A stretch of DNA of 64,000 nucleotides from an uncultured Clostridia bacterium (GCA_947595585.1 CANQET010000009.1:1-64000), one strand, 5' to 3'; shown: positions 1 through 64,000, counted from the first letter of the stretch. Notes: generated by a model not told the origin, from the letters alone. Made by a program: numbers and translations.

Positions 1-69
1 GCAGATATGCCATAACTATACCATAAAACCGACGGTAAATCAAGTCCGTGCGGAACGAAAAAACAAAAA

Positions 70-143
70 TGGCATTTAGGCGTGAGCTTGTCCGCGCCGC
101 GTAGCGGCGCGCTTGTCATAGACAAGCTCACGCCTAAATGCCA
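70..143. repeat. Perfect 23-bp inverted repeat (70-92 / 121-143) enclosing a second perfect 8-bp hairpin (93-111)
   Basis: TGGCATTTAGGCGTGAGCTTGTC ... GACAAGCTCACGCCTAAATGCCA; inner CGCGCCGC-gta-GCGGCGCG. Confidence 0.95.
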
Positions 144-184
144 CAGGGGATAAACAAGGGATAAAGTAGGGATAATTGGGGGAT

Positions 185-213
185 AAAAAAGGCGGGAAAT
201 TTTTCTACCCGCC
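185..213 (-). terminator. Rho-independent terminator downstream of the HTH/HEPN operon
   Basis: minus strand GGCGGG-tagaaaaattt-CCCGCC-TTTTTT. Confidence 0.75.
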
Positions 214-370
214 CATACTGTGAAATATATTGCAAGAGGAGGTGAACCGCGGTGCCGCTCGGGACCCTTATATCGCTACATCAAAGCCTTAAAAATGGCT
301 TTCATGTGCTTCACCTCCTACCACAATATGCTCTATATGATGAATAGCACCTGTCACATAGACGATTTAA

Positions 371-1120
371 TCAATTCCAATAAACCACACCCTTTCCGCC
401 GTAGTTTGGCGCACTAATAGAAAATTTGATTTTGTCCGATTCAAACAGTACCCTGTCATTCTTTCCGAATTGCTTCAAAATATATTCATAGGTTCCATAA
501 GCAAGACCGCCAATCGATTTGAAATACGCGCCGTCCTCGACTTTGTATTTCGCAAGCATTTGACCGTCATGGTATAAAGAAATTTCCGTCCGTTCGTATT
601 CGTCGCAACACGGTTGAAAATAGATGTTAACCAAATCATTTCCCGTTGAATGCTTGATTGCCGCAGCCTTAATAAGATTTTCACGGGCTGTTTTTGCCTG
701 TTCCGCATAGTATGCTTCTTTATCGGCTTCGACATATTGCAATTTCAAGATATAGTCGTCCGCTAAATCGCCTTTGAAGTGGAAGCGAATTTTGTCCGCT
801 CTGTCGTTAAAATCAACGATAATTCGGTAAGACAATACGGGGTAATTCGGAAACTGATAATTTTCCGGAATGATTTCTTGCCATACTCCGTTTTTCTCAA
901 CAAAAACTTTCTCAAATGGGACTTCTTTCTTTGCAATATATAGAGCATATTCTACCAGGTTGATATTCTTATCCTGCGTAATCGTGAACGTGTCCGTTTC
1001 CCCGTCATACTTTCCATAGAAGTTGCCGCTTTTTTCTTCGCCCAAGGGACAGCAACTGAAAAAAGCAAAACGAGATGGATTGAAACTTCCCTTTAAGAGA
1101 TATTCTTGATATTTATTCAT
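371..1120 (-). CDS. hypothetical protein (249 aa), second gene of the HTH/HEPN operon
   Basis: ORF MNKYQEYLLKG...; ggagag RBS upstream; 12-nt gap to the preceding ORF on the same strand. Confidence 0.75.
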   Translation of the reverse strand: MNKYQEYLLKGSFNPSRFAFFSCCPLGEEKSGNFYGKYDGETDTFTITQDKNINLVEYALYIAKKEVPFEKVFVEKNGVWQEIIPENYQFPNYPVLSYRIIVDFNDRADKIRFHFKGDLADDYILKLQYVEADKEAYYAEQAKTARENLIKAAAIKHSTGNDLVNIYFQPCCDEYERTEISLYHDGQMLAKYKVEDGAYFKSIGGLAYGTYEYILKQFGKNDRVLFESDKIKFSISAPNYGGKGVVYWN

Positions 1121-1132
1121 AGTTTTCTCTCC

Positions 1133-3019
1133 TTATTTCAGATTGCAGATATAATCGATACAATATTGAATTTCTTCAAGGGTAAGCATATCTTTCTTCT
1201 TTTCGGCGTGGACAATACTGTTGCGGCACATCCGAAGTTTTTGAAGATATTTTACAAATTTGGCTTCTTGATTATATCCCCAACCGTCGTCCTCTTGTCC
1301 GTGTTGCGAGCAATACTTATCGAGCATTTCCGAAAAGTCGCCTTCGTAATGGTACGAGGAACGAAGGATCGCTTCCAACCGAACACACAGCTTGATGATG
1401 ACAATTTCCGTGTTGCCTTTTTTGAGTTCGGATTCAAAATATTCTTGCGTCAATTCGTTGACGGCTTTGATTTTTTCCTCTTCAAAGGAGCAATCGGAAA
1501 TGACCTGTTGCCGATACTTTGCAAAATAATCAATGATATATGCGATATTCACAAAGTCTGTATTGGTGTACGAATAAATCGGCGTCGCGCTTCGCAAAAT
1601 CAACTTTTTATCATTTGTAGAAGAGGCAAATGGATGAGGATATCCACCATATGCGGATTTTACATAAATGGAAGCAATTTCTTTTTCAATCAAGCGTTCG
1701 TCATACTTCATAACGGCTCTTGCAAGGCTATCGTTTTTGCTATCTACGGCATATTCAAACAGCGCTCGCCATTGCTTATTTTGGAACATTCTGCAAAGCG
1801 GCTCAATCGGATGGATATCATGCGTTGCGAGCGCTTTCTTGATGAGTTGCAAATTATTTGTAGCAAGCAGTTCGTCAATGTTGATGATCCCGTCGTGAAC
1901 GGTAGATTGAATGGTCAATTCATCCTGCGTTACCGACTTGTCCGCCTTTAATTTTGCCATGCGGATCTCATATTCCGAAGCAATATACGGCTTAAAATCG
2001 TAATATGCTTGAATCGCTCTGTTAATATCGTCGAACTCCTTAAAAAGAGCGAAATCGCCTTTTTCAAGCGCGAGCTTAATGGTTTCTTCCAAAATTCGGA
2101 CTAATCCATGCCCCTTGTTACCGCCCGCCGCCATAAAGAAGAAATTCGGGGCATAATTTAATTCGCCATTATATCTGTCACGCACCAATTTCATATTATC
2201 ATAGGCATATTGATTATTCTCTACGGAGAGAGCCAAAAGTCTGCGTAACATTTTTTCATTGTTGTGAAGATAACTTTGATGAATCAAATACGGAAAAACA
2301 TGATACCAAACACATTGACGGTTGGGTTGCTTCCCCAAAAGGACACCGAAAGTATCTTCATTGATACGCTTGTCACAGACGATCGTTTCAAAAATATCGT
2401 CTGTCAAAAGACAGGAAAGTTTTGCCGAATACTCGCCTTCACGGTTGAATTTTTCCGCAATCGCTTGCGGTGCAAGCATTAAAAGTTGTGTTTCGGTTTC
2501 AAACTTCCACCGTGCAGAATAGCTTCTTCCGAGGCTAAATTCCGCTCCGCACAGTAAATCGAGGCGGTTCGTCAAAATCGATAGCTTAATTGCATCGAGA
2601 ATTGGAAATTTGGCGATACTTCCCTTTTGGGATTCGCAGAGTTTTACAAAGACATTAAAACTCTGATATTGCAGAATGTAATCCACAAGCGACTTTCCTT
2701 GCTCGTCTTTATGATTGATATCGATACCGTCGAGCATGGCTGGATTGTCATTCTTGGCGCAAAGCTCGGCTTTGGAAATCGTAATGACTTCCCTTTCTGG
2801 TTCTTTCCCCGTCATGATGTAATCGATACTCACACCGAAAAGTTCTGCAATCGCGGGGAAAAATTCAATGCTTGGCGCGCCGTTATCCTTTTCCCATTTA
2901 CTGACCGCTTTATCACTGACCTGCAACTTTTCTGCAAGCTCCGCCTGCGTCCAACCTTTTGATTTGCGAAGCTCGGCAATCGTTTTTCCGATACTGTGCT
3001 TTTTACTAAAAATACCCAT
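1133..3019 (-). CDS. XRE-family HTH protein with long helical middle and C-terminal HEPN-like domain
   Basis: start refined to MGIFSKKHSIGKTIAELRKSKGWTQAELAEKLQVSDKAVSKWEKDNG (HTH_3) with ggagg RBS; C-terminal RMCRNSIVHAEKK (Rx4H) at 1208-1225. Confidence 0.85.
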   Translation of the reverse strand: MGIFSKKHSIGKTIAELRKSKGWTQAELAEKLQVSDKAVSKWEKDNGAPSIEFFPAIAELFGVSIDYIMTGKEPEREVITISKAELCAKNDNPAMLDGIDINHKDEQGKSLVDYILQYQSFNVFVKLCESQKGSIAKFPILDAIKLSILTNRLDLLCGAEFSLGRSYSARWKFETETQLLMLAPQAIAEKFNREGEYSAKLSCLLTDDIFETIVCDKRINEDTFGVLLGKQPNRQCVWYHVFPYLIHQSYLHNNEKMLRRLLALSVENNQYAYDNMKLVRDRYNGELNYAPNFFFMAAGGNKGHGLVRILEETIKLALEKGDFALFKEFDDINRAIQAYYDFKPYIASEYEIRMAKLKADKSVTQDELTIQSTVHDGIINIDELLATNNLQLIKKALATHDIHPIEPLCRMFQNKQWRALFEYAVDSKNDSLARAVMKYDERLIEKEIASIYVKSAYGGYPHPFASSTNDKKLILRSATPIYSYTNTDFVNIAYIIDYFAKYRQQVISDCSFEEEKIKAVNELTQEYFESELKKGNTEIVIIKLCVRLEAILRSSYHYEGDFSEMLDKYCSQHGQEDDGWGYNQEAKFVKYLQKLRMCRNSIVHAEKKKDMLTLEEIQYCIDYICNLK

Positions 3020-3123
3020 AAATGTCCTCCTGTGTAGGCTCATTATAGCTTTTTGTGCCGAAAAAGTAAACCTACTTCTTTTTGAGTGGGCTTGTCCGTT
3101 TTCCGTGCGCCACACAATAAAAC

Positions 3124-3138
3124 TCTACGATTAGTAGA
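3124..3138. promoter_or_regulatory. candidate operator palindrome TCTAC-gatta-GTAGA abutting the -10 box
   Basis: 5-bp perfect arms immediately downstream of the -10 of the HTH gene promoter. Confidence 0.4.
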
Positions 3139-3167
3139 ATTATAGCACAAAGCGATATGCTTGTCAA
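3139..3167 (-). promoter_or_regulatory. sigmaA-type promoter of the HTH/HEPN operon
   Basis: TTGACA - 17 nt - TATAAT on minus strand. Confidence 0.8.
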
Positions 3168-3337
3168 TATCTATGGCGGAAGGAATCTTTAAGCTACCAA
3201 AAGATGCTTTAAGCGGCTGTTGCTGTTTTTGCAGTTACGTTGGAAATGAAAACAGCGGGGCGGGAAAATGCCCTCACTGTCTTTTACAATAAAAATGGGG
3301 CGCAAGTTTAGTTCAACTTACGTCCCACTTGGCGCGC

Positions 3338-3389
3338 CATGGAAAGGCACCCGCGAAGGGGTGCCTTTCTTCATGGCGCAGAAGACGAG
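3338..3389. repeat. 52-bp direct repeat copy 1 containing hairpin AAAGGCACC...GGTGCCTTT
   Basis: identical to 3554-3605. Confidence 0.9.
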
Positions 3390-3553
3390 CAGAAAGAAAT
3401 CGCGTACGAGTTCGCCCCGACCGAGGCTTCTATTTGTGCTACTAAGGTCGGCACAAGCGTTCCGAATAAGATTCTCTGAAGCGCTTCCGCTCATAACGCG
3501 AAGTAATCTCGTCTTCTGAGATTTCTCGCTACGCTCGAAATGACGGGGCACAG

Positions 3554-3605
3554 CATGGAAAGGCACCCGCGAAGGGGTGCCTTTCTTCATGGCGCAGAAG
3601 ACGAG
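3554..3605. repeat. 52-bp direct repeat copy 2
   Basis: identical to 3338-3389. Confidence 0.9.
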
Positions 3606-3623
3606 AAAACTATGCGGCGGAGC

Positions 3624-3652
3624 TTGACTTTTCGCGGGGAGCTCGATATAAT
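3624..3652 (+). promoter_or_regulatory. sigmaA-type promoter of thioesterase gene
   Basis: TTGACT - 17 nt - TATAAT. Confidence 0.7.
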
Positions 3653-3702
3653 AGAAATCAAGCGCGGGCGGCAAAAGCCAAGAGCGCTTCGGGGGGATAC
3701 GT

Positions 3703-4209
3703 ATGAAAGTCGTTTGTAAGCAAAGAAACAGCAAGATGTGTGCGATCTGCGGGCTCGATAATACCTTCGGCGTCCGTGCGCCCTTCTATTCCATGGAGGA
3801 CGGTAGCGTGGCCTCCCTCTTCCGCTTCCGCGAAGAGCATCAGAGCTATCCCGGCAGGGTGCACGGCGGGCTCATCACCGCCATGCTCGACGAAATGGGG
3901 CTACGTGCCCTCTGGGCGATGGAAGGCGGCGAATTCACCTACGGCGTGACGCTCTCGCTCGAGACGAAGTACCGCAAACCCGTGCCCTACGGGGAGCCGC
4001 TCATCGGGCAGGGGAAGATCGTGAAAGAGACGGGGAACTTCCTCACCGCGGAGTGCTGTATCATGAATGAAGCGCATACCGTGCTCGCCAATGCGACGAT
4101 CAAATACCTCAAACTCACACCGCAGCAGATCCAAAGCGGGGTGAACGAACACGAGGAGATGTGTTACCTCATCGAAGACGGCGTATTTGAGATCGATTTG
4201 CCCGCCTGA
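3703..4209 (+). CDS. PaaI-family hotdog-fold thioesterase
   Basis: ORF with YPGRVHGGLITAMLDEMG motif; may start at 3736 (MCAICG...). Confidence 0.75.
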   Translation: MKVVCKQRNSKMCAICGLDNTFGVRAPFYSMEDGSVASLFRFREEHQSYPGRVHGGLITAMLDEMGLRALWAMEGGEFTYGVTLSLETKYRKPVPYGEPLIGQGKIVKETGNFLTAECCIMNEAHTVLANATIKYLKLTPQQIQSGVNEHEEMCYLIEDGVFEIDLPA

Positions 4210-4250
4210 GTGCGCGTTTTTCTTACCCCATGTATCACTTTTATACTTTC

Positions 4251-4274
4251 AGCACCCTCCTCGGGTGCTTTTTT
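4251..4274 (+). terminator. Rho-independent terminator after the thioesterase gene
   Basis: AGCACCC-tcctc-GGGTGCT-TTTTTT. Confidence 0.85.
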
Positions 4275-4425
4275 GGTATTCTGAATACGTCATGCGGGTG
4301 AGGGAAATACGAAGTCCGCTACCCCCTCCGCGGTTTATCCCAAGCAATACCCCCCTCCATTGGAGGGGGTGGCGCTTGGGATGAACCGTATCGGGAGTAC
4401 GCGCGAGGCCAATACGAAGTCCAAC

Positions 4426-4500
4426 CCTCATACCGAGCGTAGCGAGTGTATCTTAAGATCCGCTCACTTCGCTACGCTTCGTTCGGGATGAGGTCGCTCA
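4426..4500. repeat. intergenic repeat module D (island 2)
   Basis: ctcat-ccgagcgtagcg...ttcgggatgaggtcgctca; related copies at 6165, 12442, 58949. Confidence 0.8.
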
Positions 4501-4521
4501 TCCTGTGCAACAACAGTAACC

Positions 4522-4717
4522 GTCAAACTGCGGAGAAGCAAGCAAGACAAGGAGAACGAGCATTTCCGACGGGAGTGTACTTTGTCGTACACGACCACCC
4601 CGCGCGCACTTCTAATTCTCTAAGCGCGGCACGAGCCCCCAAGGGCGAAGTAGGAAAGCGCAGTTCGACACAGTATTGCGCCGCTTATCCGCAGTTCGAG
4701 GGTACGAAGTCCAACAA
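4522..4717. repeat. intergenic repeat module E (island 2)
   Basis: gtcaaactgcggagaagcaagcaagacaag...ttatccgcagttcg...tacgaagtcc; copies at 56631 and 59440, fragment at 27532. Confidence 0.85.
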
Positions 4718-4760
4718 AGCAAAAAGGTATAAATTGGGGGAGAGGGGCAATAATTTCCCC

Positions 4761-5288
4761 ATGAAAAAATTCGCAATTATCAGTTTACTTCTTCTCACTG
4801 CCTTCGGCATCTCCCTGTTTGCGGGCGCCACCAAGCCTACCGAGGCGGCCTCTTCGTATCTTCGCATACATATCCGTGCCGATTCCAACGACCCCGCCGC
4901 GCAATCGGTGAAGCTTCGCGTGCGCGACGCCGTCGTCGAATACCTCACCCCCATCGTTGCGAATTGTGCGACGAAGCAGGCTTCCCTCGATGCGATCGGC
5001 GCAAGGCTGAGCGATATCGAGGGCGTTGCGGAGGGCGTACTTCGCCAAAACGGCTATACGTACGGAGCCCGTGCGCGCCTCAAGAAAGAGGAGTTCCCCA
5101 CCCGTGTTTACGACGGCGTCACCCTCGATGCAGGCGTATACGACGCCCTCATCCTCGAACTCGGCACGGGCAAGGGGGATAATTGGTGGTGCGTCGTCTA
5201 TCCTCCCCTCTGCTTTACGGGCGGGCATGCGAATATCGTCTACCGCAGCAAGATCGCCGAGATCGTGGCAAGATTCTTCGGAAAATGA
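4761..5288 (+). CDS. spoIIR: stage II sporulation protein R
   Basis: MKKFAIISLLLLTAFG signal, LRIHIRADSNDPAAQSVKLRVRDAVVEYLTP hallmark; upstream part of the 280-aa ORF is repeat DNA. Confidence 0.85.
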   Translation: MKKFAIISLLLLTAFGISLFAGATKPTEAASSYLRIHIRADSNDPAAQSVKLRVRDAVVEYLTPIVANCATKQASLDAIGARLSDIEGVAEGVLRQNGYTYGARARLKKEEFPTRVYDGVTLDAGVYDALILELGTGKGDNWWCVVYPPLCFTGGHANIVYRSKIAEIVARFFGK

Positions 5289-5310
5289 AAAATGAAGAAT
5301 GAAGAATGTG
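5282..5310. repeat. module H: low-complexity (aatgaaga)n element overlapping the spoIIR stop codon
   Basis: gaaaatgaaaaatgaagaatgaagaatg; copies at 28013-28056 (reverse) and 58738-58795. Confidence 0.8.
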
Positions 5311-5513
5311 GTACGTCATTTCGACGACCATAGGGAGGAGAAATCTCGGTATGGCATCCGAACAGGCATTCGAAATACGTCATTCTGAGCGAAGCCCGTT
5401 AGGGCGAAGTCGAAGAATCGCAATAGTCTTAGCCTCATATTGTAGCTCATATATAAGATTAAGACTGCGGCGACCCTTCAACTACGTTCAGGGTGACGTG
5501 ATTAGAAGCACCG

Positions 5514-5565
5514 CCCCCCACCACCGCTACGCGGAGCCTCCCCCCGAAGGGGGTAGGCCTTGCGC
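5514..5565. repeat. module F copy 1
   Basis: ccccccaccaccgctacgcggagcctccccccgaagggggtaggccttgcg; second copy 6271-6325. Confidence 0.85.
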
Positions 5566-5588
5566 TCTGAATGAACCCCGTCGTTTCC

Positions 5589-5634
5589 CGCCCACCCCCC
5601 TACCCCCCTCCAATGGAGGGGGTATCGCTTGGGA
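5589..5634. repeat. module B (C/G-rich hairpin, acccccctacccccctccaatggagggggtatcgcttggga)
   Basis: repeated in every major island. Confidence 0.9.
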
Positions 5635-5675
5635 TTGGCCGTGACGGATGGGGGGCAAAGGGAATGGAGTGGAGC

Positions 5676-5849
5676 ACGTCATTTCGAACGTAGTGAGAAA
5701 TCTCAAGTAGAATTAAGACTAAGGCGATTCTTACTTCGCCTAACGGCTCGTGCCGCGCTTAGAGAATTAGAAATGCGCGCGGGGCGGCAAGCTCAGAATG
5801 ACGTAATTAGAACAAGATTCCTCCTCCCTACGGTCGTCGGAATGACGTA
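5676..5849. repeat. module A, long composite copy with internal insert
   Basis: acgtcatttcgaacgtagtgagaaatctc...ggaatgacgta. Confidence 0.85.
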
Positions 5850-5872
5850 TTGATGTGCCCCTACGCAGTCCA

Positions 5873-5987
5873 TCCCCTTGCTTCCCCTTTTAGGGGAAGT
5901 ACCCGCATCGCGGGGGAAGGGGTTTCAAAACCCCTCAGCCGCGTCTCACGCCGCGACAGCTCCCCTACGAGGGGAGCCAAGGGGCGC
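5873..5987. repeat. module C (about 115 bp)
   Basis: tccccttgcttccccttttaggggaagtacccgc...cccctcagccgcgtctcacgccgcgacagctcccctacgaggggagccaagggg. Confidence 0.9.
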
Positions 5988-6002
5988 GTGTGATACGCGC
6001 GC

Positions 6003-6075
6003 ACGTCATTTCGAACGTAGTGAGAAATCTCACCCTTGAGATTCCTCACCCCCCCTGGGGGTTCGGAATGACGTA
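6003..6075. repeat. module A canonical copy (73 bp)
   Basis: ACGTCATTTCGAAC...GTTCGGAATGACGT nested imperfect palindrome with GAGAAATCTC/GAGATTCCTC. Confidence 0.95.
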
Positions 6076-6096
6076 CTGAGGGGCTCCGTCGTATTC

Positions 6097-6142
6097 CGCC
6101 CACCCCCCTACCCCCCTCCATTGGAGGGGGTATCGCTTGGAA
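6097..6142. repeat. module B copy
   Basis: cacccccctacccccctccattggagggggtatcgcttggaa. Confidence 0.9.
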
Positions 6143-6164
6143 TAGGCTCCTACGCAGTCCGTCC

Positions 6165-6245
6165 CTCATCCCGAACGAAGCGTAGCGGAGTGAGCGGATC
6201 TTAAGATTCACTCGCCCCTAACGGGGCTCGGAATGAGGTCGCTCA
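6165..6245. repeat. module D copy
   Basis: ctcatcccgaacgaagcgtagcggagtgagcggatcttaagattc...cggaatgaggtcgctca. Confidence 0.9.
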
Positions 6246-6270
6246 TGATGTGCCCCGTCGTCTTCCTTGC

Positions 6271-6325
6271 CTCCCCCACCACCGCCTACGGCGGAGCCTC
6301 CCCCCGAAGGGGGTAGGCCTTGCGT
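6271..6325. repeat. module F copy 2
   Basis: see 5514-5565. Confidence 0.85.
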
Positions 6326-6464
6326 TTTTGATGGGGGTGGAAGATTTTTGAAGAACTTTTTCAAAATTAAATATTATGTGACAAATTACGTCACAAATTT
6401 CTTGAATGGGCAGTGGAGATATAAGATAATAAGGTGAAATAATAAAAATTTTTTCCAAAAGAGA

Positions 6465-6493
6465 TTGACAATCTATTGTTTTTCCCGTACAAT
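6465..6493 (+). promoter_or_regulatory. sigmaA-type promoter of the prepilin operon
   Basis: TTGACA - 17 nt - TACAAT. Confidence 0.8.
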
Positions 6494-6547
6494 GGGAATG
6501 CAATGAAACGTTTTTGCAAAGCAAATCATAGATCCAAAGGAGGACCG

Positions 6548-7153
6548 ATGCACAAATTGCGGCAACAACGGGGAGTCTCTATCCTGATCGCACTCCTCAT
6601 CTTTTTGCTCGTCGCGCTGACGGGCACGGCGGTTCTCACGATGTCTGCCTCCAACGCGGGGCGCTTCGTCCATGCGCGGGAAGACCAGCAGCGCTATCTC
6701 TCCGTCGCCTCCGCCGTCCGTCTTCTGAAGGATGAGCTGCGTCCGCACGCCGTCACCGTGACGATCGACCCCGCCGCCCCCATGGCATTCGGGGAAGACG
6801 ACGGCATCGAAGTCGTACACCGCGGAAGCGCGCTCTTCGGCAAGATGGACGCCCTCTCCGCACACTGCAAAGAAAAGGCGCTCTCGGATATGACGGGCGC
6901 CCAAACGGTCGCAAGTCCCTTTTCCGCACACGTCACCGAATTTTCGCTCACCGTTCTCCCCGACGGTGAGGATAGCGGCCTCTCCGAGCGGATCGGCAAA
7001 GTGGACGTGCGGCTCGAGATCGACAACGAGACCTCCAATATGGTCTTCACCCTTTGGCACAGCGGGACGGCGGGCAACAACTACCGCACGCGCATGACCG
7101 TACGCCATATCGGCTATGTCGGGGGGGGGGGGGGGGACGACCTCTACCTATGA
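6548..7153 (+). CDS. pilus-assembly/PilX-like prepilin-type protein; 3' end apparently frameshifted at a G16 tract (restored frame would end at 7220)
   Basis: MHKLRQQRGVSILIALLIFLLVALTGTAVLTMSASNAGR; aaaggagga RBS; G16 at 7121-7136. Confidence 0.8.
   Translation: MHKLRQQRGVSILIALLIFLLVALTGTAVLTMSASNAGRFVHAREDQQRYLSVASAVRLLKDELRPHAVTVTIDPAAPMAFGEDDGIEVVHRGSALFGKMDALSAHCKEKALSDMTGAQTVASPFSAHVTEFSLTVLPDGEDSGLSERIGKVDVRLEIDNETSNMVFTLWHSGTAGNNYRTRMTVRHIGYVGGGGGDDLYL
7121..7136 (+). repeat. G16 homopolymer inside a prepilin gene
   Basis: 16 consecutive G residues in the given sequence. Confidence 0.95.
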
Positions 7154-7216
7154 AAAAGTCTTCCGCTGGGACGCAGATCATGCCGTCGTCGAACTTCTTC
7201 AGGGAGGTACGGCAGC

Positions 7217-7540
7217 ATGAAACGCATCCGCAGAAAACTTTCCTCCCGCAGGGGCGAGACGCTCATTGAGCTCCTCGTCAGCATCATGATCATCGCCCTC
7301 TCGGCCTTTCTTCTCGTGATGATGTATGAGGCCTCGGGCAAGATCAACCTCGCAGCGCGGAAGATGGACGACGACCTCTACCAATCGGTGACCGAGATCG
7401 GCAACCACACGGGCGAGGCCCAAAAGGGCAAAGTACAATACGAGATCCAAGACGATTTCGAAGCAAGACCGGGCGAGATCGAAGTGGAGATCTTCTCCGA
7501 CGACACCGTCGTCACCTATTCAAAACCGACTACGCCGTGA
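7217..7540 (+). CDS. type IV prepilin-like protein (107 aa)
   Basis: RRGETLIELLVSIMIIALSAFL N-methylation motif. Confidence 0.8.
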   Translation: MKRIRRKLSSRRGETLIELLVSIMIIALSAFLLVMMYEASGKINLAARKMDDDLYQSVTEIGNHTGEAQKGKVQYEIQDDFEARPGEIEVEIFSDDTVVTYSKPTTP

Positions 7541-7557
7541 GCGCAAGGAGCATTCTT

Positions 7558-8112
7558 ATGAAACCAAACCGTTGGAAGAAGCTCCGAGCGGGCTTCACGC
7601 TTGCGGAGACGCTGATCGCCGTCGCGATCCTTGCCCTCGTCTCCTCTGCCTGCGTCACACTCTCCGCGACGATCCTCGGCACCAAGGCCGAGATGATCGA
7701 AGTCGGCAAGTGCCAATCGCTGGCCTCCACCGCCGTCATGACGATCGCCGATGAGATCCGCTATGGGCAGAACATCCGCTGCGACGGCGATAAGATCGTG
7801 ATCGACAGCATGAACTTCGGCGCGGGAACGCATTTCGCGGCCGAAGGCGGAAAGATCGTGGCAAAGAACAACGGGAAGGAGCCCTATGCCCTCCTCCCCG
7901 AAAAATATTACGGCACACTGACCGTCTCGAAGCTGACCCTCGAGCGGGTGAACCTCGCCGCCGCCCCCGAAGAAGGGGCGGAAGCCGAAGCGGACGAGGC
8001 GGCTTCCGTCGCAGTGCAGTATGCCGTAAAAATCTCCATCACCGTAAACGGCAGCGGCGGGAGCCTCTACTCCACCGAGATGACGGTCCCCGCGCTCAAC
8101 GGGATCCAATGA
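7558..8112 (+). CDS. type IV prepilin-like protein
   Basis: RAGFTLAETLIAVAILALVSSACVTLS N-methylation motif; internal start refined to MKPNRWKK. Confidence 0.8.
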   Translation: MKPNRWKKLRAGFTLAETLIAVAILALVSSACVTLSATILGTKAEMIEVGKCQSLASTAVMTIADEIRYGQNIRCDGDKIVIDSMNFGAGTHFAAEGGKIVAKNNGKEPYALLPEKYYGTLTVSKLTLERVNLAAAPEEGAEAEADEAASVAVQYAVKISITVNGSGGSLYSTEMTVPALNGIQ

Positions 8113-8129
8113 GGCGGAGGGAGGAGACC

Positions 8130-11100
8130 ATGAAACATAGCATAAGGCATAGGCACATACACCGCACGCGGGGCTTCACATTGATGGAGGCCCTTATCGT
8201 CGTTGCGATCATTTCCATTTTGTTGGGGCTTGCGGTCCCCAATGTCATCTCGTATTCCCGCAGTCTGAAGCTCACTTCGCTCGACGACAGCGCCCACAGC
8301 ATCTTCATGGCGGCACAGAACAACCTCATGGCGATGAAGAATGCGGGCGAGGACCTCATGGACGTTTTCGGGCTCGACGAAGAGACCGACAAGGTCCCCC
8401 TTGCCAAGACGAAGACGGCGGCCATCGGGGAATATTACGCCATCGATAAGAGCAACGGCCTCGAGAAACTTCTGCCGAACCTTTCGATCGATGCAGAACT
8501 GAAGGCCCAAAACTGCGTCGTGGAGATCGATCCGCACACGGGCGCCGTGTATGCCGTTTGGTTCTGGGAAAGCCACCCCTTCCTCTACAGGACGCAGGCC
8601 TACAACACGGCACGGCCCGAGCGCAGCGACCGCCTGCGCAACCATGTGATGGTGGGCTACTACGGCGGCACGCAGATCTTCCGCCCCGAGATCCGCCAGA
8701 CCCCGCTTCCCACCGTGGAGATCGTCAACGCCGAAGAGCTGCTCGTCAATGTCACCGTCTCCGTGGAAGAAGACACGGAAATTTTGCTTACGACCCCCAT
8801 CCTTCTCACCGTCACCCTGACTTCGGAAGGCAAAGACCATGAGATCGTCGCCGATGCTCCCCTCAACTATAGGAATGAAGGCGGGAAGGGCAAGTATTGC
8901 GCCACCCTCGTCCTCGATACGCTGAAAGAAGGGGCGTACCCCACCTTTTTCAATACCTTTATGGGGAAAGACTACGAAAAGCAGGGGATGCGCCTTCGGG
9001 ATTGGAAGGACACCTTCGGGGAGCCCATCGTCACGCCCGGCAAGGACTTCGACCTCACGGTGAAAGTCTGCGTGGAAGAGGACGGCTATCTTCCCCAATA
9101 TGTGTACCATTACGGCGAAAACAGCTTGTTCGCTTCGGTCGAAAAGAGCACGGCGAGGATCGCCTACGGGCGGCATCTGCAGAATTTGGATCCCGCGGTC
9201 TCGGGGGTGAGCTTCATCACCGCCGCAGAGCAGATCGCCTCCGTCGATTTCGACGCCCCGTCCAACGATACAAACCCCGTAAGATCGTGGAAAGATACAT
9301 ATGGGGTGCGAAAATTCCTCCCCATCGTCAATTCTTCTCTCACCCATTACGACGGGAAAAAGCATGAGATCGTTCACCTCTCGATCCAAAAAGAGGAGGG
9401 CGCCGCGGGGCTCTTCAAGACCGTGCAAAGCGGCACTCGCCTCGAGAATATCTACCTCAAAGACGCCGAGATCCACGCCCCGATCGTGGGCGGGCTCGTA
9501 GGAAAAGCGGACGATCTTTCGATCGCGGGCTGCCGCGTCTATCTGACCGAAGAGAGCTCCAAGGCGGAAGGCGCCGCGGCACGGCTCTTTGTGGGTGAGA
9601 CGGTCGGCGGGCTCATCGGAACGAGCGGAGAAGGCGGGCGCGGCGAGCTCAAGATCCATGGAAGCCTTGCGAGCACCAACGAGTTCGGCGATACGGTCGG
9701 CGGGCTCATCGGAATGTGTGAAAATCCCGTCGAGATCGAGAACAGCTATGCCGCAGGCTACCTTACGGGCGCCAAGGCGGGCGGGCTCATCGGCATCGCG
9801 AACGAAACAACTTCCCACGTGACCCTCAAGACGAGCTATGCCGCGGGCGTCATCGCCAAAGGCGAAAAGACGGCGCTCGCGGGCGGGCTCATCGCACAGG
9901 GCAAGCCGCATTCCGCCGAAGATTGCTATGCCGCAGTGCGCTACGATCGGGCGATCATCGAAGCCGTAAAGAACGGAAATAAAATAGAGGTCTACGGCAC
10001 CTTCCGCGGCGACACGGAACACACGGCCGAGTACGTCTCCCAGATGGGGCTCGAATATCGGGACGGCGGGACGCCTATCACCTCGTTTGAGCTCTACGTT
10101 TGGGGCGGCTATCAGCATTTCGACGACCTCCGCGAGGCCAATCCCTACAAACTTCTGCCCGAGACGGAGCATAGATACGGCCTCTCCGAGAAGTACCCCT
10201 ACCGCATGATCCGAGAGGACGGCAAAGACGTGCCGCACTACGGCGATTGGCTCGAAGAGACCGAGGCCTATCTCGTCTACTATGAGCAGTACGACGACAA
10301 AACCTATGGCATCTACGCCGATTACGAACGCTTCAAGACCAACACCCTCCGTGCGAGCGCCTTCGAAGATGAATTGGACGATCGCTCCTACGTGATCGAC
10401 GACGGCTACTCCCTCTTCGTCCTCTCGACGCCCGATAACGACGACGCGCTCAGCTTGGACGTCAGCATCGGCGATAAACCGTATAAATTCGAATTGGAGA
10501 CCTTCCAAGACGTCGACTTCCGCGGCACGAAGGTCAACTGCTCCATGCTCGTCATCAAAGAGCCCGATATCTCCATCAAGAGCAGCTGGACGGAATACGA
10601 CAGCAAGATAGATCCCCTCAACCAGCCCATCCGAACGTATTATACGACGCTCGTCTACAAGATCGTCTACACGGATATCTTCGGCACGACGTATGTGAAC
10701 CCGTATACGACAAAGACCTACTACTTCAACCCCCACTTCGCGTGCGACGTCTTCGAAGATACGCCCACACTCCGTTCGGATGCGAGCGGCGTCTACATTC
10801 CCAAGGCCAAGACGGGGGCGGAGGGCACCCTTTCCGAGAGCGCAGAGCTTCCCGATACGGCACACTACACGGCCGCGGAGGGCGACGTCGTCATCCGCTC
10901 TGCCCGCCACCTCTCCAACCTGCACTGCTACACCAACACGGAATCGGGGATAAGTGGCGTTCATGGCATCGCGGGCGTGAAATCGGCAAACTTCCACCAG
11001 CTCTTCGATATCGACTTTTTGCTGTACGTACAGACGAGGCTTGCGGGCGGCGGAAATTATAACGACAGGATCTACCCCGCGATCACCTACAACGGGCTCT

Positions 11101-12092
11101 ACGACGGGCATGAACACGTCATCCGCAACATCTTCTTGAGCAGACAGGCGATCAAAGACGGCATCGGGCTCTTCGCAAAATCCGTGGGAACGGATCTGAA
11201 AAATATCTTTATTGTCAACCCCGTTGGGTTTGTGAGCGAAAACGACTTCGGCAACTATATGGGCGGGCTCGTCGGCCATATCACGGGCGGCTCCGTCGAG
11301 AACTGCGGCATCTACACCGAGGCGAAGGAAGAAGAGAACGCCTTTGTGACCTACAAGCCCTATTACCGCCACAAGGCCGTCAACAGCAACGATCATACCG
11401 TCGTCCTCGGAGGCCTCATCGGGTATGCCCAAAACTGCAAGATCACGGGCAGCTTTGCCGCGGTGAAGATCTTCGGGCATACGGCGGGCGGCTTCATCGG
11501 GGAGATGGCAAGCGGCACCGTCGTAAAGGACTGCTACGCGGGCGGCTATACGAAATACAACTCGTATTACAGCGAGAAATGGCCGCAAGTGAAGGGGCTT
11601 GATAACGTCGGGGGGTACCCCTCCTATTCCGAGCAAAGCGGCACGGATAGCATCAACGTGGGCGGCGGCGGAACATCTATCATCGACGGAAAGCAATATG
11701 AAGGCTATATCGGCGGCTTTGTCGGGATCGTAGATGAGGGTGCGAGCTTTGAAGGCATCTGCTATTCGACCTGCTCGGTACGCGGTTCCTTCACCGAGCG
11801 GATCGGCCTCTTTGCGGGAAAGACGCCAAGCGGGTATACCACCCGCGCTACGCTCTACTCCGTGGGCGTGATCATCACGGAGGGCGCAACGCCTCAGACT
11901 CTGACTTTGAACGGGAACAAATATTCGTTCTATCAAAAAGGGAAGGCGCGGAACGAATCGTATTTGAAGGCAAAGGCGAACGTCAAGGCCACAGCGCCCA
12001 CGGCCAAGGCCTATCCCTACAACGATGCGCTCAATGGCACGCCCTACCCCTACCTCACCAATCTCCAAAAGCACTACGGCGACTGGGTCTGA
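8130..12092 (+). CDS. very large (1,321 aa from refined start) prepilin/pseudopilin-like protein with GLUG-type repeats
   Basis: RGFTLMEALIVVAIISILLGLAVPNVISYSRS; repeated GGLIG/GGLVG...C/SYAAG units in two blocks; ggagggaggag RBS. Confidence 0.85.
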   Translation: MKHSIRHRHIHRTRGFTLMEALIVVAIISILLGLAVPNVISYSRSLKLTSLDDSAHSIFMAAQNNLMAMKNAGEDLMDVFGLDEETDKVPLAKTKTAAIGEYYAIDKSNGLEKLLPNLSIDAELKAQNCVVEIDPHTGAVYAVWFWESHPFLYRTQAYNTARPERSDRLRNHVMVGYYGGTQIFRPEIRQTPLPTVEIVNAEELLVNVTVSVEEDTEILLTTPILLTVTLTSEGKDHEIVADAPLNYRNEGGKGKYCATLVLDTLKEGAYPTFFNTFMGKDYEKQGMRLRDWKDTFGEPIVTPGKDFDLTVKVCVEEDGYLPQYVYHYGENSLFASVEKSTARIAYGRHLQNLDPAVSGVSFITAAEQIASVDFDAPSNDTNPVRSWKDTYGVRKFLPIVNSSLTHYDGKKHEIVHLSIQKEEGAAGLFKTVQSGTRLENIYLKDAEIHAPIVGGLVGKADDLSIAGCRVYLTEESSKAEGAAARLFVGETVGGLIGTSGEGGRGELKIHGSLASTNEFGDTVGGLIGMCENPVEIENSYAAGYLTGAKAGGLIGIANETTSHVTLKTSYAAGVIAKGEKTALAGGLIAQGKPHSAEDCYAAVRYDRAIIEAVKNGNKIEVYGTFRGDTEHTAEYVSQMGLEYRDGGTPITSFELYVWGGYQHFDDLREANPYKLLPETEHRYGLSEKYPYRMIREDGKDVPHYGDWLEETEAYLVYYEQYDDKTYGIYADYERFKTNTLRASAFEDELDDRSYVIDDGYSLFVLSTPDNDDALSLDVSIGDKPYKFELETFQDVDFRGTKVNCSMLVIKEPDISIKSSWTEYDSKIDPLNQPIRTYYTTLVYKIVYTDIFGTTYVNPYTTKTYYFNPHFACDVFEDTPTLRSDASGVYIPKAKTGAEGTLSESAELPDTAHYTAAEGDVVIRSARHLSNLHCYTNTESGISGVHGIAGVKSANFHQLFDIDFLLYVQTRLAGGGNYNDRIYPAITYNGLYDGHEHVIRNIFLSRQAIKDGIGLFAKSVGTDLKNIFIVNPVGFVSENDFGNYMGGLVGHITGGSVENCGIYTEAKEEENAFVTYKPYYRHKAVNSNDHTVVLGGLIGYAQNCKITGSFAAVKIFGHTAGGFIGEMASGTVVKDCYAGGYTKYNSYYSEKWPQVKGLDNVGGYPSYSEQSGTDSINVGGGGTSIIDGKQYEGYIGGFVGIVDEGASFEGICYSTCSVRGSFTERIGLFAGKTPSGYTTRATLYSVGVIITEGATPQTLTLNGNKYSFYQKGKARNESYLKAKANVKATAPTAKAYPYNDALNGTPYPYLTNLQKHYGDWV

Positions 12093-12107
12093 CCCGAAAA
12101 AACGGCC

Positions 12108-12143
12108 AAGGCCCTGCCCCTTTTGCAAGGGACAGGGCCTTTT
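12108..12143 (+). terminator. hairpin terminator after the prepilin operon
   Basis: AAGGCCCTGCCCCTT-ttgc-AAGGGACAGGGCCTT-tt. Confidence 0.75.
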
Positions 12144-12197
12144 GCTATGTAGAGATTTGGGAATGGAGCACGTCATTTCGCCCCGACCGCAGCGCCC

Positions 12198-12270
12198 ACG
12201 TCATTTCGAACGTAGTGAGAAATCTCAAGGTCGAGATTCCTCACCCCCCTTGGGGGTTCGGAATGACGTA
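12198..12270. repeat. module A copy
   Basis: acgtcatttcgaacgtagtgagaaatctcaaggtcgagattcctcacccccct...gttcggaatgacgta. Confidence 0.95.
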
Positions 12271-12293
12271 CTGAGGGGCCCCATCGTATTCCG

Positions 12294-12340
12294 CCCACCC
12301 CCCTACCCCCCTCCGATGGAGGGGGTATCGCTTGGGATTG
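12294..12340. repeat. module B copy
   Basis: cacccccctacccccctccgatggagggggtatcgcttggga. Confidence 0.9.
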
Positions 12341-12441
12341 GCCGTGGCGGGTGCACGACGAAGCCCCTACGAAGTCCGCATGCCCCCTCCGTGGGAGGGG
12401 GATCAAGGGGGTGGGGCGGCAGATAAGCAAGTACGCAGTCC

Positions 12442-12576
12442 GACCCTCATCCCGAACGTAGCGTAGCGGAGTGAGCGGATCTTGAAGATACGCTCGCTAC
12501 GCTACTTCGCCGAACGGCTCGTGCCGTGCTTCGATAAACAATAGAAGCCTCGCTACGTTCGGTATGAGGTCGCTCA
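12442..12576. repeat. module D copy carrying the nested module G insert
   Basis: ctcatcccgaacgtagcgtagcgg...cttcgccgaacggctcgtgccgtgcttcgataaacaatagaagcctcg...gtatgaggtcgctca. Confidence 0.85.
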
Positions 12577-12599
12577 GGATCAGCCCCTACGAAGTCCGT

Positions 12600-12710
12600 C
12601 CCCTTGCTTCCCCTTTTAGGGGGACCGCATCGCGGGGGAAGGGGTTTCCAAAACCCCTCAGCCGCGTCTTACGCCGCGACAGCTCCCCTACGAGGGGAGC
12701 CAAGGGGCGC
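12600..12710. repeat. module C copy
   Basis: ccccttgcttccccttttaggggg...gacagctcccctacgaggggagccaaggggcgc. Confidence 0.9.
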
Positions 12711-12735
12711 TCATGATTAGCCTCGTCGTATTCTG

Positions 12736-12777
12736 CCCACCCCCCTACCCCCCTCCAATGGAGGGGGTATCACTTGA
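12736..12777. repeat. module B copy
   Basis: cccacccccctacccccctccaatggagggggtatcacttga. Confidence 0.9.
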
Positions 12778-12802
12778 AATAAACTATATAGGTATCCCGT
12801 CT

Positions 12803-12875
12803 ACGTCATTTCGAACGTAGTGAGAAATCTCACCCTTGAGATTCCTCACCCCCCTTGGGGGTTCGGAATGACGTA
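12803..12875. repeat. module A copy
   Basis: near-identical to 6003-6075. Confidence 0.95.
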
Positions 12876-12896
12876 CTGAGGGGCCTCGTCGTATTC

Positions 12897-12942
12897 TGCC
12901 CACCCCCCTACCCCCCTCCAATGGAGGGGGTATCGCTTGAAA
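12897..12942. repeat. module B copy
   Basis: cacccccctacccccctccaatggagggggtatcgcttgaa. Confidence 0.9.
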
Positions 12943-13050
12943 TAAGCCGCGGAGGGGGTAGGGGGTCTGTTCTCCAATGGAGGGTTATGTGTTTTGTTCT
13001 CCGATGTGGGGCGTCACGCGAAATAAACGATATAGGTACCCCGTCTGCTT

Positions 13051-15465
13051 TTACCGCAGGTGGGCGCCGAGGGTGTGCTCAAGGCTCCCCACGATCTTCT
13101 TGAAAAACCCATCGACGGTCTCGGGCGAGAGCCCTTTCTCGGCCGCGGGGTCGGGCGTAAACGTGATGCGGACGGCCATGCTCTTCTTCTCCGCCCCAAG
13201 CCGTGCATCGCGATAGACGTCGAAGAGCTCTGCCTTCGTCGCCGCCTTGCAGGCACGGAGAATACACGCCTCCACTTCGGCGCAGGTGACCTTTTCCTCG
13301 ACGACGACGGCGAGATCCCGCTCCACGGCGGGGAACTTGGGCACGGGACGGTATACGATCCCCTTGCGCGCCTTGCGCATGAGCGTGGGGTAATCGAGTT
13401 CGGCGAAGAAGGCCTTGCGCTCGAGGGCAAGCGCCTCTGCGATCTCGGGGTGCAGCTCGCCTAACCAGCCGACCGACTTTTCGCCGAGCAGGACTTCGGC
13501 CGCAGCTCCGGGGTGCAGGAAGGGCTTCTCGCAGCGGCAATAGGTAAATTTGAGCCCGAAGGCCTCGCCGATCGCCTCCACGGCGCCCTTGAGGTCGAAG
13601 AAGTCCCCCTCGCCCCACAGCCCGATCGAAAGGTGCTTGCGCTCCTCGGGAAGGGAAACAAGCGGCAGATCTTCGGCGAGATAGACGTTTGCAAGCTCGA
13701 AGAGCCGCCCCGCTTCGTTGCCGCGGCGGACGTTGCGGACGACGTTCCAGATCATCGTAGGCGCCAAGATGGTACGCATCACCGAGAGGTCCTCGCCGAG
13801 GGGGTTCTTCACGGTGACGGCGTGGCGCTCGGGCGCATCCTCCGGCAGACGGAGAAGATCGAAGTCCTTGGGCGAATAGAAGGAATAGCCGTAGGCCTCG
13901 AAATACCCCTCGCCCGCAAGCACCTCTTTGAAGCGGAGCTCCTCCTTCTGCGCGGAGGTGAGCCCGCCGTGCGTCACGGTGGCGTTTTCGAGGAAGGTGG
14001 GCGTGATGTGCTCGTAGCCATACATCCGGATGACCTCTTCGGCGAGGTCGGGGAAGCCGTCGATATCCTCCCTCCAATGGGGCACCATTGCAACAAAATC
14101 CGACCCCATGTCTTCAATCAAGAAGCCGAGGCGCGCCAAAATGGCGTTCACTTCCTCCTTGGGCACGTGGATGCCGAGAAGGGCGTCGATGGCCGAATAG
14201 GAAGTCTTTATCTGCTTTCTCGGGGGCTCCTCAAGCGTGCAAAAGTGCGGAAGATACCAATTCTTCGTGGGTTTTCCGCAGCCGAGCGCATCGACGAGCG
14301 AAAGCGCACGCAGCATACCGAAGTGCGGGAAGACGGGGTACACCCCCTTCTCAAATCGGGCGGAAGAGTCGCTCCGCTGCCCGAGGGCACGGGAAGTCTT
14401 TCTCACGCTGTCGCGGGCAAAACTCGCCGCCTCGAAGAAGACCTCCCTCGTATCTTCGCGGATCTCGCTGTTGAGGCCGCCCATGACCCCTGCGAGGGCG
14501 ACGGGGCGATCGGCGTCGCAGATGAGAAGATTCTCGGGCGTGAGCGTGAACTCCTTTTCGTCGAGGGTCGTGATCTTCTCCCCCGCCTTCGCTCTCCGCA
14601 CGACGACGGTATCCCCATGCAAAAATCTTCGGTCGAAGGCGTGCATGGGCTGCCCCACTTCGAGGAGCACATAATTCGTGATATCGACGATGTTGTTCAC
14701 CGAGCGCATCCCGCAGAGCGCAAGCCGCCGCCTGAGCCATTGGGGGGACTTGCCGATCCCGACGTCTTTCACATAGCTGCCGATGTACCGCGGGCAGAGC
14801 GCGGGCTCCTGCACTTCTACGGTAAACTTCACGTCCGAGGGCGCCGCTTCATAGGGGCAGGGCGGGAGGAAGCTCCCGTGCGGGACTTTGAGCACCGCCG
14901 CGACTTCGTAGGCAATGCCGAGTACGCTCTGGCAATCGGGGCGGTTGGCGGTGACGGCGATATCGAAGATATAGTCGTCGATGCCCACGATCGGGCGGAT
15001 ATCCACGCCGAGCGGGGTATCCTTTTGCAGAATGAGGATGCCGTCCACTTCGGCGCCTTCATAGAAATCATCGCCGATGCCGAGCTCTTCGCCCGAACAG
15101 AACATACCCTCAGAGGTCACGCCGCGGAGCTTGCCCGTCTTGATCTTCTGCACCCCGCCCTCATGCTTTACGGTGGCGCCGTCGAGGGCGATGGGGACGA
15201 TCGCGCCCGCAAACACGTTGGTCGCCGCGGTGACGATCTGCTTTTCGCCCATATTCCCGCAATCCACTTTGCAGACGGTGAGCCTGTCTGCATCGGGATG
15301 CTTCTCGCAACTTACGATCTTCCCCGTGACGACACCCTCGACGTCCTTCCCGAGGTAGATGAGCTCCTCCACTTCGAAGCCGCAGGAGAAGAGCTTCTCC
15401 TCGAGTTCTTCGGCGGAGACGGTGATATCGACGTACTCTTTTAACCAAGAAAAAGGAACTTTCAT
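13051..15465 (-). CDS. pheT: phenylalanyl-tRNA synthetase beta subunit
   Basis: MKVPFSWLKEYVDITVSAEELEEKLFSCGFEVEE; full-length 804 aa, FDX-ACB end. Confidence 0.97.
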   Translation of the reverse strand: MKVPFSWLKEYVDITVSAEELEEKLFSCGFEVEELIYLGKDVEGVVTGKIVSCEKHPDADRLTVCKVDCGNMGEKQIVTAATNVFAGAIVPIALDGATVKHEGGVQKIKTGKLRGVTSEGMFCSGEELGIGDDFYEGAEVDGILILQKDTPLGVDIRPIVGIDDYIFDIAVTANRPDCQSVLGIAYEVAAVLKVPHGSFLPPCPYEAAPSDVKFTVEVQEPALCPRYIGSYVKDVGIGKSPQWLRRRLALCGMRSVNNIVDITNYVLLEVGQPMHAFDRRFLHGDTVVVRRAKAGEKITTLDEKEFTLTPENLLICDADRPVALAGVMGGLNSEIREDTREVFFEAASFARDSVRKTSRALGQRSDSSARFEKGVYPVFPHFGMLRALSLVDALGCGKPTKNWYLPHFCTLEEPPRKQIKTSYSAIDALLGIHVPKEEVNAILARLGFLIEDMGSDFVAMVPHWREDIDGFPDLAEEVIRMYGYEHITPTFLENATVTHGGLTSAQKEELRFKEVLAGEGYFEAYGYSFYSPKDFDLLRLPEDAPERHAVTVKNPLGEDLSVMRTILAPTMIWNVVRNVRRGNEAGRLFELANVYLAEDLPLVSLPEERKHLSIGLWGEGDFFDLKGAVEAIGEAFGLKFTYCRCEKPFLHPGAAAEVLLGEKSVGWLGELHPEIAEALALERKAFFAELDYPTLMRKARKGIVYRPVPKFPAVERDLAVVVEEKVTCAEVEACILRACKAATKAELFDVYRDARLGAEKKSMAVRITFTPDPAAEKGLSPETVDGFFKKIVGSLEHTLGAHLR

Positions 15466-15474
15466 CTTCTCACC

Positions 15475-16518
15475 TCAATCCTTGAACTGTTCCAAAAACC
15501 GCACGTCGTTCTCGGTGAACGAACGGATGTGGCCGATGCCGTATTTGAGCATGGCGATGCGCTCGATGCCCATGCCGAAGGCAAAGCCCGTGTACACGTC
15601 GGGATCGACGCCGCAGTTCTCGAGCACGCGCCTGTTGACCATGCCCGCGCCGAGGACCTCAATCCACCCCGTTCCCTTACAGAGGGGGCACCCCTTTCCG
15701 CCGCACGCGGCACAGGAGACGTCCACCTCCACCGAGGGCTCCGTAAACGGGAAGTACGAGGGGCGAAGGCGGGTCTTGGACAAGGAGGAGAACATCGTGC
15801 GGGCGAATTCGTCGAGCATGCCCTGAAGATCGCACAGCGTGATGCCTTTATCCACCACAAGCCCCTCCATCTGGTGGAACATCGGGGAATGGGTGGCATC
15901 GTCGTCCGAACGGAAGACCCGCCCCGGGGAGAGCATCTTGATGGGCGGCTTCTTCTGCTCCATGAGGCGGATCTGCCCCGCGCTCGTCTGGGTGCGGAGA
16001 AGGAAGCCCTCCGTGATGTAGAAGGTATCCTGCATGTCGCGGGCAGGATGGTCCGCGGGCGTGTTGAGGGCGGTGAAGTTGTAGTATTCGCTCTCGATCT
16101 CGGGCCCTTCGAAGACTTCGAAGCCCATGCCCGCGAAGATATCGATGAGCTCCTGCCGCGTCCGCGTGATGGGATGCAGCCCCCCTTTCTTCGCCTTGCG
16201 CCCGGGCATCGTCACATCGATCTGCTCCCGCGCGAGCTTGCTTTTCAGCTCCTTCTCCTTCATACGCGCCTCATGCGCCGCGAAGAGCTCCTCGAGCTTT
16301 TCCCGAAGCGCATTGACCTTCTTCCCGAAGGCGGGACGGTTTTCCGCGGCGATCTCGCGCATCCCCTTGAGAAGCGCCGTGATCTTGCCCGTACGCCCCA
16401 AGAATTTCATCTTAGTCTCGTAGAGGGCACGGGAAGAGGAGGCCTGCTCCGCCTCCTGCTGTGCCTCGGCAACGATATCGCCCTGATCGGGCCCGAGTTG
16501 GATGTTTTCGTCTTCCAT
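15475..16518 (-). CDS. pheS: phenylalanyl-tRNA synthetase alpha subunit
   Basis: [53 protein letters not shown]. Confidence 0.97.
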
Positions 16519-16526
16519 ACCTGCTC

Positions 16527-16776
16527 CTTATAAAAAATAAAACGCCCCGTCTTCTCCGACAGGGCGCGGTCATCCGCGCGGTACCACCTGCGTTCGCGCC
16601 GCATACAGCGGCAGCCTCATTTCTCCCTTTACGCGGGGAACGCCCTCCCTTAAAGTTCTGTTCGGGGCGGGGGCTCACGGGGGAATACCGCACCGCCGCC
16701 GCAAGGACCTTTCAGCCGAGGAGCCCTCTCTCTGTGGGAGCGAATTGGTGCGTCTCTTCCGTTTCAACGCCTTTCT
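16527..16776 (-). ncRNA. T-box leader upstream of pheST
   Basis: minus strand GCAGGTGGTACCGCG T-box core (about 16574-16591) followed by GC stem + TTTTATTTTTT terminator directly before pheS. Confidence 0.9.
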
Positions 16777-16782
16777 ATCCCT

Positions 16783-16811
16783 ATTATAGCCGCTTTTGCG
16801 GGGAATGTCAA
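16783..16811 (-). promoter_or_regulatory. promoter of T-box-pheST
   Basis: TTGACA - 17 nt - TATAAT. Confidence 0.8.
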
Positions 16812-16857
16812 AGGATTTTCGGGCGGGAAATGTATTTTGAAAAATTTCCGCAGCGGC

Positions 16858-17685
16858 CTACGATCGCGCGGAGATGAGGTCGGCAAGGCGGGCAAACATG
16901 GCGGGGGAGAGCGTTTCCCCCCGAACGTTTGCGGGAAACCCCGCCTCCTCGAGGAGGGCATGCGCCGCGGCGCGGTCCCACAAAAAGGCCGTCATGAGGT
17001 TGTTCTCGAGGGTCTTCCTTCGGCTCGAGAAGGCCGCCCGTACGACAGCGCGATACATCTTCTCGCTCTGCACCGCGACGCCGCCCGTAAAACGGATGCG
17101 GACGACGGCCGAATCGACGTTGGGGCGGGGATAGAAGAGGGTACGTGGTACTTTTCTCGTGATCTCGCACGTCCCGCGGAGGGCGATCGCGGCGGTGATG
17201 GCGCCGTATTCGGGCGTCCCCTCACGGGCGGAAAAGCGGGCGGCGACCTCCTCCTGCACCATCACGGTGATGCCGCGGCACAGCGCGGCTTCCTCGAGAA
17301 AGCGCAAGACGACGGGCGTCGTGATGTAGTAGGGAAGATTGGCGACGACGACGTACTCTTTGAGCTCTTTTTCGAGGGCGGGAAGGTCCTCCCGCATAAA
17401 ATCGCGGAAGACGACTTCCGCATTCTCACACCCTCTCAGCGTCTCGGCGAGCACGGGCTTTAGGTCGGGGTCGATCTCATAGGCGACGACCCGCCTTGCA
17501 CAGCCCGCAAGGATGCGCGTGAGCGCCCCCGCACCCGCCCCGATCTCGAGGACTGTGGTCGTTTTTTCGACGCCCGCATCCTCCGCGATCGCACGGAGCA
17601 GGTTTTGATCGGAGAGAAAATTCTGCCCGAACTTCTTCTTGAACCCGAAGCCGTTCCGCTTCAGGATCTCCCCCTCGCCGCTCAT
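16858..17685 (-). CDS. rsmA: 16S rRNA dimethyladenosine transferase
   Basis: KKKFGQNFLSDQNLL, VLEIGAGAGALT, NLPYYITTPV; start refined to MSGEGEILKR. Confidence 0.93.
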   Translation of the reverse strand: MSGEGEILKRNGFGFKKKFGQNFLSDQNLLRAIAEDAGVEKTTTVLEIGAGAGALTRILAGCARRVVAYEIDPDLKPVLAETLRGCENAEVVFRDFMREDLPALEKELKEYVVVANLPYYITTPVVLRFLEEAALCRGITVMVQEEVAARFSAREGTPEYGAITAAIALRGTCEITRKVPRTLFYPRPNVDSAVVRIRFTGGVAVQSEKMYRAVVRAAFSSRRKTLENNLMTAFLWDRAAAHALLEEAGFPANVRGETLSPAMFARLADLISARS

Positions 17686-18275
17686 GAGATCATCGGGCGG
17701 ACGCGCAGCGGAATTCCCACCCCATCCGCAACTTTTCGGCATGCGGCGACCTTCTCTTCCCCGATGCAGTCGACGACGGAAAACCACACATTCAGCCCCG
17801 CCGCCTTGGCGCGTCTTGCAAAATCGAGCAAAATGGAGAACCCCTCTTCCTTATAGATCGAGCGGCAGACTTCGTTGTAGCCCTGCGCGTCGGGCATGTT
17901 CAGCGAGACGTTGATGCCGTCGAGCCTGCCCGCAAGGTCGGGCACGATGTCCCTTCCGCAGATGGCGCTGCCGTGGCCGTTGGTGTTGAGGCGGGTCTTC
18001 CCGCCCTGTGCGTGGACGGCGTCTGAAATCTTGCAAAGCGCGTCGAGACGGTAGGTAGGCTCCCCGTAGCCGCAAAATACGATCTCGCGGAAGCGCTTGG
18101 GGTCTCCGATCTCGGAGAGCACCTCTTCCGCCGTCGGTTCGCCGCCGCGTAGCCAAAGCGCGTAACCCTCGTAGGTCTCCTTCCCGCGTACGCAGAACGT
18201 GCAGCGGTTGGAGCACCGGTTGGTGAGGTTCAGATACAGGCTTTCGCCGATTTTATAGGTATAGGTGTCCTTCAT
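17682..18275 (-). CDS. TatD-associated radical SAM protein
   Basis: MKDTYTYKIGESLYLNLTNRCSNRCTFCVRGKE (CxxxCxxC); lies between tatD and rsmA with ATGA overlaps. Confidence 0.9.
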   Translation of the reverse strand: MKDTYTYKIGESLYLNLTNRCSNRCTFCVRGKETYEGYALWLRGGEPTAEEVLSEIGDPKRFREIVFCGYGEPTYRLDALCKISDAVHAQGGKTRLNTNGHGSAICGRDIVPDLAGRLDGINVSLNMPDAQGYNEVCRSIYKEEGFSILLDFARRAKAAGLNVWFSVVDCIGEEKVAACRKVADGVGIPLRVRPMIS

Positions 18276-19030
18276 TTTTGCTGTAATTTGGGGAAGAGGC
18301 GCATGGCGTTTTCGCGGACGGCGGATGTAAATTCCTCCACGGAAAGGCCCTTGAGCGCCGCCAGCCGCGCTGCGATATGGGGGATATTCGCGGGCGTGTT
18401 CTTCTCCCCGCGGAAGGGGGACAGGTAGGGGCTGTCCGTCTCGGTGAGGATGCGGTCTATGGGGCAGCGGAGGGCGCTCTCTAAGGCCTTTCGCGCATTT
18501 TTGAAGCACACCACCCCGCCGAAGGAGACGTAGCCACCGAGCGCGAGAAAATCTTCGAGGACTTCGGCGCCGTAGCTGTAGCAGTGCATGAGGAAGCCGT
18601 GCCGCAATAGCTGCTTGGAGGCGCGGAGCAGTTCGAGCGTCTCGGAGCAGGCGTCGCGGGAATGGATCTCGAGGGGCAGGCCGAGCGCATCCGCAAGGGC
18701 GATCTGGCGAAGAAAACAAGCACGTTGTGCCGCTTTTTGGTCGGTCCCGTAGTGGAAGTCCAGCCCGATCTCGCCGACGGAGACGCACTTTTCCTCACTT
18801 GCGAGCGAGAGAAATTCCGCCTCGTCGAAGGGCTCGGCCGCAAATTCGGGATGGACGCCCACCGTAAAATAGCACCCTTGGAGCGATCTTGCGATCTCGA
18901 GATGCATGCGGGCGTGTTTGAGCGTATCGGCGGCGAGGATCACGGTGTGCACCCCCACGCTTTGGATCTTCTCCCATTCGGCGGGAATTTCGTACCCCTC
19001 CTCCGCAAAATGGGCGTGGACGTCGATCAT
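18272..19030 (-). CDS. tatD: TatD family hydrolase (DNase)
   Basis: MIDVHAHFAEEGY..., VGEIGLDFHYGTD, IHSRDA, LTETDSPYLSPFRGEKNTP. Confidence 0.93.
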   Translation of the reverse strand: MIDVHAHFAEEGYEIPAEWEKIQSVGVHTVILAADTLKHARMHLEIARSLQGCYFTVGVHPEFAAEPFDEAEFLSLASEEKCVSVGEIGLDFHYGTDQKAAQRACFLRQIALADALGLPLEIHSRDACSETLELLRASKQLLRHGFLMHCYSYGAEVLEDFLALGGYVSFGGVVCFKNARKALESALRCPIDRILTETDSPYLSPFRGEKNTPANIPHIAARLAALKGLSVEEFTSAVRENAMRLFPKLQQK

Positions 19031-20982
19031 CGTACCGTCGCTCCGCTCGCCACGAGCCGCTCGGGCGAGACAAGGGAGAGGTTGCCCTCGCCGTCTTCGG
19101 CGCAGAGGATCATGCCCTCCGAGAGGACGCCGCACAGCTTCACGGGCTTCAAATTGGTGACGACGACGACCTTCTTCCCCACCATTTCCTCGGGGGTGTA
19201 GTATTTTGCGATGCCCGAGACGACCGAACGAAGCGCATCGCCGATCTTCACCGTCTCATGCAGCAGTTTTTCGCTCTTTTTAACCTTTTCGCAGGCGACG
19301 ACTTCGCCCACCTTCAGCTCGAGTTTTTGGAAGTCTTCAAAGGCGATCTCGGGCTTCTTTTCGGGCGCATTTTGGGGAGCAGGGGTGGATTTTTCGGGGG
19401 CAGGTACGGCTTTTTGGGCGTTTTTGCAGAGCGCTTCGACCTCAAGAAGTTCCTTCTTTACGTCGATCCGCGGGAAGACGGGCGGAAGTTTTTCGACGGG
19501 GGTCCCCTCTTTGCTTACGCCGAAGACGGGCTCCGTCGGCGCGGTGCAGCCGAAACTTTTCAGGATCTTCTCCGTCGCCGCGGGAAGGAAGGGGCGGAGC
19601 AGTTCGCAGCAGATGCGCACCGCCTCGGCGAGGTTGTAGAGCACGGCGCCGAGACGCGCCCGCTTTTGCGGGTCCTTGGCGAGCAGCCACGGCGTCGTTT
19701 CGTCGATATATTTGTTGGCACGGTCGATGACGGCAAAGATCTCCGCAAGCGCGTCGGGCGCATTCAGGGCGCCCATGGCGGCGTCGACACGGGCATAGAG
19801 CCCTTCACACATCGCGATAAGATCTCCGTCCGGGCCCTCTTCCGCACCACGGGGGGGAAGGGCGCCGAAGTTTTGCACGATCATCGCCTGCGTCCGCGAG
19901 ACGAGGTTGCCGAGGTCGTTGGAGAGATCCGCATTGATGCGCAGAAGGAAGCGCTCCGTCGTGTATTCCCCGTCGCTGCCGAAGGGGATCTCGCGGAGAA
20001 GATAGTATCTTACGGCATCGGCGCCGTACCGCTTGACGAGGGCATAGGGATCGGTGAGCTCGGGGCGGGCGTTCTCCTTGGATTTGGAGAGCTTCTCACC
20101 GCCGATGAGCAGCCACCCATGCCCGTAGATGTGTTCGGGAAGCGGTTCGCCGAGCGCCATAAGAATGGCAGGCCAGATGATGGCGTGGAAGCGCACGATC
20201 TCCTTGCCCACCATGTGCAGATCTGCGGGATAGAATTTTCGATACAGGCTGTCGTCCTTCGTGCCGTAGCCGAGGGCGGAGACGTAGTTGGAGAGGGCGT
20301 CGATCCAGACGTAAGCCGTATGCTTGGGATCGAAGGGAAGGGGGATGCCCCACTTCACCGTCGTGCGGGAGACGGAGAGATCGGAAAGCCCCGCTTTCAG
20401 GAAATTATTCACCATCTCGTTGACGCGGGAACGGGGACGCAGGAAGTCCGGCTTCTCCTCGTAGAGCCGCAAAAGACGGGGGGCGTACTTCGATAAACGG
20501 AAGAAATAGCTCTCCTCTTTTTGCAGCGTGACCTCTCTTCCGCAGTCGGGGCACTTGCCCTCTTTGAGCTGGGTCTCCGTCCAGAACGCTTCGCACGGGG
20601 TGCAGTAGTACCCCTCGTACTCGGCCTTGTAGATATCGCCGCTCTCATAGAGTTTTTGATAGATGTGCTGCACACAGGCGACGTGATCGGGATCGGTCGT
20701 GCGGAGGAAACGATCGTACTCCACATCGAGAAGCCGCCACATATCCTTGAGCTCGGCGACCAAGGGGTCGATGAACGCACGGGGGGTGATGCCCCGCTTC
20801 GCCGCCTCTTTTTCTACCTTTTGGCCGTGTTCGTCCGTCCCGGTGAGGAAGAAGACCTCTTCTCCCTTCATCTTGTGAAAACGGGCGAGGGCGTCGCAGA
20901 TGACCGTCGTATAGCAGTGCCCGATGTGCCAATTGCCGCTCGGATAATAGATGGGTGTGGTGATGTAGTATTTCTTTGCCAT
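19027..20982 (-). CDS. metG: methionyl-tRNA synthetase with C-terminal tRNA-binding domain
   Basis: YYITTPIYYPSGNWHIGHCYTTV, GEKLSKSKEN, C-terminal FQKLELKVGEVVACEKV. Confidence 0.97.
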   Translation of the reverse strand: MAKKYYITTPIYYPSGNWHIGHCYTTVICDALARFHKMKGEEVFFLTGTDEHGQKVEKEAAKRGITPRAFIDPLVAELKDMWRLLDVEYDRFLRTTDPDHVACVQHIYQKLYESGDIYKAEYEGYYCTPCEAFWTETQLKEGKCPDCGREVTLQKEESYFFRLSKYAPRLLRLYEEKPDFLRPRSRVNEMVNNFLKAGLSDLSVSRTTVKWGIPLPFDPKHTAYVWIDALSNYVSALGYGTKDDSLYRKFYPADLHMVGKEIVRFHAIIWPAILMALGEPLPEHIYGHGWLLIGGEKLSKSKENARPELTDPYALVKRYGADAVRYYLLREIPFGSDGEYTTERFLLRINADLSNDLGNLVSRTQAMIVQNFGALPPRGAEEGPDGDLIAMCEGLYARVDAAMGALNAPDALAEIFAVIDRANKYIDETTPWLLAKDPQKRARLGAVLYNLAEAVRICCELLRPFLPAATEKILKSFGCTAPTEPVFGVSKEGTPVEKLPPVFPRIDVKKELLEVEALCKNAQKAVPAPEKSTPAPQNAPEKKPEIAFEDFQKLELKVGEVVACEKVKKSEKLLHETVKIGDALRSVVSGIAKYYTPEEMVGKKVVVVTNLKPVKLCGVLSEGMILCAEDGEGNLSLVSPERLVASGATVR

Positions 20983-20998
20983 AAGTTACCTCACGACC

Positions 20999-21027
20999 AT
21001 TATACCGCAATCTTTACGAAAAGTAAA
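20999..21027 (-). promoter_or_regulatory. probable promoter of the metG operon
   Basis: TTTACT - 17 nt - TATAAT. Confidence 0.55.
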
Positions 21028-21040
21028 ATTATTTGCGTCC

Positions 21041-21100
21041 CCCTCTTGCAAATTTCCGTCTCCCCCTGCAGATTTCCATATCTCTCTGCAAATCTCCCCG
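21041..21100. repeat. three degenerate 20-bp tandem units
   Basis: ccctcttgcaaatttccgtc / tccccctgcagatttccata / tctctctgcaaatctccccg. Confidence 0.6.
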
Positions 21101-21153
21101 GCAGATAGACCACGCACCCCCAAATTGGAGGGGGTGCGCAGGCGATAGGCAAT

Positions 21154-22440
21154 TCAGCTGATCTTGCGGAGGGCTTTGGGGAGGTGGTTCTTGATGACGC
21201 CGCGGACGCATTTGCCCCAGCCGAGGGGAAATTCTTCCACGCAGACGACGCACCAGCCGTCCGAAAGTTCCCCTTCGAGCGTCTCGCCGCGGAGATACTT
21301 CTCCGCCGCCGCGCGGGAGAGCGAAACTTTCCGCTTCGCCCCTTTCCCGTAGGCCATGGCGAGGGCGTGGGCGGGTTTGAAAAATTTTCCGTCCCATTCC
21401 CCGAGCTCCACACCGAGGCGAAGGAGCGTCGCGCCCGTAAGGTCGGGCATGCCCATGGGGACGCGGTACATCCTGCCGTCTGCAAGGGTATGGATGGCCC
21501 CTTCGAAGGGGGAAGAAAAGCAGGCCTCCCAAAAGGCGGAAAACGCCCGCTCCGCCTGCGGATCCCGCAGCACAGGGAAGGGTTTTTTGTACCCCATATC
21601 CTCATTTTGCTTCTCGAGCAGGGCGCAGTAGTGCCCTTCGCCGCGGACGAGATGGGGATAGAGCTTCTTCTCCTCGAGAAGGGAAAAGGCGGGGTGCCTA
21701 TGTAGAAATCCGGCGATCTGCAGCTCGTCCTCTTCCTCGGCGAAGGTACAGGTGGAATAGATGATCCTTCCGCCGCCCGAGAGCATGCTTGCGGCGTGCT
21801 CCAAGATCTCCCTCTGCCTTGCGGCGCAGCGGGCGACGTTTTCCTCGCTCCATTCGGGAATGGCGTTCTCCTCCTTCTTGAACATGCCCTCCCCCGAACA
21901 GGGGGCGTCGAGCAGGATAAGATCGAAATATGCGGGAAAACGGGCGGCAAGGGTATCGGGGGAAGCGCTCATCACGGCACAATTTGCGATGCCCATGCGC
22001 TCGACGTTCTGCGCCAGGATCTTCGCACGCGTATAGTTGATTTCATTGGAAAGAAGTACTCCGTCCCCCGCCATTTGTGCCGCGATCTGGGTAGTCTTCC
22101 CGCCGGGTGCGGCGCAGAGATCGAGGACGCGCGTCTTCCTGCAGCGCTTTGCAAGCTCGCCCACCGCCATCGCAGAGGGCTCCTGCAGATAATACAGCCC
22201 CGCAAAGTGGTAGACATCGGCCCCCGGTTTTTCTTCGCGGATGTAGAAGGCATTCTGCTCCCAAGGCACGCCCTCCCCGAGGGGGAAGGGCGTACGCGCG
22301 GCAAACTCCTCCGCGGAGAGCTTGCCCGTGTTGACGCGCAGCCCCTTTTCGGGCGGTTTTTCGTAAGATGCCAAAAAGGCGGGGAAGTCCGCCCCCAGCC
22401 TTTTTTGCATGCGTTCTATGAATTTTTCGGGCAAATTCAC
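21154..22440 (-). CDS. RsmF/NOL1-NOP2-Sun-type rRNA m5C methyltransferase
   Basis: VLDLCAAPGGKTTQIA, LLDAPCSGEGMFKK, IIYSTCTFAEEEDE. Confidence 0.9.
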   Translation of the reverse strand: MNLPEKFIERMQKRLGADFPAFLASYEKPPEKGLRVNTGKLSAEEFAARTPFPLGEGVPWEQNAFYIREEKPGADVYHFAGLYYLQEPSAMAVGELAKRCRKTRVLDLCAAPGGKTTQIAAQMAGDGVLLSNEINYTRAKILAQNVERMGIANCAVMSASPDTLAARFPAYFDLILLDAPCSGEGMFKKEENAIPEWSEENVARCAARQREILEHAASMLSGGGRIIYSTCTFAEEEDELQIAGFLHRHPAFSLLEEKKLYPHLVRGEGHYCALLEKQNEDMGYKKPFPVLRDPQAERAFSAFWEACFSSPFEGAIHTLADGRMYRVPMGMPDLTGATLLRLGVELGEWDGKFFKPAHALAMAYGKGAKRKVSLSRAAAEKYLRGETLEGELSDGWCVVCVEEFPLGWGKCVRGVIKNHLPKALRKIS

Positions 22441-23387
22441 GAAAGCTCCTCCTTGAGCGTATCGAGCGGAATGAACGCGGCGCCCTGCCGCATGGCGCTC
22501 TCATAGCGCATGCCCCCCTCGCTCCGTGCGATATACACGTTGCAATCGGAGGGATGGGAGGTATATTTCCCTCCCGAATTGAAGATCGAGGCCACGAGCT
22601 TGACCGACATCGGTACATCGATCTCGACGTCTTTGGCGAAGCAGAACACCTTGCCCTCGAGCGCGCCGCCCTTCTTGCGCCTGTGCATATATTTATTGAC
22701 GTAGCGATAGAATTCCTCGTGCGCACGGTGGTATTCTTCCCGCTCCCGCGCACGGTCGGCAAGGTACTGCTTGAGCCCGGCCGAGTTCTCCTTCACGATC
22801 CTATAGTCTGCGATCTTCCCGCCGCGGATCTTATAGCGGGCGATGAGGCCCTGCACATCGACGCCCTCCCGCTTGCAGAGCGCCTCGCAGACGCGCATGG
22901 TGGCATAGGCGTCGTCGACCGCCCGATGGGGCGTGAAGTCGACGGAGAGCGCCTCGGCCATCACGCCGAGCCCCACCTGCCGCGAAAAATCGTGCTCGGT
23001 GTTCATCCAGAAGAACTGCGTATCGTGGAATTCGAAGCGGAAGGAAGGGAGCTTGTAGCGCTTGGTCTCGAGGTTCAGATAGTTGACGTCGTTCATCGTC
23101 GCATGGCCGAGGACGATGGCGTCGCCGTCCTCGAGCAGGGCTTTGATCCGCCTGTATTCGGCGGGAAAGACGGGGTACTTCTTGAAGTCCTCGTATTCAT
23201 AGGGAAGCACAAGCCCCTCGCCGCCCTTGCGGCCCGTGAGGTGGAACTTCCCCTTGGGGTTGAGCAATATATCCTCGCGGGCGAGGACGTTGAACTTTTC
23301 ATCGGTAACGACATATCCGAATGCGCACATCTTTGCCACGTTCCGATAGACGCAGGCGCACTCGATGTCAAAAAAGACGTACTTCAC
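22437..23387 (-). CDS. DnaQ-like 3'-5' exonuclease domain protein
   Basis: KYVFFDIECACVYRN, HRAVDDAYATMRVCEAL; GTG start overlapping serS stop (GTGA). Confidence 0.75.
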   Translation of the reverse strand: MKYVFFDIECACVYRNVAKMCAFGYVVTDEKFNVLAREDILLNPKGKFHLTGRKGGEGLVLPYEYEDFKKYPVFPAEYRRIKALLEDGDAIVLGHATMNDVNYLNLETKRYKLPSFRFEFHDTQFFWMNTEHDFSRQVGLGVMAEALSVDFTPHRAVDDAYATMRVCEALCKREGVDVQGLIARYKIRGGKIADYRIVKENSAGLKQYLADRAREREEYHRAHEEFYRYVNKYMHRRKKGGALEGKVFCFAKDVEIDVPMSVKLVASIFNSGGKYTSHPSDCNVYIARSEGGMRYESAMRQGAAFIPLDTLKEELS

Positions 23388-24670
23388 TGCTTGGGCACGA
23401 TCTCCTTGCAACCTCCCATGTAGGGACGTAAGACTTCGGGAATATCCACGCTCCCGTCGGCGTGCAGGTGGTTTTCGACAAACGCGATGAGCATGCGCGG
23501 CGGCGCGACCACCGTATTGTTGAGGGTATGGGCGAATTTATTGCCCCCCTCGCTCTTATAGCGGATGCCCAGCCTTCTCGCCTGTGCATCGGTGAGGTTG
23601 GAGCAGGAGCCCACCTCGAAATACTTCTTCTGGCGGGGCGACCAAGCCTCGACGTCGCAACTTCTGTATTTGAGATCGGCGAGATCCCCCGAGCAGCACT
23701 CGAGCTGGCGGCAGGGGATGCCCATCGAGACGAAGAGCTCCACCGTGTAGCGCCACATCTTCTCGTACCACGCCTCGCTCTCTTCGGGCTTACAGATGAC
23801 GATCATCTCCTGCTTCTCGAATTGATGGATGCGGTAGATGCCCCGCTCCTCGATGCCGTGCGCCCCCTTCTCCTTGCGGAAGCAGGGCGAATAGCTCGTG
23901 AGCGTCAAGGGAAGGTCCTTCTCCTCGAGGGTTGTATTCATGAATCTTCCGATCATGGAGTGTTCGCTCGTGCCGATGAGGTACAAGTCCTCCCCCTCGA
24001 TCTTATACATCATGCCGTCCATCTCCTCGAAGGACATCACGCCCGAGACGACGTCCGAACGGATCATAAACGGGGGGATGCAGTAGGTAAAACCCTTCCC
24101 GATCATGAAATCCCGCGCGTAGGCGAGCACGGCGGAGTGCAGGCGGGCGATATCCCCCGTGAGGTAGTAGAAACCCTGCCCGCTCGTACGCCTTGCGCTG
24201 TCGATATCGATGCCCGCAAGTTTTTGGAGGATATCGAGATGATAGGGCACCTCGAAATCATAGGCCGTGGGCGCGAGGAAGCGCTGCCGCTCGACGTTCT
24301 CGCTGTCGTCTTTTCCGAGGGGAGTATCGGGGGAAATGATGTTGGGGATGCGCATCATCACGGCTTTGAGACGGGCCTCGACTTCGGGCGTCTCCGCCTC
24401 GATCTCTGCAAGACGGGCGGCGTTTTGCGCGACCTGCTTTTTGACCGCTTCGGCCTCCTCCGTCTTCTTCTCGCGCATGAGGCTCCCGATCTGCTTGGAG
24501 AGGGCATTTCGGGAAGCGCGGAGGGCGTCCCCCTCCGTCTGGAGCGCACGGCGCTTTTCATCGAGGGCGAGGGCCTCATCGACGAGGGGCAGTTTTTGCT
24601 CCTGGAATTTTTTGCGGATGTTTTCCCGCACGAGTTCGGGCTGCGTACGCAACAGTGCGATATCGATCAT
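23384..24670 (-). CDS. serS: seryl-tRNA synthetase
   Basis: MIDIALLRTQPELVRENIRKKF; class II motifs CFRKEKGAHG, ECCSGDLADLKYRSCDVEAWSP. Confidence 0.97.
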   Translation of the reverse strand: MIDIALLRTQPELVRENIRKKFQEQKLPLVDEALALDEKRRALQTEGDALRASRNALSKQIGSLMREKKTEEAEAVKKQVAQNAARLAEIEAETPEVEARLKAVMMRIPNIISPDTPLGKDDSENVERQRFLAPTAYDFEVPYHLDILQKLAGIDIDSARRTSGQGFYYLTGDIARLHSAVLAYARDFMIGKGFTYCIPPFMIRSDVVSGVMSFEEMDGMMYKIEGEDLYLIGTSEHSMIGRFMNTTLEEKDLPLTLTSYSPCFRKEKGAHGIEERGIYRIHQFEKQEMIVICKPEESEAWYEKMWRYTVELFVSMGIPCRQLECCSGDLADLKYRSCDVEAWSPRQKKYFEVGSCSNLTDAQARRLGIRYKSEGGNKFAHTLNNTVVAPPRMLIAFVENHLHADGSVDIPEVLRPYMGGCKEIVPKQ

Positions 24671-24699
24671 CTTCTACCTCGGAGTATCGTTTTTCTTAT

Positions 24700-24728
24700 A
24701 TTATACAGCATTTTCTCGAGAAAGGCAA
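24700..24728 (-). promoter_or_regulatory. promoter of serS operon
   Basis: TTGCCT - 17 nt - TATAAT. Confidence 0.6.
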
Positions 24729-24800
24729 GCCGCAACGCCCCCTCAATCGCCGTTCCCGCAAAAAAATCCGAAACTTGCCCCCGTTTTTTGGGCTTCTCCT

Positions 24801-24829
24801 TTGACTTCTCCCGAAAACCGTGCTATAAT
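24801..24829 (+). promoter_or_regulatory. promoter of the P-type ATPase gene
   Basis: TTGACT - 17 nt - TATAAT. Confidence 0.7.
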
Positions 24830-24860
24830 AAAGACGAAAAAACCGTAAGGAGGAAAGATT

Positions 24861-27470
24861 TTGTCGCAGCAAAGACCTATGCAGGATGAGACGCCGAGCG
24901 CGGCACAGCCCGAAACGGCACAGACGGATGCAACGCAGCCCGAGCAAAGTTTTTCTTCCCGCGTCCTCGCCAACAATTCCCCCAAGAAGGAGAGCCCGCG
25001 CAAAGAGCGCAAAGAGCTCATGAAGCGCTTCAAACGCGCCAAGAACATCCCCTCCTCGAGCGAGGTGGAGCGCTTCACACCCTCCCTCGATACGGGCCTT
25101 ACCGCCGACCAAGTGGAGACGAGATTTTCGCAGTTCCTCTTCAACGACGTCAACCGAAAATATACGAAGTCGTATGCGAGCATCTTCTTCGGCAACATCT
25201 GCACCTTCTTCAACCTGCTCTGCGTGCTCGTCGCCGTCGCCCTCGCCTATGCGGGCGCCGAGATCTCGCAGTTCCTCTTCGTGGCGATCTTCGCCGCCAA
25301 CCTCTTCATCGGCATCCTGCAAGAACTCCTCGCCAAGCGCCAGATCGATAAGCTCTCCGTGCTCATCTCCTCGACGGCCAAGGTGATCCGAAGCGGCATC
25401 AAGGTGGAGATCCCCGTAAAAGAGATCGTCCTCGACGACGTGCTCCTGCTCGAAGCGGGGCAGCAGATCCCCGCCGATTGCATCCTCGCAGACGGCAACG
25501 CCGAAGTCAATGAATCCCTGCTCACGGGGGAATCCGTTCCCATCAAAAAGCAGGTCGGGGAGACCCTCTATGCGGGTTCCTTCGTCTCGAGCGGTTCCTG
25601 CCGCGTCCGTGTGGAGAAGGTCGGCAGTGCGACGTATCTCAACTCCCTCACCTCCAAGGCGAAGAAGTATTCCAAGCCCAAATCCGAGATCATGAACTCC
25701 ATCCGCCTCTTCATCCGCGTCATCGGCGTGCTCATCATCGTCGTCTCCGTGCTCATGTTCTGGCGGAATTGGCAGGCGATCACGGACTCCATGCTCGCCG
25801 CGGGCGGCGTCGATACCTACGGCCGCATCTCCAAGACCATACAGGCGACGGGCGCCGTCATCATCGGCATGATCCCCTCGGGGCTGTTGCTCCTCACGTC
25901 CTTTGCGATGGCGATGGGGGCATGGCGGCTGGCCAAGAAGCGTACCCTCGTGCAGGATATGAATTCCCTCGAGATGCTCGCACGCGTCAACGTGCTCTGC
26001 CTCGATAAGACGGGTACGATCACCGACGGCCGCATGACCGTGAACGATTGCATGATCCTCAACACCTTCGTCGATTATTCGCTCGACGACATCATGGGAA
26101 GCATGCTCTCCGCCCTCGACGACAACAACCAGACTTCCATCGCCCTCTACAACCGCTTCGGGCACAGGAACACCCTCTCGCCGACGGCGACCATCCCCTT
26201 CTCTTCCAAGCGCAAACTCTCCGCGGTGACGTTTGAAGACGTCGGGACCTTCGTGATGGGGGCTCCCGAATTCGTCCTCCGCCCCATGCCGCCCAAGATC
26301 GAGAAGATCGTAAAACAATATGCACAGGCGGGGCTGCGCGTGCTCGTCGTCGCCTATTCGCCCAACTCCATCAACGGGGAGCGGATCCCCGCGATCCTGC
26401 GCCCCGCCGCCATCATCACCCTTGCCGACAACATCCGTTCCGACGCCATCGAGACCATCAAGTGGTTCCGCGAAAACGACGTGGATATCCGCATCATCTC
26501 GGGCGATAACCCCGTGACCGTAGCCGAAGTCGCACGGCGGGTGGGCGTGAAGGATGCGGGAAAATACATCTCCCTCGACGGCCTCACCGATCTCGAAGTG
26601 GAGAACGTCGCCTCGCAGTATACCGTATTCGGCCGCGTGACGCCCGAACAGAAGGCCATCCTCGTGAAGACCCTCAAAAAGCAGGGCAGTACCGTCGCAA
26701 TGACGGGGGACGGCGTCAACGATATCCTCGCCCTGAAGGAAGCAGACTGCGCGATCTCGGTCGCCTCGGGCGCCGAAGCCGCACGCAACGTGAGCCACCT
26801 TGTCCTCATGGACAACAACTTTTTGAGCCTTCCCGGCGTCGTCTATGAGGGGCGGCGGGTCATCAACAACATCAAGTCCTCGGCCTCCCTCTACATCATG
26901 AAGACGCTCTTCATCACGATCCTCGCGTGCATCTGCATCTTTCTCGGCAGGGAGTACTTCTTCAAGACCAACAACATGTTGCTCTTCGAGATGTTCGTGG
27001 CCGCCCTTCCCTCCGCGATCGTCACGATCTTCCAACCCAATACGGCACGCGTCAAAGGGCGATTTATCCCATACGTCCTATCCCGAAGTTTCCCGGGCGC
27101 CTTCACCCTGACGCTGTGTATCATGGCGGTCTATATCGCCCAGCTATACCTTCCCGAAGCCTATGGCTTCTCGGGCGACACGCTCGGGGCGATGTATCTT
27201 TTGGCGCTGACCTTCGGCGGGCTCGTGATGCTCTTCCGCATCCTGCAGCCCTTCAACCTGCTCCGCTTTGCCGTGTACGCGGTCTCCGCGGGCGTCTGTA
27301 TCATCGTGCTCTCCTTCCCCGTGCTCGGGAATTTCGTGTATACGGGGTGGTCTGAGATCACGTTTACCTTCCCGCAGATCCTATATATCGCCTGCGTCCT
27401 GCTCGCGGCGTTCCCCGTATCGGGGGCGCTGGTACGCGCTTGCGACCTGCTCAACCGAACAGGAGAATAG
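24861..27470 (+). CDS. cation-translocating P-type ATPase (TTG start)
   Basis: LLTGESVPIKK, CLDKTGTITDG, AMTGDGVNDILALKEADCAI; ggaggaaag RBS. Confidence 0.92.
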   Translation: MSQQRPMQDETPSAAQPETAQTDATQPEQSFSSRVLANNSPKKESPRKERKELMKRFKRAKNIPSSSEVERFTPSLDTGLTADQVETRFSQFLFNDVNRKYTKSYASIFFGNICTFFNLLCVLVAVALAYAGAEISQFLFVAIFAANLFIGILQELLAKRQIDKLSVLISSTAKVIRSGIKVEIPVKEIVLDDVLLLEAGQQIPADCILADGNAEVNESLLTGESVPIKKQVGETLYAGSFVSSGSCRVRVEKVGSATYLNSLTSKAKKYSKPKSEIMNSIRLFIRVIGVLIIVVSVLMFWRNWQAITDSMLAAGGVDTYGRISKTIQATGAVIIGMIPSGLLLLTSFAMAMGAWRLAKKRTLVQDMNSLEMLARVNVLCLDKTGTITDGRMTVNDCMILNTFVDYSLDDIMGSMLSALDDNNQTSIALYNRFGHRNTLSPTATIPFSSKRKLSAVTFEDVGTFVMGAPEFVLRPMPPKIEKIVKQYAQAGLRVLVVAYSPNSINGERIPAILRPAAIITLADNIRSDAIETIKWFRENDVDIRIISGDNPVTVAEVARRVGVKDAGKYISLDGLTDLEVENVASQYTVFGRVTPEQKAILVKTLKKQGSTVAMTGDGVNDILALKEADCAISVASGAEAARNVSHLVLMDNNFLSLPGVVYEGRRVINNIKSSASLYIMKTLFITILACICIFLGREYFFKTNNMLLFEMFVAALPSAIVTIFQPNTARVKGRFIPYVLSRSFPGAFTLTLCIMAVYIAQLYLPEAYGFSGDTLGAMYLLALTFGGLVMLFRILQPFNLLRFAVYAVSAGVCIIVLSFPVLGNFVYTGWSEITFTFPQILYIACVLLAAFPVSGALVRACDLLNRTGE

Positions 27471-27491
27471 CAAAAAACCGCACCCATGTAT

Positions 27492-27521
27492 AAAAAACCG
27501 CACATGGAGTGCGGTTTTTTT
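27492..27521 (+). terminator. bidirectional terminator AAAAAACCGCAC-atgga-GTGCGGTTTTTTT
   Basis: hairpin follows the ATPase ORF; same core at 56817 and 59686. Confidence 0.85.
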
Positions 27522-27531
27522 CATGCTTTTC

Positions 27532-27564
27532 TGGACTTCGTACTTACAAACTGCGGATAAGCGG
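27532..27564. repeat. module E fragment (reverse orientation)
   Basis: ggacttcgtacttacaaactgcggataagcggc. Confidence 0.8.
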
Positions 27565-27578
27565 CAAGGCCCATTAGC

Positions 27579-27654
27579 ACGTCATTCCGAGGGCATAGCC
27601 CGAGGAATCTCGACTTTGAGATTTCTCACCCCTAACGGGGTTCGAAATGACGTA
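27579..27654. repeat. module A copy (reverse orientation)
   Basis: acgtcattccgagggcatagcccgaggaatctcgactttgagatttctcacccctaacggggttcgaaatgacgta. Confidence 0.9.
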
Positions 27655-27685
27655 GACGGGGCCCCATATCGCTTATCATGCGCGC

Positions 27686-27719
27686 CACCCCCTCCATCGG
27701 GGGGGTAGGGGGGTGGGCA
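27686..27719. repeat. module B copy (reverse orientation)
   Basis: caccccctccatcgggggggtaggggggtgggc. Confidence 0.85.
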
Positions 27720-27745
27720 GGAGACCGACGGGGCGTATCATGAGC

Positions 27746-27855
27746 GTCCCTTGGCTCCCCTCGTAGGGGAGCTGGCACGGCATAGCCGTGACTGAGGGGT
27801 TTTGGAACCCTATCCCCTGCTACGCAGGTACTTCCCCTAAAGGGGAAGCGAGGGG
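27746..27855. repeat. module C copy (reverse orientation)
   Basis: gtcccttggctcccctcgtaggggagctggcacggcatagccgtgactgaggggtttt...ggggaagcgagggg. Confidence 0.9.
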
Positions 27856-27880
27856 ACGAACTACGTAGGGGCACATCAGT

Positions 27881-28012
27881 ACGTCATTCCGCCCCGTGCG
27901 AGGCTTCTATTGTTTATCGAAGCACGGCACAAGCCGTTAGGCGAAGTAGGGCGTAGCCCGAGGAATCTCGACTTTGAGATTTCTCACCCCTAACGGGGTT
28001 CGAAATGACGTA
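27881..28012. repeat. module A copy with nested G insert (reverse orientation)
   Basis: acgtcattccgccccgtgcgaggcttctattgtttatcgaagcacggcacaagcc...cgaaatgacgta. Confidence 0.9.
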
Positions 28013-28056
28013 CCCCATTCTCAATTCTCAATTCCCCATTCTTCATTCTTCATTTT
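28013..28056. repeat. module H (reverse orientation), overlaps the 3' end of the MBL gene
   Basis: ccccattctcaattctcaattccccattcttcattcttcattttc. Confidence 0.85.
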
Positions 28057-29593
28057 CCTTTCCCCCTTCCGTGTGCACGGTGACGTACTCCTCGGCATGA
28101 ATGCACGCCTTGAGCCGCGCGAGCTCCTCTTCGGAGGCGTGCCCGCTCGTATGCAGGGTATGCTCCTCGAGCCCCAATTCCCGCGCTTCGGCCAAAAATC
28201 GTGCGACATCCTCCTTCTCGCGGTACCCGCTCCACATCGAATAGATGAGCATCCCCCCGCCAAGGTCCATCTTCCCGGCGAGTTTTTTGAGGTAGCCGAG
28301 CATCGAGGGGCGGACGAGCATCACGAACTTCCCCCCTCTTGCGATCTGCGCCATGCCGCGCTTAGCTTGAAATTCGAAGAAGAGGTCCTTCCGCCTTCCC
28401 CGCACGGGGCGGGGCGTGAAGGCGAAGACGTCGGAAAACACATCGGGGCGGGGGATCTTTCCGCCTGCAGCCGCGGCGAGAAGGGCGGTGTAGACGTCTT
28501 CATAGAAGATCCGCCCGCAGCGCTTTGCGGCGCGGTAGAAGCTCACGAGGCGATCGAAATTTGCGGCCGACTGTAGGATAAAGATCGGCCTTTCCGTGCG
28601 CCCGAAGAGCTCCGCCGCACGGGCCTCGAGCATCTGCTCCGAAATGCAGGGCTTCCCGCTCCCGAGGTTGGTCCCCTCCGCGATGAGCACGTCCACCGCA
28701 TGCGGAAGCCGCCGCAGCAGCGCTTCTTCCGACTTTCTGCCGTGGAAGCGGAAGTCCCCCGTATAGAGGATACGCTTCCCTCCCGCCTCGAAGAGCAGCA
28801 TGTAGCTATCGAACGCCGAATGATCGCACAGGTAGGGCGTGACGAAGATCTGCCCGCAGCGGAAGGTCCTGCCGCTGCGGTATGCGGCGATGTTGGGGGG
28901 AAGCGCCCTCCCGCGGTATTCGTCCATCGCCTCGAGAATGCGCTTCGCCCCCGCCCCGATGTAGATGGGGCAATCTCTCTTTTGCTCGATGCGCCCCGCA
29001 TGGTCGGCATGATAATGGGAGATGAGGACGGCGTCGTACTTCTTTTTCAGCACCGCTTCCTCGATCTCGGCAGAAGCCGCGCTCTCCTCGAGCGCCTTCC
29101 CGAGTTCCACGAGAAGTTTGGTCTTATCATAGGTGATCTCGATGAGGTTCTCCCCGATCTTCTCCCTCCCTCGCAAGATCTGATAGTTCAGGACGGGCCG
29201 CGGCTTCGGGCGTCCGCGCTTTGTATAGGCGCTCACATAGTGCTCGTCGCGGCAGAGGACGTAGTCCTCGATATCGTAGTACTCGAGGATCTCATCGAGG
29301 TCGCCCACATCGAGGCATGCATCCGCAAAGATGCGGTGCCTATGTCGTTTTACATCATAGAGGATCCTGCCGCGCGGATAAAAATAGCAATCCTCGGGCT
29401 CGCTTTCCTTTCGGGCCTCTTCCCAATCGCCGTAATGCGAATAGGGGGGATCGATGATCCCCACGGAGTTTGCAAGCTCCTTTTCCGACGAAGACGGATA
29501 CGATCTCTGCAGGACGCGGAACTCCCATCCCCCCTCCTCCCTGTTCGGGATCGCCCAAAAGATGCCCACGCGGATAAATTTTTCCTCTCCCAT
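28043..29593 (-). CDS. metallo-beta-lactamase/beta-CASP-like hydrolase with extra N-terminal region
   Basis: LISHYHADHAG, ILYTGDFRFHG, HTLHTSGHASEEE; start refined to MGEEKFIRVG with aaggaggaatgt RBS. Confidence 0.82.
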   Translation of the reverse strand: MGEEKFIRVGIFWAIPNREEGGWEFRVLQRSYPSSSEKELANSVGIIDPPYSHYGDWEEARKESEPEDCYFYPRGRILYDVKRHRHRIFADACLDVGDLDEILEYYDIEDYVLCRDEHYVSAYTKRGRPKPRPVLNYQILRGREKIGENLIEITYDKTKLLVELGKALEESAASAEIEEAVLKKKYDAVLISHYHADHAGRIEQKRDCPIYIGAGAKRILEAMDEYRGRALPPNIAAYRSGRTFRCGQIFVTPYLCDHSAFDSYMLLFEAGGKRILYTGDFRFHGRKSEEALLRRLPHAVDVLIAEGTNLGSGKPCISEQMLEARAAELFGRTERPIFILQSAANFDRLVSFYRAAKRCGRIFYEDVYTALLAAAAGGKIPRPDVFSDVFAFTPRPVRGRRKDLFFEFQAKRGMAQIARGGKFVMLVRPSMLGYLKKLAGKMDLGGGMLIYSMWSGYREKEDVARFLAEARELGLEEHTLHTSGHASEEELARLKACIHAEEYVTVHTEGGKENEE

Positions 29594-29762
29594 ACATTCC
29601 TCCTTTTCTTGCGGCGTGTGCCGCGTAAGCAATACAAAAAGCACGTTTCTCTTTGTTTGTCAAGCGTTTTTTCACGCGTTCGGATATTTTTATGCTTTCA
29701 ATCCGTAAATATCCATATTCAAATCCCAAACGATAGGGCGGGTTTCCCCGCCCTTGCTCGGG

Positions 29763-30713
29763 TCATACGAGTTTTCCGTCTGCAAAATAGGCCTTTTCGA
29801 TCCGAGGATCGGAGGGCTTGTAGGCCTTGCCGATGCGTATCACGTCGTCGGAGAAGACGAATTGCGCCTTGACGCTCGTGATATTCTCCGGGGTGAGCTG
29901 TTCGGGGTAGGGCGCCGCAAAGAGCTTCGTGAAAAGAAGGACCGTCTCGCAGGCCTCCTTCTTGCGGGCGGGAAGAAGATCGCTCTCGAGGTAGCGGAGA
30001 TAATCTGCCTCATGCGCCGCAAGTCCCGATTTACCGCCGATCGCCGCATACGTCGATTTGAGCTCGGAAAGCAGCAGGGTGTAGCCGTTTTCCTCGCGGC
30101 GCAGACCCAAAAGATCGAACCTTCCGGGGACGTTCTTTTCCTTACTGTCGTGTTCGGTGTACTCCAAATCGTAATACATGAGGCTGTCCTGCATAAAATA
30201 GGCGGCATAGAGCTGTTGCTGGCGGTCTTTTTCGAAATTCTTGGGCTTTCTGCACACACTCTTGCGGTCGAAACAGTGCTCGTGCTTCTCGGGATCGACA
30301 TAGTCGTCGATGAGCGCCCGATAGATATCCAAGACGCGCCCGAGGTTCTCTTCGCCGAAGCCGCGGAGCGCAAACTTCACATACCTGCGGCTATCTTCCC
30401 CCGGGGCATCGGAAAAGTGCGAAATATCCACCCCCATGCCCGAGAGCGTGCTTAAGATCTCCGCATATTCTTCCGTGAAGCGGGCGTGGCGGAAGTCGAA
30501 TTCTCCGACAAGCCCCCTCCTTGCTTTATAGATGCGCAGAAGCTGCCTGCAGCGGTAGTACAAAGTCGCATAGTTGCCGCGGAAGCAGAGCGCAACGCTC
30601 CTCGCTCCGCCCTGCAGATTTTCTTGCACATAGCGAACGATAACATCCCGTTCGGGAGAAGGTTCCTCGAAAAAATTACATACGTCCCCCGTCAAAATAC
30701 GATCGTATTGCAT
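29763..30713 (-). CDS. uncharacterised protein with PD-(D/E)XK-like signature
   Basis: ORF; GRFDLLGLRREENGYTLLLSELKST; TAATG coupling to the upstream ORF. Confidence 0.7.
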   Translation of the reverse strand: MQYDRILTGDVCNFFEEPSPERDVIVRYVQENLQGGARSVALCFRGNYATLYYRCRQLLRIYKARRGLVGEFDFRHARFTEEYAEILSTLSGMGVDISHFSDAPGEDSRRYVKFALRGFGEENLGRVLDIYRALIDDYVDPEKHEHCFDRKSVCRKPKNFEKDRQQQLYAAYFMQDSLMYYDLEYTEHDSKEKNVPGRFDLLGLRREENGYTLLLSELKSTYAAIGGKSGLAAHEADYLRYLESDLLPARKKEACETVLLFTKLFAAPYPEQLTPENITSVKAQFVFSDDVIRIGKAYKPSDPRIEKAYFADGKLV

Positions 30714-31084
30714 TATCTTTTCTCCTTTTTATAAAAATAACTCGCAGTTTTGATGCCCGTCTTTTCGTCGTTGAACCAGCACTGTTCGGAGTCGTACCCG
30801 CCGTAGAGGAACTTGTAGAGATACCCGAAACACGCCCCAAGTCCGCGTTTTGCGGTCTTCGACATCTTCTCACGGAAGACGTCTTTCCCCAAGACGTCGC
30901 GTTGGTAGAGCACGAACGTCTTGAGCGGCGGAACGCACAACACGTCGTTGGCAAAGCGAATATGTTCCAAAAGCTCCTCGTCCTCCAAGAGATCCAAAAA
31001 GAGCTCGTAGGAGGCGCGTTCCTCGTTGACGAAGGTCTCCGTGCCGCGATAGGTCTTCAAAAATTCTTCTTCGATCCAAGTCAT
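30713..31084 (-). CDS. hypothetical protein (123 aa)
   Basis: ORF MTWIEEEFLKTYRG..., translationally coupled to the next ORF. Confidence 0.7.
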   Translation of the reverse strand: MTWIEEEFLKTYRGTETFVNEERASYELFLDLLEDEELLEHIRFANDVLCVPPLKTFVLYQRDVLGKDVFREKMSKTAKRGLGACFGYLYKFLYGGYDSEQCWFNDEKTGIKTASYFYKKEKR

Positions 31085-31210
31085 AATTTTACTTCAATAT
31101 TGAAATTTACATATATAATACCACATTTTCATCGATTTGTCAAGGGGTTTGGGAAAAAAAGTACAAAAAAAGAAGGGGGTGCCCCCTCTTTTTTATGAAT
31201 TTTGGGAAAA

Positions 31211-33343
31211 TTACTCCTCTGCGGTGAGGTGGAAAGTCCACGTCGCGAAGTCGCCGAGGGAGGGAAGCGGGAGGCCCGCATACATGAGCGCCCCGCCGCT
31301 GCAGCAGATCCCGAGCTCCTCCACACGGTACTTCTTGTTTGCATCGAGCCCCGCGAGGCGGATCCTGCGGGGAAAATCGGCGGGGACGGCGTGCACCGTC
31401 ATCCCGACGAAATAGGCCGACGTCTTCTCCTTCGCGACGAGCATCTCGGCAAAATAGTTGCCCGCGAAGGGATCGGATAATCGGTATAGGTCCCCCGTGA
31501 GGACGAGATCTTCGATGCGCTTATAGGCCGCGATCTGCTCTTTTACGGCGCTACGCTCTTCCTCGGTGAGCTTTCCGAGGTCGAGCTCATAGCCCGTTGC
31601 GCCGAGCGAGGCGATGTGCCCGCGGGAAGAAAAGGGCGTGATGCGGCCCGTTTGGTGGTTGGGGCAGGCGGAAACGTGGCAGCTCATCGCCGAAACGGGA
31701 TAGGCGTAGGAGGTCCCCCATTGGATGCCCGCGCGGGAGAGGCTATCGGTGTTGTCGCTCGTCCAGATCTGCGGGAAATAGGCGAGCATGCCCGCATCGA
31801 ACCTTCCTCCGCCCCCCGAACAGCCTTCGAAGAAGACATCGGGGAAGGCCTCGGTAAGGCGCCTTGCAAGGGCGTAGACGCCGAGCATGTAGCGATGCTG
31901 CATCTCCCCCTGCCGTGCGGCGGGAAGTCCTTCCGAGAAGAACTCCGTCATGTGGCGGTTCATATCCCACTTCACATAGGAGATCTCGTGTGCAGAAAGA
32001 AGGGCCTGCATCTGCAAATAGACGCATTCCACGACTTCCTCGCGGGAAAAATCGAGGATGTATTGATTGCGCCCCGTGCAGCGCGGAGCCCGCCCGATCG
32101 CATAACCCGGGTGGGCGCGGAAGAGATCGGAATCCTCGGAGACCATCTCGGGCTCAAACCAGAGGCCGAAGCGCATCCCGTGCGCCTTGCAGCGGGCAAT
32201 GATGGGGTCGAGGCCGCCTTCGAGCTTTTTGGTGTTGACGTACCAATCCCCGAGGCCCGTCGTATCGCTGTCCCGCTTGCCGAACCAGCCGTCGTCGAGC
32301 ACAAAGGTGTCGATGCCGAGCGCGGCTGCTTCGTCGATGAGGGCAAATAACTTTTCGCGGTCGAAATCAAAATACGTCGCTTCCCAGTTATTTGCGACGA
32401 TGGGGCGGGACATGTGGAGATATTTCTCGGGGATGAGCCGTGTGCGGAGAAGATCGGAAAGGGCACGGGACATGCCGCCGAAGCCCGTATGTGAGTAACA
32501 AAGGGCGACCTGTGGTGTATAAAACGCCTCGCCCGCATCGAGCTGCCACGAAAAATTCGTATCCTCGATGCCGCCCGTGATGCGGACGGTCTCGGTCTGG
32601 GACTTCTCCGCGGTGAGCACGAAGGAGCCGCTGTAGATGAGTTCGAAGCCGTAAACCTCCCCCATCTCCTCATTTGCTCCCTCCGAGAACAGGGCGAGGA
32701 AGGGGTTCATCTGATGGGAAGAGGCCCCCCTTCTCGAGCATACGGAAAACGCCCCATGCCCGAGCTTGCGCTTCTCGGGGGTACGCTCGGCGGCATGCCG
32801 CCCATGGAGCGTGAGCGTGGAATAGTCCCCCGCGGGAAGGTCGAGAGAAAAGGAATAGGCCCGTTTTATCGATATAGGCTCCCCCGCTTCGATCTTCGCC
32901 CAGCGCACGAGCGCTTCCTCGAAGACGGCGTAGAAGAGCGCGATTCGGGTCTTGGAGCAGGCGTCTTCCAAATAGATCGTGAGAAGTTCGCCGCCCCGCA
33001 CCGCGGGAAGCCCTTCTAAAAGCTCTGCCCCCATCTTGTAGCCCGCATAGCGGAATCTGCTCGCGATCTCGCCGTTTTGGCGGGTAAAAAGCACAGATGG
33101 GGTACGAAAATCGCCCTGTCCGTAGCTCGCATACTCCTGCGATGCGGTATCAAGCGAGAAGATCTTCGCATCGGGGGGGACGGGCGCAAAGCTCAGCTCC
33201 CGCACTTGAGCAAGGTAGGCGAAATCGTCTTCGACGGGGGATCCGAAGTGCATCTGCTCGAGATATCCCCACGCATTGACCCGCAAGATGTAGCTATACG
33301 TCTTGCCCTGCAAGAAAAAGGCGTTGTTCCTTACTTCAATCAT
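31211..33343 (-). CDS. alpha-galactosidase, GH36 family
   Basis: FVLDDGWFGKRDSDTTGLGDW, LDFSREEVVECVY, YVKWDMNRHMTE, EGCSGGGGRFDAGMLAYFPQIWTSDNTD. Confidence 0.95.
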   Translation of the reverse strand: MIEVRNNAFFLQGKTYSYILRVNAWGYLEQMHFGSPVEDDFAYLAQVRELSFAPVPPDAKIFSLDTASQEYASYGQGDFRTPSVLFTRQNGEIASRFRYAGYKMGAELLEGLPAVRGGELLTIYLEDACSKTRIALFYAVFEEALVRWAKIEAGEPISIKRAYSFSLDLPAGDYSTLTLHGRHAAERTPEKRKLGHGAFSVCSRRGASSHQMNPFLALFSEGANEEMGEVYGFELIYSGSFVLTAEKSQTETVRITGGIEDTNFSWQLDAGEAFYTPQVALCYSHTGFGGMSRALSDLLRTRLIPEKYLHMSRPIVANNWEATYFDFDREKLFALIDEAAALGIDTFVLDDGWFGKRDSDTTGLGDWYVNTKKLEGGLDPIIARCKAHGMRFGLWFEPEMVSEDSDLFRAHPGYAIGRAPRCTGRNQYILDFSREEVVECVYLQMQALLSAHEISYVKWDMNRHMTEFFSEGLPAARQGEMQHRYMLGVYALARRLTEAFPDVFFEGCSGGGGRFDAGMLAYFPQIWTSDNTDSLSRAGIQWGTSYAYPVSAMSCHVSACPNHQTGRITPFSSRGHIASLGATGYELDLGKLTEEERSAVKEQIAAYKRIEDLVLTGDLYRLSDPFAGNYFAEMLVAKEKTSAYFVGMTVHAVPADFPRRIRLAGLDANKKYRVEELGICCSGGALMYAGLPLPSLGDFATWTFHLTAEE

Positions 33344-34194
33344 TCCGCATCCCCGCTTTGATAGTAGATTTTTTGCTCGAAATGCGCACTCTCGCCCCGC
33401 TTCAAAAGGACGACTTCCTTCTCATAAAATTCCTTCATTTCCCCTACATGGTCGGGCAAATTCAGCCACGGCTCGATGCAGATCATGTTTGCACCCTCGG
33501 GCCGCCACAGAAGGAGATGCGAAAATCCCGCAAACTCGATCTCCGCGAGGACGCCCCGCCGTGCCGAACACAGCGAGACACTCTGCGAACGCAGCCCGCC
33601 GAGGATGACCGTCTTGCCCTCCGAGAGCCCGCGCTCGGGGAAGGGGAACACTTGCCCGCAGCCGTAACGGATGCGCTCCCCCGTGAGCCGCCCTTGGCTA
33701 TCGTGTGCGTACGCGGAAAACTCCTCCTCCTTCGGGAAGACGAGCATGTGGTCGAAGACGCTCCCCAAGAGGCGGTAGGAAGTATGCATACCGCAGGAGA
33801 AGGGCAGCTCCTCGCCGCGGCAGACGACTTCATAGCGCGTCGAGAGCATTCCCCCCTCGATCGTATACGTCACATAGAGGGAAAACGGGAAGGGGAAGAG
33901 CTTCATCGTCTCCCCGCTCTCCCGCAGAAGGAAGCGCAGAAAGTTCTCCCCGCGTCCGTCGAGCACGAACTGCATCCGCCGTGCAAAGCCGTGACGGGGC
34001 ATGGCATAGTCTACGCCGCCGATCCGCACGGCACAGTTGCCGCAGACGGGGAAGAGCACGGGGGCATGCCCCGCCCAAGCGCCGTTTTCGTTTTGCCAGA
34101 GCTGCTCTCTTCCGAAGAGCTTCACGCTGCAAAGTTCGGCGCCGAGCGTATCCGCTTCCGCCTTCAGGATGTCGTTTCCGATCGTATATCGCAT
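33340..34194 (-). CDS. aldose 1-epimerase family protein
   Basis: NDILKAEADTLGAELCSVKLFGREQLWQNENGAWAGHAPVLFPVCG; ggaggatat RBS. Confidence 0.85.
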   Translation of the reverse strand: MRYTIGNDILKAEADTLGAELCSVKLFGREQLWQNENGAWAGHAPVLFPVCGNCAVRIGGVDYAMPRHGFARRMQFVLDGRGENFLRFLLRESGETMKLFPFPFSLYVTYTIEGGMLSTRYEVVCRGEELPFSCGMHTSYRLLGSVFDHMLVFPKEEEFSAYAHDSQGRLTGERIRYGCGQVFPFPERGLSEGKTVILGGLRSQSVSLCSARRGVLAEIEFAGFSHLLLWRPEGANMICIEPWLNLPDHVGEMKEFYEKEVVLLKRGESAHFEQKIYYQSGDAE

Positions 34195-34207
34195 ATATCC
34201 TCCCAAA

Positions 34208-34236
34208 AAACACACCCGAGGAGCGCTCGGGTGCAA
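34208..34236 (-). terminator. hairpin between the Gfo/Idh and epimerase genes
   Basis: minus strand CACCCGAGCGCTCCTCGGGTG-tgTTTTTTgg. Confidence 0.65.
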
Positions 34237-34257
34237 AAAGCCGATCCGAAGATCTGT

Positions 34258-35511
34258 TTAATTGCCGTGGACGGAGATACACGCCCCGCCCATCTTGCGG
34301 GAGTCTTCCGCCGCGAACGCCATGAGATGGCTCTCGATGGACGCCGCAAGCGAAGTCCCCTCCGTTCCGCCGCCCGAGAGCACCTCGTAGAGCATGTTAC
34401 AAAGCCCCGCGTCGCCGCCGCCGTGGCCGCTGTCTACGGCCCCCAGCGCGGAGATGGAATACACCTCCTCTTTGCCGCCGAAGGGCAGAAGGCGCACGGT
34501 ATCCCCGAGTTCATCGAGGACGATCTCCCCGAGCGTGCCGTGGAAGCGCATGATCCTTCCGCAGCCCGCGGTGAAGCCCATCATCGTGAGCGTCGCCTTC
34601 ACGCCGTTTTCAAAGGCGATCTCGACGAGCTGATGATCGACGACGTCGTTATCGCAGGCGTAGACGCACCGCCCATACGGCCCCGTTTCGAGGGCCTCGT
34701 AGAGCGCCTTCTCGGTGAGCGGATAGGCCGAAGTGATCTGGATATGCGGCCAGATGGAAGGCTTGCAGCCCCCCTCCTTCCACGTATCGATGTAGATGCG
34801 CTTGGCGCTGTAGGGGCAGGTCTCGACGAAGGGGCAGGTAAGGCAGCGCTTTTGCGCCCCCAAGGGTGCATTTTCGGGTTTGAAATACGCAAGGTCCCCC
34901 ACCGAAGATACGGTCTTGGCGCGGGAGCCCGCATAGAATTGCAGAAGATCGAGATCGTGGCAGCACTTCGCGAGGATCATGGGCGCCGTCTCATCGCGGC
35001 GGCGCCAATTCCCGCGGACGAAGCTGTGCGCCATGTGCCAATAGGCGACTTGCTCGAGTGCCTGTATCTCGACGAGCTGCCCGATTTTCCCCGCACGGAG
35101 AAGTTTCTCCACGAGGACGAAGGCGGGCGCATAGCGAAGGACGTGGCAGACGAGCACCTTTCCGCCGCTCCGCTTCTGTGCCGCAAGAAGGGCCTCGCAC
35201 TCCTCTTTGGAATCCGAGATGGGCTTCTCGAGCAGAAGATCGTATCCGAGCTCGAGCCCGCGGATCCCCTGCCGCACGTGATCGCGGTCCATCGTCGCGA
35301 CGACGAGCACATCCGCACGTTTTTTGGCGAAGAATTCCTCTTCGTCGGAGAACATCTCTCCGCCGAAGCGGGCGCCGTAGTAGGCAAGGCGCGCCTTGTC
35401 GCGGTCGCACAGGGCCGCCACGGTGAATTTTCCGCTCTCGGTGAGAAGATTTCCGTAGGTATCCCCGCCGCGGTTGCCGCAGCCGAGGATCGCCACCGTA
35501 AACTTTTTCAT
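34258..35511 (-). CDS. Gfo/Idh/MocA family oxidoreductase
   Basis: TVAILGCGNRGGDTYGNLL Rossmann motif, LLLEKPISDSKEECEAL. Confidence 0.92.
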   Translation of the reverse strand: MKKFTVAILGCGNRGGDTYGNLLTESGKFTVAALCDRDKARLAYYGARFGGEMFSDEEEFFAKKRADVLVVATMDRDHVRQGIRGLELGYDLLLEKPISDSKEECEALLAAQKRSGGKVLVCHVLRYAPAFVLVEKLLRAGKIGQLVEIQALEQVAYWHMAHSFVRGNWRRRDETAPMILAKCCHDLDLLQFYAGSRAKTVSSVGDLAYFKPENAPLGAQKRCLTCPFVETCPYSAKRIYIDTWKEGGCKPSIWPHIQITSAYPLTEKALYEALETGPYGRCVYACDNDVVDHQLVEIAFENGVKATLTMMGFTAGCGRIMRFHGTLGEIVLDELGDTVRLLPFGGKEEVYSISALGAVDSGHGGGDAGLCNMLYEVLSGGGTEGTSLAASIESHLMAFAAEDSRKMGGACISVHGN

Positions 35512-36224
35512 TTCTTTGCCTCTTTCTCCGCCGCGAAGCCTTCGTGGCTCTCCAAGACGCCGACGAACATCCGCGTGATATTCTGTGGACGGGTGATCGC
35601 GCCGCCGATGATGACATGCCTTGCTCCCGCATCGAGCACATCCTTGAGCGCCGCAAAGCTCGTGATGCCGCCTTCGGCGACGACCACGGAGTTTTTGATG
35701 TTCTCTACGAGCAGGCGGCAGAACGCGGCATCGGGGATCTGAATATCCTTGGTCTCCTCGGTGTAGCTGCGAAGCGTCGTCGAGATATAGTCGAAGCCGA
35801 GCGCTTCGGCGTTCTTCGCCTCCTCGAACGTGGCGATATCCGCCATGATCTCCTTATTGCAGTGACCCCGTACGTATTGCACGAGCATCTCGAGAGAATT
35901 CCCCGCAGGGCGCTTTCTGAGCGTGGCGTCCATGGCGATGACGTCGCACTTGGAATCGATGAGCGCCTTGACTTCCTTGAGCGTGGGGGTGATGTAGACA
36001 GGAGAATCCGCATAATCGCGCTTGATGAGCCCGATGATGGGAAGCGAGCCGTCGAGATGGCGGTAGATGCCGTTGATATCGCGCACGGTGTTCGCACGGA
36101 TGCCGACGGCCCCGCCGACTTTCGCCGCGACGGCCATCTTCGGGATGGTATCGCCGCCGTAGAGCGGTTCATCCTTCAATGCCTGGCAAGATACGACCAA
36201 TCCTCTCGGTAAAACGTTCTTCAT
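35508..36224 (-). CDS. nanE: N-acylglucosamine/ManNAc-6-phosphate 2-epimerase
   Basis: MKNVLPRGLVVSCQALKDEPLYGGDTIPKMAVAAKVGGAVGIRANTV, VVVAEGGITS. Confidence 0.92.
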   Translation of the reverse strand: MKNVLPRGLVVSCQALKDEPLYGGDTIPKMAVAAKVGGAVGIRANTVRDINGIYRHLDGSLPIIGLIKRDYADSPVYITPTLKEVKALIDSKCDVIAMDATLRKRPAGNSLEMLVQYVRGHCNKEIMADIATFEEAKNAEALGFDYISTTLRSYTEETKDIQIPDAAFCRLLVENIKNSVVVAEGGITSFAALKDVLDAGARHVIIGGAITRPQNITRMFVGVLESHEGFAAEKEAKK

Positions 36225-36291
36225 AGACCAAAACCTTCCTTGTCTTTTTCCGTGAGCAGCCCCGCTTGGGGTACAGCGTATACATTCAGCC

Positions 36292-38211
36292 TTAGTTTTT
36301 TCTCTTCGCCTCTTCCGCAAAGCCCTTGCGGAATTCTGCCCAGGTCTGCCCGAGATCGGAATAATCCTCGCCTTTATCGCCCGTACCCGCATCGGTGAAG
36401 CGGAAGCGGTTGGATACGAGATCGCCGACGTAATCGTTGCAGTTGAACCAGATGAGCCCCTTGATCTGCCGTACGTACGGGGCGGGATCGGGCGCATTGA
36501 GCTCCTCGAACATCCCCTTCACCCATTCCGCCTGTGCGGCGGCGTTACGGCCGATCTTGCCTGAAGTCGCCCCGCCGGAGCCGCAGGCGAACTCGCCGAC
36601 GATCATGCTCCATTCGCCGAAATACGGGCGGTTTTTCTCATACAGGGCGGCATAATGCTGTTTGAACGGGACGAGCTGAAGCATCGCATCGCCCGTGTAG
36701 TTGTTGGCCTCGTAGCTCGTGCCCCCGAGCAGCTGCACATAGTCCACGCCGGGGAAATAGCAGAGGTCCTCCCCCCAACCCGAGAACGGGCAGGAACGCG
36801 CGATGGGGTTCCACACCCAGATCACGTTATCGACGCCGTTTGCAATGAAGATATCGTAGAGCCTGCGCCACGTCATCGTGAAGATATCGGGGTCGAGAAG
36901 GGTCATGATGCCCGAGTAACTCGTCCAGTCCGAATTCATCTCGTTGTTGAGGCGGAACATCACGGGCTTACCATAGGCCTTGATGTCGCGCGCGAGGCGG
37001 GCAAAGTAGTCGTCGTACTTGCCGCGCATGATATCGAACATGGGCGTGAGCTCCTCATCGACGAGGTTGTTGTTCGTCGTATATTGGAAACTGAACTCCA
37101 AGGTGGGCTTCTCATCGAAGCCGCTTCCGTGGGCGAGCGCGATGCTCATATCCACGGGGTAGTAGTGCGGGGTACGGTCTTTTTCGCCCAATGCCCCCTT
37201 GCCGAGATGGGTATACGTCATGTACACATCGTACTTTTTCCCACCCCATATCTCATTTTCGATGAATTTCTGCATCGCGACGCTATTGCGATAAAAGAAG
37301 TCGTAATTGCCGCCGCCCGCATGCAGGCTCTCCTCGTCGCCCGGCATCGAATAGCTGAAGACGCCCCAACTCTTCTTGGACTGCGTGGTGAACTTGCGGA
37401 AATACTTTAAGGTCTCCTCGCTCCAATGCGGATCTTCCTTTGCGGCGCCCGGGGCGAAGTAATTCTTTCCCGTCCCCGTCCCCGCAAACTGCGTGAAGCT
37501 CATCACGATCGTATCCATCACCGCGGCGCGGTTCTCCTTGGACTTCATCACGAACATCCCGAAGAAGGCGAGCTCGCCCGCTCTTCGGATGATGCCGATG
37601 TTGTAATACGGGCGCTCGATGCCCTCCGCGTCGTCGATACGGATATCGAAACGGAAGATCTCGTAGCCCTCCCGCATCGCCGTGTTGCCCTCCTTCACGG
37701 TAGGATATGCACGGGTGCCGTCGGATGTGCCGTCTTCGCCCACGGGGGTGATCGCAAAGCCGAGGGTGTCCTTATTGAGAAGGGTAAGCCCTTGGTTCTT
37801 GTAATACGCGGGATTCACGAGGTGGCGGATCGTCCATTCGTTGATGTGGATGAACCAACCGTTCTCGAGATCGGTGTAGGGATTCTTGGTCTCCGCCGAA
37901 GCCGTAAGGATGCTGTCGCCGAAGAAATACTGCGTGCGGTATGCCGCGATCGTGTAATCGACGGTGACCTCTTCGGCGGGGATCGTAAAGGCCATGCCCG
38001 CGGCAAGGTCGACGAATCGCGCCGCCCCGCCCTTATAGAATTCAAGCTTGGTGTCCTTTCCCGCCTGCGCCGTATAGGCGCCGTCCGAGAAGCACTTTGC
38101 GCCCTCGGGAGCCCCTATAAAGCCGTTTTCCTTGTCTTCCGCCGCACAGCCCGCGAGCGCCCAAAGGCGCCCGAGGGCCGTAGGATCGGTGATGCGGTCT
38201 TGCTGTCTCAT
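36292..38211 (-). CDS. GH26-like protein, paralogue lacking a clear signal peptide
   Basis: KPVMFRLNNEMNSDWTSYSG...WRRLYDIFIANGVDNVIWVWNP; strong similarity to the adjacent 38244-40337 product. Confidence 0.75.
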   Translation of the reverse strand: MRQQDRITDPTALGRLWALAGCAAEDKENGFIGAPEGAKCFSDGAYTAQAGKDTKLEFYKGGAARFVDLAAGMAFTIPAEEVTVDYTIAAYRTQYFFGDSILTASAETKNPYTDLENGWFIHINEWTIRHLVNPAYYKNQGLTLLNKDTLGFAITPVGEDGTSDGTRAYPTVKEGNTAMREGYEIFRFDIRIDDAEGIERPYYNIGIIRRAGELAFFGMFVMKSKENRAAVMDTIVMSFTQFAGTGTGKNYFAPGAAKEDPHWSEETLKYFRKFTTQSKKSWGVFSYSMPGDEESLHAGGGNYDFFYRNSVAMQKFIENEIWGGKKYDVYMTYTHLGKGALGEKDRTPHYYPVDMSIALAHGSGFDEKPTLEFSFQYTTNNNLVDEELTPMFDIMRGKYDDYFARLARDIKAYGKPVMFRLNNEMNSDWTSYSGIMTLLDPDIFTMTWRRLYDIFIANGVDNVIWVWNPIARSCPFSGWGEDLCYFPGVDYVQLLGGTSYEANNYTGDAMLQLVPFKQHYAALYEKNRPYFGEWSMIVGEFACGSGGATSGKIGRNAAAQAEWVKGMFEELNAPDPAPYVRQIKGLIWFNCNDYVGDLVSNRFRFTDAGTGDKGEDYSDLGQTWAEFRKGFAEEAKRKN

Positions 38212-38243
38212 ATTCTGTCCCTCCCCGTATGAAAGGCAAAAGT

Positions 38244-40337
38244 TCAGTCGCGTGCCGCCTCTGCCGCGAAGCCGTCGCGGAAGGCCTGCCACGTCTCGGC
38301 GAGATCGCTGTAATCCTCGCCCGGACGGACGAGCGGATCGTTGGGCGCGTTGGCGAACTTCAGGCGGTTGGTGATGCCCGCAGGGCCCGTGCCGCCGTAG
38401 TCGTTGCAGTTGAACCAGATGAGGCCCTTGATCTGCTTGACGTAGTCGGCGGGGTTCTCTGCGTTGAGCTCATCGAACATGCCCCTCACCCATGCAGCCT
38501 GCTCGGCACGGTTCCTGCCGAGTTCGCCCGTGGCGTCGCCGCCCGAGCCGCATGCGAATTCGCCGATGATCATGCTCCATTCGGAGAAGAAGGGCTTATT
38601 CTTGGCATAGAGGCTGCTGTAGTACGTCTTGAAGGACTTGATCTGCGAAGCGACGTCGCCGTTGTAGTTGTTGAACTCATAGCACGTGCCGCCGAGCAGC
38701 TGCACATAGTCCACGCCGGGGAAGTAGGCGAGATCTTCGCCCCAGCCCGAATACGGCGCCGAGTCCGCGATGGGGTTCCACACCCAGATCACGTTGTCGC
38801 ATCCCTGTTCGATGAAGATGTTGTAGAGCCTGCGCCACGTGGCGGTGAAGATATCGGGATCGAGCAGGTTCATGATGCCCGAGTAGCTCGTCCAGTCGGT
38901 GTTCATCTCGTTGTTGAGGCGGAACATCACGGGCTTGCCGTAGGTCTTGATATCTCTTCCGAGACGGGCGAAATACTCATCGTATTTGCCGCGCATGATA
39001 TCGAAGAGCGGCGTGATCTCCTCATCGACGAGGTTGTTGTTGGAGGTGAATTGGTAGGTGAATTCGAGCACGGGCTTCCCGTCGAATCCGTTGCCGTGGG
39101 CGAGCGCGATGCTCATATCCACGGGGTAGTAGTGGTGATTGCCCGAGACGGCCGCATAGTTGGGGCCCCAGCCGAGGTGGGTGTACGTCATGTAGATATC
39201 GTACTTCTTGCCGCCCCAGACTTCATCTTCGATATACTGCTGGACCAAACGGCTGCTCTTCAGATATTTGTCGTAGTCTTCCTGCCCGGGATGCAGTTTG
39301 GAGGCTTCGCCGGGCATCGAATAACTGAAGACGCCCCAGCTCTTCTTGGACTGCGTCGTGAACTTACGGAAGAACTTCAAGGTCTCTTCGTTCCAGTGCG
39401 GGTCCTCTTTCGCCGCGCCCGGTTTGAAGTAGTTGCGCTGCAGGCCCTTCGCGGAGATGGGCTTCCAGCTCATCATGATCTTATCCATCATCTCGGCCTT
39501 GTTCGTCTCGGACTTCAAGACGAAGAGGCTGAAGAATCTCGCATCGCTCTTCTGATGGATGAGGCCGATGTGATAGAAGGGATGGGTGATATCGCCGGGA
39601 TCGTTGATCTCGATATCGAAGCGGTAGATCTCATAGCCCGGGCGCATCGTGACGTTGCCTTCCTTCACGGTAGGATATGCACGGGTGCCGTCCGAAGTTT
39701 TGGTGACGGGATCGACGGGCGTGATTTCGAATCCGAGGTCGTCCGCGTTGAGAAGGGTGAGGTTCTGGTTGTCGTAGTACTTCATGTTGACGAGGTGGCG
39801 GATCGCCCACTCGTTGACATAGACATACCAACCATCGGAGATCGATGTGTAGGGGTTCTTGGATTCCGCGGAGGCGGTGAGGATGCTGTCGCCGAACGTA
39901 TATTGGATGCGATAATCGGCGATGGTGTAATCCACATCGATCTTCTCGCTCGTGGGGATGGTGAATTCCATGCCCGCCGAGACGCTGACGATCCTTGCCG
40001 CGGTGTCGTTATAGAGCTCGAGGCGGATATCCTGCCGCGATCCGATCTTCGTGAACGACTTCACATAGTTGCCGTTGATGAAAAATCTTCCGCCCTTGAT
40101 ATCCGAAGCCGTCTCGAAGCCGTTTTCCTTATCGACGAGCGTGTTCGGATTGTAGAGATCGTTGAAGATGTACTCGAAAGAGGCGTTGTCGTTTTGGATC
40201 TCGTCTCCCGTGACTTCGAGCGTGGTGTCGCCGCCCGGAGTGGGATCGGGACCGGGACCGTCCTCATTGTTGCACCCGGCAAGGCACATCGCGCCGAGCA
40301 TACAGATGCCGAGGATCGCTGCGAGAAATTTCTTCAT
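38244..40337 (-). CDS. GH26-like lipoprotein
   Basis: MKKFLAAILGICMLGAMCLAGC lipobox; GKPVMFRLNNEMNTDWTSYSG...VIWVWNP, EWSMIIGEFACGSGG. Confidence 0.78.
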   Translation of the reverse strand: MKKFLAAILGICMLGAMCLAGCNNEDGPGPDPTPGGDTTLEVTGDEIQNDNASFEYIFNDLYNPNTLVDKENGFETASDIKGGRFFINGNYVKSFTKIGSRQDIRLELYNDTAARIVSVSAGMEFTIPTSEKIDVDYTIADYRIQYTFGDSILTASAESKNPYTSISDGWYVYVNEWAIRHLVNMKYYDNQNLTLLNADDLGFEITPVDPVTKTSDGTRAYPTVKEGNVTMRPGYEIYRFDIEINDPGDITHPFYHIGLIHQKSDARFFSLFVLKSETNKAEMMDKIMMSWKPISAKGLQRNYFKPGAAKEDPHWNEETLKFFRKFTTQSKKSWGVFSYSMPGEASKLHPGQEDYDKYLKSSRLVQQYIEDEVWGGKKYDIYMTYTHLGWGPNYAAVSGNHHYYPVDMSIALAHGNGFDGKPVLEFTYQFTSNNNLVDEEITPLFDIMRGKYDEYFARLGRDIKTYGKPVMFRLNNEMNTDWTSYSGIMNLLDPDIFTATWRRLYNIFIEQGCDNVIWVWNPIADSAPYSGWGEDLAYFPGVDYVQLLGGTCYEFNNYNGDVASQIKSFKTYYSSLYAKNKPFFSEWSMIIGEFACGSGGDATGELGRNRAEQAAWVRGMFDELNAENPADYVKQIKGLIWFNCNDYGGTGPAGITNRLKFANAPNDPLVRPGEDYSDLAETWQAFRDGFAAEAARD

Positions 40338-40389
40338 GTTTTTACTCCTTGATTTTTTTATCGTCTGCCTTGCGGCAAAGTTCCATGAG

Positions 40390-42150
40390 TCAGGCTACGG
40401 TGACGTCGCAAAGTTCGCTGTAGAGCCCGAACTTCGTGCCGTCCTTTGCCTTCTGCTGGAGGAAGTAGAGCACTTTCGCGCTGTTCCCGTTTTCGGAGAC
40501 GACGATGATCTCGCACTCCTCTTCGAGCTTCCAACCGTTGTACGTCGTGCAAGGAACGGTCGCCTTGCCCGCCTCGAGTTCGGCCTTGGTGAGCTGCGTC
40601 TTGCCCTCGATGTTCTTTACGAGCATCGCGCATTGCTCGGCGGCGTTGGTCGTGGCGACGTTTGCCTTATAGGTGAAGTGCGACGTATCTTCGAACGTCC
40701 ACGTGTTCTGCGTGTAGCCGCGGGCGAGGAAGTTCTGCGCCGTCGTATTGGTGGCGGAGCCCATCATCTCGTCGAGCCCGACGTTGAAGCTGCGAATGTG
40801 CTTGATCTTTCCGCCGATGTTCGTCATGGCGACGTCCGTCCCGTGCCAGCCCTTTTGGTTGAGCGCGCTCTCCTTCCCCGAGGCCGCGGCACCGAGGGTG
40901 GCGCAAGGGATCTCGGGAAGCACGCGGCGCATCTCCTCCGCGAAGGGGCCGTAGAAGGTGATCGTGAACCAATGCCCCTTGATCTCGGGATATTTATCCA
41001 TGGTCTCCTTCAAGACTTCGATGGCCTTGAGCTCATCGACGGCCTTTGCCGAGCATGCATCGAGCTTGAGCTCGACGATGATGATGACGTCCGTGCGCGC
41101 CATCGCCTTGACGATCTCATCGAGCGAGGCGAAGGTATCGCCGTATTTCTGCGAATAATTGTTGAGCTGCATCTTCCTGAGCTGGGCGTAGGTGGCGTTG
41201 ATGAACTGCCCCGCCGCCCCCGTCACGCGGTGGACATCCGAATCGTGTCCGCTGACGAGGCGCTTATCCGCCGTGATCTGGATATCGATCTCGACGTGCG
41301 TCGCGCCCTCGCTCGCGGAGGCCATGATGCCCGTGAGGGACTGTTCGTTGGCATAGCTCGTGATGCCGCGGTGCGCCGCGATATACTGTGCCCGCGCGAA
41401 GCCGTCCTTTTGGAAGGGCTCCACGGCGCCGAGCAGAACATCTTTATCTTCGGCGACGATGCCGTAGCACCCCGCCGCGATCGCGGCGACCCCCTCTTCG
41501 GTGTTCTCGACGTATGCCCAGCAGACCTTGGTGAGCGCTTCGACATACTCCGCCGCCACGGGAAGATTTTCATCCGACCCGTCGTACATGAGGATGTTGC
41601 AGCCCGCCTTGTTCGCCGCGCCCACGTGATCCCATTCGGCATAGCGGTCCGCGGAGAGCTTTACGTCCGTGAGGTCGTAGACGGTGTTCACGAGATAGCC
41701 CGCTTCATCGGCATAGATCTTTTCGATGACCGCGATATCGTCGGAGACGGCCATCATATCCGAGACGGCATACGTCGTATTGAGCCAGGTGAGGAAGGGA
41801 TCGACCGTCGTGCTGTCGAGGCGGACGATGGGGATGAACCTGCCCTTGAGGTAGGTATCGAAGAAGGAGGCGAGCGTGGAAGTCTTTCCGCCCACCGTCA
41901 CGTTCATCTTGCTGTCGGGGGTGACGATCGCCGATGCGGGGCGGGGCGTCGTGGCCTCCAAGGCGCCCGTATCTTGCGGCTCGACGACGAGCGTGGGCTC
42001 GATCTTGAGCTTGCTCCCCGGGGAGGTGACGTTAAAGTAGCTCGTGTAGCTGCTTCCCGCCGCCGTGGCGGCGGGCTTGTAGGCGGGCATCGCCGCGAAT
42101 GCCGCGGCAAAAAGGACCGCCGCGCTTGCGATACATAAGAATTTCTTCAT
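40390..42150 (-). CDS. secreted glycerophosphodiester phosphodiesterase-family protein
   Basis: IAAHRGITSYANEQSLTGIMASASEGATHVEIDIQITADKRLVSGHD; N-terminal signal peptide. Confidence 0.85.
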   Translation of the reverse strand: MKKFLCIASAAVLFAAAFAAMPAYKPAATAAGSSYTSYFNVTSPGSKLKIEPTLVVEPQDTGALEATTPRPASAIVTPDSKMNVTVGGKTSTLASFFDTYLKGRFIPIVRLDSTTVDPFLTWLNTTYAVSDMMAVSDDIAVIEKIYADEAGYLVNTVYDLTDVKLSADRYAEWDHVGAANKAGCNILMYDGSDENLPVAAEYVEALTKVCWAYVENTEEGVAAIAAGCYGIVAEDKDVLLGAVEPFQKDGFARAQYIAAHRGITSYANEQSLTGIMASASEGATHVEIDIQITADKRLVSGHDSDVHRVTGAAGQFINATYAQLRKMQLNNYSQKYGDTFASLDEIVKAMARTDVIIIVELKLDACSAKAVDELKAIEVLKETMDKYPEIKGHWFTITFYGPFAEEMRRVLPEIPCATLGAAASGKESALNQKGWHGTDVAMTNIGGKIKHIRSFNVGLDEMMGSATNTTAQNFLARGYTQNTWTFEDTSHFTYKANVATTNAAEQCAMLVKNIEGKTQLTKAELEAGKATVPCTTYNGWKLEEECEIIVVSENGNSAKVLYFLQQKAKDGTKFGLYSELCDVTVA

Positions 42151-42163
42151 CGTCTTTCCCTCC

Positions 42164-42727
42164 TTATTGCACGCCGACCGTGAGCCTGAAGCTCGCCGAG
42201 TAGCCGTCGACCGAGACGGTGATCACGCATTCCCCTCTATCGACCGCCGTCACGCGGGCGAGAAGGCCCTGTGCCTCGACGGTGCCGATCGAGGGATCCG
42301 AGGTGGTCCACACGGGTTCGCCCTGCATCTCGCCGTCGAAGAAGGCGAGGACGGAGGCGGTGACGTTTTTCTTGATGATGAGCTTTCCGAGCGGCAGATT
42401 GATCTCGAGCGGGGAAGGCTCCACCGTGACGTCGCAATGGCCGATCTCGTCGTCGCCCTTGTAGAGGGTGATCGTCGCCGTGCCCACGCTCTTTGCCGTC
42501 AGCGTGACGGAGGCGCCCTCTTTCTTGATCGAGACGACCGACTTATCCGAGGTCTCCCAGTCGATGTCGTCGGCGTCGCTTTCCTTGACGTTGGCCTCGA
42601 GCACGTAGATCTGCCCGACGGTGAGCGTGAGCTCCTTATCCTTGAGGGGCGAGGTACACGCCGCCGCAAACAGGATGCAGACGAAGCAGACGACGGACGT
42701 CAAGAGCAGTGTGATCCGTTTCTTCAT
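42164..42727 (-). CDS. Ig-like (BIG2-type) domain lipoprotein
   Basis: signal + FAAAC lipobox; DIDWETSDKSVVSIKKEGASVTLTAKSVGTATIT. Confidence 0.75.
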   Translation of the reverse strand: MKKRITLLLTSVVCFVCILFAAACTSPLKDKELTLTVGQIYVLEANVKESDADDIDWETSDKSVVSIKKEGASVTLTAKSVGTATITLYKGDDEIGHCDVTVEPSPLEINLPLGKLIIKKNVTASVLAFFDGEMQGEPVWTTSDPSIGTVEAQGLLARVTAVDRGECVITVSVDGYSASFRLTVGVQ

Positions 42728-44724
42728 GATTCCCTCCTTTCCGTCTCTTTGGGGACGGTGCCGAAAAGTTTATCTTGTTCGATGCGAAGTACGTTGAACG
42801 TCGTATTCAACTTGTTCTTGCGGGTGAAGCAATCCCGCTGGTTCCAACCGAGCGTGATGGAATTTCCGAAGTCGTCCGAGAAATCCCAAGTGCCTTCGCC
42901 CGCCACGAGGAAGGTGAGCTCTTCGTATTTCGAGAAGTCGTTGCCGACGTCCGAACACAGCTTCCCGCCCTTGAGGTTGAGCGCCACGCAGGTGTTGTCG
43001 CGCATGAACACGGGGATGTGTTCGCGCTTTAAGGGGATCTCGTGCCAGCCGCCGCCGATGGCGTTGCCCGTGTAGAGATCGTACCATCTCCCGCGGGGGA
43101 GGTAGACCTTGCGGGTCGCGGCGAAGTCCTTGAGGACGGGGGCGATGAGGAGGGAAGAGCCGAGCATGAACTCGTCTTCCACCCCGTAGGCGCCTTCGTC
43201 TTCGGGGAACTCCATGACGAGATGCCGCATCATGGGGACGCCCGTCTTGGCGGAATCCCGCATCAAGCTGTAGAAATACGGGTTGAGATTGTAGTGCAGG
43301 AAGAATTGATCGCGGAGAAGATCCAAGAGCTTCTCGTTCTTATGGAAGGCGGCGATGTTCCACGGGCTGCGGTCGTTGATGGGCCATGCGCCCGTAAAAT
43401 CGCATCTGCCGTTGGAGACGGGATCGCTGTGCCACTGCATCACGGGCACGAAGGCCGCGGCTTGCACGGCACGCAGGTAGAGTTCTTCGGTGGGAAGATA
43501 TCCCGAGAAGCCCGCGATATCGAAGCCCCAGCAGTTGACGCCGCAGATGCTCGCCGAGAGCCCTGCCTTGATCACGGCCGCGAATTCCGCCCACGTGGAC
43601 TCCTGATCGCCCGCCCAGAGCACCGAGCTCGAGGGAAGCCGCGCGCCGCCCGCACGGGAGAACACGATCCCCTCTTCGCCGATGAAATCCGCAAAGGCCT
43701 TCACGTAGAGCTCGCTGTATCTACTCTGCCCTTCGAGGCCCGTCGTGCCGTCCGCAAATTTTACGGTGGGCTCGTGGATGAATTCGCCGCCGTCGGTCTT
43801 GAAGCCGTCGATGCCGATCTCCTTGAGATATTCGAAGCGCCCGAACCAGAACTTCGTGGCCTCCTCGCTCGTGAAATCGGGCACCATGCTGCCGATACAC
43901 CACGTGTGCGGGATCTCGTAGGGCGTGCCGTCCGCATTCATCACGCAGTAGCCCTTCTCTTTGACGTATTCGTCTTCCTTGAGGCAGAGCTCGGCGTTGC
44001 ACTTCGTCTGAAGATCTTCCCGCTGCGCATAGATGGGGACGACCCAAAGCAGCACTTTGATGCCGTCGGCATGGAGATCGGAGACGAGCTTTTTGGGATC
44101 GCTCCACGGCTCGGAGAAGGTCATCTCGCAGTAGGGCACCGAGAAGTCCTCCTTCTCGGGCACCGAACAGCCGTTGAAGAGGTAGTGCGTCGTGAGGTCG
44201 CTCCACGGCTCGATGACGAGCACGTTATGCGGGAAGTTGTGCTTCTTCGTGAGAAGCCGCTGTTCTTCGACCTCCGCCTGCGTCCGCCAACGGTTGCCGC
44301 TCATCCAAGCGCCGAGCGTCCACTTGGGGAAGATGCGCGGCCTTCCCACGAGTTTGCGGAATTCGCCGAGGATCTGCTTGGGCGTGCCCTCGAAGTACCA
44401 CACGTCCGCCTGTTCTCCGCGGCTGCCCGCGGGGAAGGTGATGGTCATCTCGCCGCGGGTGCGGAAGTCGAAGTCCACCTCGGCATAGGTATCCACAAAG
44501 ATGCCGAAGCCGTCGGGCGTCAGAAAGAAGGGAACGGAGTAGTAGGTGTACTCCCCTTGGCGGAAGCACTTCTCCCGCACGCACGCGCGTACGAAATTCC
44601 CCTTTTGGTTGACGCAGTCGAACTTCTCCCCGAAGCCGAACACCGCGCGGTACTCGCGGGACAGCGTGACGATAAACCCGCCGTCTTCGTTGCGCCTGAT
44701 GTGTTTCGTGTTGATTTTTTTCAT
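42724..44724 (-). CDS. GH31 glycoside hydrolase
   Basis: GIDGFKTDGGEF, WAGDQESTW, GFDIAGFSGYLPTEELYLRAVQAAAFVPVMQWHS; start refined to MKKINTKHIRR. Confidence 0.92.
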   Translation of the reverse strand: MKKINTKHIRRNEDGGFIVTLSREYRAVFGFGEKFDCVNQKGNFVRACVREKCFRQGEYTYYSVPFFLTPDGFGIFVDTYAEVDFDFRTRGEMTITFPAGSRGEQADVWYFEGTPKQILGEFRKLVGRPRIFPKWTLGAWMSGNRWRTQAEVEEQRLLTKKHNFPHNVLVIEPWSDLTTHYLFNGCSVPEKEDFSVPYCEMTFSEPWSDPKKLVSDLHADGIKVLLWVVPIYAQREDLQTKCNAELCLKEDEYVKEKGYCVMNADGTPYEIPHTWCIGSMVPDFTSEEATKFWFGRFEYLKEIGIDGFKTDGGEFIHEPTVKFADGTTGLEGQSRYSELYVKAFADFIGEEGIVFSRAGGARLPSSSVLWAGDQESTWAEFAAVIKAGLSASICGVNCWGFDIAGFSGYLPTEELYLRAVQAAAFVPVMQWHSDPVSNGRCDFTGAWPINDRSPWNIAAFHKNEKLLDLLRDQFFLHYNLNPYFYSLMRDSAKTGVPMMRHLVMEFPEDEGAYGVEDEFMLGSSLLIAPVLKDFAATRKVYLPRGRWYDLYTGNAIGGGWHEIPLKREHIPVFMRDNTCVALNLKGGKLCSDVGNDFSKYEELTFLVAGEGTWDFSDDFGNSITLGWNQRDCFTRKNKLNTTFNVLRIEQDKLFGTVPKETERRES

Positions 44725-44729
44725 ACAAT

Positions 44730-46238
44730 TCACCGTTTGAGCTTGAGGACGAAGTCCATCTCGAAGGTCCTGTTCCAAGGGCTCGAGACGTCGATATCCT
44801 CAACGAGCGCCGCAAGCGAGGGATAATTCTCCTCCATGTAGCGCATGAGTTCCCGCTTTGCCGCCGCAACGCACTTTCCGCGCTCGCCGTCGAGCTCGAA
44901 CACCGTGCATCCGTTCGCGGGAACGGCATGGATATCGATCCATGTGCGGGCGTGGGAACAATAGCCGACGTCGTCGTAATAGCGGTGCAGAAGGAAGTAG
45001 CGGTTGCCTTCTTCATCGTGTCCTGCAAGATAGAGGCAGGATTCGCAGATGACCGTTCCGAGCGTGTTGGAAGAAGTGTTCCAACCCGCATACGCATGGA
45101 TCGCAAGCAGGAGGCCTCTGTCGCGCAGAAGCTCCGCAAGCTCGAGATCGTTGTGGGTGGGATAGGCGACGTCCGCCACCGCCACCACTTTGCCGAGGGA
45201 GAGCGCATACTCGATCTCGTCGATATATTCGGCGAGACTGCGCTCGATGTCGTAGGCGACGATCCTCTCCTCGAAGGTGCCCTCGTAGAACATCTCGGAT
45301 CCGATGTTCACGGCGAGCAGGATATCCGCCTCGGGAAGGCTGTAGACCCTCCTGCACCCCGCCGCGCGGATCTGGCATTTTACGGTCGCATCGATGGAGC
45401 GGTCCTCGAAGGACGGGGTGACGAACTGCCCCTGCGCCGAAGCATAGTAGACGTAAACTTTCGGGGTCTCCCCGCGCATCTCGTTCACGGCACGGGCGAG
45501 CATCGTCATGCCCGTATCGTCGGCCGCGGGATAGATGGGGATCTCGAGCTGCAGCCCGTGTTCCTTCAGATAGCGGACGACGCGCTGCCGATCGAGCGAG
45601 GTGAAGCCGTAGGGGGCGCTGTCGTCCTGCGGGACGATAAACCCCTCGAAGATCCCCTCTTCCGCGAGCGCAAGGGTGTGGAAGAGCACGTTTAAGTTGA
45701 TCTCCCGCCGCCCCGTATAATCCGCGAGCGCCTCGGGCGGGATCAGCTTCTTTACGGCCGCATAGTCTTCCCGCTCCTCCTCGGTGAGGATGCCGAGCTG
45801 CTCCTTGTGGAGGTACCGCCCGTAGCGGTGGATCTCGGCGCCGCAGACGCCGTAGTACGACGGCTCCTCATCGGCATTGGTGAAGCGGGGGCAGCGCATC
45901 ACGGTCTGGAAGCCGTAGATGCGAAGATCGGGATGTGCCTTTTTGAGCGTCTTGAGAAGGTCCGCACGCGCGCAGAGCGCCGCTTCCGTCTCGAAATGCA
46001 GGCGGGAAGGGATGAGGCCGCCGTAGATGAGCGTATCCATCGAGACGATGAGGATATCCGCGCTTTCGGCATTTTCCTCGAGCCATGCGGCGAGTTTATC
46101 CCGGTCCGCAGGCGTCTTTTTTCGCCCCATGTACGCAAAAGGCGGCATAGTAAGCTCGAAATCCGCGCGGGGCATGATCGCGGGGAAGCGATAGTTGCAC
46201 GGGCGCTCGTCGAGCGGGAGCATGAGGATCTTCTTCAT
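44730..46238 (-). CDS. DUF4127 family protein
   Basis: MKKILMLPLDERPCNYRFP, ADILIVSMDTLIYGGLIPSR. Confidence 0.85.
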   Translation of the reverse strand: MKKILMLPLDERPCNYRFPAIMPRADFELTMPPFAYMGRKKTPADRDKLAAWLEENAESADILIVSMDTLIYGGLIPSRLHFETEAALCARADLLKTLKKAHPDLRIYGFQTVMRCPRFTNADEEPSYYGVCGAEIHRYGRYLHKEQLGILTEEEREDYAAVKKLIPPEALADYTGRREINLNVLFHTLALAEEGIFEGFIVPQDDSAPYGFTSLDRQRVVRYLKEHGLQLEIPIYPAADDTGMTMLARAVNEMRGETPKVYVYYASAQGQFVTPSFEDRSIDATVKCQIRAAGCRRVYSLPEADILLAVNIGSEMFYEGTFEERIVAYDIERSLAEYIDEIEYALSLGKVVAVADVAYPTHNDLELAELLRDRGLLLAIHAYAGWNTSSNTLGTVICESCLYLAGHDEEGNRYFLLHRYYDDVGYCSHARTWIDIHAVPANGCTVFELDGERGKCVAAAKRELMRYMEENYPSLAALVEDIDVSSPWNRTFEMDFVLKLKR

Positions 46239-46239
46239 A

Positions 46240-47385
46240 TCAACCTTTCACGGAACCGATCTGCAGCCCGCCCTTGATGTACCGCACGATGTAAGGATAC
46301 ATGCAGAGGATGGGCACGATGCTGAGGAGCATCATCGCGGCCTGTACGTTCTCGATATTGTATTGGAGCCAAGGTTCGTTCTTGGATTCCGCCTGACTGC
46401 TGTTCATGAAGTAGTAGATGTAGTAGGCAAGGGGCATCTGCGAGACGGCCGACTTGGAATCGTGGATGAAGAGCAAGGCCGAGCCGTAGCCGTTCCATGT
46501 GCCGACGATCGTGAAGAAGCAGCAGCTGCCGATGATGGGCAGGGACATCGGGACGATGATGCGGAAGAAGAGCTGCCATTCGCTCGCGCCGTCGAGCCGC
46601 GCCGCCTCTTCGATATCCTGCGAGATGCCCTCGAAGAAGGTCTTGAAGTAGAGCAGGTGCGTGACGTTGCTGATCGAGATGAGGACGACCGACCACAGCG
46701 AATCGATGAGGTGCAGGGCGTTCATGAGGAGGTAGATCGGCATGATGCCCGCCGAGAAGAGCATCGTGATGATGAAAAACATCATGATGCCGCTGCGGAA
46801 GGGACAATCGGCCTTGGAGAGCGGATAAGCCGCCATCGCCTCGACGAGGTTGGAGCCGATCGTGATGACGACCGTGATGAGCACGGAGTTGCCGAATGCC
46901 CGCCAGAAGTCCGCAGCAAACTTTCCGAGGAGCACATATTTGAATGCCTCGAGGGAGAACACGCGCGGCACGAGCACGATGTTCAGGTTGAACACGCCGT
47001 TGTTGAAGGCGAGCGAGAAGTACTGCAGAAGGGGCAATACGATGATGACGACGCCCGCGAGCAGCAGCACGACGTTGAGCACGGAGAGCGACGTATCGAG
47101 CAAGCTCTCATGAATGTGGTTGGGGTTGCGTTGGAAGAGCCCCTTGCGCTTTTCGGGCTCCGCTTTTCCCGCATCCATGCGTACCCAGATGGAGTTTCGG
47201 ATGGGGAAATACAGCCAAAGCACGAGCGCCGCGCCGCCGAACAGTAGCACGCCCAAATACCAGATCTTGCCGAACATCGCAAAGATGATGATCGAGACGG
47301 CGATGAGGAGCGCCGCGAGCAGCGGGATCACGATGCGGAACAGGAGCAGGAGTACGGAAAGCGTATTATTCTTTTTCTTCGTCAT
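46240..47385 (-). CDS. carbohydrate ABC transporter permease (LplC/YtcP type)
   Basis: EAARLDGASEWQLFFRIIVPMSLPIIGS EAA motif; multiple TM. Confidence 0.92.
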   Translation of the reverse strand: MTKKKNNTLSVLLLLFRIVIPLLAALLIAVSIIIFAMFGKIWYLGVLLFGGAALVLWLYFPIRNSIWVRMDAGKAEPEKRKGLFQRNPNHIHESLLDTSLSVLNVVLLLAGVVIIVLPLLQYFSLAFNNGVFNLNIVLVPRVFSLEAFKYVLLGKFAADFWRAFGNSVLITVVITIGSNLVEAMAAYPLSKADCPFRSGIMMFFIITMLFSAGIMPIYLLMNALHLIDSLWSVVLISISNVTHLLYFKTFFEGISQDIEEAARLDGASEWQLFFRIIVPMSLPIIGSCCFFTIVGTWNGYGSALLFIHDSKSAVSQMPLAYYIYYFMNSSQAESKNEPWLQYNIENVQAAMMLLSIVPILCMYPYIVRYIKGGLQIGSVKG

Positions 47386-47398
47386 GGCACTTCCCTCC

Positions 47399-48430
47399 TT
47401 ACCAAAGCCCGCGCTTGAGCGTCTTCGTCGTGATCTTGTTGCCGACGAGCATCAGGATGAGCGCGATCGCACCGTTGACAACGCCGACGGCCGTCGCAAA
47501 CGGGATATCGTCTGCGCCGTGGGCGATCGAGATATTATAGATGTAGGTATCGAGCGTCATCTGCGAATTGATGAGGTCGGTATTGCCCTTCATCATCGTC
47601 CAGACCTGCTCGAAGCCGACCGCCATCATGCCCGAGATGTTGAGCACGAGCGTGAGCGCGATCGTGGGAAGGATGGAGGGAATGGTGAGGTACCACATCT
47701 TCTGCAGGCGGTTGGCCCCCTCGAGCGTGGCGGATTCATAATACGTCTTATCGATCGCCATGATCGCCGAGTAGTAGAGGATGCACCCCCACCCTGCGCC
47801 CTTCCACGCCGAGAGGAAGATGACGAGCGGCTTGAACCAAGCGTTGTCCGTCATGAGGTTGCCCGTAAATCTTCCGATGAGCCCGAAGCCCGAGGCGAAC
47901 ATGCCCGACCAAATACCGATGACGATCGCCCACGAGAGGAAGTTCGGGATGGTGATGATGATGAGGATCACCTTGGCGAGCGTCTGCGATTTGAGCTCGG
48001 AGAGCATCACGGCGATCACGATCGAGAGCGGGAAGCAGATCCCGAGACGGATGACGTTGATGATGAGCGTATTGACGACGGCATGCCCGATCTCGGCGTT
48101 GCGGAAGATCTCGGCGAATTTCATGACCGTCCATGGCTGGTTGATGACGTTCCACATGAGGTCGCCGACCGACGAATATTCCTTTTTGAACGCAAACAGG
48201 ATGCCGAGCATGGGAACATAAGAAAAGAACAGCGAGAAAAAGGCAGCAGGGATGATGAACCACAACACATAACGATATTTCTTTATGCGTTTCCACTGGT
48301 CTGCCCAAAATCCGCCGTCCTTTTGTTGCTTTGCCGTAGCCGTGACGGGTTCGGAAAGCGCCTCCTGAGGAGGGGAGAGCTCCCCTGCCGAGATCTCGGC
48401 AGGGTCGCTCAGTTGTTGCATTTCATTCAT
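47399..48430 (-). CDS. ABC transporter permease (LplB type)
   Basis: YYESATLEGANRLQKMWYLTIPSILPTIALTL EAA motif. Confidence 0.92.
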   Translation of the reverse strand: MNEMQQLSDPAEISAGELSPPQEALSEPVTATAKQQKDGGFWADQWKRIKKYRYVLWFIIPAAFFSLFFSYVPMLGILFAFKKEYSSVGDLMWNVINQPWTVMKFAEIFRNAEIGHAVVNTLIINVIRLGICFPLSIVIAVMLSELKSQTLAKVILIIITIPNFLSWAIVIGIWSGMFASGFGLIGRFTGNLMTDNAWFKPLVIFLSAWKGAGWGCILYYSAIMAIDKTYYESATLEGANRLQKMWYLTIPSILPTIALTLVLNISGMMAVGFEQVWTMMKGNTDLINSQMTLDTYIYNISIAHGADDIPFATAVGVVNGAIALILMLVGNKITTKTLKRGLW

Positions 48431-48501
48431 TTTGCACCTCGCAAGTCCTTTCGGGACGTAGAACGCAAAAGCTTATGGGACGAATACCTACTTTAGTTCG
48501 T

Positions 48502-50643
48502 TCAGACGCGCTGTCCGAGCTTGACTTCCTTATACCAATCGGTGAGCTCTTTCTTGATGGCGTCGCTCCAATACTTCTGCTGGATCGCGCCTTGGCGGGC
48601 GTTCTCGAGTGCGGTGAGGCAGCCGCCGTCCTTGGCGTCGATGGCCGAGCAGATGCCGTTCTTGAGCTGGGTACGGCAGTCGATGGAGTGCTTGGCCCAG
48701 AGCTTCAGAGGAGGCGCCATCGCCATCGGGTTCTGGATGAGCGTTTCATCGGTGGGGATGACGACGCGCCATGCGTTGAAGCCCGTCTCGCGGAGGTGGA
48801 AGAGGATGCGCGCCGAGACGGCGTTGGTGCCGTTGCAATACTGCGAGTTATCGGCGAGGACCTCTTCGTATCTCTTGGTGAGCTGCACCCACATCCCGGG
48901 TTTGGAATAGGTGACGACTTCCTGTGCGATATCCGATTCGTCTTCCGTGAACTCCGCCTTCGCCTTGCCGCACTGCGGGCAGACGTAGGTCTCGGGGAGC
49001 TGCGACCATTCCTCGTTGCCGTCGTATTGATAGCCGCACGGGCAGACGTGCCCGATGTGGAGCATGTTGCCGTAGGAAGGATCCTTATTGGTGTATTTGA
49101 TGTAGGAGAAGCTGTAGGGGCGGAGGAAGATCTTCTTCGCGCCGAGGTCCTCCCACCGGTTGTAGACCTCGCTCTCGATGAGCTCGCCGATCACGCTCTC
49201 ATCCGTGTAGCCCTTGGCCTTGTACTGTTCGACGTACGTCTCGTAGTCTTCCTTGGTGGGAGCACCGTCGGGGGCGTCGATCTCATACCAGTGCGTATCT
49301 TCGGGAAGCTTTGAAGGATCGCCGTTAAATTCTGCGTCGATCTGCTCCTTGGAGTAGCCGTTGCCGCCGTAGAAGTCGCCGAAGAATTCCATCTTCTTGG
49401 CGAGGAAATCGATGACGTAGAGCGCCTTATCCTGCATGTAGGCGGGGATACAGGTATAATACGAGACGCCCGCGGGGCCGCCCTCGATACGGGCCTTCTC
49501 CTGATCTTTGCAGGTGTGTGTCTGCCCGTCGTCGCCCACGAAGCTGTAGCCGTCGCCGCGGACGCGGAGCTGCCAGCCGATCAGATTCTCCTTGATCCAT
49601 TCGCGGCGTTCGCTTTCGGTCTCGCCGATCGCCGTAGGGTCTGCGCCGAAGTGGGAGATCATGCCGTCCTTGGTCTCGGAGTCGGTCGTGAAGATCGCAT
49701 CGAGCAGACCGTTGACGTTCCAATAGGGCTGGAAAACGCACGAATACTTCTCCTGCGCGAACTTCGAATAGAGGCTTCCTGCGCTGCTCTCTTTCTGCCA
49801 ATCTTCATAGAGGATGCCCTTCTTGCGGAGCATGTTCATATACATCGCGTAGTCCGTCGTGTTGTCGCTGTAGACATACTGCATGATGTCGCCGTTGTCA
49901 TCCACATAGAAGAATAGCGGCACTTCGAAGGCGCCCTTGAGCTGGGTGACTTCGACGGAGTTGCTGCCGTTGAGGCCGAAGGCGTGATATTTTTTGTCTG
50001 CGCCGAATCTCTCCTGGCACTTCTCGAAGGCCCACGTGACTTCGGTGAGCGTTTCGGGAAGCCCGCTCACATTGTCGGGGAATTGGTTCTTGAACCCGAT
50101 GAGCTCGAGATGGCGGGTATTCCAGATCATCGCCGAGTCGGTCATGGAGACGTAGCCGAAATCGGGAATGCCGTAGATGTGCTTCTGCCCCGCGTCGTCG
50201 ACGTACGTCACCGCATCCCAGCCGTAGTCCATGAGGTCGATGAGCTGATAGAGCGTTCTGCCCGCCGTCGTGTTGTGGAGAAGATCGGTAAGGTCGCACA
50301 GCTCCGCCTTCTCGAGGTGGGCGTGATATTCAGCCTCGGTGAGCTTCATGAAGTGGAATTGCGCATGCGTATTCAGATAGTTGGTGACGTCGGCATCCGC
50401 ATTCGACCCGAGTTCGGTATATTCGATCGTATACCCCGTGGTGTTCTTGATGATCTTGGCCGTATCGTCTTTGCCGAAGGCGCCGATGCCCGTCTCGGGG
50501 TAGAGGCCCTTGAGGGTGATCGGCTGGGAAAGATCGACATCCCAGTTGACATCGACGGTATATAATTTGCCGCACCCGGCAAATGCTGCCATACCCGAAA
50601 GCAGCATGACGCTTGCAACCGCTACGGATACGAACTTTTTCAT
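48502..50643 (-). CDS. extracellular solute-binding lipoprotein with internal rubredoxin-like CxCG/CxxCG knuckle
   Basis: signal + FAGC lipobox; upstream of permease genes; HVCPCGYQYDGNEEWSQLPETYVCPQCGKAKAEF. Confidence 0.85.
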   Translation of the reverse strand: MKKFVSVAVASVMLLSGMAAFAGCGKLYTVDVNWDVDLSQPITLKGLYPETGIGAFGKDDTAKIIKNTTGYTIEYTELGSNADADVTNYLNTHAQFHFMKLTEAEYHAHLEKAELCDLTDLLHNTTAGRTLYQLIDLMDYGWDAVTYVDDAGQKHIYGIPDFGYVSMTDSAMIWNTRHLELIGFKNQFPDNVSGLPETLTEVTWAFEKCQERFGADKKYHAFGLNGSNSVEVTQLKGAFEVPLFFYVDDNGDIMQYVYSDNTTDYAMYMNMLRKKGILYEDWQKESSAGSLYSKFAQEKYSCVFQPYWNVNGLLDAIFTTDSETKDGMISHFGADPTAIGETESERREWIKENLIGWQLRVRGDGYSFVGDDGQTHTCKDQEKARIEGGPAGVSYYTCIPAYMQDKALYVIDFLAKKMEFFGDFYGGNGYSKEQIDAEFNGDPSKLPEDTHWYEIDAPDGAPTKEDYETYVEQYKAKGYTDESVIGELIESEVYNRWEDLGAKKIFLRPYSFSYIKYTNKDPSYGNMLHIGHVCPCGYQYDGNEEWSQLPETYVCPQCGKAKAEFTEDESDIAQEVVTYSKPGMWVQLTKRYEEVLADNSQYCNGTNAVSARILFHLRETGFNAWRVVIPTDETLIQNPMAMAPPLKLWAKHSIDCRTQLKNGICSAIDAKDGGCLTALENARQGAIQQKYWSDAIKKELTDWYKEVKLGQRV

Positions 50644-50900
50644 AGTCTTGTTTCCTCCCTGTAAATTGTATCCCCCGCTTCCCGTCTCCCCTTCTCGCGA
50701 AGGGGAGTGGGAGGTATCGGTCCTGCCCCGCGGGGGGAGCGAAGCAGGCGTCTTTGGTATTTCTTTGGTAACGGACTCGCTTGATTTTCAGTACCCCCTC
50801 CCCCACCGTACCCTCCCCCGAGCGGGGGAAGGGTAGGGTAAAGGTATGGAGGAATGGAACCTTCCTTGGGGGGAAGGAAATCGGCAATAGAATGCGGTGT

Positions 50901-50929
50901 TTCCCTTCCCGCGGCTTGCGGGAAGGGAA
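50901..50929. terminator. 12-bp perfect hairpin just after the 1,501-aa lipoprotein gene (attenuator candidate, no T tract)
   Basis: TTCCCTTCCCGC-ggctt-GCGGGAAGGGAA. Confidence 0.6.
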
Positions 50930-50940
50930 TGCGTTTTGGG

Positions 50941-53900
50941 TTATGCGTTTACGGGAGCGGAGATCGCTGCCTCAATGCCCATCATGTTGTCTTCGGGCGC
51001 GGAATCCGAATTATATCTCAGGTTCGTTGCGCCATATTTCTCAACGAGATAGGTGATGACCTGCTTTTGGAAATCTACGAATTTGCCAGAAATGCCGAAG
51101 TATACCTGATAGCCCTTTCCGTGCCATGCGGTGACGTCGTTAATAAAGGCACCATCGCTGGTATACGCCCACGCAAATCCGCCGTTCTTGAATACGTTCT
51201 TCCCGACAAGATTGCTGTTGACCATCTTTACTTCTTCAGCGGTCAGAACATGGTTGGGATCGGCTGCGAGCGCCTTTGCGACCGTCATGATGGTTACGAT
51301 GTAGCGCACATCTTCCTTGATCGTATCGTCGTTCAGCTCTGCGAGCTTCGCGGAGATAGCGGTGGGAACGGTGACGCCCATCATTTCAAGCTGATAGAGG
51401 AAGTAGTATGCACGGAAGGACGTATGAGCCGCAATGCCTTTATCGAAATCAAAGATAATCCCTGCTGCTTTCACCGTGTTTGCAACGACAATGAGCTCGC
51501 CGAGCACTTCGCCTACGGTGTAGGTTTGAGCGGTCGCCTCTGTCCTGTCGGTGGCCTTGACGGTAAGTTCGAGCTTATCGCCAATCGCGTCAAACTCCTC
51601 CGTGAACGTCTTCCAAGCCGTCCAATTCGCGCTGCTGGCTACAGTCGCTTTCGCCTGCTCGCCTGCGTCGAGCTTGTTGTAGGCCTCGAAGATCGTCTTA
51701 AAGAGCGTGATTTCGCTGAAGAGGTAGCCCTTCTTGTCTGCACCGAGTGTCGTCCAACCCTTGTAGGTAAATTTCGACATGTTGTCGGTGACATCGGAAA
51801 GCCTGGCAAACTGCGTGTTGACGTCCTCTGCGGTCTCGATGGGATCTTCCACGACGGGAACTTCGATGGTGGCATCGGTGACGCCCCAACCGTTTGCGTT
51901 GATCGTGTAACCGTTGTTCTTAAGAAGTTCGGCAACGATCTCGAAGTACTGATATGCCTTGTAAGGTTCGGGCTTCTCGGCTTCGGTCATGATCGTGCCG
52001 CCCGCATATTCCGTCATCACAGCGGCAACTCCGCCGATCCAAGCCTCGAACTTATTGCCGTTGCCGTTCCATTGTGCATCGAGGAACGAGGAGGAATAGC
52101 TGTTGGTCCAATACTTGTTGAGGTACTTAAGGTCGGCTTCGGAGAGCTCGGAGATCTTGGTGAAGTTGCCATCGTGAATGTGCATTGCGACCTTCACGGT
52201 GCCGACGATGGGAAGCCATGCGTCATCGTAGAAGCTCTGGAACTTGATGTTCGTGAGCAAGGTCTCTACGAAGGCAGGAAGCACAAAGCCTTCCGCATTT
52301 TCCTTGAGTGCATCATAGAGCAAGCAGAGGTAAGGAGCCGGGTACATCGCACCGCTGAAATCCACAATGCCGGTACCGGTACGGTTGGGATCGTTGTATT
52401 CGCCGAAGCTGCCGCCCGTCTGGATCCTGTAGGCCCAATAGAGGAAGTGATCGAAGAGTTCTTGGCCGTTGTAGGTCTTCTTCGTTTCCATATCCTTCGG
52501 GTTCGCATAGAGCTCGACGGAGACGCTGTTGAGCGCCGCGTAGGTTTCGGTGATATCCTTTGCTTCGGTGAGCGCCATCCAAGCCTCGAAGGAGGTCTTG
52601 TTCACGATGCGGAGCACTTCTTCCTGCTTGGTTTCATCGAGGGCGTCGTACTTCGCCTTGACGTCTTCCTTGAACTTCTGAAGTTCGGAATAGAGATAAC
52701 CCTTCACATCCGAGCTATCCTGTGTGGCCCAACCCTTGTACTCATACTTGGGCATGATCGAGAAAGGCTTGAAGGCATTCATGACGGCCTTCGCCTCGGC
52801 GGAAGCGCTCTCTCTCGGGTCGGCCGCAGCCTCGACTTGCGAGGTGTAGCCGTAGCCGAGTTCATCGAGCTTCGCTTCGGGCGCATACAGCGCTACGATA
52901 TCCGTGATGTATGCCAAGTTAGCCTTGAGGTTGGCTGCATCCGGGAGACCGAAGTAAATCTCGTAGTAGGTGTTGCCGTTACGAAGGTCATAGGGCGACT
53001 GCTTGGTGTTCCAGTTGAAGCCGCCTTCACGGAACGTGAAGTTCTGCATGTTGGTGTTGATGACGTTTGCAAGCTCTTCGTCAAGCCAAACGAGCTCACC
53101 TTGCTGTTGCAAATTGTAGATCCTCGCGACCTGCGTCATCACGGGATAGATGTATTCGTCGAAGTCCAAAACAAAGTTCTTGGAGCGTTCGGTCGAAGTG
53201 ATCGCAGCGAAGAACACGTCGGTGAAGATCTCGGGGATCTCGACATTCCCTTCTTCCATCTTCTTCATGAGGAAGAGGAGATGGAAGCTGTCTTGATAGC
53301 ACGCCGTGCTGTCCGAGTCGATGGTGCCCTTCCCGTCCGAGTGACCGACGTACGTCGTCGTGTGGATCTTGTTCGCGAGCTCGAAGAGCTTCACGAGCGC
53401 GTCGGTGCCATTATAGGTCACCGTGCCGTTCATCGCGATGTTGCCGAGGGTATAGCTCTTTTCGGTGTAGGTCGCGTTGTCGAGATACGCCTTGATGCCG
53501 TTGTAGGCCTTCGACCAGCGATCGAACTCCGTCTGCCCGCCGCTCCAACGGCGGATGACGTTGGTCTTATCGAGGGGATCGGTGAGGGCGTTGTACTCTT
53601 TGAGAACTTCACCGAATGCCTGGGCTTCGCTCCAGAGATAGCCCTTGGGATCGGCAGTGCCATCGGGCACCGTCCAGCCCTTGTAGCCGTAATTCTCGAA
53701 GAGGGAGAACTTCGTAAGTTTCTCAAGGACGGCTTCCCCTGCGGGGGTCAGCTTGATGGACGACTCATAGACCTGCTTCGCGGAGAGATAGTTCGTCCAA
53801 TCGAGGAGAAGACGATACTGCTGAAGGATCCCCGTGCTGCCGGTGTGGGCTTCGTCTTTGCCGTACCAAGCCGTGACTTCGTCGTAGGCCGCCTGATACT

Positions 53901-55446
53901 GCGGGACGGTGTCGACGGTCATCTTGGCGAGGCTGTCGACTTTATCCTGGTACTCCTTGAGCTTGCCGCCGATCTCGTTGTCGGAGACGGGGCTTGCGTC
54001 GAAGCGGAAGTTGAAGACGTCGGTGCCGTCCACGGCCTCGTACGACGTGCACGCGTAATTCATAAGGTACGTGTAGTCGACGAGTGCGCTGGCGCCCTTG
54101 TCGTTGAGCGTGACTTCGTCGTTCGCCATGAGGGCGTCGTGCAACTGGCCGCGGTATTCATCGTCGATGGTCGCGATCGAATAGTCGAGGTTGCTGCACT
54201 CTTCCTCGGTGGGAACATAGAACTCAGCCTTCGTGACCGTGAAGCCTTCGAACTTGGCGCCGTTGAAGTAGTCGACGTTCTCGACGGCCGGCTTGCTCAC
54301 GACCTTATTCTTGATATCGAGACCGGCGATGAAGACGATCGCGTTCTCGGCCTTGACCTGATAGCCGGGGAAGAGCCCTTCGACGGTCTCGTCGTTGATG
54401 ACGATCCTGTGGGTCTTCTTGGCGTTGCCGTCGAACGTGAAATCGATGTAGTCTTCCCAATACTCTTCATCGGCCTGCTCATCGTAGCAGCGAACGGTAC
54501 GGGCCTGCATATCCACCGTCTTTACGTTGGGGGTGAAGTAGCCGCCGTCCTTATCGTTGTGCCACTTGGAAGTCATCACGGGCTTCTCTTTGCGGTCGAC
54601 ATGATAGACGATATCGGAGAAGGAGTCGTCGCGCGAGGTGCCGCGGAAGGTGTACCAATCGCCGGTACGCGTATCGCAAGCAAGGCCCGTCGCGATAACA
54701 TAGTAATCCTGCCAAGCGTAGACGCCGAAGTAGGCATAGACGCCTTCGTCGACTTCTTCATCCTCGCCGATGATGTACTTGCCGTCGTACATGCCCTTAT
54801 AGGGAGGAGTGATCTTGACGTTGGAGAGGTCGATCGTGTAGTTGAGCCCGTTGACGCCGGCCTTTCTCGTGGGGAAGGTGATGACGCCTGCATCCATGGG
54901 CTTGGAGAATTCCCATGTGGGAGGCAGGGTCGTCGATGCGGGGATCTCTTCGCCATAGACGTCGAGAAGACCATAGCCGTTCCACGTCTGCATCGGCACG
55001 GCGCCCATCGAACCCGTCTGGTGTGCGATGATCTTCTGATTCTGAAGGATCTTTACGCCTTCGGTGGCATCCCAGCAGTTGAATGCCGTGAGTTCGGTGC
55101 CGTTTTCATAGTACCAGAAGCAGTCGGAGTTGCCCGCTCCGAATCCCTTGCGGTTTTCGAAGAGGTGCTTCGTGCCGCCCTTCTTCGTCACGTAGCCACC
55201 TACGGCACCGGCCGCCGTGGCTTCGTCTTCCGTAAACTCGAGGTCCGCGTTTACGGTAGCATTGATGGCGTCTGCGATCGTCTTGTAGGCGCCGACAAAA
55301 TTCTTATTATAGTCGTACGCCTCATAGGCATCCGCAGCCCGAGGGTCGTCGCGGCGCGTTGCCTTGCCGCCTCCGCACGCCACCAGACCCGCAACCGATG
55401 TTGCCACCATCGCGGAGCCGAGTAATAGCGCTGCCAGCTTTTTCAT
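50941..55446 (-). CDS. 1,501-aa lipoprotein with three diverged internal repeats
   Basis: MKKLAALLLGSAMVATSVAGLVAC lipobox; YKGWTV...KGYLWSE / YKGWAT...KGYLYSE / YKGWTT...KGYLFSE. Confidence 0.85.
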   Translation of the reverse strand: MKKLAALLLGSAMVATSVAGLVACGGGKATRRDDPRAADAYEAYDYNKNFVGAYKTIADAINATVNADLEFTEDEATAAGAVGGYVTKKGGTKHLFENRKGFGAGNSDCFWYYENGTELTAFNCWDATEGVKILQNQKIIAHQTGSMGAVPMQTWNGYGLLDVYGEEIPASTTLPPTWEFSKPMDAGVITFPTRKAGVNGLNYTIDLSNVKITPPYKGMYDGKYIIGEDEEVDEGVYAYFGVYAWQDYYVIATGLACDTRTGDWYTFRGTSRDDSFSDIVYHVDRKEKPVMTSKWHNDKDGGYFTPNVKTVDMQARTVRCYDEQADEEYWEDYIDFTFDGNAKKTHRIVINDETVEGLFPGYQVKAENAIVFIAGLDIKNKVVSKPAVENVDYFNGAKFEGFTVTKAEFYVPTEEECSNLDYSIATIDDEYRGQLHDALMANDEVTLNDKGASALVDYTYLMNYACTSYEAVDGTDVFNFRFDASPVSDNEIGGKLKEYQDKVDSLAKMTVDTVPQYQAAYDEVTAWYGKDEAHTGSTGILQQYRLLLDWTNYLSAKQVYESSIKLTPAGEAVLEKLTKFSLFENYGYKGWTVPDGTADPKGYLWSEAQAFGEVLKEYNALTDPLDKTNVIRRWSGGQTEFDRWSKAYNGIKAYLDNATYTEKSYTLGNIAMNGTVTYNGTDALVKLFELANKIHTTTYVGHSDGKGTIDSDSTACYQDSFHLLFLMKKMEEGNVEIPEIFTDVFFAAITSTERSKNFVLDFDEYIYPVMTQVARIYNLQQQGELVWLDEELANVINTNMQNFTFREGGFNWNTKQSPYDLRNGNTYYEIYFGLPDAANLKANLAYITDIVALYAPEAKLDELGYGYTSQVEAAADPRESASAEAKAVMNAFKPFSIMPKYEYKGWATQDSSDVKGYLYSELQKFKEDVKAKYDALDETKQEEVLRIVNKTSFEAWMALTEAKDITETYAALNSVSVELYANPKDMETKKTYNGQELFDHFLYWAYRIQTGGSFGEYNDPNRTGTGIVDFSGAMYPAPYLCLLYDALKENAEGFVLPAFVETLLTNIKFQSFYDDAWLPIVGTVKVAMHIHDGNFTKISELSEADLKYLNKYWTNSYSSSFLDAQWNGNGNKFEAWIGGVAAVMTEYAGGTIMTEAEKPEPYKAYQYFEIVAELLKNNGYTINANGWGVTDATIEVPVVEDPIETAEDVNTQFARLSDVTDNMSKFTYKGWTTLGADKKGYLFSEITLFKTIFEAYNKLDAGEQAKATVASSANWTAWKTFTEEFDAIGDKLELTVKATDRTEATAQTYTVGEVLGELIVVANTVKAAGIIFDFDKGIAAHTSFRAYYFLYQLEMMGVTVPTAISAKLAELNDDTIKEDVRYIVTIMTVAKALAADPNHVLTAEEVKMVNSNLVGKNVFKNGGFAWAYTSDGAFINDVTAWHGKGYQVYFGISGKFVDFQKQVITYLVEKYGATNLRYNSDSAPEDNMMGIEAAISAPVNA

Positions 55447-55502
55447 AACTTTCCTCCTACTATCCCCCGTTCATAATGACAGAAGATAATTTTTATAGTC
55501 TC

Positions 55503-55531
55503 ATTGTACGCTTCCTTTTATATTTTGTCAA
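55503..55531 (-). promoter_or_regulatory. sigmaA-type promoter of the glycan-locus operon
   Basis: TTGACA - 17 nt - TACAAT. Confidence 0.8.
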
Positions 55532-55852
55532 TACCTTTTGAAAAAAATTTTTATTTTTAGCGAAATTTTTTTCTTTTTTCTTTTCACCGCCGCGAAAGCA
55601 ATTCGCAAACGTTGAAAAAAATTTCAATCGACACAAAAAATATGTTGAGTTTTCTCCCCTCTCGCGCGGAAGCTCCGTCCCCGCTTGGATCGAAGCTCCC
55701 TCTCTCTCCCCTTTTGAAAGATTTTTTTCTTTTCTCCACCCCATGCGGTTTTGTCCATAAATAAGGATGTGTTTTGATATAGAAGGATACGCTTGGGGAT
55801 AGAAAAATCCGCTTGGGATGAGGTCGCTCATGATACGCCCCGTCGTCTCCCG

Positions 55853-55886
55853 CCCACCCCCCTACCCCCCTCCAATGGAGGGGGTG
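55853..55886. repeat. module B copy
   Basis: cccacccccctacccccctccaatggagggggt. Confidence 0.9.
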
Positions 55887-55941
55887 TGTGGTCTGTTCTC
55901 CGATAGAGGGGCGCAGAATAAGCGATATGGGTACCACGCCT

Positions 55942-56010
55942 ACGTCATTTCGAACGTAGTGAGAAATCTCAAAGTCGAGATTCCTCGGGCTACGTCCTCG
56001 GAATGACGTA
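55942..56010. repeat. module A copy
   Basis: acgtcatttcgaacgtagtgagaaatctcaaagtcgagattcctcgggctacgtcctcggaatgacgta. Confidence 0.95.
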
Positions 56011-56183
56011 CTGATTGGCTCCCTCGTACTCTGCCCACCCCCCTACCCCCACCGTGGCAGAGCAAAAACCACCACACCGTGGGAAAACAAAAAATACCCC
56101 CGCCGTGGGAGAACAATAAACTACCCCCTCCGTGGGAGGGGGATCAAGGGGGTGGGGCGGCAAAAAAGCAACTACGAAGTCCG

Positions 56184-56297
56184 TCCCCTTGCTTCCCCTC
56201 TCAGGGGAAGTACCCGCGTGAGCGAGGGATGGGGTTTCCAAAACCCCTCAGTCACGGCTGCGCCGCGACAGCTCCCCTACGAGGGGAGCCAAGGGAC
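56184..56297. repeat. module C copy
   Basis: tccccttgcttcccctctcaggggaagtacccgcgtg...gacagctcccctacgaggggagccaaggg. Confidence 0.9.
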
Positions 56298-56325
56298 GCA
56301 TGGGATGGACCGCGTCGTACTCTGC

Positions 56326-56362
56326 CCACCCCCCTACCCCCCCCCGCGGGAGGGGGTATCGT
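56326..56362. repeat. module B copy
   Basis: cccacccccctacccccccccgcgggagggggtatcg. Confidence 0.85.
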
Positions 56363-56390
56363 TTTAATAAACGATACGGGTACCCCGCCT

Positions 56391-56576
56391 GCGTCATTTC
56401 GCCCCGACCGCAGCTTCTATTTGTTCTACTAAGGTCGGCACGAGCCGTTCGGCGAAGTAACGTAGTGAGAAATCTCAAAGTCGAGATTCCTCACCCCTAA
56501 AGGGGTTACTTCGCGCTACGCGCTCGTGCCGTGCTTCGATAAACAATAGAAGCCTCGCACGGGGCGGAATGACGTA
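56391..56576. repeat. module A composite copy with nested G inserts
   Basis: gcgtcatttcgccccgaccgcagcttctatttgttctactaagg...gtgccgtgcttcgataaacaatagaagcctcgcacggggcggaatgacgta. Confidence 0.85.
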
Positions 56577-56630
56577 CTGATGAACCCCGTTGGTTACCAT
56601 GCATGCCCATCATGAGCGACAACGGGTACC

Positions 56631-56816
56631 GTCAAACTGCAAAGTTGCAAGTAAGACAAGCAATAGCGAGGCTTTTCGCAGGGAGCGTACTTAAGACGTA
56701 CGTGACCAAGAAAAACGTAGCATGACGCAGTATTACGCAGCAAATTTGCAGTTCGTAAGTTCGAAGCGAGTAGTATTGCGTAGCTTATCCGCAGTTCGTA
56801 AATACGAAGTTCAAAC
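56631..56816. repeat. module E copy
   Basis: gtcaaactgcaaagttgcaagtaagacaagcaatagcgaggcttttcgcagggagcgtac...ttatccgcagttcgtaaatacgaag. Confidence 0.9.
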
Positions 56817-56845
56817 AAAAAACCGCACATGGGGTGCGGTTTTTT
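56817..56845 (-). terminator. terminator of rpsB-tsf (bidirectional hairpin)
   Basis: AAAAAACCGCAC-atggg-GTGCGGTTTTTT. Confidence 0.85.
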
Positions 56846-56865
56846 GTATATATTGTTGTAAAAAC

Positions 56866-57777
56866 TTATTTCTTCATGGCTTCGACTTGCTTCGCCACTT
56901 CCTCGGAGAGATCCTCGGATTTCTTCTCGATGCCCTCGCCCATGACGTAGAACATAAACGCCTTGAGCGTGACGGGCACACCCGCCTCTTTGGCGCCCTG
57001 CGCGATGAGCTGCCCCACCGTCACGCTGTCGTCTTTGACGAACTTCTGCGCGAGCAGGCAGTTATCTTCGTAGAACTTCTTGAGCTTGCCTTCGACGATG
57101 CGGGCCGCGATCGCTTCGGGCTTGCCCTCGTTCATGACTTCCTGCAAGAGGATGGCGCGCTCCTTCGCAAGCGTCTCTGCGGGGACGTCCCCCGCTTCTT
57201 TATAGGTGGGCTTGGAGAAGGCCGTATGCAGTGCGACGTTGTGCGCAAGCGCCTTGGTCACAGGGGTCTCGGGGCAATCGAAGTCGAGCATGACGCCCAT
57301 CGTGCCGCCCATGTGGATATAGGTCTCGATGAAGCCCTCGGTATCGTATACGGTGAAGCGGCGCACGGAAATCTTCTCCCCGATGACGCCCGTCTGCTCG
57401 GAGATGAACGTCTCCACCGTCTTGCCGCCCATATCCGAAGCGAGGAGTGCGGCGACGTCTGCAGGCGCAACTTTTGCGATCTGTTTTGCGATGGCGCCCA
57501 CGACCTCGTGGAACTTCTCCCCTTTGGCGACGAAATCGCTCTCGCAGTTGACTTCGACGAGCACGCCGCGCTTGCCTTCGACGTAGGCATACACGATGCC
57601 CTCGGCCGCGACTTTGCCCTGACGCTTCTGCGCTTTGGCGATGCCGCGCTCGCGGAGGAGTTCGCCCGCCTTCTCGAAGTCGCCGTCCGCATCGACGAGC
57701 GCCTTCTTGCAATCCAACATACCCGCCCCCGTCTGTTCGCGGAGACGCATGACGTCCTTTGCCGTAAACTCAGCCAT
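56866..57777 (-). CDS. tsf: elongation factor Ts
   Basis: [45 protein letters not shown]. Confidence 0.97.
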   Translation of the reverse strand: MAEFTAKDVMRLREQTGAGMLDCKKALVDADGDFEKAGELLRERGIAKAQKRQGKVAAEGIVYAYVEGKRGVLVEVNCESDFVAKGEKFHEVVGAIAKQIAKVAPADVAALLASDMGGKTVETFISEQTGVIGEKISVRRFTVYDTEGFIETYIHMGGTMGVMLDFDCPETPVTKALAHNVALHTAFSKPTYKEAGDVPAETLAKERAILLQEVMNEGKPEAIAARIVEGKLKKFYEDNCLLAQKFVKDDSVTVGQLIAQGAKEAGVPVTLKAFMFYVMGEGIEKKSEDLSEEVAKQVEAMKK

Positions 57778-58532
57778 TATTCTTCCTCCTTGTTTTCGAC
57801 CTCGGTCTCTTCTGCGGCGGGAGCCTCGTCCTGTTCGGGAACGGGCGTCACGCCTTCCGTCGCCTCGATGACGGCATTCGCCATGACGGACGAGATGAGC
57901 TTGATCGCGCGGATCGCGTCGTCGTTGCCCGGGATCACATAGTCGATGAGATCGGGATCGCAGTTGGTATCGGTGATGGCGACGATCGGCACGTGCATCT
58001 TACGCGCTTCGGCGACGGCGATATCTTCGTTGTGCGGGTCGACGACGAACATCACGCCCGGCATACCGCGCATCTGCTTGATGCCGCCGAGGTTTTCCTG
58101 AAGTTTCGCCATCTCCTTCTTGAGCCCCAAAACTTCCTTCTTGGGGAGAAGATCGAACTCGCCGCTCTGCTCCATGCGCTCGAGTTTTTCGAGATAATCG
58201 ATACGGGAGCGGATCGTCTTGAAGTTGGTGAGCGTGCCGCCCAGCCAACGGGAATTGACGTAGAATTGTCCGCAGCGCTCCGCCTCTTCCTTGATGGCGT
58301 CCTGCGCCTGCTTCTTCGTCCCGACGAAGAGCACGCTCTTGCCCTGCTTCACCGATTCGACGACGAAGGTATACGCATCTTCGATGAGCTTTGCCGTCTG
58401 CTCGAGGTCGATGATGTGGATATCATGACGGGCGGCGAAGATGTACTTCTTCATCTTGGGGTTCCACTTTCTCGTCTGGTGCCCGAAATGGACGCCGGCT
58501 TCGAGAAGCTGCTTCATGGTAATAACTGCCAT
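57777..58532 (-). CDS. rpsB: 30S ribosomal protein S2
   Basis: [46 protein letters not shown]. Confidence 0.97.
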
Positions 58533-58661
58533 AGGTCCTCCGTTTCTCCTCTTTCCGCTGCCTTTTTTCCGCTCCTAACGCCGCATGAGAAAAATTTACG
58601 GAGCACGGAGAGCGGGACAAGCGAAAATGTGGATTTGCCTGCGATGGCCGCAGACTTGAAT

Positions 58662-58690
58662 ATTATAGCACGCGTACGCGCAAAAAGCAA
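58662..58690 (-). promoter_or_regulatory. probable promoter of rpsB-tsf
   Basis: TTGCTT - 17 nt - TATAAT. Confidence 0.55.
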
Positions 58691-58737
58691 CTCGTTTTGC
58701 CGCCCCTTTCCGAAATTTTTTCCGCGAAAGGGAAAAG

Positions 58738-58795
58738 AATGAAAAATGAAGAATGGAGAATGAAGAATTGAGAATTGAGAATTGAGAATTGGAGA
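58738..58795. repeat. module H copy
   Basis: aatgaaaaatgaagaatggagaatgaagaattgagaattgagaattgagaattgga. Confidence 0.85.
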
Positions 58796-58799
58796 AGCA

Positions 58800-58925
58800 A
58801 TACCCCCTCCGTGGTTTATCCCAAGCACTACCCCCTCCGTGGTTTATCCCAAGCACTACCCCCTCCGTCGTCCATTCCGAACAATACCCCCTCCGTGGGA
58901 GGGGGACTAAGGGGGTGGGGCGGCA
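58800..58925. repeat. module B short variants in tandem (accccctccgtggtttatcccaagcact)
   Basis: four consecutive accccctccgt(g/c)... units ending in the gagggggactaagggggtggggcggc variant. Confidence 0.85.
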
Positions 58926-58948
58926 AAAAAGCAACTACGAAGTCCGTC

Positions 58949-59076
58949 CTCATCCCGAACGAAGCGGAGCGGAGTGAGCGGATCTTAAAGATACACTCGC
59001 TACGCTACTTCGCCGAACGGCTCGTGCCGTGCTTCGATAAACAATAGAAACCTCGCACGGGGCGGTATGAGGTCGC
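58949..59076. repeat. module D copy with nested G insert
   Basis: ctcatcccgaacgaagcggagcggagtgagcgg...ggtatgaggtcgct. Confidence 0.85.
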
Positions 59077-59102
59077 TTTGAATAAGCCCCTACGACGTCC
59101 GA

Positions 59103-59216
59103 CCTCTTGCTGCCCCTTTCAGGGGAAGTACCTGCGTCAGCAGGGGAAGGGGTTTTTGAAACCCCTCAGCCGCGTCTTACGCCGCGACAGCTCCCCTGCG
59201 AGGGGAGCCAAGGGGT
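59103..59216. repeat. module C copy
   Basis: cctcttgctgcccctttcaggggaagtacctgcgtc...gacagctcccctgcgaggggagccaagggg. Confidence 0.9.
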
Positions 59217-59245
59217 CGCTCTGAATACGCCCCCGCCGTCTCCTG

Positions 59246-59300
59246 CCCACCCCCCTACCCCCCTCCGATGGAGGGGGTATGTGGTCTGTTCTCCAATGGA
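59246..59300. repeat. module B copy
   Basis: cccacccccctacccccctccgatggagggggtatgtggtctgttctcc. Confidence 0.85.
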
Positions 59301-59310
59301 GGGGGTACAT

Positions 59311-59429
59311 ACGTCATTTCGAACGTAGTGAGAAATCTCAAGTAAGATTAAGACTAAGGCGATGTTTCGACTACGCTCAACATGACGTTATTAGAATGAG
59401 ATTCCTCGGCTATGCCTCGGAATGACGTA
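59311..59429. repeat. module A composite copy
   Basis: acgtcatttcgaacgtagtgagaaatctcaagtaagattaagactaagg...cggaatgacgta. Confidence 0.85.
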
Positions 59430-59439
59430 GTCGGGTACC

Positions 59440-59680
59440 GTCAAACTGCGGAGAAGCAAGCAAGACAAGCAATAGCGAGGCTTTTCGCAGGGAGTGTACT
59501 AAATCGTACACGACCACCCCGCGCGCATTTCTAATTCTCTAAGCGCGGCACGAGCCCCCGAGGGCGAAGTAGTAAAACGCAGCATGACGAAGTATTACGC
59601 AGCAAATTTGCAGTTCGTAAGTTCGAAGCGAGTAGTGTTGCGCAGCTTATCCGCAGTTCGCAAGTACGAAGTCCAAACAA
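59440..59680. repeat. module E copy (longest)
   Basis: gtcaaactgcggagaagcaagcaagacaagcaatagcgaggc...cgcagttcgcaagtacgaagtccaaacaa. Confidence 0.9.
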
Positions 59681-59685
59681 GCATG

Positions 59686-59714
59686 AAAAAACCGCACTTG
59701 GGGTGCGGTTTTTT
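59686..59714 (-). terminator. terminator of the RpiR gene (bidirectional hairpin)
   Basis: AAAAAACCGCAC-ttggg-GTGCGGTTTTTT. Confidence 0.85.
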
Positions 59715-59717
59715 AGA

Positions 59718-60557
59718 TCAAATCAACTTACTTACGGTTGCGCGGCTGCTCTTCGCGTAGTACGCATCGAACCGCGTCTGGTCCACGCGGTGAAGCCCCG
59801 TACAGAGCGCATCCACCATAAAGAGCTGCATGACTTTGCCCGTCATGGCGCCGGGCTGCATGGGCGAATCCATGGGCGCCGCAGAGAGCACGAGGTCGGC
59901 AAACTTTGAAAGCGGCGATTTCTCGTAGCAGGTGATGACGAGCACCTTCATGCCGCGCGAACGGGCGATCTCCGCCGCCTCAACCGTATCCTTGGAGGAC
60001 CCCGAGACGGAGAAGATGATCATGAGGTCGTCTTCTCCGCGGGAAGAGAGCAGCACGTTCTGCAGGTGCGTATCGCGTTCGCAGAAGGTCACCATACCCA
60101 TCATCATGAAACGGTTATGGAGTTCAAGCGCGGCGAGGTAGGAATGCCCCACGCCGAAGCAGCAGATCGTCTTCGCCGAGAGGACGAGGTCGAATGCCGC
60201 CCGAAGCTGTTCTTCGGAGAGCCCCCGCCTGCAGTTCTCCATCGCGATGCGGTAGTTGTTCGCGATCTCCGTGATGTAGCTCGTACCGCGGCCGTCGGTG
60301 GGTTCCTCGTCGGCAAGGACCGTCGAGCCCTGTGCGAGGTTCAGGCGGAATTCCTGATATCCGTTGTAACCGAGCGAACGGCAGAAGCGAAGCACGGTGG
60401 CTTCGGCGACGTCCGTCGCGGCGGCAAGGTCGGTGATAGACATATAGATGACGCGGCGAAGGTCGACGTTGTCAAAATAGTCTATAAGTTTCTTCTGGCT
60501 CTTCGTGAGCTTTCCCTCGCGAAGTTGTGCGATCTTATTGCGGATCGTGCTCGGCAT
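59718..60557 (-). CDS. MurR/RpiR family transcriptional regulator (HTH + SIS)
   Basis: LTKSQKKLIDYFDNVDLRRVIYMSITDLAAATDVAEATVLRFCRSLGYNGYQEFRLNLAQ. Confidence 0.92.
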   Translation of the reverse strand: MPSTIRNKIAQLREGKLTKSQKKLIDYFDNVDLRRVIYMSITDLAAATDVAEATVLRFCRSLGYNGYQEFRLNLAQGSTVLADEEPTDGRGTSYITEIANNYRIAMENCRRGLSEEQLRAAFDLVLSAKTICCFGVGHSYLAALELHNRFMMMGMVTFCERDTHLQNVLLSSRGEDDLMIIFSVSGSSKDTVEAAEIARSRGMKVLVITCYEKSPLSKFADLVLSAAPMDSPMQPGAMTGKVMQLFMVDALCTGLHRVDQTRFDAYYAKSSRATVSKLI

Positions 60558-60669
60558 GGTTTTGTTCTCCCCTCTTCGTTATTTTTGCCCCGGTATTGCG
60601 CTGCCGCCCTTTGAATGCGGACTGCACGGAAAGGAGCTTATCCCCGTCTTGCGCAGGGAATATGCTTTT

Positions 60670-60698
60670 ATTTTATCCAATTCTATATATAGTGTCAA
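60670..60698 (-). promoter_or_regulatory. sigmaA-type promoter of the RpiR gene
   Basis: TTGACA - 17 nt - TAAAAT. Confidence 0.75.
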
Positions 60699-60782
60699 TA
60701 GTTTTGGACATATGAGGAGAAAAAATTTTTCTTATGTTAAGTTTTTTACATTTTTTTACAATATTTTACGAAATCCCTCAAT

Positions 60783-61583
60783 TTATTGCAGAAAATCGTT
60801 TCCAAATAACATTCCTCGCGCCGTTCCGAAGCGCCCTCCGCGCAGAAGATGTGCCTTCAGCGCACGCTGCAAAGAGGTGGTCTCGGGCAGTTCTTCCAAA
60901 GGAAGACCCTTCTTCCGGAAGATGAAGCCGAGGCCGTCTGCGTCTTCGTAGCGGGCGAGGAGACGGAAGCGGGCGGCGAAGGCGAGGATGCGCGAATCCT
61001 CGGGGAGCAGCTCCTTGAGGGTGGGCTCGAGCATCCACGAAGTACAGGTCATGGGCGCAGCGGAAAAGGCGGGATAGAACTCGGAAAAGAACGCACGTGC
61101 CGCCGCCATGGAGGCATCCACCGAGGGCGCCGAAAGATCGGCCCGCAGCGGGATATGCACGGAGAGCTCGGGCCCCGTCTCCTCGATGCACATCTCGTAT
61201 TCGAGGGCGCCGATGCGGAAGAGGGAGAGCGAGGTCTGCCGCCCCGCCCAGCTCCACGTCTCGAAGCCGTATTCCCCGTGCGCGAGAAAATATTCCTCCA
61301 CGAAGCGGGAAAACGCCCCCATGGTATCAAAATATACGCCATCGGGGATGCCGCGGCGCATATACTTTGCATGGGCGAGCACGGCGGCATCGAGCATGGC
61401 GGAGAGGATCTTCCTCCCGTCGGGATCGGGCGCCAGCCCCGCGTAGAGGACCTTGGCCGCGGCGTCGTAACTTTCGCGTTCGCACAAAAGGGCAATCTCC
61501 CGCGTAAAACCCGCGACCTGTGGTAGTTTATTCACCATTTCCGCGGGCATGCCGATGCGGGAGAGCAGGGTATTTTTCTCCAT
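60783..61583 (-). CDS. acyltransferase-domain-containing protein (N-acyltransferase/GNAT-like C-domain type)
   Basis: VHIPLRADLSAPSVDASMAAARAFFSEFYPAFSAAPMTCTSWMLEPTLKELLPEDSRILAF. Confidence 0.65.
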   Translation of the reverse strand: MEKNTLLSRIGMPAEMVNKLPQVAGFTREIALLCERESYDAAAKVLYAGLAPDPDGRKILSAMLDAAVLAHAKYMRRGIPDGVYFDTMGAFSRFVEEYFLAHGEYGFETWSWAGRQTSLSLFRIGALEYEMCIEETGPELSVHIPLRADLSAPSVDASMAAARAFFSEFYPAFSAAPMTCTSWMLEPTLKELLPEDSRILAFAARFRLLARYEDADGLGFIFRKKGLPLEELPETTSLQRALKAHLLRGGRFGTARGMLFGNDFLQ

Positions 61584-61584
61584 G

Positions 61585-63579
61585 TCAGGGTGCTACGATG
61601 ATCGTCTCGAAGGTGCCGAGCGAGGACTTCGTCTCGCCGTCGTCGCGGGCGACTTCGTATTCGGTGGGGCGGTCGATGAAGCGCAGGAAGTAGAGGTGCT
61701 GTTCATCGAGCAAGGAGACGTTCATGGCGGGCTTGGCGAGCGGGACGACCTTCCCTTCCCGCAGGAAGAAGACGACTTCGTTGAGCGGGATCTCGATGTA
61801 ATAATCCCCCTTTTCGTAGATGCCTTCCTCGAGATAGACCCCCTCCTTCATGCGGATGAGCTTCATGCGGGCGGGGAAATATACATAGCGTCCCCTCGCG
61901 TTTTGCTCGACGACGGGGGCGATCATGATGCTATCGCCGATGAAGAGCTGATCTTCGACACCGCGCGCACGCTTATCTTCGGGGTAATCGAATGCGAGCG
62001 GGCGGGAGAGCATCTTCCCGCGGAGGGCGCATTTTACGAATTCGCTGTAGAGGTAGGGGATCATGGCGTAGCGCATGCTGAGGATGTTGTGGAAGGCGGC
62101 CTTATCCTTGAAGACGTAGCACTCCTGATCCCGTGTGCCGAGCGAGGCGTGGTTGCGCATGAGGGGCGTAAAGATGCCGAAGGCCAGCCAGCGGAGCATG
62201 AGCTCCTCCGTCGTATCGTGGCCGTGGCCGCCGAGGTCGGCGCCCGCGTACAGGAAGCCGCACATGTCGAGCCCGGGCATCATCGCAAGGTTGAGCTTCA
62301 GGTGCGACCACCACGAGCAGTTGTCCCCCGTCCAGATGCCGCCGTAGCGGTGGTGCCCGATGTAGGAGGAACGCGAGAAGAGCAGGAAACGGCGGTCGGG
62401 ATCGTATTGCTCGAAATACTCGGACGCGCCGCGCGTCATGTTGTAGCCATAGAGGTTGTGCACCTTCTTGTGGACGTGCCGCCCGTCGGGGGCGTTGTGG
62501 TAGAAGGAAGCGTAGTCATCGGGGTTGTTCGCGAGCTCGTGGAACTTGCCCGTGACGTCGTAGAAGGCCTCGAGATCGAGATTCTTGCCCTGTGCCGCGG
62601 CGACGTAGGAGATCGCATCCGAGAGCCGCCCCTTGCTGTAGAAGATGCCCGGCTCGTTCATATCGTTCCAGAAGCCCTCGATGCCCTGATCGAGGAGGGC
62701 CTTATACTGCGAACCGAACCACAGGCGTGCTTCGGGATTCAAGACGTCGGGCAGGACGCTGTCGCCCGGCCAAACGCCGACGATGAAGGGCTTGCCTTCG
62801 GCGTCCGTACAGAAGTACCCCTTCTCGAGGCCTTCCTCATAGACGGAATACCCAGCTTCGACCTTGACGGCCGCATCGATGATGGGCACGAGATGCACCC
62901 CGCTCCGCTTCATGCTCTTGGCGAGCTTGGTGAGATCGGGATAGCGCTCGGGATCGACCGTGAAGTCCTTATAGTCCTTCATGTAGTCGATATCCATGTA
63001 GATCATATCGAGGGGAAGCTCGGCCTTGCGGTAGCCGTCGTACACGGCACGGATATCCGCCTCGCACTTATAGCCCCATTTGGACTGCGCGAAGCCGAAC
63101 GCCCACTTGGGTGGGATATAGCTCGGGCCGATGAGGGCACGGAACTCTTCGACGATCTTCAATACGCTCTCCCCTTCGAGGATGTAGACGTCGGCGTCCT
63201 CGCTCGTCACGGTGAGCATGTCGCGGTCGGAATAGCCGATGTCGAAGACGACCTCCCCGGGGCAATCGAAGAAGGCGCCGAAGGTCTTCTCGCCGAAGAC
63301 GACGATGAAATTATGTGCACCGTATAGCGACTTTCTTCCCTCGTGGATGATGGGGTCGTCGTAATTCCAGCTCTTGTAGATCCAGCCGCGCTTGTTGATG
63401 CCGCGGATCTGCTCGCCGAGGCCGTAGACGCAATCCTCTGCGCCGAGGGCGTAGGAGAAGATGTACTTCCCCTCCTCTTCCCGGAGCGTGAACGGGGCGA
63501 TCTCGCCCTCCGCCGCGGGGACTTCTTGCACCGTCGCATCCGTCTTGACGGGGACGCCGTAGGTATACTTTTTGATCAT
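61585..63579 (-). CDS. GH31 glycoside hydrolase
   Basis: ILEGESVLKIVEEFRALIGPSYIPPKWAFGFAQSKWGY, GFWNDMNEPGIFY, RYGGIWTGDNCSWWSHL. Confidence 0.95.
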   Translation of the reverse strand: MIKKYTYGVPVKTDATVQEVPAAEGEIAPFTLREEEGKYIFSYALGAEDCVYGLGEQIRGINKRGWIYKSWNYDDPIIHEGRKSLYGAHNFIVVFGEKTFGAFFDCPGEVVFDIGYSDRDMLTVTSEDADVYILEGESVLKIVEEFRALIGPSYIPPKWAFGFAQSKWGYKCEADIRAVYDGYRKAELPLDMIYMDIDYMKDYKDFTVDPERYPDLTKLAKSMKRSGVHLVPIIDAAVKVEAGYSVYEEGLEKGYFCTDAEGKPFIVGVWPGDSVLPDVLNPEARLWFGSQYKALLDQGIEGFWNDMNEPGIFYSKGRLSDAISYVAAAQGKNLDLEAFYDVTGKFHELANNPDDYASFYHNAPDGRHVHKKVHNLYGYNMTRGASEYFEQYDPDRRFLLFSRSSYIGHHRYGGIWTGDNCSWWSHLKLNLAMMPGLDMCGFLYAGADLGGHGHDTTEELMLRWLAFGIFTPLMRNHASLGTRDQECYVFKDKAAFHNILSMRYAMIPYLYSEFVKCALRGKMLSRPLAFDYPEDKRARGVEDQLFIGDSIMIAPVVEQNARGRYVYFPARMKLIRMKEGVYLEEGIYEKGDYYIEIPLNEVVFFLREGKVVPLAKPAMNVSLLDEQHLYFLRFIDRPTEYEVARDDGETKSSLGTFETIIVAP

Positions 63580-63598
63580 AGGTATGGCTCCTTTTTGT

Positions 63599-64000
63599 TT
63601 ATTCGTTGACGTTGACCGACGTCATGCGGCGCCAGCGCCATTCGCACTGGTCGTAGTCTTTTTCGAATTCCTCGTTGTGGCCCATGAAGTCGAGGAGCTT
63701 CTCCCCGAGTTCGGGCACCGAGGGCGCTTCGCCGTCGAGATAGGCGCTCACCTTGCGGATGGCCGTCTGCACCCGCTGTTTGAGGGCGCCGATGCGAAGA
63801 TCCTGCACGTCGAAGCCGTTGGGGCGGTTCTCCCTCTCCCACTGCGCGCGGAGGGCCTCGTAAAATGCTTCAATGAGGGCGGGAAGCCGCTTGAGACGGG
63901 CAAGTTCGCATGCAAGCGCCTTCTTGTCTCCCGATGCATATGCGCGGCGCAGGGTGACGCCGATCTCGGATTTGATCGCGAGAAGTTCGGCGAGCGTGCG
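63599..64000 (-). CDS. C-terminal fragment of a GH20-type beta-N-acetylhexosaminidase (truncated by window edge)
   Basis: open frame to window end: ...LIEAFYEALRAQWERENRPNGFDVQDLRIGALKQRVQTAIRKVSAYLDGE. Confidence 0.65.
   Translation of the reverse strand, partial: RTLAELLAIKSEIGVTLRRAYASGDKKALACELARLKRLPALIEAFYEALRAQWERENRPNGFDVQDLRIGALKQRVQTAIRKVSAYLDGEAPSVPELGEKLLDFMGHNEEFEKDYDQCEWRWRRMTSVNVNE

Follow-up and report, generated by a model that had tools for sequence, protein, structure and literature searches.

A giant modular prepilin with two GLUG modules in a minor-pilin operon of an uncultured gut Clostridia bacterium, and apparent promoter switches among its relatives

An uncultured Clostridia bacterium encodes a very large protein that begins as a prepilin and continues into GLUG-type repeats, and the locus raises the question of whether such a protein belongs to a pilus and, if so, what it would do there. 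The window, that is the whole stretch of 64,000 nucleotides analyzed, is contig 9 of a 1.69-Mb draft genome (97% complete); a gene for stage II sporulation protein R (4446-5288) places the host among endospore-forming Firmicutes. The giant is the final gene of a four-gene minor-pilin operon (6548-12092), and housekeeping genes on the opposite strand follow downstream. The features of the operon are:

6465-6493, plus strand: strong sigma-70-type promoter-like sequence TTGACA-17-TACAAT without inverted-repeat arms (consensus scan, 11/12 matches)
6536-6543, plus strand: ribosome-binding site AAAGGAGG of the first pilin gene, ATG at 6548 (direct read of the sequence)
6548-7153, plus strand: GspK/PilX-like minor prepilin, 201 aa as assembled, junction RG/VSILIALLIF (NCBIfam, homologues)
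7121-7136, plus strand: 16-G tract within the GspK-like gene (homopolymer scan of the genome)
7217-7540, plus strand: small minor prepilin, 107 aa, junction RRG/ETLIELLVSI (N_methyl over cut-off; homologues in related operons)
7558-8112, plus strand: minor prepilin of GFTL type, 184 aa, junction AG/FTLAETLIAV (N_methyl over cut-off; homologues in related operons)
8130-12092, plus strand: giant modular prepilin, 1,320 aa (stop-free translation, Pfam, homologues, AlphaFold2)
8130-8174, plus strand: leader MKHSIRHRHIHRTRG, 15 residues, positively charged, ending in Gly; predicted PilD cleavage after Gly15, before FTLME
8175-8699, plus strand: pilin module, residues 16-190 (AlphaFold2; profile match to PilA/PilE1/geopilin structures)
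8709-9122, plus strand: Ig-like beta-sandwich, residues 194-331, moderate confidence (AlphaFold2 strands)
9342-9995, plus strand: GLUG beta-solenoid 1, residues 405-622 (AlphaFold2, mostly pLDDT 80-95)
10893-12086, plus strand: GLUG module 2, residues 922-1319, ending in YPY...HYGDW (diverged tandem copy of module 1)

The earlier note had placed the open reading frame correctly but credited it with 1,321 residues; translation gives 1,320 residues plus a stop, the stop codon having been included in the count. A GGAGG-type ribosome site lies directly upstream of the start at 8130, an alternative ATG is present at 8109, and the sense frame has a GC content of 55/41/77% at codon positions 1, 2 and 3. 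An antisense open reading frame at 8067-12176 (1,369 aa) is longer than the sense frame and was rejected as a mechanical artefact, since the homologues belong to the sense frame, among them a full-length orthologue (L045) with 43-48% identity. The possibility that a pilin and an adhesin had been joined by misassembly was rejected as well, because this orthologue and many homologues have the same architecture.

At the leader/mature junction MKHSIRHRHIHRTRG/FTLMEALIVVAIISILLGLAVP, glutamate occupies mature position 5. The N_methyl domain is matched over its curated Pfam cut-off (residues 12-35, E 4.8e-6), and Gly15 and Glu20, the latter being mature Glu5, do not vary among 23 aligned family members, in agreement with the class III prepilin N-terminus originally proposed. 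The only other Pfam match is one Glug domain over cut-off (residues 1041-1059, E 4.3e-5). The pattern GG[LFIV][IVALF][GA] occurs nine times (residues 454, 493, 524, 551, 585, 1045, 1094, 1120 and 1195), whereas 20,000 shuffles of the residues gave 0.18 on average and never more than 3. These sites fall within both of the GLUG-type repeat blocks recognized previously; one of the nine GLUG-like units exceeds the Pfam Glug threshold, the others being weaker relatives.

AlphaFold2 was applied to residues 1-712 together with 23 family members. In this model the N-terminus forms a 54-residue helix (residues 18-71) and an alpha/beta pilin head (mean pLDDT roughly 40-80), followed by the beta-sandwich and by a confidently predicted solenoid built of short strands, and over the N-terminal helix the profile of the family matches type IV pilins of solved structure (PilA/PilE1/geopilin). 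Module 1 is closed by YPY...HYGDW at residues 689-707. Residues 344-544 and 922-1140 share 28% identity (E 1.7e-10; hhalign 98.3%). For residues 700-1320 the prediction was unreliable (pLDDT 38) and was excluded from fold searching; owing to this poor model, a solenoid fold can be ascribed to module 2 only by homology to module 1. In Foldseek searches with the 1-712 model the best matches were IgA1-protease structures (E 1.5e-7), and all six PDB matches at E < 1e-3 were either IgA1 proteases or a Bacteroides protein carrying a putative IgA1 protease annotation. Neither ligand-binding residues nor any known adhesin domain could be recognized in the giant.

The first pilin of the operon lacks Glu5, with Ile at mature position 5. 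GspK is its sole NCBIfam match (E 1.7e-4, below cut-off), and it is homologous to the corresponding pilins at about 24 related loci. The other small pilins each gave weak NCBIfam matches to several families, all below cut-off. The window quartet resembles an HIJK-like tip set, the H/I/J/K assignment resting on weak matches below cut-offs, in which the GspK-like pilin is presumed to be the tip cap. As with the HIJK minor pilins of T4aP and T2SS, four minor pilins are encoded in one operon and one of them is Glu5-less and GspK-related; unlike those sets, this one includes a giant, and its other members are weakly assigned. The quartet is kept at about 20 loci, in the same genus and in other families of the order, in one of two gene orders: as in the window, or with the giant first.

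The earlier note had regarded an ordinary signal anchor in a genome devoid of pilus machinery as the contrary outcome. Such machinery is present: a single cluster on contig 5, at about 66-76 kb, encodes the extension ATPase PilB (MshEN plus T2SSE), a PilT-like ATPase, PilC, a PilA-like pilin, PilD and PilM. Furthermore, within one genus giants occur in 11 of 16 PilD-positive genomes, defined as those with a bacterial-type prepilin peptidase, versus 1 of 45 PilD-negative genomes (p=1.1e-7); the sole PilD-negative genome carrying a giant is 66% complete, and rechecking part of the PilD-negative genomes with a more sensitive profile yielded no new giant. The machinery, the conserved minor-pilin operon with its E5-less GspK-like pilin and the co-occurrence with PilD mean that the description of the protein as a giant minor pilin is well supported.

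The protein is a member of a larger family. Two further giants are encoded in the same genome, an intact paralogue of 1,251 aa on contig 21 (L018) and another on contig 1 (L019:4760-8669). As assembled, the latter is broken by a frameshift near 5405 and a stop near 5787, and it has no recognized pilin neighbours. When 396 genomes of the order were searched with a profile, 51 gave matches. A search for the combination of a prepilin N-terminus with GLUG repeats had been suggested, and homologues of the giant occur across the order; full-length giants occur in several families, other matches share the pilin module, lengths range from 782 to 5,147 aa, and most homologues retain the operon. The 5,147-aa prepilin-like reading frame (L102:877-16320, minus strand, genome G180) contains GLUG repeats in three groups together with eight or more Flg_new (Listeria-Bacteroides) repeats. 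Another giant prepilin, of 1,884 aa (L049:1270-6921, minus strand, genome G038), weakly matches the Hint (Hedgehog/intein) domain over residues 1648-1783 (E 6e-5, below the Pfam cut-off), which suggests C-terminal self-processing. The window protein as sole query found no match in the contigs of named genomes; with a paralogue profile as query, 24 loci of the contig-21 type (L122-L145) were found among them. All 24 come from bins labelled 'Lapin', French for rabbit, apparently from a rabbit gut project, and this distribution may reflect host restriction or sampling bias, the lineage perhaps being best sampled there.

Taken as a whole, we consider it probable that the giant is a modular minor pilin of a type IV pilus, belonging to an HIJK-like tip complex and bearing ligand-binding solenoids. 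PilD would cut at Gly15, and the long N-terminal helix would then pack in the core of the pilus like that of any other pilin. Together with the other three, smaller pilins of its operon the giant would form an HIJK-like priming complex capped by the GspK-like, E5-less subunit, which would place it at or beside the tip. About 1,100 residues would be held out, consisting of the beta-sandwich and solenoid and then a second such unit; the most likely task of the solenoids would be to bind a ligand, carried by mucus, plant fibre or neighbouring cells, toward which the cell would be drawn by PilT-driven retraction. A tip adhesin is therefore the best reading, in which we infer tip position, ligand binding and retraction, the location and binding by analogy with published HIJK and PilABC tip complexes. 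Filaments grow from tip to base, and at the tip the HIJK-type minor pilins make up a complex whose cap is a Glu5-less subunit (PMC10191384); the bulky modular pilins of S. sanguinis, which bind host proteins and glycans, have been modelled to fit at the tip only (PMC8179133, PMC9934059).

The giant is a 'modular pilin' in the published sense and not a new class. Like PilB and PilC of S. sanguinis, for which a tip complex has been modelled in a monoderm (PMC8179133, PMC9934059), it has a class III leader, a small pilin module and a large C-terminal effector, and as in PilC an Ig-like domain precedes the effector. The S. sanguinis effectors are, in contrast, a vWA or lectin domain and much smaller (PilB has 454 aa when processed), whereas the giant has two GLUG modules, 1,305 aa after cleavage and HIJK-like instead of PilABC neighbours. 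The most extreme multi-domain pilin of Raynaud et al. 2021 has 860 residues (PMC8179133).

A different function has been attached to what may be the same architecture. The Foldseek results would fit a GLUG part that is an M26 IgA1-protease-type peptidase, the pilus then displaying an enzyme, and a weak NCBIfam match to ZmpA (residues 416-550) points the same way. We take IPR011493 to be the GLUG entry. Raynaud et al. 2021 read IPR012902-IPR011493 as a pilin plus predicted M26 peptidase (PMC8179133); this is probably the combination found in the giant, so that the pilin-GLUG architecture was probably catalogued already in 2021 under a peptidase label, in a single clause that, in the text consulted, comes without operon, size, machinery or regulation. 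However, the protease matches fall on the GLUG solenoid region, a Peptidase_M26 domain was not found in the giant by Pfam, and HExxH occurs once, at residue 412 within the GLUG-header motif DGKKHEIVHL, and in 0 of 30 homologues scanned, the closest orthologue included. With neither an M26 domain nor a conserved HExxH, the peptidase reading is largely refuted, and we consider it highly improbable. The best structural matches of the model, the GLUG solenoids of M26 IgA1 proteases (6xja, 7uvl) and of BACOVA_03286 (3n6z), stand in a different protein context, and the giant has no protease domain.

A solenoid-bearing minor pilin, ComZ, is also known from Thermus (PMC8179133); its beta-solenoid is thought to bind DNA, and weak NCBIfam matches to ComGC (E 1e-7), ComGE and ComGD could likewise suggest that the giant is a DNA-binding subunit of a competence pilus. 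These matches are limited to the generic N-terminal helix and lie below cut-off, and multi-copy, diverged paralogues with apparent promoter switches suit surface adhesins better than a conserved DNA receptor, so that a competence role is unlikely. The ComZ solenoid is inserted in the pilin sheet (PMC8179133), whereas that of the giant follows the pilin module and beta-sandwich. The very large size of the giant might instead indicate an adhesin anchored in the membrane by its prepilin leader outside any filament, or a part of a secretion-type pseudopilus. This is an improbable arrangement in our view: the protein is accompanied by three other pilins and co-occurs with PilD, the Glu5 that pilins use in filament packing is invariant in the family alignment, and the retraction-type ATPase points to a pilus rather than a pseudopilus.

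Upstream of paralogous giants, inverted repeats (core GTACATAGA) lie about 120-165 bp apart and enclose one conserved promoter, TTGACT-17-TARAAT. Over 17 armed upstream regions this promoter points toward the giant in six (L018 on contig 21 of the same genome, L046, L054, L092, L094b and L097) and away from it in 11 (L047, L049, L050, L053, L057, L090, L091, L094a, L096, L099 and L100); L048, L051, L052 and L098 have no arms, and their promoter faces the gene. Among significantly similar spacer pairs (threshold 36; shuffles reach at most 25), all 20 same-state pairs align directly and all 26 opposite-state pairs as reverse complements, one of the 26 being trivial because L094a and L094b are a single shared element counted from both sides. 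That element (L094:6239-6440; genome G309, contig 36) is a single invertible-looking promoter between two divergent, complete quartets, with giant a at 2522-6229 on the minus strand and giant b at 6434-9970 on the plus strand; a flip of this promoter would swap expression from one tip operon to the other. At least seven of the elements have a tyrosine recombinase gene next to them. Recombinase relatives are present in 14 of 14 giant-bearing genomes tested and in many giant-less genomes too; the contig 21 locus retains recombinase remnants only, and two intact relatives are encoded elsewhere in the genome. From these sequence comparisons the promoters of the paralogous operons appear to be invertible. 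They recall E. coli fimS and the C. difficile RecV flagellar switch (PMC7446863) in having inverted repeats spaced by about 120-165 bp on either side of one promoter and a nearby recombinase at genes for a surface structure, but differ in standing ahead of T4P tip operons, in being deduced from cross-species comparison and in being absent at the window operon.

A related recombinase gene on contig 20 of the same genome (L167:7327-11361) is followed by 18-nt inverted repeats (8319-8336 and 8471-8488, 134 nt apart) and then by the gene for a 913-aa predicted lipoprotein, possibly another invertible promoter. In the window, no arms of the GTACATAGA type were found, and the repeats that do occur around 5600-6700 do not enclose the promoter at 6465-6493; for want of arms, an invertible promoter at this operon was rejected.

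The window operon carries a different candidate switch. The 16-G tract in the GspK-like gene is the longest G/C run of the genome, in which only one other run reaches 10 or more, and as assembled it shifts translation out of the conserved C-terminal frame. In the -1 frame after the tract, the tail motif of 16 homologues is restored and an ATGA overlap with the next gene results, with a modest gain in profile score (130.3 vs 126.8 bits). The operon may consequently be off, or the assembly wrong, at this point: the tract could act as a slippage switch or could stem from a homopolymer error in the assembly, between which a single assembly cannot discriminate. A G-tract slippage switch is known from the pili of Bifidobacterium breve (PMC9187656), likewise intragenic and within the pilus operon of a gut bacterium; those pili are sortase-dependent, whereas the window encodes a type IV pilus and slippage here is putative.

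A search confined mostly to the open literature gave no earlier account of GLUG with a pilin or of invertible promoters with type IV minor pilins. Relative to that literature, the giant size range and the conservation of the HIJK-like operon are new, as are the evidence against a peptidase and the indications, from comparison of species, that promoters invert at T4P tip operons. We give an even chance to a broader scheme, in which the gut Clostridia of this order would hold a repertoire of giant T4P tips chosen by tyrosine-recombinase promoter flips, turning operons on or off or, at L094, exchanging one tip for another, and in which the window operon would be a fixed-promoter member tuned by 16-G slippage in its tip-cap gene.

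What has been known of modular pilins comes for the most part from domain architectures in databases and from a single, well-studied oral streptococcus. The present family extends them to about 800-5,100 residues, with a conserved four-pilin operon and in multiple copies in uncultured gut Clostridia, and it argues against the peptidase reading of pilin-GLUG fusions. If the switches work as their sequences suggest, flipping of DNA would change what the pili of these bacteria stick to.
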